This document shows positions 1-42,522 of a stretch of 42,522 nt of DNA, piece after piece. The stretch's first letter is position 1. The number at the start of each line of letters is the position of its first letter. Source of the DNA: Deltaproteobacteria bacterium (GTDB taxonomy: Bacteria > Desulfobacterota > Desulfobacteria > Desulfobacterales > JAFDCJ01); contig JAFDCJ010000214.1 of NCBI GenBank assembly GCA_019312835.1, positions 1 through 42,522 on the forward strand, read 5' to 3'. Under the pieces are notes generated by a model. It was not told the origin of the DNA, ran no database searches, and saw only the letters and a list, made by a program, of their open reading frames with translations. The position numbers and the translations under genes were made by a program.

Positions 1-786
1 GAATATAAATTCTATGCCGATAATCATGGCGGTGCGCTGAAAACCGTTGCCACCAGACCCGACTTCCAGCTCGACCTCGATGCCCTGTCCGAAGCCATTA
101 ACAAAAAAACCAAAGCGGTGCTGATCAATTCACCCAACAATCCGACCGGGCAGGTGTATCCGGAACAGGACCTGGTGGCGCTCGGTGAGCTGCTGGAGAA
201 AAAGGGCAGGGAATACGATCGCACCATTTATTTGATCTCCGACGAGCCCTATCGCAAAATCGTTTACGATGGCGTGAAGGTCCCGAGCATCTTTACAAGC
301 TATAAAAACAGCGTTATCGGCACCTCTTATTCCAAGGATATTTCGATTCCCGGAGAACGCATCGGTTTCATCGCCGTCAATCCGGCAGCGGAATACAAAG
401 CGGATTTGATTGCCGGCATTACGGTGTCCAATCGGATTCTGGGGTTTGTCAATGCGCCGGCCTTGATGCAGCGGGTGGTCGCCTGCCTGCAGGGGATGAG
501 TGTTGACATTTCCGAATATGCCCGCAAGCGGGAAATGTTGTGTGAGGGGTTGGCCGGATTTGGCTACGAATTTCTAAAACCACCCGGAACCTTTTATTTG
601 TTTCCCCGCTCCCCGATTGCCGATGATGTCGAATTTGTGAATGTTTTAAAAGAAGAACGTATCCTGGTGGTCCCCGGTACAGGCTTTATGGGGCCCGGCT
701 ACTTCCGCATCGCATTTTGCGTGGATGACCGCACCATCACCAACGCCATGCCGGGATTTGAACGGGCAATTGCGAAATTCATTTAG
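1..786 (+). CDS. PLP-dependent aminotransferase class I/II (5' truncated by window edge)
   Basis: Frame is open from base 1 (EYKFYADNHGGALKTV...) through LINSPNNPTGQVY (aminotransferase NPTG motif) and GTSYSKDISIPGERIGF (PLP lysine region), ending at TAG 784-786. The ORF track starts internally at 118. Confidence 0.92.
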   Translation, partial: EYKFYADNHGGALKTVATRPDFQLDLDALSEAINKKTKAVLINSPNNPTGQVYPEQDLVALGELLEKKGREYDRTIYLISDEPYRKIVYDGVKVPSIFTSYKNSVIGTSYSKDISIPGERIGFIAVNPAAEYKADLIAGITVSNRILGFVNAPALMQRVVACLQGMSVDISEYARKREMLCEGLAGFGYEFLKPPGTFYLFPRSPIADDVEFVNVLKEERILVVPGTGFMGPGYFRIAFCVDDRTITNAMPGFERAIAKFI

Positions 787-1138
787 TTTAAGTATCTTTT
801 GGTATCGGCCAGCCTCCAGGCTGGAGCGGTATCCAGGCATCGGTATCGGTGGTATTCTTCCTGTCCCTCCATTCAGGTACAACGCCTCCGGCCCCTTGAC
901 CCCAGGCGGTCCCACCGCTGAGCAACCTGTAGAGATGTTCGATTTGCCAGACAGGGGTATACCCTGGTCCCCTAATCGGCGATTTTCTCATTTCCGAAGG
1001 CTTCCTCAAATGGTTCTCCTCAGCGCCCAAAGCGTTTGGTTATGGTGAGGCCGGGCGGCTACAGGTGACCGGAAGCATTGCGTTGCCGCAGGTCCGACAT
1101 CAAATCGAAAAACCAAGTAAACGGGCTATTTACCCATC

Positions 1139-1168
1139 TTGACAATCGCAAAATTGCACACATTATAT
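1139..1168 (+). promoter_or_regulatory. possible sigma70-type promoter upstream of htpG
   Basis: TTGACA (1139-1144), 18-nt spacer, TTATAT (1163-1168), in a non-coding gap before htpG. Match by eye only. Confidence 0.25.
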
Positions 1169-1424
1169 ACGCAATAAAACAGATCGAGATTAAAATCTGA
1201 AATTAAAAAAGCTAAATCTTGGCACGGTTTCGCAACCCCTTGTTGGGAGTATTAAAGCACTGGACTGATGGAGTTCTGCTTGAGCAACAGATTACGATTC
1301 CATTACGCCAGCACGCCAACACGCCCGTACTCGACCAAACTGAGGTAGTGGCGTTGCCCAATAATGGATTAAGCTTTTTATGGATCATAGAATCATTAAC
1401 TGAACTCAGGAGGTATATGCGCAC

Positions 1425-3353
1425 ATGACGGTCAGAGCCGAAACCCATGAATTTAAAACCGAAGTCAAGCAACTGCTGAACCTGATCATTAACTCGCTGT
1501 ATTCCAACCGGGAAATATTTTTACGGGAATTGATATCCAATGCTTCCGATGCCATCGACAAGCTTCGTTTTAAAGCTCAAACCGCGGAAGGCATCCTCGG
1601 TGACGATGCGGAATTTAAAATTAGAATCAAACGGGATGCCATCAAGAACACCCTGACGGTGGAAGACAACGGCATCGGCATGACCTACGATGAGGTGCTG
1701 GAAAATATCGGCACCATTGCCAAAAGCGGCACCAATGCCTTCTTAGAAGCCATGGAGAAGCTCAACAAGGAAGCGGTGGTCACACCCGAGTTGATCGGTC
1801 AGTTCGGGGTCGGCTTTTACAGCTCATTTATCGTGGCTGAAAAAGTCACCTTGCTGACCAGGGCTGCGGGCAGTGACAAGGCCGTGCGCTGGGAATCTTA
1901 TGGCGACGGCGAATTTACGATTGCCGAGGCCGAAAAAGACGGCCGGGGGACGGTTATCACCCTTGAGCTGAAAAAAAAGGAGGAAGGCGAGCAGGATTTC
2001 ACCGATGAGTGGGCCATCCGCAATATTGTCAAGCAGCATTCCGATTTTGTGGCCTACCCCATCGTCATGGAGGTGGAAAAAGACGAGCCCATACCCGAAG
2101 CGGAGCAAATCAAGGATTCAGGCGGCAAACCGGTCGGAGCGACTACCCGTAAAGTGATCAAAGACGACACCTTGAACTCCATGAAGGCCATCTGGGCCAA
2201 AAATAAACGTGACATCAGCGATGAGGAATACAACGAATTTTATCAGCACATCAGCCACGACTGGAATCCGCCCCTGGAAAAGCTCCACCTGAAGCTGGAA
2301 GGAACCACCGAATACACCGCCCTGTTATACATTCCATCCCGGGCGCCCTTCGACCTGTTCAACCCGGAAAGCAAGCACGGCGTGCATCTTTACTGCAAAC
2401 GGGTGTTCATCATGGACGACTGCCAGGAGTTGATGCCGGAGTATTTTCGCTTTATCAAAGGGGTGGTTGATGCGCCGGATCTCAATCTCAACGTCAGCCG
2501 TGAAATTTTGCAGCAGGACCGGCTGGTGCGCAATATTCGACGCAACCTGGTTAAAAAGCTTTTTGAGTTGCTAAACGGCCTGGAACCGGAATCCTATGAA
2601 AAATTTTAGGAAGAATTCGGTGCGGTGCTCAAAGTCGGCGTGCAAACCGATTTTGAAAACAAAACCAGAATTGCCGACCTGCTGCGATACAAGACCACCA
2701 AGTCTGGCGGCAAGTGGCGCTCCCTGAAAGAATACGTCGATGCGATGGCGCCGGACCAGAAAGAAATCTACTACATTACCGGTGAGAACCTGTCGGCCTT
2801 GATCAACAGCCCGCTGCTCGAGCAACTTAAGTCAAAGGACATCGAGGTCCTGCTGATGACCGACCCGATAGACGAATGGGTGACCCAGGCGTTGACCGAA
2901 TACGACGGCAAAAAGCTGAAGAGCGCCGAAAAAGGGGACCTGGATCTCGACAAAGTGGATGAAGACAAAAAAGGCAAGTACGAAACCCTGTTCAAACATA
3001 TACGGGCCCAGCTGGAAGACACCATCAAGGAGGTCCGCCCGTCAACGCGCCTGACCGACTCGGTGGCCTGCCTGTCCGGCGATACCTATGACATGAGCGG
3101 CTACATGGAAAAAATTCTCAAGGCCGCCGGCCAAACGACTCCGGAGAACAAGCGCGTTTTGGAACTCAACATGGCTCATCCGGTCATGGAGAAGGTGCAC
3201 GCCATGTTCGAGGCAGATAAAGAAGACGCCAAACTTAAAGAATACATCCATCTGCTGCTGGATCTGGCTGTCATCGGCGAAGGCGGGAAGGTAGATGATC
3301 CTTCCAGGTTTTCAAGGCTTGTTGGCAATTTAATGGCGGGCGTCCAAGGTTAG
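1425..3353 (+). pseudogene. htpG: Molecular chaperone HtpG (Hsp90), interrupted by an in-frame TAG at 2607-2609
   Basis: ORFs 1425-2609 and 2625-3353 are in the same frame. Together they give a full-length Htp[36 protein letters not shown] at the N-terminus and a GEGGKVDDPSRFSRLVGNLM end. Sequence reads ..SYEKF*EEFGAVLKVGVQTDFENK.. AGGAGG RBS upstream of ATG 1425. Confidence 0.93.
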
Positions 3354-3528
3354 AAGCCATTGCAGGAAAAGGATTTTGGTTCAATACCGCGGCGGAACCG
3401 AGCTTTCCCGCAAAGCTGGACGATGCGCCTGGCTTATTCATCGATGGTGGGCTCATCCATTAGCAGAATAGCCGGGTTTGAGAGCAGGGCGCTATCCTGC
3501 AGCAAAATGAGAGTCGAAGGGATTTTAA

Positions 3529-4050
3529 ATGCCGGTATATGAATTAGAAGGGAAACGCCCTCGGATCGGTTCTGGGACATGGGTTGCGCCCAGTGCCGAC
3601 ATTATCGGGGATGTGGAGATCGGTGAAAATTGCTTCATCGGTTTCGGTGCCGTCATCAGGGGGGATTTCGGGAAAATAAAAATCGGCAACGAATCACTGG
3701 TTGAAGAGGGGGTCGTCATTCACACTGCCGACCGGACGGACATCGGCAACAAGGTCATTATCGGACACCTGGCGATGATTCACGATGCCACCATCCATGA
3801 TCGGGCCTTGATCGGAATGAAGGCCATGATCTGCGAGTTTGTTACGATTGGCGAAAGTTCCATCATCGCCGAGCAGTCGCTCGTCAGAAAGCAAACCACG
3901 ATACCCCCCGGCAAGATCGTCACAGGATCACCGGCCAAAGTGGTGGGTGATATCGGGCAACACCATCGGGAAAGACTTGCAAACGGGCGCAAGGCCTATC
4001 TTCAACTCATCCGTTCCTATCATAACAGTTTCAAGCAGATAGGTCCGTAA
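3529..4050 (+). CDS. gamma-carbonic anhydrase / hexapeptide-repeat (left-handed beta-helix) family protein
   Basis: Hexapeptide repeats (IGDVEIGENCFIGFGAVIRGDFGKIKIG...) and a GSPAKVV C-terminal motif. Confidence 0.88.
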   Translation: MPVYELEGKRPRIGSGTWVAPSADIIGDVEIGENCFIGFGAVIRGDFGKIKIGNESLVEEGVVIHTADRTDIGNKVIIGHLAMIHDATIHDRALIGMKAMICEFVTIGESSIIAEQSLVRKQTTIPPGKIVTGSPAKVVGDIGQHHRERLANGRKAYLQLIRSYHNSFKQIGP

Positions 4051-4126
4051 ACTCTATCCTTTCATCTAACTGGATTCCTCCCTTCGAACCGCTGTCACAG
4101 TTGAGGATACGGTAGGGTGCTAATTC

Positions 4127-4206
4127 GTCATTCCGGGCTTGACCCGGAATCCGGTTCTGTTTCATCAAGATACATTTCTGGATGCCGGATCAAGTCCGGC
4201 ATGACG
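4127..4206. repeat. intergenic inverted repeat (CGTCATTCCGGGCTTGACCCGGAATCC / GGATGCCGGATCAAGTCCGGCATGACG)
   Basis: Imperfect roughly 26-bp inverted arms at 4127-4152 and 4180-4206; each arm also contains its own smaller palindrome. Confidence 0.85.
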
Positions 4207-4281
4207 GGCAGAATATAAGTAAGGATTAATTCGAATTGCAGCAAATTTCAATTTGCGACCATGACGCAGTACCGGATTACA

Positions 4282-4641
4282 TCAATCGTTAAAGATAATT
4301 TTAAACTCCACCCCGAATCCGCCCGAGGATATCCGCACAATCTCCCCGGTCGCCTTTAGAAAATCATCTGAGTTCGGCAGCTGAATCGTCATCGCAATTT
4401 CCTGGCCCAGGGTCAGTTTCTTTTTGGTATAGATAAAGGCACCGCTGGGGCTGACATCCTGGACGGACACGCTGAACATGTCGTCGATGGTCTCGCACCT
4501 GGCTGTCAGCAGCTGGTTTTTGACGAAGTATTTCCTGGAATCCTTGCGTTGATAATGCAGTTCTTCCGGCTTTGGTGAAACATTTGAACCTGGCATAACC
4601 TGAATCCTTAGTTTAAATGATGGTATATGGGTTGTTTTCAA
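4282..4641 (-). CDS. PilZ domain protein
   Basis: RKDSRKYF (RxxxR) and DVSPSGAF (DxSxxG) PilZ motifs. Confidence 0.85.
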   Translation of the reverse strand: MKTTHIPSFKLRIQVMPGSNVSPKPEELHYQRKDSRKYFVKNQLLTARCETIDDMFSVSVQDVSPSGAFIYTKKKLTLGQEIAMTIQLPNSDDFLKATGEIVRISSGGFGVEFKIIFND

Positions 4642-4723
4642 ATCCGCCTGAGGCGGGTTACAACCGCAACGTTTAAATCACTGACATGCGTTTGCCTTCC
4701 CGGCCTCCGGCCGAAAATCCAAA

Positions 4724-5944
4724 TCACCCGCTTTGCGGGTGGTCGTTGACGCCTTCGAGTTTTTCTAAATTATTGGCAAATCCCAGCAGCATGCCCCGGG
4801 ATTTGGGAGACATTTCCTGGAACCGCATGCCCAGAGCGACGGTGGTATTTGCGCCCATCTTTACCCGGCGGCTCCAGATTACCGTACCCTTGACATTGAG
4901 CGAGAGCCCTCCGGCCGGCAGCGTGATCTGTACCCCGGCCTCCTTAACGTAATCCTTAAACGAGGGGATACTGCGATACTCTGAATTCAACACCACGCAC
5001 AGGCCGCCGATCGAAATGTCCTTGGAATAGCCCGAGACCGACAAGGGTTGCTCGTTTTTTGATTGGGGATGAATCTGCAGATGCACTTTCACGGGAATTT
5101 CCTGGCGGTCCCCGATACGGTCTATCAGTAACTCTTCTTTTTCTTCAATTCCCGATTGCGCGCCCAGCAAATCAATCAACGCCTTTTCGACCTGCGGATG
5201 TTTGACGCAGACTTTCATCAAATTAATTTTCGGAATTTTTATCAGCTCGGCCTGGGTGATGGTTTCGACATATGATTTGGAGAGCTGCTGATCTTCGAAG
5301 GGATAGACGGCGCCAAAGAAATCATTTTCAGATAGATGAATGGCCGATTTTTTATAGACCGTGTCCCCGTTGGTCTCCACCGGTAAATAATTGGTCGCGC
5401 GCAGGGCGCCGGATACGATCAAATACAGATGTTTTTCGTCATCACCGGCTTTTTTGACGATCCGGCCGGCCGGCAGGCGGATTTTGACAAAGGGAAATAA
5501 AATGGCCACCAGGGCCTGATATTCAAGGGTGTGGAAAAAAGCATTGACGGCGGTTTCCTGGTAGGCAGCCCTTTTTACCTCGGAAAAAAACTGCCTGATC
5601 TCACTTGAATCAGCCGGTGGCTTGATTTTCCATTGTAAGCTTTTGGACACGATCGCCTGCAGCATCATTCCCGAGTCGATAAAGAGCCGGGCGGCTTTGC
5701 CAAAAGTTTCGGCCGCAGCATCGGGTTTGCTTTTTAGCATCAACAGGTCCCCGTAGGCTCTGAGCAGGGCAGGGTCGTCGGGGAAAATTTGAAGGATATT
5801 TTCAAATTCTGTGGTGGAGTCGATTTTGATGGAGCCATCGATTATTTGCGCAGCTATGCTTAATTGATTGAAAACATTGGCTTTTTCTGTTGTGGCCATG
5901 CTGCGCTCCTGAATTTTCCCCAGACTTGAATTTAGACTGTCCAA
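4724..5944 (-). CDS. cyclic nucleotide-binding domain plus PilZ domain protein
   Basis: Central cNMP-binding-like region (PAGRIVKKAGDDEKHLYLIVSGALRATN...ENDFFGAVYPFEDQ), then C-terminal RIGDR (RxxxR) and DISIGG (DxSxxG) PilZ motifs. Confidence 0.85.
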   Translation of the reverse strand: MDSLNSSLGKIQERSMATTEKANVFNQLSIAAQIIDGSIKIDSTTEFENILQIFPDDPALLRAYGDLLMLKSKPDAAAETFGKAARLFIDSGMMLQAIVSKSLQWKIKPPADSSEIRQFFSEVKRAAYQETAVNAFFHTLEYQALVAILFPFVKIRLPAGRIVKKAGDDEKHLYLIVSGALRATNYLPVETNGDTVYKKSAIHLSENDFFGAVYPFEDQQLSKSYVETITQAELIKIPKINLMKVCVKHPQVEKALIDLLGAQSGIEEKEELLIDRIGDRQEIPVKVHLQIHPQSKNEQPLSVSGYSKDISIGGLCVVLNSEYRSIPSFKDYVKEAGVQITLPAGGLSLNVKGTVIWSRRVKMGANTTVALGMRFQEMSPKSRGMLLGFANNLEKLEGVNDHPQSG

Positions 5945-6478
5945 TGGTGGATATCATTGGTGATTATCGGTAGATTGTCGGAATTACTTGAGGAAATTCG
6001 AGCGGCCCGTTGCGAGCGCGCGTGGGTTGTGTGCAGCCGCTTGCGGGTGCCGGTTGTCGACCGGGGGATGTTTAAAATGCCCTGGTATCTATGGTCCCGG
6101 GGATCGTTGGCGGTTATCGCTACCGGCAATTTTTAATTGAATGTCGCCGGAATTTCAATTGGGGCGAATGCGCTGAGATACGCCCGATGCGGGTCGTCTG
6201 GCGCGGAAAACCCCGATAGCGGATAGCGCGGGTTGCTGGCGACTACCGGTTTTTCGACCCGCGTGAAAACCGCCCGGGATATTCTCTTCCGCAGCCGGGA
6301 AAAGCGCTCAATATCAAATTGGCAGGGGCGTATTTTCAATTCGAGTATCGAATGTAATATTAGATGGTTAATTCCCCAAACACCCTTCGTTTTTTTGAAA
6401 ATAATTGACACATACAGCAGAGGATCGTATAAGAAAGTATGGTTGTTTTTTCGATAAAATAACAAGAAGGAGGTTGGC

Positions 6479-6853
6479 ATGAAATCTATTCGCAGGCACG
6501 TTCAAACCGTCGGCATCATAATGGCAGTGATGATGATCCTAATTTCCACACCTCACCAGGTTGCTCTGGCTGCATTGATCGATACGGAAACGGTTCTTAC
6601 TGAAAGCAATGGCCAAGAATCCCGGGATTATCTCAAACAGCTTCTGGCGCGCGAGGATATACGCTCCGCGCTCATTGCAGAGGGAATCGATCCGGCGGAA
6701 GCAGAAGCGCGCCTGGCCAGCCTCAGCGAAATGGAAATCATTGAGCTTGCAGATCAGATCGAGAGCCTGCCAGCCGGACAGGACGCTTTCGGACTGGTGA
6801 TTGCGGTGCTGGTCATCGTCATACTCGTCCTCGTGATTATGAAACTGATGTGA
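6479..6853 (+). CDS. PA2779-like small membrane protein, copy 1
   Basis: N-terminal signal/TM segment, REDIRSALIAEGIDPAEAEARLASLSEMEIIELADQIESLPAG core, C-terminal hydrophobic helix; AAGGAGG RBS. Confidence 0.75.
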   Translation: MKSIRRHVQTVGIIMAVMMILISTPHQVALAALIDTETVLTESNGQESRDYLKQLLAREDIRSALIAEGIDPAEAEARLASLSEMEIIELADQIESLPAGQDAFGLVIAVLVIVILVLVIMKLM

Positions 6854-7000
6854 TGATTCAAAAGAGGTTAGCCTCACAGCGGCTATTTCGATTTTGAATC
6901 AGATGCGTTGCTGTGGGCCTGTCTATTTTCACAAGGCGCTACCCGGTGCCAACCAAAGCAGCGTATGGATTGAATATTTACAACAAGAGGAGACACCCTT

Positions 7001-7414
7001 ATGGGAATTATCAGAAACAAGGCCAGATTCGTGAGCATGCTGATGGCATCCTTGATGTTTTTGATCGCCGTGCCGTACCAACCCATTTTTGCAGCAATGG
7101 TTGCCACCGATATCACATTAGAATCCGAAAGGGCCCAACAATCGCGTGAAGAGTTGAAACAATTTGTTGCACGCGAAGATATCGAAACGTACTTCATTGC
7201 CCAGGGTATTGACCCGCTTGAGATAAAAGCCCGCATTGATGCGTTGACCGACGCAGAGGTCATTGCGGTGGCGGATCGAATTGAGCAACTTCCCGCTGGC
7301 GGGGATGCAATTGGCGTAATTGTGGGTGCGGCGTTGATCGTTTTTCTGGTCCTGTTGATCACCGACATTATGGGATACACCGATGTGTTTCCTTTTGTAA
7401 AGGCACAAAAATAA
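7001..7414 (+). CDS. PA2779-like small membrane protein, copy 2 (tandem paralog)
   Basis: Shares the LKQ.(V/L)AREDI...(Q/E)GIDP.E..AR(I/L)..L.. core and C-terminal TM with the 6479 ORF; extra GYTDVFPFVKAQK tail. Confidence 0.75.
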   Translation: MGIIRNKARFVSMLMASLMFLIAVPYQPIFAAMVATDITLESERAQQSREELKQFVAREDIETYFIAQGIDPLEIKARIDALTDAEVIAVADRIEQLPAGGDAIGVIVGAALIVFLVLLITDIMGYTDVFPFVKAQK

Positions 7415-7450
7415 ACCGGTCGAACCGGTGAACGTTTTTATATTTTCAAA

Positions 7451-7480
7451 GGCAGTACCATACGGTACTGCCTTTTTTTT
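7451..7480 (+). terminator. Rho-independent terminator
   Basis: GGCAGTACC-ATAC-GGTACTGCC perfect stem followed by T8, about 40 bp after the second PA2779-like ORF. Confidence 0.93.
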
Positions 7481-7663
7481 GCCAGTGGGATTGCCTTATA
7501 GAGACAACAATTCGGATCGGCTTCCACCACCGCCGTGCGCGCCCGCAAGCCAACTCGGGCGGGCTGTGCCGACCCATTATCGATCGCCACGATGAGCACC
7601 GCGGCCCGCCCTGCATTTTGGGACTCTCTGATTATCAGTCTGACATCTGAAACCAAGACCAAC

Positions 7664-8815
7664 CTATTTGATTACCAGATCCATCGTACGGTCAGACAGC
7701 GATTCGCATCCGGCTGCTGTGACCACGACGGTCTGGCCGAAGCACATGGCGTTATTGGTGGTGCTGTCCATCAGGATCATGTGCAGGAAAAACACCATGT
7801 TTTCTTCAGCCAGGACCGGGTTGCCGTGGTAAAGCATCGGCCAGTCCATCCAGTTGGGAGCAAAGGTGGTCCCGAGGCTGTAGCCTGTGGCATTGAGACG
7901 ATGCGCCTTCATCCCCTCCCGGTCGCAAATGCGTGCATAGGCATCGAATACCTCGCCGATGGGACGGCCGGGTTTAAGGGCTGCCATGCAGGCATCCATG
8001 GCCAGCAAATTTACGACATGCATTTTTTTTTGAAGTCCGGTTGCCATGCCGATGGGGATGGTGCGCATCATAGCGGCATGGTAGTGCCGGTAGGCCGCCG
8101 CCCATTCCAACGTCAGCTGATCGCGGGCGTCGAGTTTGCGGCGTCCGGACTTGTAGCGACACAACAGCGCATCCTGGCCTGAGCCGATGATAAATTCGTT
8201 GCCAGGGTAGTCGCCGTCATTGGCAAAGATGATTCCCTGCATGGCCGCCAGAATGTTCCCTTCGTCGGCCCCCGGTTCGGCAAGGCGGTGGGCTTCGTCA
8301 TAGGCCAGGTCGGCCAATTCGGCCGCCTTGCGCACATAGGCCATCTCGGCTTTGCTTTTAACCACCCGCAGCCGGCTGACCAGATCGGAGGCATCTTCGA
8401 GGTCGCAGAAGCCGGACAAAGCGGCTTCGAGCAGCTTACCGTTTTTGGCTGTTAATCCATAGGCATCGTATTCAACTCCCAGCCGTTTGCCCCGGCAGCC
8501 GAATTCGTCCAGAATCTGCCTTAGCTGAAGAGCCGGATCGGCATCGGCGCGGTCCTCCCAGATGCGGATATCTTCGATGACGGACGTGTGACGCGCCTGA
8601 CGCAAATCCGGCGCCCGGGTCAACAGCATCAGGTTTCCGTCCAGATCAAGATAAAGGCACTGGAAAAATACATACCCGAAGCTGTCGTAGCCGCTCAGGT
8701 AATACATGCTTTCCTGTCTGAACATCAATAAACCGTCCAGCTGCCGGGCTTCAAGCCGGGCAATGGTCCGCTGCTGCCGGTCGGAAAATTCTTCTCTGGT
8801 AAAGTGTAAAGCCAT
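7664..8815 (-). CDS. M24 (creatinase/prolidase/ectoine-hydrolase-like) family hydrolase with degenerate metal site
   Basis: Creatinase_N plus M24-like layout. Start placed at MALHFTREEF (8815) because the upstream 41 codons of the ORF track entry come from an intergenic repeat. Confidence 0.82.
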   Translation of the reverse strand: MALHFTREEFSDRQQRTIARLEARQLDGLLMFRQESMYYLSGYDSFGYVFFQCLYLDLDGNLMLLTRAPDLRQARHTSVIEDIRIWEDRADADPALQLRQILDEFGCRGKRLGVEYDAYGLTAKNGKLLEAALSGFCDLEDASDLVSRLRVVKSKAEMAYVRKAAELADLAYDEAHRLAEPGADEGNILAAMQGIIFANDGDYPGNEFIIGSGQDALLCRYKSGRRKLDARDQLTLEWAAAYRHYHAAMMRTIPIGMATGLQKKMHVVNLLAMDACMAALKPGRPIGEVFDAYARICDREGMKAHRLNATGYSLGTTFAPNWMDWPMLYHGNPVLAEENMVFFLHMILMDSTTNNAMCFGQTVVVTAAGCESLSDRTMDLVIK

Positions 8816-8897
8816 TTTTTTCCTGTTATCGTGCGTTAATAGCCAACAAATGAATTGTCGTAGAATAGCAAATTGCAGTGGCTTGTTTAGATTACGA

Positions 8898-9030
8898 AAA
8901 TTCCAAGCACCAATACTCAAATAACAAATAATACCCAAGCACCAATCTTCAATGATCCAAACCCGGTTTCGGTCATCAGCATTTCGAATTTGGGATTTGT
9001 TTGTAATTTGGTGCTTGTGTTTTGGGATTT
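8898..9030. repeat. AT-rich intergenic inverted element, caaataacaaat/aagcaccaat family, copy 1
   Basis: Left arm TTCCAAGCACCAATACTCAAATAACAAATAATACCCAAGCACCAAT; right arm TTGGGATTTGTTTGTAATTTGGTGCTTGTGTTTTGGGA is its approximate reverse complement. Confidence 0.7.
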
Positions 9031-9062
9031 TAAATTTATTTCATCAGCTTTGATGTCTAAAG

Positions 9063-10166
9063 CTAATTCGCATCCGGTACTATTTTCTCAGGTAACCCTA
9101 ATCCATCAACCATAATGGACCTATAAATATCCCTCACTTTCGGGGCCAAATCGTCTTCCGACCGGGGCGGTGTCTGGGCGATCATGATGCCGCTTTTGAG
9201 AATACAAGCCGTTATGCCAATTGGATGTTCGAAGGTTAGGCCGAACTCTCCGGTTGTTTTTAGCGGCAGTCTTTTTTTCTTTATAACGCCGGCCAGTTTA
9301 ACGAGGTTGACATCAAGCCGTTTGGGCGGCGCGACAGAAAACGTCCGTCGACCATCGCGGGCGCAGGACTCTTCAAACCACCGGTCGGGTAACTCGCCCG
9401 GCTTACCGTCAGGCTTTTGGCCGCAAACCTTGCAGGTCTCAAGCCGCGGGATATCCAGGAGATTAAATTCCAGTTCTTTTAAATCGACATAGAGCAGCTT
9501 GTTGAAAAGCTTGGGTTTCTGTCCGATCAAGACCCGGACAGCCTCGGAGACCTGCAGGCTGGCAATCATACCGACTACCGCGGGGTGAACGCCGACCACC
9601 CCGCAGGAGGGGATGTCCTCATTTTTGATGTCGGACATAAAACACTCCAGGCAAAAGGTTTGATCGGGTATCAAGGTTGACACGTTTCCATAGGAAGCCG
9701 TCGCCGCTCCATACACGTAGGGGATCTTGAGGCGGTGACAGGTTCGATTGACGATATAGCGGGTTTCAATCCGATCCAGGCCGTCGATCACGATGTCCAT
9801 GCCGGCAATTAATTCCTCGGCATTGAGGGAGTTGAGCGCTTCGGGCACGGGCTCAAGTTTCACATCCGGATTGAGGCGGCCAAGCCTTTTAAGCGCCACC
9901 TCCACCTTGGGTTGGCCCAGGGCGTCCGCATCGTAAAGGTGCTGGCGATGCAAATCCGTACGGGAGACGATATCGCGATCAACAAAGCGCAGGGTCCCAA
10001 TACCCATTCCCACCAGTTTCAGGGCAATGGGGGAACCCAATCCGCCAACGCCGATGAGACAGGCTTTGGCGTTTCTGAGCGCCAATTGCCCGTCGTATCC
10101 AATATCGGCTAAAACAATCTGCCGGGAGTATGTATCCAATTCTTGGTCGGTGAGCTCTTTTTGCAT
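9063..10166 (-). CDS. ThiF/MoeB/HesA-family E1-like adenylyltransferase
   Basis: YSRQIVLADIGYDGQLALRNAKACLIGVGGLGSPIALKLVGMGIG.LRFVDRDIV nucleotide-binding signature; CLECF...SCGVVGVHPAVVG; later CKVCG pair. Confidence 0.9.
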   Translation of the reverse strand: MQKELTDQELDTYSRQIVLADIGYDGQLALRNAKACLIGVGGLGSPIALKLVGMGIGTLRFVDRDIVSRTDLHRQHLYDADALGQPKVEVALKRLGRLNPDVKLEPVPEALNSLNAEELIAGMDIVIDGLDRIETRYIVNRTCHRLKIPYVYGAATASYGNVSTLIPDQTFCLECFMSDIKNEDIPSCGVVGVHPAVVGMIASLQVSEAVRVLIGQKPKLFNKLLYVDLKELEFNLLDIPRLETCKVCGQKPDGKPGELPDRWFEESCARDGRRTFSVAPPKRLDVNLVKLAGVIKKKRLPLKTTGEFGLTFEHPIGITACILKSGIMIAQTPPRSEDDLAPKVRDIYRSIMVDGLGLPEKIVPDAN

Positions 10167-10315
10167 GGTGGATCACCTGTAATGCCGGGTGCCGCAGAAA
10201 GCCGGAATAGGCATGGATTCAATCGGCAATATCGGTTACTGGCTATGAATGTAGTACTAACTATTTTCACCTCAATTGTAAACAGGGTTTTCATCATTGA
10301 AGTCTAATTAAAGCA

Positions 10316-11452
10316 ATGTTCAGCCATCGGTTGACCTCTGATGAAAGCCATCTTATCTTCAATTCAATGGAATCCCAAGAATTAAAAGGCCTGACCCGTC
10401 AGGTTCTCCAAAACTGTGACGTATCCGATGCCACCCATGCCGGGTTATACTCCATCTGCGGTTTGGCGCTGCGACTGCGCGATCTATACAAATGGGAAAA
10501 CCGGCTGCCGCCCTGGGAAGAGCGCGATTCATCCGAAATCCTGGACTGGATCGACGCTAAAGAAACCAGGTGGGAGACGTTTGCTGAAAACGAATATGCG
10601 CCCTTAACCGTATGCGGTCAGACATTTGATCCCTTTGATGCCGATGGCGTCAATGCCGTATTAGAACCCCATAGGATCTACTATGGCGCCGGTTATGCCC
10701 ACCGCCTCAAACCCACTTTTTTTCTGGCGGAGGTTGAGAACAAAACCCGTTTAAACGGATACAAGATATACACCCTTGGCCGGGAACTGGCGCGGGATCT
10801 GTTGACGATTCCGGCGATGTCCCAGAATGACAGCGTTTTGTTGCGCCAGGAATCCGCCGGCTTATTCCTGTGGGATAAAATATTCTACATCAAAAAATCC
10901 GGCCGTCCGGCGCTTAACTTCGCATTGGAACACCTGGGCATTGCCGAAAAAGATCCGACTCTACTGCACCGGCACCTTCCCAGGATTTTTGCCGCCGTAA
11001 AAGATACCTACATTTATCACGAATTGGGCGAGCTTCAGGAAGCAAGCTTTGACCGGGAAAGCTGGCGGGAAATTGTGGCAGCCTTTCCTTTTTCCCCGGT
11101 GGAGTTCATTGCACGGGCCCTCAAAGATCTTCTGGCTGATACCTGTGAATTTGGAACCCTGCACCATATTATTCAAAAGCGACAATCCGCCGGCCTGGCT
11201 TTTTATGTGGCTTTTATCGAAGGCCTGGCCAAAGAATTTTTCCCGGAGATCGGCATCGCCTTTCAAGAGTTTGCCGGATCCGAGGATTGGCGAGCTATCG
11301 AGCAGGCGGTGGCGCAGGGGTACCAAAATGCCCGTAAGCATACCAGTCTGATATTGGAAATCTATCACGACGGTGTGAAAAAGGAGAATCTTGAGTGGGC
11401 CGAAGCCGAGATCCAGAAAGGGATACTGGGAAAATACATTAAGAAACCGTGA
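10316..11452 (+). CDS. conserved protein of unknown function, divergent from the E1-like gene
   Basis: Long uninterrupted ORF with convincing protein composition (378 aa); family resemblance not verified. Confidence 0.75.
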   Translation: MFSHRLTSDESHLIFNSMESQELKGLTRQVLQNCDVSDATHAGLYSICGLALRLRDLYKWENRLPPWEERDSSEILDWIDAKETRWETFAENEYAPLTVCGQTFDPFDADGVNAVLEPHRIYYGAGYAHRLKPTFFLAEVENKTRLNGYKIYTLGRELARDLLTIPAMSQNDSVLLRQESAGLFLWDKIFYIKKSGRPALNFALEHLGIAEKDPTLLHRHLPRIFAAVKDTYIYHELGELQEASFDRESWREIVAAFPFSPVEFIARALKDLLADTCEFGTLHHIIQKRQSAGLAFYVAFIEGLAKEFFPEIGIAFQEFAGSEDWRAIEQAVAQGYQNARKHTSLILEIYHDGVKKENLEWAEAEIQKGILGKYIKKP

Positions 11453-11481
11453 ACCTTGAACTCTGAACCTTGACCCTTGGG

Positions 11482-13860
11482 TTATTTGCCCAGCTCAACG
11501 ATGACCGCCTGGCCGATCTTGTCGATGGTGTACGGCTTTTTTACATAGGCGCCGGCACCCAGTCGCAGCGCCTCCTTGACACGCCAGGTCTCGGAGAAAC
11601 CACTGGCGATAATCGCCTTCTGGTTCGGATGAATATCGAGAATTTGTTTGTAGGTTTCCAACCCGTCGATGCCGGGATCCATGATCATATCCAGCACGAT
11701 GAGATCTGCAGCGTGATCCTGTAAAAATTGAACGGCCTCTTCCCCGCCGGGTACCGAATTGACCTCGTAACCCAATTTTTTAAGCATGAGGGTGGCTATT
11801 TTGCGCTGTTCCTCAACATCGTCCACCATCAGGATCCTCTCGCCCTTACCCCTGGTCGCGACGGTCTTTCCGGTGGTTTGATCATCCGCCAGAGATTCCC
11901 TGGTAACCGGAAAGTAAAGGGTGAATGTGGTTCCCTGGCCTTCGATGCTTTGCAGGTCTATATATCCTTTGTGATCCTTGACGGTACCCCACACAACCGC
12001 CATGCCCAGTCCGGTGCCGCTGCGACCCATTTTTTTCTTGGTATAAAACGGCTCAAAAATGCGTTCTTTGTCTTCCGGACTGATGCCAATTCCTGCGTCA
12101 GAGACTTTTAGCAGGACGTAGTCGCCTTCTTCGATTTCGTCATATACCCCGACAGGCTGGTCAAGATACTTGTTTTCAGTGGTTATGTGAATGGTGCCGC
12201 CATCGACCATGGCCTCGGCAGCATTCGATAAAAGATTCATGACCGTTTTGGATAGATGAACCGGAGAGCCGGAGATATTCAGCAGATCAGCTGCAAGATT
12301 GACTTCCACCTCGAGTCCGGGATGGAATTGCTTAATTTTCTCAAATTCCGGTGTTTCCAGATGTTCGGATATGATTTTGTTCAGGTTTACGATTTCGGAA
12401 ATTGACACACCCCGCCGGGCCAGTGTCAGCAGATCCTGGACGATGGCGGCGGCTTTAAATCCTGATTTTTGGATGGTTTCCAGGGGTTCTCTTAAATCGC
12501 TGTCATCGGAAAGGTCCATCAACAGCAACTCCGGGTAACTGACGATGCCGGATAATATATTGTTGAGATCGTGGGCTACGCCACCGGCCAGGGTGCCGAT
12601 GGCTTCCATTTTCTGGGCACGTTGCAGCTTGGATTCAAGCTTCTTTTTGTCTTCTTCGACCTTTTTCCATTTGCTGATATCCCTGGTAATGGTGAGGATA
12701 TGGTTCTCGCCATTCAGATTAATGATCCGGGCGGAAATCAATCCAGGCTTTACCTCACCGCTTTTGCATCTAAACTTGGATTCGACATTATCCACGTATC
12801 CGGTTTTTTTAAGATCGGCGATGATTTTTTTGCGATCCTCGGAAACCGCCCATATCTGAATATCCCGGGACGATACGCCGATGACGTCGGACCGGCTGTA
12901 TCCGGTTAATGTCGAAAAACCCTCGTTAATTTCAACGAACTCACCTTTTAGCTTGTTGATGTTGACGGCATCCGGACTGGTATGAAAAACGGTGCGAAAC
13001 CGCTGCTCGCTTTCTCGCAGCGCATCGTTGGCCCATTGGCGCTGTTTGATTTCATCGAGTAATTCGGCATTGGTTTTTTCAAGTTCGCCGGTCCTCTGGG
13101 TGACCCGATGCTCCAACTCGGCATTGGCGATCTCCAATGCCTTTTTACGATCTTCTGCAATTTCAAATAGCGCCATGTAATTTTTTAGCGTCACATACAT
13201 GATCGAGGTTGAGAATCCCAGGAAGCCATACTCCATTAAAAACTGAATCGTCTTGAGGCCCAGGGTCGCTGCAGCATCATGGATACCCAGAACAGCCCAG
13301 AGGAAAAAGCCCAGGATAAATATTCTGGTCCCGGATTTGTGTCGATGCCGGTATTTAATCCAGTAGACCAGACACAGAGCGGCTGCCAGGGAGGAATAAA
13401 CCAAAAAGAAAGGTCCCAGTAGACCCAGTTCAGGTTCGATGTAGGGTTTCTTCAGCCACAGGAAACTGCGATAGGTAAATTCATCGGTGATAACCAGTCC
13501 GGTGGTCCATAGAATGGCCAGAAGTATCAAATGAAATATGCCTGCGATTCGATGATACCGGGGAGCCTTTATTTCAAGATAACTGAATGTGAAACCATAA
13601 ACGCAATGAACCAGCAGTAAAAATGTTGAATACTGAAATAACTCGGCGACATGATTTGTAAAACCCGCAGAGGTGTTAAACTGGACAAAGACCGTTAAGG
13701 CATAAACACAGGTCGCCAGGGAAAGCAGGGCACCCCACTTGCTCCAGTTGAACAGGGGACCCTTCAGGTAAATCCAGCCCTGGAAAACAAAGAAAAAAAG
13801 CGCCATAACCGCCACTGCCAGAGAGCCGGCGGATGAAAATACGATGTCGGTATTCAACAT
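11482..13860 (-). CDS. membrane hybrid sensor histidine kinase (N-terminal multi-TM, PAS, HisKA/HATPase, C-terminal receiver)
   Basis: GGVAHDLNNILSGI H-box, GTGLGMAVVWG G-box, and receiver domain ILMVDDVEEQRKIA...LIVLDMIMDPGIDGLE...YVKKPY. Confidence 0.93.
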   Translation of the reverse strand: MLNTDIVFSSAGSLAVAVMALFFFVFQGWIYLKGPLFNWSKWGALLSLATCVYALTVFVQFNTSAGFTNHVAELFQYSTFLLLVHCVYGFTFSYLEIKAPRYHRIAGIFHLILLAILWTTGLVITDEFTYRSFLWLKKPYIEPELGLLGPFFLVYSSLAAALCLVYWIKYRHRHKSGTRIFILGFFLWAVLGIHDAAATLGLKTIQFLMEYGFLGFSTSIMYVTLKNYMALFEIAEDRKKALEIANAELEHRVTQRTGELEKTNAELLDEIKQRQWANDALRESEQRFRTVFHTSPDAVNINKLKGEFVEINEGFSTLTGYSRSDVIGVSSRDIQIWAVSEDRKKIIADLKKTGYVDNVESKFRCKSGEVKPGLISARIINLNGENHILTITRDISKWKKVEEDKKKLESKLQRAQKMEAIGTLAGGVAHDLNNILSGIVSYPELLLMDLSDDSDLREPLETIQKSGFKAAAIVQDLLTLARRGVSISEIVNLNKIISEHLETPEFEKIKQFHPGLEVEVNLAADLLNISGSPVHLSKTVMNLLSNAAEAMVDGGTIHITTENKYLDQPVGVYDEIEEGDYVLLKVSDAGIGISPEDKERIFEPFYTKKKMGRSGTGLGMAVVWGTVKDHKGYIDLQSIEGQGTTFTLYFPVTRESLADDQTTGKTVATRGKGERILMVDDVEEQRKIATLMLKKLGYEVNSVPGGEEAVQFLQDHAADLIVLDMIMDPGIDGLETYKQILDIHPNQKAIIASGFSETWRVKEALRLGAGAYVKKPYTIDKIGQAVIVELGK

Positions 13861-14101
13861 ATGGGTACAAATGCCTCAACAGTTCCAGATCATTTGGTGC
13901 TAGCTATTTAAATATCGGTCATTATTTTAAAAACTTGAATGAATCTGGCGGGGTGCGGGGCGGTCCTTGCGCCGACGAGGGAATGGATTTGCCACTGCTG
14001 ACAACGAATGCCGATGGTACCTGCGTCGCGTTGCTCGATGGGAAGCAGGTGATTTTGGTGCGCTCGGAGTGGCCATTGGCGGAAATTTTCTATTTATGCA
14101 A

Positions 14102-15499
14102 TTATATCTTAATATTATTAAATCTTCGAATCCAAAATTTTCGATTGCTTTGAGGGGGACCGGGTTGTAAAATCTCACAGGCCCATCGGATACAACCCAT
14201 GAATTGCCTGATATACCCTCTGGTTCTCTTTGATTCCAGATGGTAGTTCAGTTGAATGGTATTCAAAAGGTCTATCAAATCTTTTTGAAACGACAGGGAT
14301 TGAAACCGGCCCCTGGTTTTTCTGGTTCCCGAGAATTGATCGATCCCGAAATATCGCAAGACGAATACCGTTCCCATGCATCCATGGCGCAGGGCCACCA
14401 AAAAGCGAGTCATAGGGTAACCTCCCGGCATTCCGCAGGGAGGTCCGGCCGGGCAAGGAAAGATCTTTGTTTTCATTTTCAGCATTTGATCCATAGTTTG
14501 GCATTCTGTCTTGCCAAAATAATCAGTTGTGCGGACGAGCCGGGTAATCCAGTTGAAAAAAATGTCAAAGACCGCGCTGTTCTCCAGGTTTTCCGGGGGG
14601 CACCTGAGCGTTTTCCAAAATAAGGCTGCATATCCATAGAACAACAGTTTGGCGACATGATCGGGTCGATGGCGCCTGTCGGCGAACTTGAGGCAAAAAT
14701 TACCCACAAATTCCACCGTAATGCGACCAAACAACATCAATAACGATTCACTTTTTTCATGCTCGACGGCGGCCAGATAGGCCGTCAGATAACGGCACTG
14801 ATCTTTTTTAAGGAAACGAAAAGCGCGTGGCAGCACGATCCAGGGAGTGGCGATGCTGTCCAGTAATTCAAAGAGATGGTCCGGAGACGGGTCTTTATTC
14901 ATGGTCCCGGAAATGGCAGTGGGCCCAGAACCCTTGAAGCGGTTTAATGGGTCGCTGGTATTGCCGGCTTTCAGGCTGAACCCCTGCCGGACATCTTCAA
15001 TTTCACGGTCGATGTTGGGATGAAAGGCGATGATTTTCTCATTGGCCGGTCCTACCCGGCACCAGGAAGAAGATGCAATCTCGAAAAGCCCCTTTGAAAT
15101 CGGCTCGTCAAATCCGATCCGCTTAAGGGTTGGCAGAATGCGTTGGCTCAGCATCTTATCAAACCATGCCGGCAACTTTTCCAGCGACAGGTTGTTTAGA
15201 AGCCGCAGGTATTGGCGCCGGGCCAAATTTTCATATGTCCGCAGCTGGTTGTCGAAATCCCTATCGGCATCATAGCTGAATTCCGGATAGGGCTTGCCGG
15301 CGTTTTGCCTGGAGCAGGGAAGGCGGTTACCGACGATTTGGCCATGCTGGCAAAGGGTTGTCCCTTGACCGGGGCGGTCGTTTTTGGGGCGAATCGGACG
15401 GCAGGTGTTTGAGGAGGTCATAGCCGTTCCACCTTTCAATGCGTGAAGGTAATTCTGAAGAATTCCAATGACGGGATGAAAGATCCAACTGGCTTGCAT
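14102..15499 (-). CDS. hypothetical protein, no recognised family
   Basis: 465-codon ORF; convincing helical composition in the middle, less so in the C-terminal third. True start may be internal (e.g. MTSSNTCRPIR). Confidence 0.5.
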   Translation of the reverse strand: MQASWIFHPVIGILQNYLHALKGGTAMTSSNTCRPIRPKNDRPGQGTTLCQHGQIVGNRLPCSRQNAGKPYPEFSYDADRDFDNQLRTYENLARRQYLRLLNNLSLEKLPAWFDKMLSQRILPTLKRIGFDEPISKGLFEIASSSWCRVGPANEKIIAFHPNIDREIEDVRQGFSLKAGNTSDPLNRFKGSGPTAISGTMNKDPSPDHLFELLDSIATPWIVLPRAFRFLKKDQCRYLTAYLAAVEHEKSESLLMLFGRITVEFVGNFCLKFADRRHRPDHVAKLLFYGYAALFWKTLRCPPENLENSAVFDIFFNWITRLVRTTDYFGKTECQTMDQMLKMKTKIFPCPAGPPCGMPGGYPMTRFLVALRHGCMGTVFVLRYFGIDQFSGTRKTRGRFQSLSFQKDLIDLLNTIQLNYHLESKRTRGYIRQFMGCIRWACEILQPGPPQSNRKFWIRRFNNIKI

Positions 15500-15613
15500 T
15501 TTTCATTCGGGCTGGCGGCGGCCTTTCAATTTACAGGATCAGACAGGTGTGGAACCGGAATCGAACAAATGTAAGCGCGCTTATCATATACCACATTGTG
15601 ACAGACAAAGAAT

Positions 15614-15627
15614 TTGACTTAAGTCAA
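15614..15627. promoter_or_regulatory. CRP/FNR-type palindrome (TTGACTTAAGTCAA), candidate HcpR-like site upstream of hcp
   Basis: Perfect 14-bp palindrome in the leader of hcp. Confidence 0.55.
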
Positions 15628-15802
15628 TTACCGGGCTGCAAAAAACAAATAGGGTGCGCCCTTTTCGAAGTTGTCGAAAATTCCATTAAATTATTGCGGG
15701 TCGCGATTGATTTTAATATGTTCGTGATTACTATGGGGGTCGAAAAATTTTAATGATAGAAACGCAACGTCACTGAACCTAATTTTTCATTGTAAAGGAA
15801 GG

Positions 15803-17437
15803 ATGCAAATGTTTTGTTTTCAATGTGAGCAAACCGCTAAAGGGGAAGGATGCACCAAAATCGGTGTTTGCGGCAAACAGCCCGATGTTGCCGCCCTTCA
15901 GGATCTTTTAAACTATGCCGTCAAGGGACTGTCACAGGTGGCGGTAGCGGGTCGTAAGGTGGGGGTCAACGATCAGCAAGTCAATCAATTTACCAGCAAA
16001 GCTATTTTCTCAACATTGACGAATGTGGATTTTGATCCTGACCGGTTTGTCGAGTTGATCAAGGAAGCGGTGCAAAAAAGGGACGCTTTGAAAGAAAAAG
16101 TGAAGGCCGCCGGCGGCAATGTTGAATTTGGAGAAGGCCCCTCAACCTTCAAACCCGAACCGATTGCCGGGGCCCTGGTGGCCCAGGGTGAGAAGGTTGG
16201 GATCCAGTCGAATCGTGCTATCGACGCCGACATCCTCTCGCTGCGTGAATTGCTGGTTTACGGTATCCGGGGAATGGCCGCCTATGCGGATCATGCCGCC
16301 ATACTGGGTCAAGAAGACGACGGCGTCTATGCCTTTATGCAGGAAGGCATGGCAGCCACCCTCAACAGAGAACTTTCGGTTGACGATTATATCGGGTTGG
16401 TGATGAAGTGCGGTGAAGTCAACTTGAAGACCATGGAGCTTCTGGATGCTGGCAATACGGGTACCTACGGACATCCCGTCCCGACCTCTGTTCCTCTGGG
16501 CGCTAAGGCGGGCAAGGCGATTCTGGTTTCCGGTCATGACCTCAAAGACCTGGAGGAAATTTTAAAGCAAACCGAGGGTAAGGGCATTAACGTTTATACC
16601 CACGGAGAAATGCTTCCTTGCCATGGATATCCGGAGCTCAAAAAATATTCTCATTTTTATGGCCATTACGGCAGTGCCTGGCAGAATCAGGCCAAAGAGT
16701 TCGACGCCTTTCCCGGTGCGATATTGATGACCACCAATTGTATCCAGAAACCCAGAGACAGTTACCGGGATCGCATTTTTACCACCGGCCTGGTGGGATG
16801 GCCGGGTGTCCATCATATCGCTGACAAGGATTTCGCCCCCGTGATCGCAAAAGCCCTTGAATTGCCCGGCTTCACCGAGGATCGAGACGGCAAGCGCGTA
16901 CTGGTCGGTTTTGCCCGCACCGCCGTGATGGGGGTTGCCGACAAGGTCATCGAAGCGGTCAAGAACAAAGCGATCCGGCATTTTTTCCTGGTGGGCGGCT
17001 GTGACGGAGCCAAACCCGGACGTGACTATTACACCAGATTCGTCGAGCAGGTTCCCGATGACTGCGTGGTGTTGACCCTTGCCTGCGGCAAATTTCGCTT
17101 CTTTGACAAGGATCTGGGCGACATCGGGGGGATCCCGCGTCTGCTGGATGTCGGACAATGCAATGATGCCTACTCGGCCATCAAAATTGCAACGGCTCTG
17201 GCCGATGCCTTTGAATGCGGCGTCAACGATCTGCCCCTGTCCATGATTCTGTCATGGTATGAACAAAAAGCCTGTGCGATTCTGTTGACCCTGCTTTATC
17301 TGGGAATAAAGGACATCCGTCTGGGACCAAGCCTGCCGGCATTTGTCTCTCCCAATGTATTGAATGTCCTGGTGGACAAATTCAACATCATGCCGATCAA
17401 CACACCGGAGGAAGATCTGCAGGCCATTTTGGGATAG
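15803..17437 (+). CDS. hcp: hydroxylamine reductase / hybrid-cluster protein Hcp
   Basis: N-terminal MFCFQCEQTAKGEGCTKIGVCGK (CxxC-x8-C-x5-C), CGEVNLKTMELLDAGNTGTYGHP, and C-terminal hybrid-cluster cysteine motifs. Confidence 0.96.
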   Translation: MQMFCFQCEQTAKGEGCTKIGVCGKQPDVAALQDLLNYAVKGLSQVAVAGRKVGVNDQQVNQFTSKAIFSTLTNVDFDPDRFVELIKEAVQKRDALKEKVKAAGGNVEFGEGPSTFKPEPIAGALVAQGEKVGIQSNRAIDADILSLRELLVYGIRGMAAYADHAAILGQEDDGVYAFMQEGMAATLNRELSVDDYIGLVMKCGEVNLKTMELLDAGNTGTYGHPVPTSVPLGAKAGKAILVSGHDLKDLEEILKQTEGKGINVYTHGEMLPCHGYPELKKYSHFYGHYGSAWQNQAKEFDAFPGAILMTTNCIQKPRDSYRDRIFTTGLVGWPGVHHIADKDFAPVIAKALELPGFTEDRDGKRVLVGFARTAVMGVADKVIEAVKNKAIRHFFLVGGCDGAKPGRDYYTRFVEQVPDDCVVLTLACGKFRFFDKDLGDIGGIPRLLDVGQCNDAYSAIKIATALADAFECGVNDLPLSMILSWYEQKACAILLTLLYLGIKDIRLGPSLPAFVSPNVLNVLVDKFNIMPINTPEEDLQAILG

Positions 17438-17508
17438 AAGTATTCCATCTGAGCCAGAGCTCAATTGGAAGTTATTCGTTACCAGTCAATGCGCCTCAAT
17501 ACGACCGA

Positions 17509-17541
17509 TGCCTGGTTGAGCAATTTTGGCTCAATCAGGCA
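17509..17541 (+). terminator. probable hcp terminator hairpin
   Basis: TGCCTGGTTGAGC ... GCTCAATCAGGCA (one G-U-type mismatch) followed by TTTTCCCC. Confidence 0.6.
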
Positions 17542-17918
17542 TTTTCCCCTCGGGTGATTCTGCCTCTATGCGGCGGTTGATTAACCCGATTCCCCTCACC
17601 AGCCACCTTACCGGAACTTAAAAACGGCCGCAGTCTATTTCTAACATTGTACAATAAAGAACACATCCTTCGTCTAAATAACCATACGATCCGCCGTATT
17701 CATTCCCTTGCAGATAATGATTAACCTTATGAAATTATTCAATAAAGGTTTTAGGCTAAAAATATGCATGCTTCTTGCAATTGCGGTAGGCCAACAGTCG
17801 GAGCATGGCACGGTTGGAAGCGCGGCAATGCCTGCGCTCGGTTTCAATTCCCGAAATGAGTTTAGGCTTTGAAGTGAGTTTGAAGGAAGGGGGACACAAA
17901 ACTTAACAGGATTTGTTC

Positions 17919-18638
17919 ATGCCAACCAGAGTAATTCGTTACTGTTTCCGGATGCCGGACAACTCCCGTGAAGATTTCAGGTTTGAGTTGAATGCAGAAA
18001 ATCTTGAATTCCGGGGGAATCTTACCGAAGGTTTGCCGCCCTGGACGAAGCTGGAATTTCACCAATGCGCCAATTGCCCGCTGGATGCCGCGGCCCATCC
18101 CCACTGCCCGCTGGCGATCAATATATATAATATTGTTCAGCGCCTTGACGGCCTGAACTCTTATGATGAGATCACGGTGGAAGTTGTCACCAAACAGCGC
18201 TGGATTGCCCAGCGCACCACGGCCCAATTGGCGATCAGCTCGATGATGGGCCTGGTCATCGCTGCCTGCGGCTGTCCCCACACGGCCTTCTTCAAGCCCA
18301 TGGCCTGGTTTCATTTGCCCCTGGCCAGTAAAGAGGAGACTGTTTTCCGCGCCACCTCATTTTACATGCTGGCCCAATACTATTGTCAAAAAGAGGGTCG
18401 CGCCGCCGATTTTGAATTTGAAGGCCTGGCCAAAATCTATCAAAATATGCAAACCGTCAACTGCGCCATTGCTCGACGGCTGCGGGTAGCCACTGCCAAC
18501 GACTCGTCGGTAAATGCCATCGTCATTCTGGACAGCTTCGCGCAGATCGTGCCGTTTGCCATCGAAGAATCCCTGGAAGAACTGCGTTATCTGTTTTCCC
18601 CCTCTTTTTCCGGTCGACAGAGCCGGCCTAGTTCTTAA
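17919..18638 (+). CDS. conserved hypothetical protein with two Cys/His motifs
   Basis: ORF 17913-18638; ATG at 17919 preferred. Motifs HQCANCPLDAAAHPHCPLA and ACGCPHTAFFKP. Confidence 0.75.
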   Translation: MPTRVIRYCFRMPDNSREDFRFELNAENLEFRGNLTEGLPPWTKLEFHQCANCPLDAAAHPHCPLAINIYNIVQRLDGLNSYDEITVEVVTKQRWIAQRTTAQLAISSMMGLVIAACGCPHTAFFKPMAWFHLPLASKEETVFRATSFYMLAQYYCQKEGRAADFEFEGLAKIYQNMQTVNCAIARRLRVATANDSSVNAIVILDSFAQIVPFAIEESLEELRYLFSPSFSGRQSRPSS

Positions 18639-20652
18639 ATCCCGGTTTGCGCCTTTCCAGAAAGGCTGAGATGCCTTCCTGTGCCGCCTCGCTGCAGGCG
18701 ATTTCACCGAAGCCCCGGTAGCCGATTTCAAGGGCTTCGCCCAGGTCCTCGGTGGCCGCTCCTTTTTCGATGGTTCGGGCTGTGATGGCCACCGCCTCTT
18801 TGCTCAATACCTGCTTACCGGCCATGGGTTGGTCGGGAATGTCGAGGGTCGGAATTTCTACTTTTCCGTCAGGAATTCCCGTAACCTTGCCTTGCAAACG
18901 GTTGACTTCATCCATGGCGGCCTGGATCAGATCCTGCTGGTTATCCGCCAGTTTTGCCACCATTCCGATAGCGGCCGCCTCGCTGGCGCGCAGCGGTTTG
19001 CCGAAACAGATCATATCATGAAACAGAGCCGCTCCTTGCGGCCATTTGCGATAGGGCACCACGCAGCCGCCGATGCCGGGCAGGATGCCCAGCGTGATTT
19101 CGGGAAACTGCAATACGGCATTTTGCATGGCGACGATGCTGTGGCAGCGAATGGCCACTTCCAGGCCGCCACCCATGGCCAAACCATTAAGAGCGGCCAC
19201 CACGGGTTTGTCCATCTGATCCATGAAGGTCTGTACCTTGGCACAGTCCCGCGCATACTGGGCTGAGGCATCTGGATCGCCGAGCATGGAAGGGAATTTG
19301 CCGATATCCGCCCCGGCGGAAAAGGCTGCGGTGCCGTAACCGGTAATGATAAAGCCCCGGACTTCCGGATTTTCGGCGAACATTTTTAATACGCCCAGGA
19401 TCTCATCCGTCAACTCATCATTGAGGGCATTCATCGCCTGGGGTCGCCGGATGGTGATGATTTTGACTCCCTGGCGGTCATCGACCAGGATATAACGATT
19501 AAAATTCTGGTAGTCGGCCACCGGCTTTGTCGGCTGGGGAAATCCCGGTCGCTCTTTTTGAAAGTGGTGCATGATCCGATTCACCTCTTTTTCTCCCAGG
19601 TCACGCATGAGATCCAGCGGGCCTTTTCTGAATCCCAGGGCCACCTGGCAGCCGAAGTTGAGATCCGCTTCGGTGCCGATGCCGCGGTCGATAATGTCGA
19701 CGGACTGGGAGAACAAAATCCCCAGCAGACGATCCCGGATCGTGCCTTTAAGGTCTTCTGCCACCTCCAGCGGGCTTCCCGGGCGATGGGTCCGCCAGCG
19801 GTCCACCGAACCCAATATGGGGGCTGGCTGGTAATGGGCGCCTTCTTCCATTTGCAAGGTGTTGGTTTCGATGATGATGGGGTTGCCATTGGCCATATTC
19901 AAGACAAAGAACGGTCCGGCAAACACGAATTCTTCGGCCACTTTGTCCACCTGGCTGGCCGTGGCGCTGTCTAATAGGTAAGCAGCTTCGTTGCACCAGT
20001 TGTCGAAGATACGGTCCAGCACAAAGCAGATGGCGTTGTCGGTAATGATGGGGGCTTTGCCGGTCCGGGCAAAAAACCAGAACAGATAATCCAGCACTTC
20101 CCGATTGCCGCCCCCCCAGGAAATGACCTCCACCGGCAGGCTGCGCCAGGCCGGGGCAAAAAAATGGGTCACCGAGGTCCGGCCCGGATTTTTCATCCTG
20201 GAAAATAATCGATCCGCCGGAATCGAGCTGGTGTTGGAGGTAATGATGGTATCATCGCTGACGATATTTTCGATGGTGTCGAATATTTTTTGCTTAAGCG
20301 GAATATCTTCGGTGGCGGCTTCAATTACCAGCTGGCAGTTTTTTATCTCTTCGTAGTTAGTTGTGTAAACAATGTTTTCGCGGACCACCGCGGCCTTATC
20401 CGGTTTCATCTTTTTCTTGTCTACCGCCTTTTCAGTATAGCCGCGTATTCGCTGCTCGGCTTGCTTGAGGGGCTCTTCGACCACATCCACTAAAATGAGC
20501 TTGCTCTGCGGCATGGCGCTTTTCAAATAGTACCCGATATCCGGACCGATGGTGCCGGCGCCAATGACAGCGACCTCGTCCGGCAACCCGCGGCCGGGTT
20601 CGATGAGCAGAGGGTTATAGGCGGTTTTGTAAAGATTAACTTTGTTGGCCAT
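18628..20652 (-). CDS. 3-hydroxyacyl-CoA dehydrogenase / enoyl-CoA hydratase fusion (HAD N-terminal, crotonase C-terminal)
   Basis: HAD Rossmann motif VIGAGTIGPDIGYYLKSA and catalytic-His motif THFFAP; crotonase GGGLEVAIRC and FPEITLGILPGIGG. Start set at MANKVNLYK. Confidence 0.92.
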   Translation of the reverse strand: MANKVNLYKTAYNPLLIEPGRGLPDEVAVIGAGTIGPDIGYYLKSAMPQSKLILVDVVEEPLKQAEQRIRGYTEKAVDKKKMKPDKAAVVRENIVYTTNYEEIKNCQLVIEAATEDIPLKQKIFDTIENIVSDDTIITSNTSSIPADRLFSRMKNPGRTSVTHFFAPAWRSLPVEVISWGGGNREVLDYLFWFFARTGKAPIITDNAICFVLDRIFDNWCNEAAYLLDSATASQVDKVAEEFVFAGPFFVLNMANGNPIIIETNTLQMEEGAHYQPAPILGSVDRWRTHRPGSPLEVAEDLKGTIRDRLLGILFSQSVDIIDRGIGTEADLNFGCQVALGFRKGPLDLMRDLGEKEVNRIMHHFQKERPGFPQPTKPVADYQNFNRYILVDDRQGVKIITIRRPQAMNALNDELTDEILGVLKMFAENPEVRGFIITGYGTAAFSAGADIGKFPSMLGDPDASAQYARDCAKVQTFMDQMDKPVVAALNGLAMGGGLEVAIRCHSIVAMQNAVLQFPEITLGILPGIGGCVVPYRKWPQGAALFHDMICFGKPLRASEAAAIGMVAKLADNQQDLIQAAMDEVNRLQGKVTGIPDGKVEIPTLDIPDQPMAGKQVLSKEAVAITARTIEKGAATEDLGEALEIGYRGFGEIACSEAAQEGISAFLERRKPGFKN

Positions 20653-20860
20653 GATTTGAATACCTTTCTTTGCGAAAACGTTGTAAAACGACCCGGCAGG
20701 TTCCATTTGCGAGTCAGGCTTAAATTTTAATTATCGAAATACGTCCGTGTCTGTCGACGGGTAACATTGCAGCCTTCCTTACTCTTGAACCAGAATGGCC
20801 CCTTTACAAAAGCGTCGAGTTTATGTAGGACAAGGCCTGATTATTTACTTGACTAAGTTT

Positions 20861-20875
20861 TGTATACCGTATACA
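20861..20875. promoter_or_regulatory. GTATAC palindromic operator 1 (TGTATACCGTATACA)
   Basis: 15-bp palindrome around a central C, between the divergent HAD/ECH and trpB2-like genes. Confidence 0.75.
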
Positions 20876-21005
20876 CATTGAAGTCAAGGCAATTAAATGA
20901 ACGGGCTTCATGTATTTAGGGGTCTGTTATTATTGGAAATAGTTTTCTTGATGATCTCAAATCTTACCGTCTGCTTAACCCAAAATAAACCGCAAGGAGG
21001 GCGCT

Positions 21006-22382
21006 ATGGAAACGAAAAAAGTTTTTTTGACCGAAGATGAGATACCACGCCAATGGTACAACGTGCTTGCAGACATCAAAATGAATCCCCCCCTGGGCCC
21101 GGATGGAAACCCGATTAGTCCTGATATGCTGGCGCCGGTTTTTCCCATGAACCTGATCGAGCAGGAAGTCAGCAGCGAACGGTGGATTGATATTCCGGAG
21201 GAGGTGTTGAGAGTTCTCAGAATCTGGCGCCCTTCGCCGCTGGTGCGGGCCTATGAGCTGGAAAAAGCACTGGATACGCCGGCCCGTATTTACTACAAAT
21301 ATGAGGGTGTCAGCCCTCCCGGCAGCCACAAACCCAACACCGCCGTCGCCCAGGCCTATTATAACAAGGAATTCGGGATCAAGCGGTTAACCACCGAAAC
21401 CGGCGCCGGCCAGTGGGGCAGCGCCCTTTCCTTTGCCTGTTCGCAATTCGGGCTTGAATGCAAAGTTTTTATGGTCAGAATCAGTTTTGACCAGAAGCCC
21501 TACCGCAAAACAATGATGGCTAACTGGGGCGCCAACTGCGTTGCCAGCCCCAGCACCGAAACCAAAGCCGGTAGACAGATTCTGGAACAATCACCGGATA
21601 CCCCCGGCAGTTTAGGTATTGCCATCAGCGAAGCCATTGAAGCGGCTGTCACCGATGAGTCCGGTGAGACCCGTTACTCTTTGGGCAGTGTGCTCAACCA
21701 TGTCATGCTGCATCAAACGGTTATCGGTCTGGAAGCCAAAAAGCAGATGGAAAAAATAGGCGAATATCCGGATGTTGTCATCGGATGCGCCGGCGGCGGC
21801 AGTAATTTTGCCGGTTTGGCCTTTCCGTTTGTGTATGACAAATTCAACGGCAAAGATTTAGATATCCATCCGGTTGAACCGGCCGCCTGTCCGACCCTGA
21901 CCCGGGCGCCCTTTGCCTATGATCATGGGGATACCATCGGTATGACACCGCTGCTGCCCATGCACAGCCTCGGTCACACCTTCGTACCACCGCCCATGCA
22001 CGCAGGCGGTTTGCGCTATCACGGGATGGCACCCACGGTCAGCCAGCTGGTCGATGAAGGGCTTTTAGAGCCCAAGGCGTATAACCAGCTTGCCACCTAT
22101 GAAGCCGGCCTGCTGGTTGCCAGGAGCGAAGGCTTTATTTCCGCTCCGGAAACCAACCATGCCCTCGCCTGTGTGGTCGACCTTGCCCGCAAGGCCAAAG
22201 AGGAGGGTAAAGAAAAAGTCATCCTATTCAACTTCAGCGGGCATGGTGTGATTGACCTTGGGGCCTACGAGCAGTTCCTGGCAGGAAATCTCACGGATTA
22301 TGAATACCCGGCCGAGGAAATCGAAGAGGCGGAAAAGATTCTTGAGCAATATCCCAAGCCGGAGCATGTCAAAAGCCGTTAA
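21006..22382 (+). CDS. TrpB2-type tryptophan synthase beta-like PLP enzyme
   Basis: [15 protein letters not shown] (PLP lysine), [30 protein letters not shown] (GGGSN), long TrpB2-type N-terminus; AAGGAGG RBS. Confidence 0.93.
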
Positions 22383-22416
22383 GAAAGCATGTTTTTTTTC
22401 ACGAGTTTGAGCCGGT

Positions 22417-22680
22417 ATGAAAAATTCGTCCAAAAAACTGGTACGGCGTTGCCCGCGACTGGGCAACTCCGTACCGTTTCACTATTGTAAAATCTGTGGT
22501 GATCACCAGCAGCCCTGTTTTAAAATTCTGGACTGCTGGTGGGAACACTTTGATGTGGTGCGGTATCTCAAGGACCAGTTACCGGAAGACCAATTCAATG
22601 CGTTGATGGCGGCCAAACCGAAGCCCAAAGTCAGCAGTCTGGTTGAATTGATCGTAAAGGCCAAAGGACGAAACAGTTAG
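22417..22680 (+). CDS. small Cys-rich conserved hypothetical protein
   Basis: 87 aa, CPRLGNSVPFHYCKICGDHQQPCFKILDCWWEHFDVV; immediately downstream of the TrpB2 gene. Confidence 0.75.
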   Translation: MKNSSKKLVRRCPRLGNSVPFHYCKICGDHQQPCFKILDCWWEHFDVVRYLKDQLPEDQFNALMAAKPKPKVSSLVELIVKAKGRNS

Positions 22681-22863
22681 TCGTTACCGGGGTGCACCTT
22701 AAAAATCGCCCCCGGTGTCGGTTCCGAGATATTATTTGAATGTCTTTTTGCGCGCTTATCTTATTGTTTCAGCACTCCCAGCCGGTCGGCAGGGCATATC
22801 AGCCTTCCATGAGCAGTCTCCAGATCGTCTTTTATAACCTTAATTCTATTGGCGGAGGATATC

Positions 22864-24444
22864 ATGAAAGTTCTGGTCAGTGACAATCTTGGTGATGTCG
22901 GCATTAAAATGTTTCAAGATGAGCCCGGGATAGAGGTGGACGTCAAAACCGGATTGGCTCCCGATGAGCTTAAAGGCATCATCGGTGACTACCATGCGCT
23001 GGTCATCCGCAGTGCAACCAAGGTTACCGAAGAACTCCTCGAAGCCGCCAACTCTTTAAAAGTTGTCGGGCGGGCCGGTATCGGTCTGGATAATGTTGAT
23101 ATTTCTGCCGCCACCAAACGGGGGGTGGTCGTCATGAATACACCGACCGGCAATGTCGTCACCACGGCCGAGCATACCATCGCCATGATGATGGCGTTAA
23201 CGCGAAATATACCATGGGGCACGACAACGTTAAAACAAGGACTTTGGGAAAAGAAAAAGCTGCAGGGCCGTGAAGTCTTCAACAAGGTGCTGGGGGTCAT
23301 CGGGTTCGGAAAAATCGGTTCCATTGTTGCCGATCGTGCCCGGGGCCTGAAGATGCAGGTGATTGTCCATGATTCATTCGTCACGCCGGAGCAAATCGAA
23401 AAGGCCGGTTTTGAGCCGGTCTCCCTAGATGACTTATACCGCCGGTCGGATTTCATCACCCTGCATGTTCCCAAATTAAAGGAAACTGTGGGCTTGCTGA
23501 ACAGGGCTGCTTTCGAAAAAATGAAAGACGGCGTCATGATCATCAACTGTGCCCGCGGCGGTATCGTGGATGAGTCCGATCTCAACGATGCCTTGCGTTC
23601 CGGTAAGGTGGCCGGTGCCGCCCTGGATGTTTTTGAAACCGAACCCCCCGGTGCGTGTCCTTTATTTGAAGTCGACCGGGTGATTTGCACCCCGCACCTG
23701 GGCGCTTCCACCCTGGAGGCCCAGACCAATGTGGCGGTGCAGGTCGCCGAGCAGATTATTGCCTATCTCAAGGAAGGTACGGTCATCAACGCAGTGAATG
23801 TGCCGGCAGTCAGTGGTGAGCTCCTGGAAAAAATGGGTCCCCTTTTGACCCTGTCCGATCGGATGGGATGTCTGCTGGCCCAGCTGGCGACCGGGCCGGT
23901 GAAAGAAGTGGTCATTGAATATGCCGGGGATTTTCAGGATCTGGACCTGTCGCCGGTGACCACTGCCGTGTTAAAGGGGTTGCTGACACCCATGATCAAA
24001 GATGATGTGAACTTCGTCAATGCGGAAGTTCTGGCCAAGGAAAGGGGCATCAAGGTTACCGAGACCACGGTTGCCGAAACGGATGAATACATTAACCTCA
24101 TTACGGTCAGGGCCCATTATGATAACGGCAAGAGTAAAGTTGCCGGAACCATATTCGGACAAAAGGATCCACGGGTGGTCAATATTAACAATTTCCGGCT
24201 CGAACTGCATCCCCAGGGTCGCTTCATACTCATTCACAATCACGATAAGCCCGGGGCCATCGGCAGTATCGGAACCCTGCTGGGCGCTCATAACATTAAT
24301 ATCAGCAAAATGAGGGTCGGTCAGGAACAAGGCGGCGACAAAACCATGATCTTTCTGCGGACCGATGATGCCATCCCGGATGACATAATGGCAAAACTCG
24401 CTGACTTGCCGTTAATCATCAGCGTCAGAGCATTTGAATTGTAG
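22864..24444 (+). CDS. serA: D-3-phosphoglycerate dehydrogenase with C-terminal ACT domain
   Basis: MKVLVSDNLGDVGIKMF, GRAGIGLDNVDISAATKRGV, GFGKIGSIVADRA, INCARGGIVDESDL, CTPHLGASTLEAQ; ACT-like C-terminus. GGAGG RBS precedes ATG 22864. Confidence 0.96.
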   Translation: MKVLVSDNLGDVGIKMFQDEPGIEVDVKTGLAPDELKGIIGDYHALVIRSATKVTEELLEAANSLKVVGRAGIGLDNVDISAATKRGVVVMNTPTGNVVTTAEHTIAMMMALTRNIPWGTTTLKQGLWEKKKLQGREVFNKVLGVIGFGKIGSIVADRARGLKMQVIVHDSFVTPEQIEKAGFEPVSLDDLYRRSDFITLHVPKLKETVGLLNRAAFEKMKDGVMIINCARGGIVDESDLNDALRSGKVAGAALDVFETEPPGACPLFEVDRVICTPHLGASTLEAQTNVAVQVAEQIIAYLKEGTVINAVNVPAVSGELLEKMGPLLTLSDRMGCLLAQLATGPVKEVVIEYAGDFQDLDLSPVTTAVLKGLLTPMIKDDVNFVNAEVLAKERGIKVTETTVAETDEYINLITVRAHYDNGKSKVAGTIFGQKDPRVVNINNFRLELHPQGRFILIHNHDKPGAIGSIGTLLGAHNINISKMRVGQEQGGDKTMIFLRTDDAIPDDIMAKLADLPLIISVRAFEL

Positions 24445-24465
24445 CGAGAAGGAAACATAAATATT

Positions 24466-24774
24466 AAGGAATGGATTCTATTTTAATTAAAAAATTCTTA
24501 GACAGGATTAACAGGATTTTTAGGATATTTGTTCCAGGCTTTCCGGATGAAAGCCTGGAAATTCCAATCGCCTTCGGCGATAGATTGGACGATACGAAAA
24601 AGTTATAACTGGGTGTCAAGATTCCCATAATTTGTTGAAGATATAACTAATCCAGAATAGTATCTTTTTCCGACGAAGTCGGATGGGTTTTCCTCATTTT
24701 CTTCAGGAAAATGCGAAACAAAGAAATCCTGTAAATCCTGTCTATTGCCTTTTATAAGATTAGAATCCATTCCT
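24466..24774. repeat. 309-bp intergenic element with nested inverted repeats and several internal hairpins
   Basis: 14-bp perfect terminal IR AGGAATGGATTCTA (24467-24480) / TAGAATCCATTCCT (24761-24774); inner GACAGGATTAACAGGATTT (24501-24519) / AAATCCTGTAAATCCTGTC (24724-24742); hairpin CCAGGCTTTC-cggat-GAAAGCCTGG (24534-24558); ATCGCCTTCGGCGAT; CCGACGAAGTCGG. Confidence 0.88.
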
Positions 24775-24805
24775 CTCATAAAAAACACAACCATGGAGGG
24801 AGATT

Positions 24806-26629
24806 TTGACTGAACGCAGATTGCTTTTGGGAAATGAAGCCATTGCGCGGGGGCTGATTGAAAACGGGTGCGCCATTGCGACCGCTTATCCGGGTACCCC
24901 GTCTTCCGAAATACTGGCGGCGGTGGCCTCTTTTCAAAAAGAGAATAACCTGTCCATGCACACCCAGTGGGCCGTCAACGAAAAGATCGCCCTCGAGATT
25001 GCCTATGCCGGCTGCCAGACCGGTTTGCGTGCGGCAGTCGCCATGAAGCAAGTCGGCTTGAACGTGGCCTCCGACCCGCTGATGAGTGCGGCCTACATGG
25101 GCACCAAAGGCGGATTTATCGTGATCAGTGCCGACGACCCCGGGCCCATCTCTTCCCAGACCGAGCAGGACAGCCGTTTGATGGCCATGATGGCCAGGAT
25201 TCCGGTGCTGGATCCCAGTACACCCCTGCAGGCCAAGGAGATGGTCGCGCTGGCCTATGAGATCTCTGAAAGTTTCAAAACACCGGTGATGCTGCGCCCG
25301 ACCACCCGGGTCTGTCATTCGCGTCAGGACGTGGCTCTAGATAAGATCCAACCGAATGACAGGGAAGTTAACTTCGAGAAAGATCCCACCCGCTGGGCCG
25401 CCACGCCAAGATTCCGATTTCATTTGCACAAAGAAGTGGAGGAAAAACTGGCCGCCATCGCGCGTCACGAATCCACCCGGCCGGTGCGTCTCAACCCTGA
25501 TGCCAGAGCTTCTCGGGCAATTATATCTTCGGGGGTGGCCGCCGCCCACACCAGCGAGATTCTAAAAGAAATGGGTTTGTGGCAAACGATTCCCTTCTAC
25601 CAGGTGCTGCAGCCCTTTCCATTGCACAGTGAGGTTATCACCCACTGGATCGACTCTTATGACGAAATCCTGGTTATCGAGGAGACCATGGGGGTCATCG
25701 AGATGCAGCTGGCGGATCGTCATCGTGTCAAAGGCCGGTCATCCCATACCGTCCCGGCCGTTGGTGAGCTTTATCCCGAAGACATCCAGGAAATTATCGC
25801 CAAGCTGTGGGGGGTGGAATTTGAACGGCAAGAGATACCCTTTGTTGCCGGGCGGCGTCCGACGCTGTGTGCCGGCTGTCCGCATCGCGCCAGTTTTTTT
25901 GCCATCAAAAAAGCTGCCCGCAAGGGGATCTATACGAGCGATATCGGCTGTTATACCCTGGGATTGAATCTGGGGGCCGTTGATACCGTTCTGTGCATGG
26001 GAGCGGCCATCAGCCAGGCGGCCGGCTTTTATCAGGCCTACAAAAACGACGAAAAGCGTCCGGATATTGTGGCCACCATCGGGGATTCGACGTTCTTTCA
26101 TGCCGGGATTCCACCCCTCATCGATGCGGTGGTTCAAAAGGTGAAATTCGTGCTGGTTATCCTTGACAATTCCACGACGGCCATGACCGGAAGCCAGCCG
26201 ACCCCAGCCAGCGGCCATGGGGCCTGCGGCGAGCCTCTGGAGGCCGTCGACATAGAATCCCTGGTCCGCGGTTGCGGCGTAAAATACTGCAAGAAAGGCA
26301 ATCCCTACCAGTACAAGGAATTTTTAGACCTCATGAAGGATGCGGTTAAATACAGTCGCGAGAACGGACCGGCGGTTGTGATTTCCAGGTATCCCTGCGT
26401 GATCGACCTGGCCAGAAAGGGAGAGATCACCGAACATATCCCGGTGGAAGTCACCGAAGACTGTGATGGCTGCGCCTATTGCGTCAAGCAATTCGAGTGC
26501 CCGGCCCTTGTCTACCACGAGGACGAGGAAAAGGATGAAAAACACGTCAGCATCGATCGCATTCTTTGCACGGACTGCGGGGTGTGTCTGAATGTCTGCC
26601 CGAAGGGGGCGATTGTGACCAAAAAATAG
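24806..26629 (+). CDS. iorA: indolepyruvate ferredoxin oxidoreductase alpha subunit (TTG start)
   Basis: GNEAIARGLIENGCAIATAYPGTPSSEI, PTLCAGCPHRASFFAIKKA, DIGCYTLG, TPP motif GDSTFFHAGI...LDNSTTAMTG, and C-terminal CxxCxxC...CP / CTDCGVCLNVCP ferredoxin motifs. Confidence 0.97.
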   Translation: MTERRLLLGNEAIARGLIENGCAIATAYPGTPSSEILAAVASFQKENNLSMHTQWAVNEKIALEIAYAGCQTGLRAAVAMKQVGLNVASDPLMSAAYMGTKGGFIVISADDPGPISSQTEQDSRLMAMMARIPVLDPSTPLQAKEMVALAYEISESFKTPVMLRPTTRVCHSRQDVALDKIQPNDREVNFEKDPTRWAATPRFRFHLHKEVEEKLAAIARHESTRPVRLNPDARASRAIISSGVAAAHTSEILKEMGLWQTIPFYQVLQPFPLHSEVITHWIDSYDEILVIEETMGVIEMQLADRHRVKGRSSHTVPAVGELYPEDIQEIIAKLWGVEFERQEIPFVAGRRPTLCAGCPHRASFFAIKKAARKGIYTSDIGCYTLGLNLGAVDTVLCMGAAISQAAGFYQAYKNDEKRPDIVATIGDSTFFHAGIPPLIDAVVQKVKFVLVILDNSTTAMTGSQPTPASGHGACGEPLEAVDIESLVRGCGVKYCKKGNPYQYKEFLDLMKDAVKYSRENGPAVVISRYPCVIDLARKGEITEHIPVEVTEDCDGCAYCVKQFECPALVYHEDEEKDEKHVSIDRILCTDCGVCLNVCPKGAIVTKK

Positions 26630-26720
26630 TTGGTTGAGTTGATTGAGTTGACTGGTTGATTAAGTTATTCTGATCCCTCAACTCAATTAACTTAATAAAC
26701 TTAATTAACTCAATCAACTA
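26630..26720. repeat. inverted element inside iorAB (gttgattga-type short direct repeats)
   Basis: AGTTGATTGAGTT (26637-26649) matches AACTCAATCAACT (26707-26719) inverted, plus degenerate copies in each arm. Confidence 0.85.
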
Positions 26721-26757
26721 GCGTAACACGCAACTCATACTCGAAAAGGGAAGAACT

Positions 26758-27318
26758 ATGAACGCGTCTGTACAGCAACAGGTAATCATCAGCGGCGTAG
26801 GCGGGCAGGGGGTGTTGTTCGTAACGCGCCTGCTGGCCGAAGCTGCGATCAACAAAGGATTGCCGGTATTCACATCGGAAACCCATGGCATGGCCCAACG
26901 GGGCGGAACAGTTTTATCGCATTTCAAAGTGGGGGAGTTCTCCAGCCCGTTGATCCGGCCCCTGCAGGCGGATATTCTGGTGCTGCTGAAAGCTGAAAAT
27001 CTAAAGCAGCACGGCCCTTTTTTGAGGGCAGACGGCTGGGCGGTATCCAACGGTGCCCGAGAGCTGAATGGTGACCCACACATAGCGGTTGAAACTTTAG
27101 ACGCCGATATCCTGGCCCATGAGATTGAAAATCCCAAAGCCGTTAATTTGATCGTGCTTGGGTTTGCGCTGGCCACATCCGAAAAAATCGCCGCGGATAA
27201 CAAGAAGCTTTTTTGTTCGGTGGCAGATATAAAACACGTCCTGCAAAAAAGATTCGGTAAAAATGAGAAGATGCTGAAGGCATCCTTAAAAGCACTGGAG
27301 GCGGGGTATAGGGTGTAA
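26758..27318 (+). CDS. iorB: indolepyruvate oxidoreductase beta subunit
   Basis: VIISGVGGQGVLFVTRLLAEAAINKGLPVFTSETHGMAQRGGTVLSHFKVG gamma-type 2-oxoacid oxidoreductase signature, downstream of iorA. Confidence 0.95.
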   Translation: MNASVQQQVIISGVGGQGVLFVTRLLAEAAINKGLPVFTSETHGMAQRGGTVLSHFKVGEFSSPLIRPLQADILVLLKAENLKQHGPFLRADGWAVSNGARELNGDPHIAVETLDADILAHEIENPKAVNLIVLGFALATSEKIAADNKKLFCSVADIKHVLQKRFGKNEKMLKASLKALEAGYRV

Positions 27319-27426
27319 GGTAGAAGGTATAAGGTTTAAGGTGTGAGGTCGAAGTGTCAGGTCCCAAGGCATCCCGATTCCTCAATTCAGAGAACCTGAC
27401 ACCTGAGACCTGGCACCTGAAACCTA
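27302..27426. repeat. inverted element (aaggtataaggttt... / ...acctgacacctgagacctgg) at the 3' end of iorB
   Basis: GTGTCAGGT (27354-27362) / ACCTGACAC (27394-27402) core; AGGT-type direct repeats in the left arm and ACCTG(A/G) repeats in the right arm. Confidence 0.8.
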
Positions 27427-27460
27427 TCAGAGAATAGGCCCATTAACTTCTGAAAATCTG

Positions 27461-28609
27461 TTACAGTTTTCCCAGCAACTCTCTCGATATTACGATTTTT
27501 TCCACCTCCTTGGTTCCCTCATAGATCTCCAGAACTTTAGCGGCGCGATAAAAGCGCTCGATGTCATAGTCGTTGAAGTAGCCGTACCCGCCGTGAAGCT
27601 GGAGGGATTCATCCACCACCGCAACGGCAACATGGCAGGCGAACATCTTGGCCATCGCCGTCAATGTGGTGTTCGGTCTTCCCTGGTCCAGCAGCCAGGC
27701 GGATTTGTAGACCATGGTTCGGGCTGTTTCAACCTGGGTCGCCATATCAGCAATCTTGAATTGGGTCGCCTGGAAAGCGCCCAGGGGACGCCCGAACTGC
27801 TTGCGGCCCTTGACATGTTTGATGGCCATGTCCAGGGCGCCCTGGGCCAATCCGACGCCGTGTCCGGCAACATAGGCCCGGGAATGATCGAAAAATTTCA
27901 TGAGCTGGATGAACCCGTTGCCCTCGACGCCCAGCAGATTCTCTTTGGGCACCCGGACGTTGTTGAAATAGACCGCCGAGGTGTCGGAGGCTCGCAGGCC
28001 CATTTTACCGTGCATGGGATCGGCTTTGTATCCTTCCCGATCCGTCTCAACGATGATAATGCTGTGGCGGGCCGTTTTGCGCTCCTCCTCGGGATCTGTC
28101 AGACAGTAGACCAGCATAAAGGTGCCGACCGTTCCGTTGCCGATCATCACCTTGCTGCCGTTGATCACATAGTCATCCCCATCCCTGACAGCCGTCGTGG
28201 TGGCGGCGGCGGTGTCGCTGCCGGCATCGGGTTCGGTGATGGCAAAGCCCATCACGGCGTCGCCTTCGAACAGGGGCGGCAGCCATTTCTTTTTTTGTTC
28301 TTCGGTTCCAAAAAGAATCAATTCTTCCGCACCAAATGATACCGAGCTGAGTTGTTGACCGATGCCCGGGTCAACTTTCCAGAATTCTTCCAGCACCATG
28401 GCCTGTTCCAGAAAACCCAATCCCGGTCCCCCGTACTCCTCGGGGACGAAAAGCCCGACGAGATCCAGTTCCTTGGCCTTTTTGACGATTTCCGCCGGAT
28501 AGATCTCGTTGATGTCCAGGTCCCGGGCCACATCGGTAAACTCACCCTTGGCAAATTCACGGGCGGCTTGTTGAATAATTTTCTGCTCTTTGGAAAGATC
28601 AAAGTTCAT
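27461..28609 (-). CDS. acyl-CoA dehydrogenase
   Basis: AITEPDAGSD, KFFDHSRAYVAGHGVGLAQGALD, KGRKQFGRPLGAFQATQFKIADM, LHGGYGYFNDYDIERFYRAAKVLEIYEGTKEV. Confidence 0.95.
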   Translation of the reverse strand: MNFDLSKEQKIIQQAAREFAKGEFTDVARDLDINEIYPAEIVKKAKELDLVGLFVPEEYGGPGLGFLEQAMVLEEFWKVDPGIGQQLSSVSFGAEELILFGTEEQKKKWLPPLFEGDAVMGFAITEPDAGSDTAAATTTAVRDGDDYVINGSKVMIGNGTVGTFMLVYCLTDPEEERKTARHSIIIVETDREGYKADPMHGKMGLRASDTSAVYFNNVRVPKENLLGVEGNGFIQLMKFFDHSRAYVAGHGVGLAQGALDMAIKHVKGRKQFGRPLGAFQATQFKIADMATQVETARTMVYKSAWLLDQGRPNTTLTAMAKMFACHVAVAVVDESLQLHGGYGYFNDYDIERFYRAAKVLEIYEGTKEVEKIVISRELLGKL

Positions 28610-28685
28610 ATCGTTAATCCTTTCTCTTAAAAATCACGATTTTAGTTGTTCCTCATTTACATTGACATTGTGATCATCAACGCGA

Positions 28686-28836
28686 ATTTTAAAATCCCAA
28701 ATCTCAAGCACCAAATAACAAATAAATCTCAAACGCCAATATCCAATGACCGAAACCTGATTGCTCTGCGTTTGAGATTTTGAATTTTGATCATTGTAAT
28801 TTATTTGATATTTGGGATTTGTTATTTGGAATTTAA
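28686..28836. repeat. AT-rich intergenic inverted element, caaataacaaat family, copy 2
   Basis: Left arm TTAAAATCCCAAATCTCAAGCACCAAATAACAAATAAATCTCAAACGCC; right arm CGTTTGAGATTTTGAATTTTGATC...TATTTGGGATTTGTTATTTGGAATTTAA. Confidence 0.75.
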
Positions 28837-28884
28837 ATTACCTCTCATACAACTTTTTAACACAGGTAGAACCAAATCCTGCCT

Positions 28885-30447
28885 TCACAACGGAATGTTG
28901 CCATGCCGTTTGTTCGGCTCCGGCCGTTGCTTGTTGGCCAGCATTCTCAGCGCTTTTATGAGCCGGGGCCGGGTTTCGCGCGGTTTGATCACCGAATCCA
29001 CCAGCATGTTGGAGGCCGCATGATAGGGATTGGAGTATTTATAATCGTATTCTGCGATCTTTTGCTGCCTGAGCTCATCCGGATTGTCGGCGGCCTGGAT
29101 TTCCTTGCGGAAAATGAGGTTGACCGCGGCTGTGGTATCGAGCACCACCAGCTGGGCGATGGGCCAGGCCAGCATCAGGTCAACCCCCATTCCAACGCAG
29201 CACATTCCCATCACCGCACCGCCGTATTCCTTGCGCAGGGCCAGGGTGATTTTTGGCACGGTGGCTTCTGAATAGGCATATAACATCTTGGCCCCATGCC
29301 GGATAATGCCGGCGTGCTCCTGGGTTACTCCCGGGAAGTAACCGGGCACATCCACCAGGTTGATCAAGGGAATATTAAAAGCGTCACAAAACCTGATGAA
29401 ACGAGAGGCCTTGTCGGAGGCGTCGACATCGAGGCAGCCGGCTTTGAAACGGGGCTGATTGGCGACAATCCCCACGGAATGACCGTCCAGGCGCGCAAAG
29501 CCGATAATGATATTCGGCGCAAATCGGGGTAAAATTTCGTAAAAGTCCTTGTTATCCACGATGCGTAAAATGACGTCATGCATATCATAGGATTTTTTAA
29601 AGTCGGCCGGCACAATTTTTTCCAGGGTGTCGTCCGTCCGATCAGGATCATCATCGGATGGCACGACGGGGGGCTGCTCATCTTTGTTGGAAGGCAGATA
29701 ACTGAGCAGTTTTTTGATAATCTCAATGCATTCGGCATCGCTGTCGGCCACAAAATGGGCCTGACCGGTGATCTCGCTGTGGACCTTGGCGCCACCGAGC
29801 TCTTCGAGGCTGATGTCCTCGCCGGTAACCGATTTGATAATGGCCGGTCCGGTGATGACCATGTGGCTTTGTCCCTTGACCATGACAATAAAGTCGGTTA
29901 GGGCCGGTGAATAGACCGCCACACCGGCACTGGATCCCATCATGCCGGTAATTTGAGGAATCAGGCCCGAAGCGGCTGTATTGCGATAAAACATGCCGGC
30001 CACCCCCTTGGAGGCGAAAAAACCTTCATGCAGCCGGCCACCGCCGGAATCATTCAGGGCCACCAGAGGAGCTCTGACCTTGATGGCTTCATCCATGATG
30101 CGGCAAATTTTTTGGCCGTGGATCGTGCCGACCGAACCGCCCAGAACCGTCACATCCTGGGCATAGGCGAAAACCAGACGCCCAGCGATGGTTCCGCAGC
30201 CCGTGACGACACCGTCGCCCGGTACCCGCTTTTCCTGCATGCCGAAATCCACCGACTGGCTTTGGGCCAGTTTGTTGACTTCAACAAAACTGTCCGGATC
30301 GAACAGCAGGTCCAAACGCTCGCGGGCGGTCAACTTGCCCCTTTTGTGATGACGCTCCACGGCCTTGGGTCCGCCCCCCATTTTAGCCTTGTTTTCTAAC
30401 TCTCTAAGTCGTTCCAGTTCACTCTGATGGGTCTTGGACTGTGTCAT
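28885..30447 (-). CDS. acyl-CoA carboxylase/decarboxylase carboxyltransferase subunit (propionyl-CoA carboxylase beta / MmdA / GcdA-like)
   Basis: GKLTARERLDLLFDPDSF, GGSVGTIHGQKICRIMD, LNDSGGGRLHEG, GPAIIKSVTGEDIS, DVPGYFPGVTQEHAGIIRHGAKMLYAY. Start at MTQSK (30447) preferred from RBS spacing; the ORF extends to 30456. Confidence 0.93.
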   Translation of the reverse strand: MTQSKTHQSELERLRELENKAKMGGGPKAVERHHKRGKLTARERLDLLFDPDSFVEVNKLAQSQSVDFGMQEKRVPGDGVVTGCGTIAGRLVFAYAQDVTVLGGSVGTIHGQKICRIMDEAIKVRAPLVALNDSGGGRLHEGFFASKGVAGMFYRNTAASGLIPQITGMMGSSAGVAVYSPALTDFIVMVKGQSHMVITGPAIIKSVTGEDISLEELGGAKVHSEITGQAHFVADSDAECIEIIKKLLSYLPSNKDEQPPVVPSDDDPDRTDDTLEKIVPADFKKSYDMHDVILRIVDNKDFYEILPRFAPNIIIGFARLDGHSVGIVANQPRFKAGCLDVDASDKASRFIRFCDAFNIPLINLVDVPGYFPGVTQEHAGIIRHGAKMLYAYSEATVPKITLALRKEYGGAVMGMCCVGMGVDLMLAWPIAQLVVLDTTAAVNLIFRKEIQAADNPDELRQQKIAEYDYKYSNPYHAASNMLVDSVIKPRETRPRLIKALRMLANKQRPEPNKRHGNIPL

Positions 30448-30481
30448 TTTCACCATCCTTTGGTATGGGTTGGACTGAATC

Positions 30482-30496
30482 TGTATACTGTATACA
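30482..30496. promoter_or_regulatory. GTATAC palindromic operator 2 (TGTATACTGTATACA)
   Basis: Same 15-bp palindrome as at 20861, just upstream of the carboxyltransferase gene. Confidence 0.75.
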
Positions 30497-30664
30497 AATC
30501 CGTGCTGTCAAATGATAATATGACCCTACCGTTCTGGGTTCAGAGGTTCACCGTTCAGGGTTCATCAATGCCACATACCGCTAAGGGTGCTGTGGTTGAA
30601 CGAATAAGAAATTTCTGTGGAAATTGAAAAAGCAACAAAATAGCACCCCAGGCAATTATGTATT

Positions 30665-30730
30665 GTGGGAGCGGCTTTCAGCCGCGATTTTTTGTCCGAC
30701 ACCTTAATGTCGGCTGGAAGCCGCTCCCAC
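30665..30730. repeat. GTGGGAGCGGCTT...AAGCCGCTCCCAC REP-like inverted repeat
   Basis: 20-bp arms matching 19/20 (30665-30684 / 30711-30730); inner CCGACA-ccttaa-TGTCGG hairpin. Confidence 0.9.
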
Positions 30731-30830
30731 CCGCTGCATAGTTAAGTTGGAATTCTTGGCCTACTCATTGAATAGCATTTGGCGTTAATTTATAGTATAT
30801 AGATTATTAATTTATCTGGATTGGTGGTAT

Positions 30831-31661
30831 TTGCGTGGAGTTGATCAAATAAAGGTAACCGCTGTGGACGATAAGCTTCTGTTAATAAAAAAAAGTAAAA
30901 ATGCGTGTACGCTGACCTTAAACCGGCCTGAGAAGAAAAACTCCCTGTCGCCGGATCTGGTTGAGACCCTTTTGGATACTCTTGAAAAACTGGCGACTGA
31001 TGATGAAACGCACGTCGTTGTTTTAAGGGGTACTGGGGACGAGGCCTTTTGCTCCGGTTACGATATCCGGGCTCTGCCGAATAAACTCAGCAATGATCTT
31101 CATGAGAGGTTGAAAACCCTGAATCCGGTGGAGAATCTATTTAAGGCGATTGTCAATTTTCCTTTTCCGGTAATCGCCATGCTCAACGGGGTGGCTTTTG
31201 GCGCGGGATGTGAATTGTCTGTTTGCTGCGACATCCGCACCGGGGCCGATGATATTCGCATGGGGATGCCGCCGGCCAAACTCGGATTGGCCTATCCATG
31301 GACAGGCCTGCAACGTTTCATTCAGGTTCTCGGCCTTAAAAGCACCCGGGAACTCTTTTACACCGGCAGAACCTATGATGGCAACCGTTTAAAAGAGCTC
31401 GGCCTGGTGGATTATTTGCTACCGAGAACCGAGCTGGAAGCCTTCACCTATCAAATAGCTGCCGAAATTGCAGCCAATGCGCCCCTGGCCCTGAAAGGAA
31501 CCAAGCGAATTTTGAATCTTTTGTTAAATTCTAACCCCCCACCTGAACACTGTCGAAGGGAGGCTGAATCCATCACCGAGGCGGCCTTTCTCAGCGATGA
31601 TTTGAAAGAGGGGCGGTTGGCGTTTTTGGAGAAGCGGAAACCAAAGTTCAAGGGGCAGTGA
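30831..31661 (+). CDS. crotonase (enoyl-CoA hydratase/isomerase) superfamily protein
   Basis: LTLNRPEKKNSLSPDLV, GDEAFCSGYDIRAL, GVAFGAGCELSVCCDIRTGADDIRMGMPPAKLGL. Exact start uncertain. Confidence 0.9.
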   Translation: MRGVDQIKVTAVDDKLLLIKKSKNACTLTLNRPEKKNSLSPDLVETLLDTLEKLATDDETHVVVLRGTGDEAFCSGYDIRALPNKLSNDLHERLKTLNPVENLFKAIVNFPFPVIAMLNGVAFGAGCELSVCCDIRTGADDIRMGMPPAKLGLAYPWTGLQRFIQVLGLKSTRELFYTGRTYDGNRLKELGLVDYLLPRTELEAFTYQIAAEIAANAPLALKGTKRILNLLLNSNPPPEHCRREAESITEAAFLSDDLKEGRLAFLEKRKPKFKGQ

Positions 31662-31686
31662 ATGTTGAATAGCGGATAAAAAAATC

Positions 31687-31802
31687 AACCACGGAGGGAC
31701 ACGGAAAACCACGGAAATTCACAGGAAAAATAATAATATCTTATTAGTTTTCGCTGCAGGCGAAATAATGATCCAGTGTATTTCCGTGAAAAATCCGTGG
31801 TT
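31687..31802. repeat. CACGGA-array inverted element, copy 1
   Basis: CACGGA at 31690, 31700, 31710 and CACAGGA at 31720 (10-bp period); TTCGC-tgcag-GCGAA hairpin; TCCGTG at 31783 and 31794. Confidence 0.88.
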
Positions 31803-31892
31803 AAAAAAGCCTAACTAATTTGACTTTAATGGCTCAAAAAGCATAATAACAAAACATAAAATTAGAAAACTACTTAAATAAAGGAGGCTGTC

Positions 31893-33047
31893 ATGGAGCT
31901 GCAGTCATACAGGGCAGAGGATTTGTTTGAATGGGTTACCGGTGAAGGACATGACTTTACCTTGCTGGATGTGCGCAACAACGAAGAGTTCGGCCGATTT
32001 AAAGTCGAGGGGCCCTATCTGTCAAAAATGATCAACATCCCTTATATGGAATTTATCGAAAAGGAAGCTGAATCCGTGGCCCAGGTTCAAGTCCCCAAGC
32101 AGGAAAGTATCCGCATTGTCTGCGCCAAAGAAGGCTCCGCCAAATATGTTGGTGAAATTCTGGTAAACAATGGGTGGAAGGATGTCAGATATCTGGCGGA
32201 AGGGATTAAATCCTGGGGCAACATGCTCGCCCCGAAACTGGTGGCAGCGCCAAACGGGTATGAGCTTTACCAGTTTATTCGTCCCGGCAAAGCCAGCTGC
32301 AGCTACGGTCTGATTTTTGAAGATGAGATGGCCGTATTTGACCCGTCGCGCAACGCTCAATTTTATCAAGATTTTGCCAATGAACACGGCGCCCGGATTG
32401 TCAAAACCTTTGAAACCCATCTGCAGGCCGACTATATATCCGGCAGCCAGCAGATTTCCACCGCTACGGGGGCCCAGATTGTCGGGCACGCGAACGATTT
32501 TAAAGACGCCACCTTTGAATACAAAAACCTCGATGACCACGAGATTTTTAAATTTTCAAAAGGGGGCCCGGAGATCGAGGCTATCCACATGCCGGGACAC
32601 ACCCCCGGAAGCACCTCCTATCTCATTGACAAGAAATACATGGCGACCGGGGATACGATTTTTATTCTCTCCATCGGTCGTCCCGACCTGGGGGGGATGG
32701 CCGAAGACTGGTCCAAAATGCTTTATAATACCCTTAAAACCAAAATTGCCGAATTAAACGACGACCTCGTTATTTTACCCGGACACTACATCGAATGGGC
32801 CGAGGCCAACGCGCAGCAGATGTTTATCGATACCCTGGGCAGCATCAAAAATAAGAATGCCGATATTTACGGTATCGACAATGAGGCGGATTTTGTCCGC
32901 TTTATCAAAGACAACATGCGTAAGCAACCCGATGAGTACGCCCAGATCCGCAAGGTCAATGCCGGATTACTCGAAGTCGACGATGAAGACCAGGAAATGA
33001 TGGATCTGGGAAAAAATGAATGTGCTGCCAGCATGCATGGCAGATAG
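31893..33047 (+). CDS. rhodanese / metallo-beta-lactamase fold fusion protein (persulfide-dioxygenase-like)
   Basis: N-terminal rhodanese-like domain (FTLLDVRNNEEFGRFKVEG; IRIVCAKEGSAKYV); MBL region ETHLQADYISGSQQI, MPGHTPGSTSYLID, ATGDTIFI, ILPGHYIEW. Confidence 0.88.
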   Translation: MELQSYRAEDLFEWVTGEGHDFTLLDVRNNEEFGRFKVEGPYLSKMINIPYMEFIEKEAESVAQVQVPKQESIRIVCAKEGSAKYVGEILVNNGWKDVRYLAEGIKSWGNMLAPKLVAAPNGYELYQFIRPGKASCSYGLIFEDEMAVFDPSRNAQFYQDFANEHGARIVKTFETHLQADYISGSQQISTATGAQIVGHANDFKDATFEYKNLDDHEIFKFSKGGPEIEAIHMPGHTPGSTSYLIDKKYMATGDTIFILSIGRPDLGGMAEDWSKMLYNTLKTKIAELNDDLVILPGHYIEWAEANAQQMFIDTLGSIKNKNADIYGIDNEADFVRFIKDNMRKQPDEYAQIRKVNAGLLEVDDEDQEMMDLGKNECAASMHGR

Positions 33048-33230
33048 TGTCTCCCTTGGGCCAAAAGAAGCGGCAACATCAGTATTAGAACCAAGACTGG
33101 CGGCTAAAGAAGCGTCGTTTTACATCAAACGCCTGGTCTGGGGGAATACCTACCTGATGTTTGACAGGCGGCGTTTTCACGGCGATCTTATCAAAGGAAA
33201 GGGTGACCGCACAGAATTGTTCAGAAACGA

Positions 33231-33842
33231 TCAATCGATGGTGGCTTTTAGTTTTGTCCGGAGGTATTTCTGTTGAGCTGCGTATATCGCTTGAGACAGG
33301 TGCATGTGTCTGGCCATCAAAACGGTGGCTGCCTGTCCTGTCATTTCATAGAGGCCGATTTTGATATCATCAACGCTCCACAATCTTCTTCTTTCAACCT
33401 CATATCCTAACGGCCAGATGACGAGGCTTTCATTTTTGGTTTTTCCGGTTCCGTATCTTTTAATGATGAGCTGAAGCTGCTCTCCAATTTCATTGCACAA
33501 GGGAAAATCGTTAAGGCAGGTATCGGGAGGACCCCGAAAGATATATGCGACTTCGCATAATTGGTTTTTGAAAAAGTATAATTTCACCTCCGGATCATAT
33601 CGCTGATAGCGCGTGAGGTCTTTAATACGATAATTTTCCTTTTTCGTGAATATTCGGAGACCATCGGGCACTGAACTTTCAAGGTATTCCTGGTTGGACA
33701 GCCAGGGCAGTTTTACGAGCGGAAATTTTTTCGAACTATAGCCGTCTATCAGTGTCTCAAAATTTCCAGCGGCCGCATTGATTGAAAACCAGATGGAAGC
33801 CCATACCGTGGCGCAGATTATCTTTAATATGATTATTTTCAT
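33231..33842 (-). CDS. exported hypothetical protein, downstream of pqiC-like gene
   Basis: 203-aa ORF with N-terminal signal peptide (MKIIILKIICATVWASIWFSINAAA), 5 bp from the pqiC-like gene. Confidence 0.7.
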   Translation of the reverse strand: MKIIILKIICATVWASIWFSINAAAGNFETLIDGYSSKKFPLVKLPWLSNQEYLESSVPDGLRIFTKKENYRIKDLTRYQRYDPEVKLYFFKNQLCEVAYIFRGPPDTCLNDFPLCNEIGEQLQLIIKRYGTGKTKNESLVIWPLGYEVERRRLWSVDDIKIGLYEMTGQAATVLMARHMHLSQAIYAAQQKYLRTKLKATID

Positions 33843-33847
33843 ATATT

Positions 33848-34465
33848 TTACGGTACCAATCCCAGAACAGCTTCAGCCATTATGGTGCTCAGGGCCGCCA
33901 GTGCTTTGCTCTGGGCAGCGACCAATTCTTCGTACTTTGCTGATGCCAGGGTTTCACGGATGGTGGTGTTTTTGACCAAAAGAAGTTTGTTGTCCTTAAG
34001 ATCTTTAATGCTCCAGGTGGCGTCGATAAAAAATTCTTTGGCCGGCCGGCTGTCGTAGCGGTTGATATTAATCACCACCCGGTGGGTCGGGTGGAAGATA
34101 TTCTCGTGGGTAAAAGGTGCCACCCGTTCAGTGTCCAGCAGCTTTGCGACATTTTGCGCAATCACCGATGCAATGTCTGAGCGAAGGGGGCCGGCCCAGC
34201 GATGGTATTCAGAGAAGCTGACTTCGTTGTTGGCTTCCCGGGTGACAATCTCCGGCCGATCGTTTTCAGCGGGTATTGCAACCGGCCCGATGGCAAGGGC
34301 CACATCACGGGGCAGGGCCTTGTCCATGGCTGTCTGCTCAACCGGCTGCAGGGTGTAAAATTTGGCGGGTGGCGTTCTGCCGCCGCACGCGGTAAGGAGT
34401 AACATACCAGCACCTATCGTCACACATACCATCCGCCTTAATTTCACGTTGTTTATGTCTATCAT
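33848..34465 (-). CDS. pqiC: PqiC-like (ABC-type transport auxiliary) lipoprotein
   Basis: Lipobox LLLTACGG; KFYTLQPVE; ALAIGPVAIP; RWAGPLRSDIASVIAQNVAKLL. Confidence 0.88.
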   Translation of the reverse strand: MIDINNVKLRRMVCVTIGAGMLLLTACGGRTPPAKFYTLQPVEQTAMDKALPRDVALAIGPVAIPAENDRPEIVTREANNEVSFSEYHRWAGPLRSDIASVIAQNVAKLLDTERVAPFTHENIFHPTHRVVININRYDSRPAKEFFIDATWSIKDLKDNKLLLVKNTTIRETLASAKYEELVAAQSKALAALSTIMAEAVLGLVP

Positions 34466-36138
34466 TCTGTCGGTCCTTTCCCCCTGAGCAGTGATTCCGG
34501 ATGCCGCCCCAGGTAATCAATCAAAAGCCGTAATGACCGAGCCGCGGCTGTGATTTCAACTATGGCTGAATTCATTCTGACTTGCAGCGGAGAATCGGCA
34601 TTCAGCATTCGTTCGGCATTCGCCAGCGATTGGCGGGCTTCTTCAAGTACGGCGCTTATTTCCGGGGTAACATTGGTTCGCAGGTCGGACACCAGCAAAC
34701 GGGTTTCCTCCAGGGTGGCATTCAAGTTTTTAATGGCCTCCAAAATTTCAGGTGATTCAGTGAGTTGTTTGGCACTCTTGATCGTCTCCCCCAGGTCTTT
34801 TCCGATTTGATCGAGCGGGATAGCGTCTATTTTTTCGAGAATGCGCATGAACTTGGTGCTGATTTCCTCCATGGGTGTCGGCACCGTCGGAAAAACCGGA
34901 AGGCCTTCCTCGGATGCAAGAGTGGCCGGTGGCGCATTCGGGAAAAAATCCAATACCACCACCTGTTTGCCCGTCAGCAGGTTGCCGGTTTTCAGCTGGG
35001 CCCGAAAGCCTTTTTCCAGCAAGCTGGCGACAAGTTCTTGGCGCTCGGTGTCGCCGCCGATAAATCCGGCTTCCATCCACCGTTCCGACTCTATTTCGAC
35101 CAGAACCCGGATGCGGAAATTTGTGTTTTCCTGATCATAAACAAGTTTGACATCTATGACCTGCCCCATTTGAATTCCGTAGAACTCCACCGGGGCGCCG
35201 ATGTCCAGCCCTCTGACGGACTCATCAAAATAGAGAATCGCTTTGGTTCTAACCCAGTAGGTTCTCTCCTTGGCCGCGTCGACATTATGAAAGAGTCTGA
35301 AAACCGCCTCCTCCTCGGCAGGGGTATCGGGCACGTCCGCCTGGGGGATTCCAAAAGCGATGCCGCCGATGAGGATGCTGACCAGAGATTCGCTATCAAC
35401 CCGGACCCCCTGCGTATCCAGCTTGAAGTCGATACCGCTGGCATTCCAGAAGCGCGTATTCCGGTATACGAATTCATGATAGGGGGCATTGACGAATATT
35501 TTGAAATTGATGGTGTGGCCATCCTCGGCCAGGTCATACTTTACGATCTGACCTACCTGGATCTTGCGGTAATACACTGGCGAGCCGACATCCAGAGACC
35601 CCCGGCTGTCGGCCTCGAGGATAAAATGACGTCCCGGCAGATCGGTCGTTACCAGGGGCGGCTGTTCGAGCCCTTTGAAATAGTGGGTTTTATTGCCGGG
35701 CTTGCCGGGGTCCAGGGTGATATAAGCCCCCGAGAACAAGGTGCCCAGGCCGGAAACGCCGCTGACCCCGACCCGGGCCCGCACGACCCAGAAACGCGTA
35801 TTGACGGACAGAAAATTCTCGGCCTCCTTCACCAGCTCGGCCGTTACAACCACCTTTGATAGGTCCTCACTCAGTTTGATCGCGCTGACCTGTCCGAGTT
35901 CGACCTCCTTGTACTTGATCTTGGTTTTTCCGGCTTCCAGTCCTTCGGCCGATTTAAAGGAAATTTCGATTGTCGGTCCTTTTTCGGATAGCGTTTTATA
36001 GACCAGCCAGCCGCCGATCAGAACGGCAACCAGCGGAACCAGCCATACGATGGAAATCGAAAAACCGCGTTTGCGGTTTCGAACTTCCGCTTCAGGAACG
36101 TCACTTAACTCAGAGACATCTTTTTTCGGATCACTCAT
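34462..36138 (-). CDS. pqiB: PqiB-type MCE (MlaD domain) intermembrane transport protein
   Basis: Single TM (ISIVWLVPLVAVLIGGWLVYKT), repeated MCE segments (ISFKSAEGLEAGKTKIKYKEVELGQV; DSRGSLDVGSPVYYRKIQVGQIV; DESVRGLDIGAPVEFYGIQMGQVIDV). Confidence 0.95.
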   Translation of the reverse strand: MSDPKKDVSELSDVPEAEVRNRKRGFSISIVWLVPLVAVLIGGWLVYKTLSEKGPTIEISFKSAEGLEAGKTKIKYKEVELGQVSAIKLSEDLSKVVVTAELVKEAENFLSVNTRFWVVRARVGVSGVSGLGTLFSGAYITLDPGKPGNKTHYFKGLEQPPLVTTDLPGRHFILEADSRGSLDVGSPVYYRKIQVGQIVKYDLAEDGHTINFKIFVNAPYHEFVYRNTRFWNASGIDFKLDTQGVRVDSESLVSILIGGIAFGIPQADVPDTPAEEEAVFRLFHNVDAAKERTYWVRTKAILYFDESVRGLDIGAPVEFYGIQMGQVIDVKLVYDQENTNFRIRVLVEIESERWMEAGFIGGDTERQELVASLLEKGFRAQLKTGNLLTGKQVVVLDFFPNAPPATLASEEGLPVFPTVPTPMEEISTKFMRILEKIDAIPLDQIGKDLGETIKSAKQLTESPEILEAIKNLNATLEETRLLVSDLRTNVTPEISAVLEEARQSLANAERMLNADSPLQVRMNSAIVEITAAARSLRLLIDYLGRHPESLLRGKGPTE

Positions 36139-36778
36139 CGATCGACTCCTCAGTATCCCAAATCAACCGCGGGTCAAATGACATGGCCGCGAACATGGTA
36201 ATAATGACCACCGCACAAAAAAAGACGGCACCGGGCCCGGCCTGGATGGATGCCAGGGCACCCAGATTGACCAGGGCCACCAGGATGGTAACCACGAAAA
36301 TATCGACCATCGACCAGCGGCCGATGACTTCGGTAATTCGGTAAAGCCGCGTGCGGTCTTTCTGGCGCCACCTGCTTTTTCGCTGAACGGTTATCAGCAG
36401 GAAAGACAGCAAAAGCAATTTCAACAGGGGCACAAAAACACTGGCCACAAAGATAACCAGCGCAATCGGCCACATCCCTGAATAGATAAAATAGATGACG
36501 CCGCTCATAATGGTATCCGATTGTCCCTTGCCGAAAGAAATAACGGTGGTGACGGGAAGCACATTGGCCGGAATATAGAATATGAGAGCCGCCAGGACAA
36601 GCGCCCAGGTTCGGTGTATGCTGTTGGGCTTGCGGCTATGCAAACGGGTTCCGCAGCGCGGGCAGGTCATGACCGCCTCGGCATTGCTGCGGCGGCAGAG
36701 TAGATGACAGCTGTGGCAGCTTATCAAGCCCTGATTGAGGGCGGTTTTCAATGTCTGAGTATTTGCTTCTCTTCCCAT
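36131..36778 (-). CDS. pqiA: PqiA-like membrane protein (second copy in the operon)
   Basis: CHSCHLLCRR...CPRCGTRLHSRKPNSIHRTWALVLAALIFYIPANVLPV; start set at MGREANTQ (36778). Confidence 0.9.
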   Translation of the reverse strand: MGREANTQTLKTALNQGLISCHSCHLLCRRSNAEAVMTCPRCGTRLHSRKPNSIHRTWALVLAALIFYIPANVLPVTTVISFGKGQSDTIMSGVIYFIYSGMWPIALVIFVASVFVPLLKLLLLSFLLITVQRKSRWRQKDRTRLYRITEVIGRWSMVDIFVVTILVALVNLGALASIQAGPGAVFFCAVVIITMFAAMSFDPRLIWDTEESIDE

Positions 36779-37362
36779 TTTTCCCAAATCAAATGCGAAT
36801 CCATTGAAGCGGTCATGGCCGCCAGAATAAAAATAAGCGCCAAAAAGGAGAAAATGGCAATCCCGGGGACGATTTTCGCCATTTTCGCAAGCTTGACAAC
36901 GGACACCAGGATACCCAGCATAAAAACTTCCATCATACTCCACGGCTGCAGATGACGCACCCATCGAAATACCCGGGGCAGACCTGACGGGATAATGTTA
37001 AATTTGAGGGGTAGCAGGACGTACAGCATGCAAAGCATCTGACCCAGCGGCACCAATACAGTCGTAAGCAAAACTATCACCGACAGCTCAGGCATGCCCT
37101 GGGCATAGAGCTCCTGTATGCCGGTCAGCAGGGTGGTCTGGCGCACCTGGGCCTCCAGCTTGAACGCCAGAAAGGGGAACGAATTGGCCAGGGTAAATAA
37201 AATGAGTCCCGCCACCGTCAGTGCCAGGGTGCGCTCGATACTGTCTCGCTTTTTTTGATGAAGCACTGCCCCGCAACGCCTGCACTGAACCGTTCCGGGC
37301 TCAGTAATATGCGGCAATCGCTGAATTAAATCACAGTCATGGCAGGCAATAAAGGATTGCAT
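36748..37362 (-). CDS. pqiA: PqiA-like membrane protein (first copy in the operon)
   Basis: CHDCDLIQRLP...CRRCGAVLHQKKRDSIERTLALTVAGLILFTLANSFPFLAFK; stop overlaps the start of the second pqiA-like gene. Confidence 0.9.
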   Translation of the reverse strand: MQSFIACHDCDLIQRLPHITEPGTVQCRRCGAVLHQKKRDSIERTLALTVAGLILFTLANSFPFLAFKLEAQVRQTTLLTGIQELYAQGMPELSVIVLLTTVLVPLGQMLCMLYVLLPLKFNIIPSGLPRVFRWVRHLQPWSMMEVFMLGILVSVVKLAKMAKIVPGIAIFSFLALIFILAAMTASMDSHLIWEKWEEKQILRH

Positions 37363-37559
37363 ATTTCACTTTTAATATAATTGACTGAAATAAAATTTGA
37401 ATTTGATGTGTAGATTTGAAAACAGCATCCTGAAAATCCTGCGGGCGGGATTTAAAGATGCCTGAATTTTAACCCGGATAATAGAAAATATATTTTCGAA
37501 AGTCAAATGGCGTGAATTTATGAAATATTCCGGGAAAACAGTTGTTGACATGTGTTCAT

Positions 37560-37574
37560 TGTATACCGTATACA
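37560..37574. promoter_or_regulatory. GTATAC palindromic operator 3 (TGTATACCGTATACA), overlapping a possible promoter TTGACA(37545)-N18-TATACA(37569)
   Basis: Identical 15-mer to 20861-20875; upstream of the CaiB-type gene. Confidence 0.75.
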
Positions 37575-37711
37575 ATATACGACCCATTTGAGCCATTGCC
37601 ATAAAATAGCAATCGTGCCTTCTTTTCCTGAACCTGGCCCGGATAAACCGTAAAATGTCTTGCCGCATAAAGCAACAATATTAACATACAAATATTGAAC
37701 GGAGATAGTTT

Positions 37712-38902
37712 ATGGAAATACTCAAGGACCTTACCGTGTTATCCCTGGAGCAGGCCACTGTATTGCCCTATCTGACGTTTCGACTGGCCCAGGACGGCAT
37801 GAATGTGATCCGGCTGGAGCATCCGGTCTACGGGGACCCAAACCGGTTCATCGGCGACAATGTCCTCTCCGAGGAACGTATGAACGCCTATTTTTTATGT
37901 ATCAATGCCGGTAAGCAAGCCCTGACGTTAAACCTGGCCGAGGATGAGGGTCGTAAAATATTTCGCGCCCTGATCAAAGAACTGAATGTAGATATTTTTG
38001 CCACCAATCAACTGCCCAAAAATTACACGAAGCTGGGCATCGACTATGAAAGTCTCAGAAAATTGCGCCCGGACATCATCTGGCTCGGCGTTACCGGATT
38101 CGGTCCTGACAGCAATGAGGGGGCTTATGATCCCATATTGCAGGCCCGCTCGGGTTTAATGGAACTCACGGGAGAAGAAGACAGCAATCCCCAGGTTTTG
38201 GGAATTCCGTTGCCGGACATGGGTACCAGTGAACATGCTTACGGTTTGCTGATGAAGGCACTTTACACGCGCGAACGCACCGGCGAAGGCGCCTGCATCA
38301 ATCTGGCCATGTTCGAATCCTCGGTATCCTGGTTGACCGTGCCCATTACCTTGACGGACAGCTTTGGTAAAACCATCACGCGACGCGGCAACACCCATGA
38401 GTTCTTCTGTCCGGTATCGGTATATCAGACCAGCAACGGTTTTATCTATCTGGCGGTGGGCAACGACAGGCAATGGAAAACGATGGTCTCCCAGGAAATG
38501 TTTAACACTCTGGACCACCCCCAATACGAAAAAAATGCGGGCCGCATCGCCGATGTCGCCCACCTTAATGACGCGATTAATGCCATCACCCAACACCATA
38601 CCTCCGAAGAATTGATCGATTTGTTCACGTCTCTGACGGTGCCTGTCAGCAAGATTCAAACCGTAACGGAGGTGATTGCGGACCCCCTGGTGCAAAAAAG
38701 ATTGCTATATGCCCAGGATCCGGTATCGGGTATGCGAATTACCCTGGCACCGCCACCCAATATGACGCCTTTTCTGGAAAGTTCGAACCGGCAACTGTCA
38801 TTTCCTCCCCGCTTCGGCGAGAGCAACCAGCAAATATACGGACAACAGTTAGGCTATTCCGATGAGGAGTTGTCGCGCCTTAAGGAAAGAGGGGTTATTT
38901 GA
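37712..38902 (+). CDS. CaiB/BaiF-type CoA transferase (family III)
   Basis: MEILKDLTVLSLEQATVLPYLTFRLAQDGMNVIRLEHP...GDPNRFIG; LRPDIIWLGVTGFGPDS; YDPILQARSGLMELTG. Confidence 0.92.
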   Translation: MEILKDLTVLSLEQATVLPYLTFRLAQDGMNVIRLEHPVYGDPNRFIGDNVLSEERMNAYFLCINAGKQALTLNLAEDEGRKIFRALIKELNVDIFATNQLPKNYTKLGIDYESLRKLRPDIIWLGVTGFGPDSNEGAYDPILQARSGLMELTGEEDSNPQVLGIPLPDMGTSEHAYGLLMKALYTRERTGEGACINLAMFESSVSWLTVPITLTDSFGKTITRRGNTHEFFCPVSVYQTSNGFIYLAVGNDRQWKTMVSQEMFNTLDHPQYEKNAGRIADVAHLNDAINAITQHHTSEELIDLFTSLTVPVSKIQTVTEVIADPLVQKRLLYAQDPVSGMRITLAPPPNMTPFLESSNRQLSFPPRFGESNQQIYGQQLGYSDEELSRLKERGVI

Positions 38903-38941
38903 ATTGCAGATTTGTGATTTCGGGTTTAAAGCAAAAAAATA

Positions 38942-39047
38942 AACACGGAATGACACGGATTGTCACGGAAAAAATATAATAGTTTCAATTTTTTTCCGCC
39001 GCAGGCGGAATAATATTCCGGTGTTCCTCCGTGAAAAATTCGTGGTT
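38942..39047. repeat. CACGGA-array inverted element, copy 2
   Basis: CACGGA at 38944, 38954, 38964 (10-bp period); TTCCGCC-gca-GGCGGAA hairpin (38994-39010); TCCGTG at 39028 and TTCGTG at 39039. Confidence 0.9.
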
Positions 39048-39117
39048 ATAAAAAAAAATCAGATACCATTCCGTTTTGATGCGCTAATTCTTGAGTTGTT
39101 TTTCCAAGGAAAAGCAA

Positions 39118-39816
39118 ATGAGAAAGAGAGCTGAATTAAAAGGTTTTGATCCCGGACCATTGCAGGCCCTTCAAGAGCGCAAGTCCCTTGGGCAGCATGT
39201 GTTCGACAACTTGAAACAGGCCATTATCAGGGGCAATATTGTACCGGGTGAATGGCTGGTGGAAAGCCATATCGCGCAAATGCTGGGGATTAGCCGCACA
39301 CCGGTGCGAGAAGCCATCCACAAGCTCGAGCGGGAAAGACTCATCGAGCGTCAGCCGCGCGGTGGATTCACAGTGCTGGGTTTAAATCGCGATGACATCG
39401 AAGAAACCTTTGGTATTCGGGGGATCTTGGAGGGTTATGCCGCCAGGCTGGCCACTGTCAAACCCCAGCCTCGTGAGCTCCGGGAATTGGACAAAAAAGT
39501 TGAGGCGTTCCAGGAATGTTTGAGCAAGAAACATATGGATTCCCTGCCGGTGATCAATACGGAGTTCCACGATTTACTCTATGCCCTCAGTAAAAGCCCG
39601 CGATTGGTTCACATGATCAACGGACTCAGAGATCAGATCTATCGATTCAGAGAGATCATTCTCAAAGATCAAAAACTTGCCAGGATAAGTCACGAGGACC
39701 ACCTGCAAATGCTGAAATTTATGCGCAAGCGGGATGCCGAAGGAGTGGAAAAGCTGGTTCGAGAACATATTCTGCGCGGACAGGAAGTCGTCCTGGACAA
39801 CTTTAGCAAGAAATAA
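39118..39816 (+). CDS. GntR-family transcriptional regulator, FCD (FadR-like) subfamily
   Basis: VFDNLKQAIIRGNIVPGEWLVESHIAQMLGISRTPVREAIHKLERERLIERQPRGGFTV wHTH; FCD-type helical C-terminus. ATG 39118 preferred (AAGGA RBS). Confidence 0.95.
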   Translation: MRKRAELKGFDPGPLQALQERKSLGQHVFDNLKQAIIRGNIVPGEWLVESHIAQMLGISRTPVREAIHKLERERLIERQPRGGFTVLGLNRDDIEETFGIRGILEGYAARLATVKPQPRELRELDKKVEAFQECLSKKHMDSLPVINTEFHDLLYALSKSPRLVHMINGLRDQIYRFREIILKDQKLARISHEDHLQMLKFMRKRDAEGVEKLVREHILRGQEVVLDNFSKK

Positions 39817-39914
39817 GATGAAGGGTCTCAAAATTATCATTTTGAGGTGGCTTCACCAAATGCACGCTGATTGCGTGTTTTGACACTCAATTTGCTTGGG
39901 AGTGAAAAGGCTCT

Positions 39915-40310
39915 ATGACGAAAAAGAAAATAAAGATTCTTGTTGCCAAACCAGGACTGGATGGACACGATCGGGGCGCCAAAGTCATTGCGCTGGCCCT
40001 AAGAGATGCCGGGATGGAGGTTATTTACACCGGTTTGCACCAGACGACTGAACAGATCACCAAAACGGCCATGCAGGAAGCGGTCGATGTTATCGGTCTC
40101 AGCATCATGTCGGGTGCCCATTTGCCCATCTGCCGGGATTTGCTGGAACATATGAAAGCCAGGGGTATTGATGATATCCCCCTTGCGGTGGGCGGTGTTA
40201 TACCCAAGCAGGATATTGCCAAACTAAATGCGATGGGCATTCGGGGGGTATTCCCAGGGGGAACTCGTTTTGGCGACATTATAGCTGGTATTCGAGAACT
40301 GGTCGAATAG
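39915..40310 (+). CDS. methylmalonyl-CoA mutase cobalamin-binding (C-terminal) subunit
   Basis: KILVAKPGLDGHDRGAKVIALALRDAGMEVIYTGL (DxHxxG B12 motif), GLSIMSGAH, GGVIPKQD. Confidence 0.95.
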   Translation: MTKKKIKILVAKPGLDGHDRGAKVIALALRDAGMEVIYTGLHQTTEQITKTAMQEAVDVIGLSIMSGAHLPICRDLLEHMKARGIDDIPLAVGGVIPKQDIAKLNAMGIRGVFPGGTRFGDIIAGIRELVE

Positions 40311-40315
40311 CCCGT

Positions 40316-40404
40316 GAGTTCGTAAGTTCATGAGTTCATAAGCCCATGAGCAAATCTGCTCATCAAATGCTTATGAACTTATCAACTTACCAACTTATCA
40401 ACTT
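40316..40404. repeat. inverted element between the two mutase genes
   Basis: AGTTCATAAGC (40333-40343) / GCTTATGAACT (40369-40379); inner ATGAGCA-aatc-TGCTCAT hairpin (40346-40363); gtaagttcatga-type direct repeats. Confidence 0.88.
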
Positions 40405-40480
40405 CGATTTTAGATGGCTAAAGCCTTTCCGGAACGGCAGCCTGAGATAAATTTAAAAAATTCGTTTAAGAGGGAAAAAC

Positions 40481-42115
40481 ATGGGAGTTGCCAAATATGT
40501 AAAAAACGAAAAAGATGCCATTGAAGAGGTAATTTACCAGTCCGGCATCAGCGTAAAACCGGTATATACCCCTCAGGATCTCGAGGAGATGGGTTTTGAT
40601 TACGAGAAGGATCTCGGTGATCCCGGGCAGTATCCGTTCACCCGCAGTCTGCATCCCCTTGGTTATCGCAGCCGGGCCTGGACCACCCGTCAGTATACCG
40701 GCTTTGGAACGCCCCAGGAAACCAACAAGCGCTTTAAAATGATGATTTCCCACGGGCAAACGGGCCTAAATGTGGCTTTCGATTTGCCCACCCAGATGGG
40801 TTATGACTCCGACGATCCTATGGTTGCGGGAGAAGTCGGTCGGGTCGGCATGGCAGTGGACTCCCTGCGTGATTTTGAAGTCGCATTTGCAGGCATTCCG
40901 TTGGATCGGATCGGTTCCGGACTGACCATCAATGCGGTTGCCTCCATCATGCTGGCGATGTATCAGGCGGTGGCCGAAAAATCCGGATACCCTAAGGAAA
41001 AAATCAGTGCCACCCCCCAAAATGATATTCTTAAGGAAATGATCGGTCGCGGAGCCTGGATTTATCCGGTGGAAGATTCGGTTCGCCTGGTGGGAGACAG
41101 CATTGAGTATGCGGTCAAAGAACTGCCCCGCTGCAATCCGGTCAGCATTTGCGGCTACCATATTCGTGAATCCGGGGCGACCCCTGCTCAGGAAATCGCC
41201 TGTGCTTTTGAGATTGCCAAGGCATACATGGACAACGTTATCCAAAGGGGCATGGCGGCCGAGGATTTTGTCGGACGGTTTTCGTTTAATCTGAACGTAT
41301 TCGGCAATCTCTGGGAGCAAATCGCCAAATTCAGAGCTGCCCGTAAGCTCTGGGCTAAGATGCTGCGTGAGGAATATGGTGTTGAGGAAAAGAAGAAATT
41401 GTTCCTCAGGGGCCTTTTTGGCGGTGGCGGTAGCGGTCTGACCAAAGATCAGCCTGAAAACAATATCATGCGGGGGGCCTTTTATGCCCTGGGTGCGGCC
41501 CTCAGCGGCGCCCAGACAACCGCCCTTTGCTCCTTTGACGAGGCCTACACCATCCCAACCCCGCGTGCTGCCCTTCTATCATTGAGAACCTTGGAACTGC
41601 TCATGGATGAAGTCGGGCTGCGCGACACGGTTGATCCTCTAGCGGGCTCCTATTTCATTGAGACATTGACCAAAGAGATGGAGAATAAAATTCTGGAGGA
41701 AATGGCTCAAATTCAGGAAACGGGCGGCATGGTTCACGCGGTGGCGACCGGTTTTATTCAGCGCAAAGTTGCTCGTCAGGCCTATGAATATGAAAAGGGC
41801 GTTCAAAACGGCGAGTACATCAAGGTCGGTGTCAATAAATATGCCGATGAAGCCGAAGATCAAACCGACGTCGAACTCCACGAATACAATGAACAATGGG
41901 TGGAACAGCAGCTTGCCGGCCTCAAGGAGCTGCGCCGAACCCGTGACAACCGGGAAGTAACCCGCACCTTAAAGGATCTGGAAAAGGGAACGCGCGCCGG
42001 TAAGAATGTGATGCCGTTGCTGGTTGATTGCTGTCGGGCCTATGCCACCGTGGGAGAAATGGCCGGCGTATTCCGTGATTTATTCGGGGAGTGGGAGGAA
42101 CCGAGTATTTTTTGA
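40481..42115 (+). CDS. methylmalonyl-CoA mutase catalytic (N-terminal) subunit
   Basis: TRSLHPLGYRSRAWTTRQYTGFGTPQETNKRFKMMISHGQTGLNVAFDLPTQMGYDSDDP; VSICGYHIRESGATPAQE; AQTTALCSFDEAYTIPTPRAALLSLRT. Confidence 0.97.
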   Translation: MGVAKYVKNEKDAIEEVIYQSGISVKPVYTPQDLEEMGFDYEKDLGDPGQYPFTRSLHPLGYRSRAWTTRQYTGFGTPQETNKRFKMMISHGQTGLNVAFDLPTQMGYDSDDPMVAGEVGRVGMAVDSLRDFEVAFAGIPLDRIGSGLTINAVASIMLAMYQAVAEKSGYPKEKISATPQNDILKEMIGRGAWIYPVEDSVRLVGDSIEYAVKELPRCNPVSICGYHIRESGATPAQEIACAFEIAKAYMDNVIQRGMAAEDFVGRFSFNLNVFGNLWEQIAKFRAARKLWAKMLREEYGVEEKKKLFLRGLFGGGGSGLTKDQPENNIMRGAFYALGAALSGAQTTALCSFDEAYTIPTPRAALLSLRTLELLMDEVGLRDTVDPLAGSYFIETLTKEMENKILEEMAQIQETGGMVHAVATGFIQRKVARQAYEYEKGVQNGEYIKVGVNKYADEAEDQTDVELHEYNEQWVEQQLAGLKELRRTRDNREVTRTLKDLEKGTRAGKNVMPLLVDCCRAYATVGEMAGVFRDLFGEWEEPSIF

Positions 42116-42272
42116 GATTTGGGATTTCGGATTGGAAGGAAGCTGAGAAATCCTGATATGCAGCAGATGACATGAGGAGGATGGGAATTGAGTGCGGAAG
42201 GAAAAAAAATTAAAGATAAACAACCGGATTTGGTAGGGAAAAATCCGCAATCCGCCATCCCCAATCCCCAAT
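42113..42272. repeat. inverted element overlapping the start of the hyuA-like gene
   Basis: Left arm GAGATTTGGGATTTCGGATTGG (about 42113-42135), right arm AAATCCGCAATCCGCCATCCCCAATCCCC (42241-42270); approximate reverse complements with short direct repeats. Confidence 0.65.
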
Positions 42273-42522
42273 ATCGACTTGGTTGCGACATCGGCGGCAC
42301 GTTTACGGACTTCGTGCTGGTCAACGACGCTACGGGCGAATTCCAGATCAACAAATGTCTGACGACCCCGGGAGACCCGTCAGATGCGGTCGAGCAGGGT
42401 ATTCGCGAGCTGCTGGAGCACGAACCGGGATTTATGCCGAAAATTGATGAAATTATTCACGGAACCACCCTCGTGATTAACGCCATCATTGAGCGCAAAG
42501 GCGCCAAAACCGGCCTGATAAC
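42188..42522 (+). CDS. hydantoinase/oxoprolinase family protein (HyuA-like), N-terminal part, truncated by window edge
   Basis: RLGCDIGGTFTDFVLVNDATGEFQINKCLTTPGDPSDAVEQGI...IIHGTTLVINAIIERKGAKTGLI; probable TTG start at 42188, GAGG upstream. Confidence 0.88.
   Translation, partial: MSAEGKKIKDKQPDLVGKNPQSAIPNPQYRLGCDIGGTFTDFVLVNDATGEFQINKCLTTPGDPSDAVEQGIRELLEHEPGFMPKIDEIIHGTTLVINAIIERKGAKTGLI

Follow-up and report, generated by a model that had tools for sequence, protein, structure and literature searches.

Two sites in a 42,522 nt contig of a Desulfobacterales bacterium (the window, meaning the whole stretch of DNA that was analysed) carry arrays of the short word CACGGA facing inverted copies of themselves, which raises the question of what these arrays are and what reads them. 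Element 1 (31687–31802, forward strand) is 116 bp long, runs from AACCACGG to CCGTGGTT, and is flanked by genes for an enoyl-CoA hydratase and a rhodanese/metallo-beta-lactamase. Its left array (31690–31726, forward strand) has CACGGA at 31690, 31700 and 31710 and a degenerate CACAGGA at 31720, all at 10 bp spacing; an internal hairpin (TTCGC-TGCAG-GCGAA, 31750–31764, forward strand) separates it from the right inverted array (31773–31799, reverse strand), which has TCCGTG at 31794 and 31783 (11 bp apart) and a degenerate CCAGTG at 31773 (10 bp). Element 2 (38941–39047, forward strand; 107 bp) has a CoA-transferase family III gene on one side and a gene for a GntR/FCD regulator on the other. 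It has CACGGA at 38944, 38954 and 38964 (left array 38944–38969, forward strand), a hairpin TTCCGCC-GCA-GGCGGAA (38994–39010, forward strand), and a right inverted array (39017–39044, reverse strand) of TTCGTG at 39039, TCCGTG at 39028 (11 bp) and a degenerate TCCGGTG at 39017. This second hairpin recurs at many genome sites outside CACGGA elements.

The left-hand CACGGA positions, the two hairpins and the AATAAT directly after each of them had been reported in an earlier, sequence-only reading, and all are exact; the 11 bp separation of TCCGTG words that it described for both copies is found as such in element 1, while in element 2 the outer word is the degenerate TTCGTG. Both elements fit the pattern in which each side carries roughly three C[AG][CT]N[AG]A units, 8–11 bp apart and inverted, with three units on the left (a fourth, degenerate, in element 1), two plus one degenerate on the right, and spacings of 10 and 11 bp. 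The degenerate unit of each right arm lies about 10 bp further in.

Single CACGGA words occur in the window at chance level (19 against 20.2 expected), the one observation that would fit the arrays being chance or low-complexity sequence. Phased pairs (CACGGA-N4-CACGGA) number 4 in the window against 0.02 expected from dinucleotide shuffles, and pattern searches of the source genome found 18 against 1 for the reversed-pattern control; these counts already refute that explanation and leave it a negligible probability. Collecting the genome copies gave only 3 pairs with N5 spacing, 37 pairs over all spacings from N0 to N24, and one CCACGGA-N2/3-CACGGA, so that 10 bp is the dominant spacing in this genome. 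The exact 10 bp phasing proposed earlier is a property of this subfamily, but not of its relatives, whose units are 8–10 bp apart. Further copies or single arms were found on other contigs (C22, C100, C227, C323, C417, C422, C510 and C528). A CRISPR was considered and rejected, as there are no long repeats separated by unique spacers.

Arrays of this kind flank genes of the GxxExxY family (TIGR04256/PF13366) in other genomes. Among 165 GxxExxY loci from many phyla, an array was present upstream in 120, downstream in 126 and on both sides in 100, compared with 0.5%, 0.2% and 0% in a base-shuffled control; pseudo-genes placed along the window had arrays on both sides in 0% of cases. A motif-free scan (score of at least 6) detected arrays at 72.7% of the loci and in 1.8% of dinucleotide shuffles. 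The flanking arrays are inverted and have three units in 83% and 82% of ends. Motifs vary between elements (CACGGA, CACGAA, CACAGA, CGCAGA and others), as does the spacing (8–10 bp), but the two ends of one element share the motif in 80 of 100 cases (15 expected) and the spacing in 65 of 75 (17 expected). Mapped onto the protein tree, the unit 6-mer requires 45 changes against 84 when shuffled (minimum 74), and the spacing 25 against 67 (minimum 57); this congruence holds between host families too. At the level of sequence, these data show that inverted triplet arrays flank GxxExxY genes and that motif and spacing are element-specific, agree between the two ends and track the tree. A strong raw association was seen between a T near the start of the first helix and a G at unit position 5. 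A residue-to-base reading code was nevertheless rejected, since with independent tree pairs several columns performed equally, and correcting for how many columns were compared would leave none of them significant; the covariation is only suggestive of direct reading.

No GxxExxY gene or recognisable remnant is present in elements 1 and 2, which by their ends are assignable only as gene-less relatives of the GxxExxY-borne elements. The assembly (93% complete) contains no PF13366 gene, and the window copies may therefore be relics of an earlier or missing source. Positions 24467–24774 (forward strand) probably hold a third gene-less element, which belongs to a different motif class. It is bounded by a 25 bp outer inverted repeat and contains hairpins; its left side has ACAGGAT units at 9 bp spacing and its right side ATCCTGT units in inverted orientation; the ACAGGAT motif also flanks GxxExxY genes in other genomes.

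The sequence-only reading had argued for selection on either a protein-binding face or an RNA/DNA structure. Unit identity is 93% within an array, 92% between the two ends of an element and 67% between elements. Left-right identity is 93% in the units (75% expected) and 91% at the base after the units (54% expected), and weaker in the rest of the spacer (52% against 38%); further inward than the third unit it is no higher than chance (33% against 31%). Since identity is centred on the units and is lost inward of the third, a continuous RNA or DNA stem is not the conserved feature, and the first alternative, selection on an array read by a protein, is supported by these comparisons. The relatives have spacings of 9,9, 10,10, 9,10, 8,9 or 8,8 bp, equal at both ends of an element; as they vary between 8 and 10 bp yet match between ends, simple helical phasing no longer applies.

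Selection on RNA or single-stranded DNA structure (a terminator, a hairpin processing site or a folded, REP-like element), with the repeats as stems of a long hairpin, is accordingly quite improbable. RNA folding is strong for element 1 (z −6.05; element 2, z −2.58), but good folding follows by construction from any inverted array, left-right complementarity drops outside the units, and there is no Rfam match above the gathering score in the window. Significantly stable structure just inside the arrays was found in 16–18% of ends (3–8% in controls), a minority, and the hairpin was rejected as a defining part; hairpins are accessory. Some classes do keep the hairpin loop constant while the paired stems change, and in one the loop GGAGACGR is constant over six cases of differing stems, so that for this class covariation does exist; for the window copies, where it had been proposed earlier, it is thin, with compensation in a single pair (T-A to C-G) and one further change from C-G to T.G.

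Copies with the same ends that lack the gene proved abundant in the genomes compared. Copies 55–310 bp long are common, and elements form two size groups, gene-less (n = 70, 72–311 bp) and gene-bearing (n = 66, 349–699 bp). A genome of the same order as the source (G097) has 47 CACGGA arrays (control 0), and three of its gene-less CACGGA copies (L295, L296 and L292) keep the end and parts of the start of the GxxExxY gene with the middle deleted; the remnant C-termini read ...PKVYIERFAL-stop, ...PKIRIEGFAL-stop and ...IFIERFAL-stop. To judge from these remnants, some gene-less copies are internal deletions that keep both gene ends. Two congeners carry 285 CACGAA and 6 CACAGA arrays (G017) and 51 CACGAA and 418 CACAGA arrays (G082), respectively, and one genome holds two copies (L115 and L116) that are 94% identical and have unrelated flanks. 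Part of the high copy numbers reflects local tandem repetition (G120, L153).

Element 1 is absent from the orthologous spacer of congeners G001, G003 and G006, and element 2 from that of G001, G004, G006 and G007; congeners G004 and G005 have gene-bearing elements. At the window sites the congeners compared are only about 70–84% identical, and for this reason they yielded no exact empty/filled junction. For the gene-bearing element of G004, congener G006 was considered as an exact empty site and rejected, as it has a decayed copy at the same place. No target-site duplication above random pairing was detected in 68 gene-bearing elements.

These distributions bear on whether the arrays are operators, at which a host or GxxExxY-encoded regulator binds phased units and controls the gene, gene-less copies being ordinary regulatory sites. 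The units are about one helical turn apart and constant within an element, suggesting cooperative protein binding, and the window elements are intergenic. Operators would not be expected in inverted arrays on both sides of the gene, including downstream of the stop, nor beside unrelated genes while absent from the orthologous genes of congeners, nor with pieces of GxxExxY coding sequence inside some gene-less copies, and this explanation has a low probability.

It is also unlikely, though less so, that another enzyme moves the elements (a host or IS transposase, or recombination between repeats), with GxxExxY a passenger or parasite of the same ends. Arrays do occur in genomes without a detected GxxExxY gene (G073 has 19 CACGGA arrays, yet does not appear in the list of genomes that carry the gene), and over 58 genomes possession of any GxxExxY gene was not associated with CACGGA-array excess (p = 1). 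A lone nuclease without a strand-transfer domain would, moreover, be an unusual transposase. Against this, GxxExxY is repeatedly the gene between the ends, motif and spacing track its tree across host families, and CACGAA genes predict CACGAA arrays (median 16 against 2, p 0.0002); the same class-matched comparison gave no association for CACAGA (p 0.59) and a marginal one for CACGGA (p 0.07).

The GxxExxY protein is about 125 aa long with a PD-(D/E)XK nuclease fold, and its predicted structure (pLDDT 95.9) is Cas4-like; the best PDB match by Foldseek is 4ic1 (Cas4 protein SSO0001, E 3e-4), followed by LHK-Exo, MGME1, RecE and lambda Exo. The conserved D, ExK and QxxxY residues are those of Cas4 and lambda-exonuclease-like nucleases, and the model combines a Cas4-like fold with a PD-(D/E)XK active site. 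Pfam and PADLOC likewise give weak matches to Cas4. GxxExxY differs from Cas4 in its minimal size and its position alone between repeat arrays, and it stays below the Pfam Cas_Cas4 gathering score (one protein scored 18.4 bits against a cut-off of 22.7, and two others had no match). The family is mentioned merely in passing in published work (PMC8934634, PMC9756366, PMC12085832), and no description of these elements was found in the openly accessible literature searched.

Several known systems are comparable in part. REP/REPIN sequences and their RAYT (TnpA-REP) genes likewise have one gene between inverted short repeats, gene-less repeats dispersed in the genome, and a repeat sequence that tracks the lineage of its protein. 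According to PMC3733652, REPs are palindromes of 20–40 bp, mostly with a GTAG or CGTC tag at one end. The window elements are 107–116 bp, with AACCACGG-type ends and triplet arrays in place of such a palindrome and foot; across the GxxExxY-borne elements the triplets consist of a 6–8 bp unit at 8–10 bp. RAYTs are tyrosine transposases, unlike the Cas4-like nuclease here. MITEs are also short, gene-less and dispersed in several copies with inverted ends, as are the 116 and 107 bp elements, and some gene-less copies here are versions of a gene-bearing parent that have lost its interior. Classical MITEs originate from DDE-transposase elements and have target-site duplications, whereas here GxxExxY is the only gene found between the ends, and duplications were not found. 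The ends of Tn7 and Mu have several short transposase-binding sites each, inverted between ends, as the putative binding units are here. Tn7 also includes a PD-(D/E)XK nuclease, TnsA, but needs TnsB and further proteins, in contrast to the single gene of about 125 aa in these elements.

Taken together, the window loci probably belong, as non-autonomous and MITE-like copies, to a family of short mobile elements in which a full-length member has a single GxxExxY gene between two inverted triplets of a short unit. The protein would bind the units, one protomer to each, and pair the two element ends; its nuclease activity, possibly aided by repair or recombination functions of the host, would then copy or move the element into A/T-rich intergenic DNA without target duplication, and gene-less copies with matching units would be mobilised in trans. 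We suggest more tentatively that this is a categorically new class of mobile element, present in many bacterial phyla and some archaea, in which a solitary 125-aa Cas4-like nuclease reads three iterons per end, needs no known transposase and has gene-less satellites.

GxxExxY is a widespread family without an assigned role, and the finding points to a possible purpose; if the new mobile-element reading is true, it gives the family its function. Because so many protein-motif pairs exist in nature, the specificity is directly testable. Dispersed arrays reach hundreds per genome among the genomes examined, and if the genes are element-borne and the protein reads the triplets, a single finding would account for the family as well as for a large class of repeats scattered between genes, and a lone PD-(D/E)XK nuclease would join the enzymes linked to DNA mobility.

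Two gene-less elements of the window (element 1, 31687–31802; element 2, 38941–39047) are built from inverted arrays of CACGGA. The sequence-only reading had placed CACGGA words at 31690, 31700 and 31710 (with CACAGGA at 31720) and at 38944, 38954 and 38964, and the window sequence carries them at exactly these positions. On their own, CACGGA words are about as frequent in the window as in shuffles (19 versus 20.2), but pairs with starts 10 bp apart (CACGGA-N4-CACGGA) are enriched (4 versus 0.02 expected from shuffles). Over the 558 contigs of the assembly (6.0 Mb) this pattern matched 18 times and its reversed-pattern control once, while CACGGA-N5-CACGGA matched three times and pairs at any spacing from N0 to N24 numbered 37 in total. 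The proposed 10 bp phasing is therefore the favoured spacing in this genome; in the right arms the spacing is 11 bp. Beyond the window, copies or single arms occur on contigs C22, C100, C227, C323, C417, C422, C510 and C528, and C22 has the right-arm pair CACGGATTTTTCACGGA in common with element 1.

Genes of the GxxExxY family (TIGR04256/PF13366, about 125 aa) are frequently found near repeats of this kind. The assembly itself has no PF13366 gene; such genes are present in 107 of the 194 genomes of the order, including the congeners G004 and G005, where they are flanked by inverted arrays of CGCAGAC and CACTAAG/CACAAAG-like units. A set of 165 distinct GxxExxY loci with flanks was assembled from the order and, by profile search of an 84,980-species collection, from many phyla. 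A motif-free scan, for any 6-mer repeated at 8–12 bp upstream and inverted downstream, gave a score of 6 or more to 72.7% of loci and to 1.8% of dinucleotide-shuffled flanks. Arrays of the unit C[AG][CT]N[AG]A were found upstream of 120 genes, downstream of 126 and on both sides of 100 (base-shuffled controls: 0.5%, 0.2% and 0%), and no pseudo-gene set along the window had arrays on both sides. Nineteen loci lack an array of this unit on either side, several of them having arrays of another motif, such as ACAGGAT.

The window holds other repeats. A third phased inverted element (24467–24774), of the ACAGGAT class, has a 25 bp outer inverted repeat with paired hairpins inside, and its motif also flanks GxxExxY genes at L122, L138, L145, L148 and L221. 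Two further intergenic palindromic clusters, at 26628–26720 and 40314–40398, have repeats at about 8–9 bp (AGTTGATTGAGTTGAC... and GAGTTCATAAG...) and are possibly additional motif classes. An intergenic 72 bp repeat (8897–8968 and 28691–28762, 72% identical) contains AACAAATAA and CACCAAT-like words, with an extra inverted match between both regions. In the same genome, loci L013, L014, L015, L016 and L019 carry a two-hairpin cassette, in which a constant TTTTCCGCCGCAGGCGGAT is followed by a hairpin with a TTCYGG loop and a stem that varies with pairing kept (TCACTTTC/GAAAGTGA, TAACTTTC/GAAAGTTA, TTAGTTTC/GAAACTAA).

Exactly three units are present at 83 of 100 left and 82 of 100 right ends of the GxxExxY elements, and both ends share the same motif in 80 of 100 elements (15 by random pairing) and the same spacing in 65 of 75 (17 expected), the spacings being 9,9; 10,10; 9,10; 8,9 or 8,8. 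Units of one array are 93% identical; comparing the two ends of an element gives 92%, and comparing different elements 67%. Left-right identity is concentrated in the units, the base following each unit, and the two bases preceding the first (96% and 94%); it is weak in the remaining spacer, at chance level interior to the third unit, and fades past about 4 bases outward, with no sign of a target duplication. Six units sharing one variant that differs among elements would be expected of a shared DNA-binding reader.

On the GxxExxY protein tree, motif changes 45 times versus 84 when shuffled (minimum 74) and spacing 25 versus 67 (minimum 57). Across different host families, motif identity is 0.12–0.15 at 30–60% protein likeness and 0.92 at 80–90%. 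This shows that gene and array ends travel together. The protein may also read the units, although co-inheritance by itself is no proof of this, and a search for residues reading the motif bases gave only a suggestive signal. TIGR04256 and PF13366 match the protein (E <1e-42), which has weak similarity to Cas4. The closest structural match of its AlphaFold model (pLDDT 95.9) is the Cas4 protein SSO0001, followed by LHK-Exo, MGME1, RecE and lambda exonuclease, and the conserved residues (D, ExK, QxxxY) are typical of this nuclease group. Searches with one query protein found few relatives on mobile replicons: 8 among 72,556 plasmid records and, among phages, one virus in two records.

The collected elements comprise 70 short (72–311 bp) and 66 long (349–699 bp) examples, with still shorter ones, down to about 55 bp, in G073 and G163. 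Genome G097 carries 47 CACGGA arrays (control 0) and a CACGGA-class GxxExxY gene. Three short copies in this genome, L295, L296 and L292, match gene-bearing elements at either end with 77–92% identity. When translated they finish with the GxxExxY C-terminus (...SPKVYIERFAL-stop, ...HPKIRIEGFAL-stop and ...KIFIERFAL-stop), the middle of the protein being missing. This is direct evidence, in the window's own motif class, that short copies derive from long ones by internal deletion. The ends of elements 1 and 2 match the gene-bearing family, but no remains of a coding sequence can be recognised in either, and they are assigned to it by their architecture and motif. Decay in place is seen at L258 of G006, a GxxExxY element that has lost the front part of its gene and occupies the same site as the intact L101 of G004.

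Congeners that share the neighbouring genes have empty sites for element 1 (G001, G003 and G006) and for element 2 (G001, G004, G006 and G007); these relatives are too diverged to give exact junctions. G126 has two gene-bearing copies, 94% identical, in unrelated surroundings. Two species of one genus differ sharply in array counts (G017, 285 CACGAA and 6 CACAGA; G082, 51 and 418), and some of the arrays in such counts are tandem repeats. CACGAA arrays, the gene's own subtracted, are more numerous where the genome has a gene of the CACGAA class (median 16 versus 2, p 0.0002). For CACGGA the matching test was marginal (p 0.07), and for CACAGA it was negative (p 0.59), all without kinship correction. 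Since these tests are mixed, and CACGGA arrays are not predicted by whether a genome has a GxxExxY gene of any kind, existing copies may be relics, or the elements may have been moved by something other than GxxExxY. Elements of differing motif classes lie directly downstream of a putative gatA in several families (L001 of this genome, L071, L076, L088, L090), a possible insertion hot spot.

If GxxExxY is the mover, the protein would bind the unit triplets, join both element ends and then cut, and host repair would finish the copying or transfer. Gene-less copies would be mobilised in trans where their units match. REP-RAYT systems and MITEs likewise combine a gene-bearing element with gene-less satellites. 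In the open-access full-text literature, no paper turned up that describes GxxExxY genes as belonging to mobile elements; an account may exist elsewhere. On the stronger reading, these elements would represent a new class of mobile element, with a lone Cas4-like nuclease as the mover.
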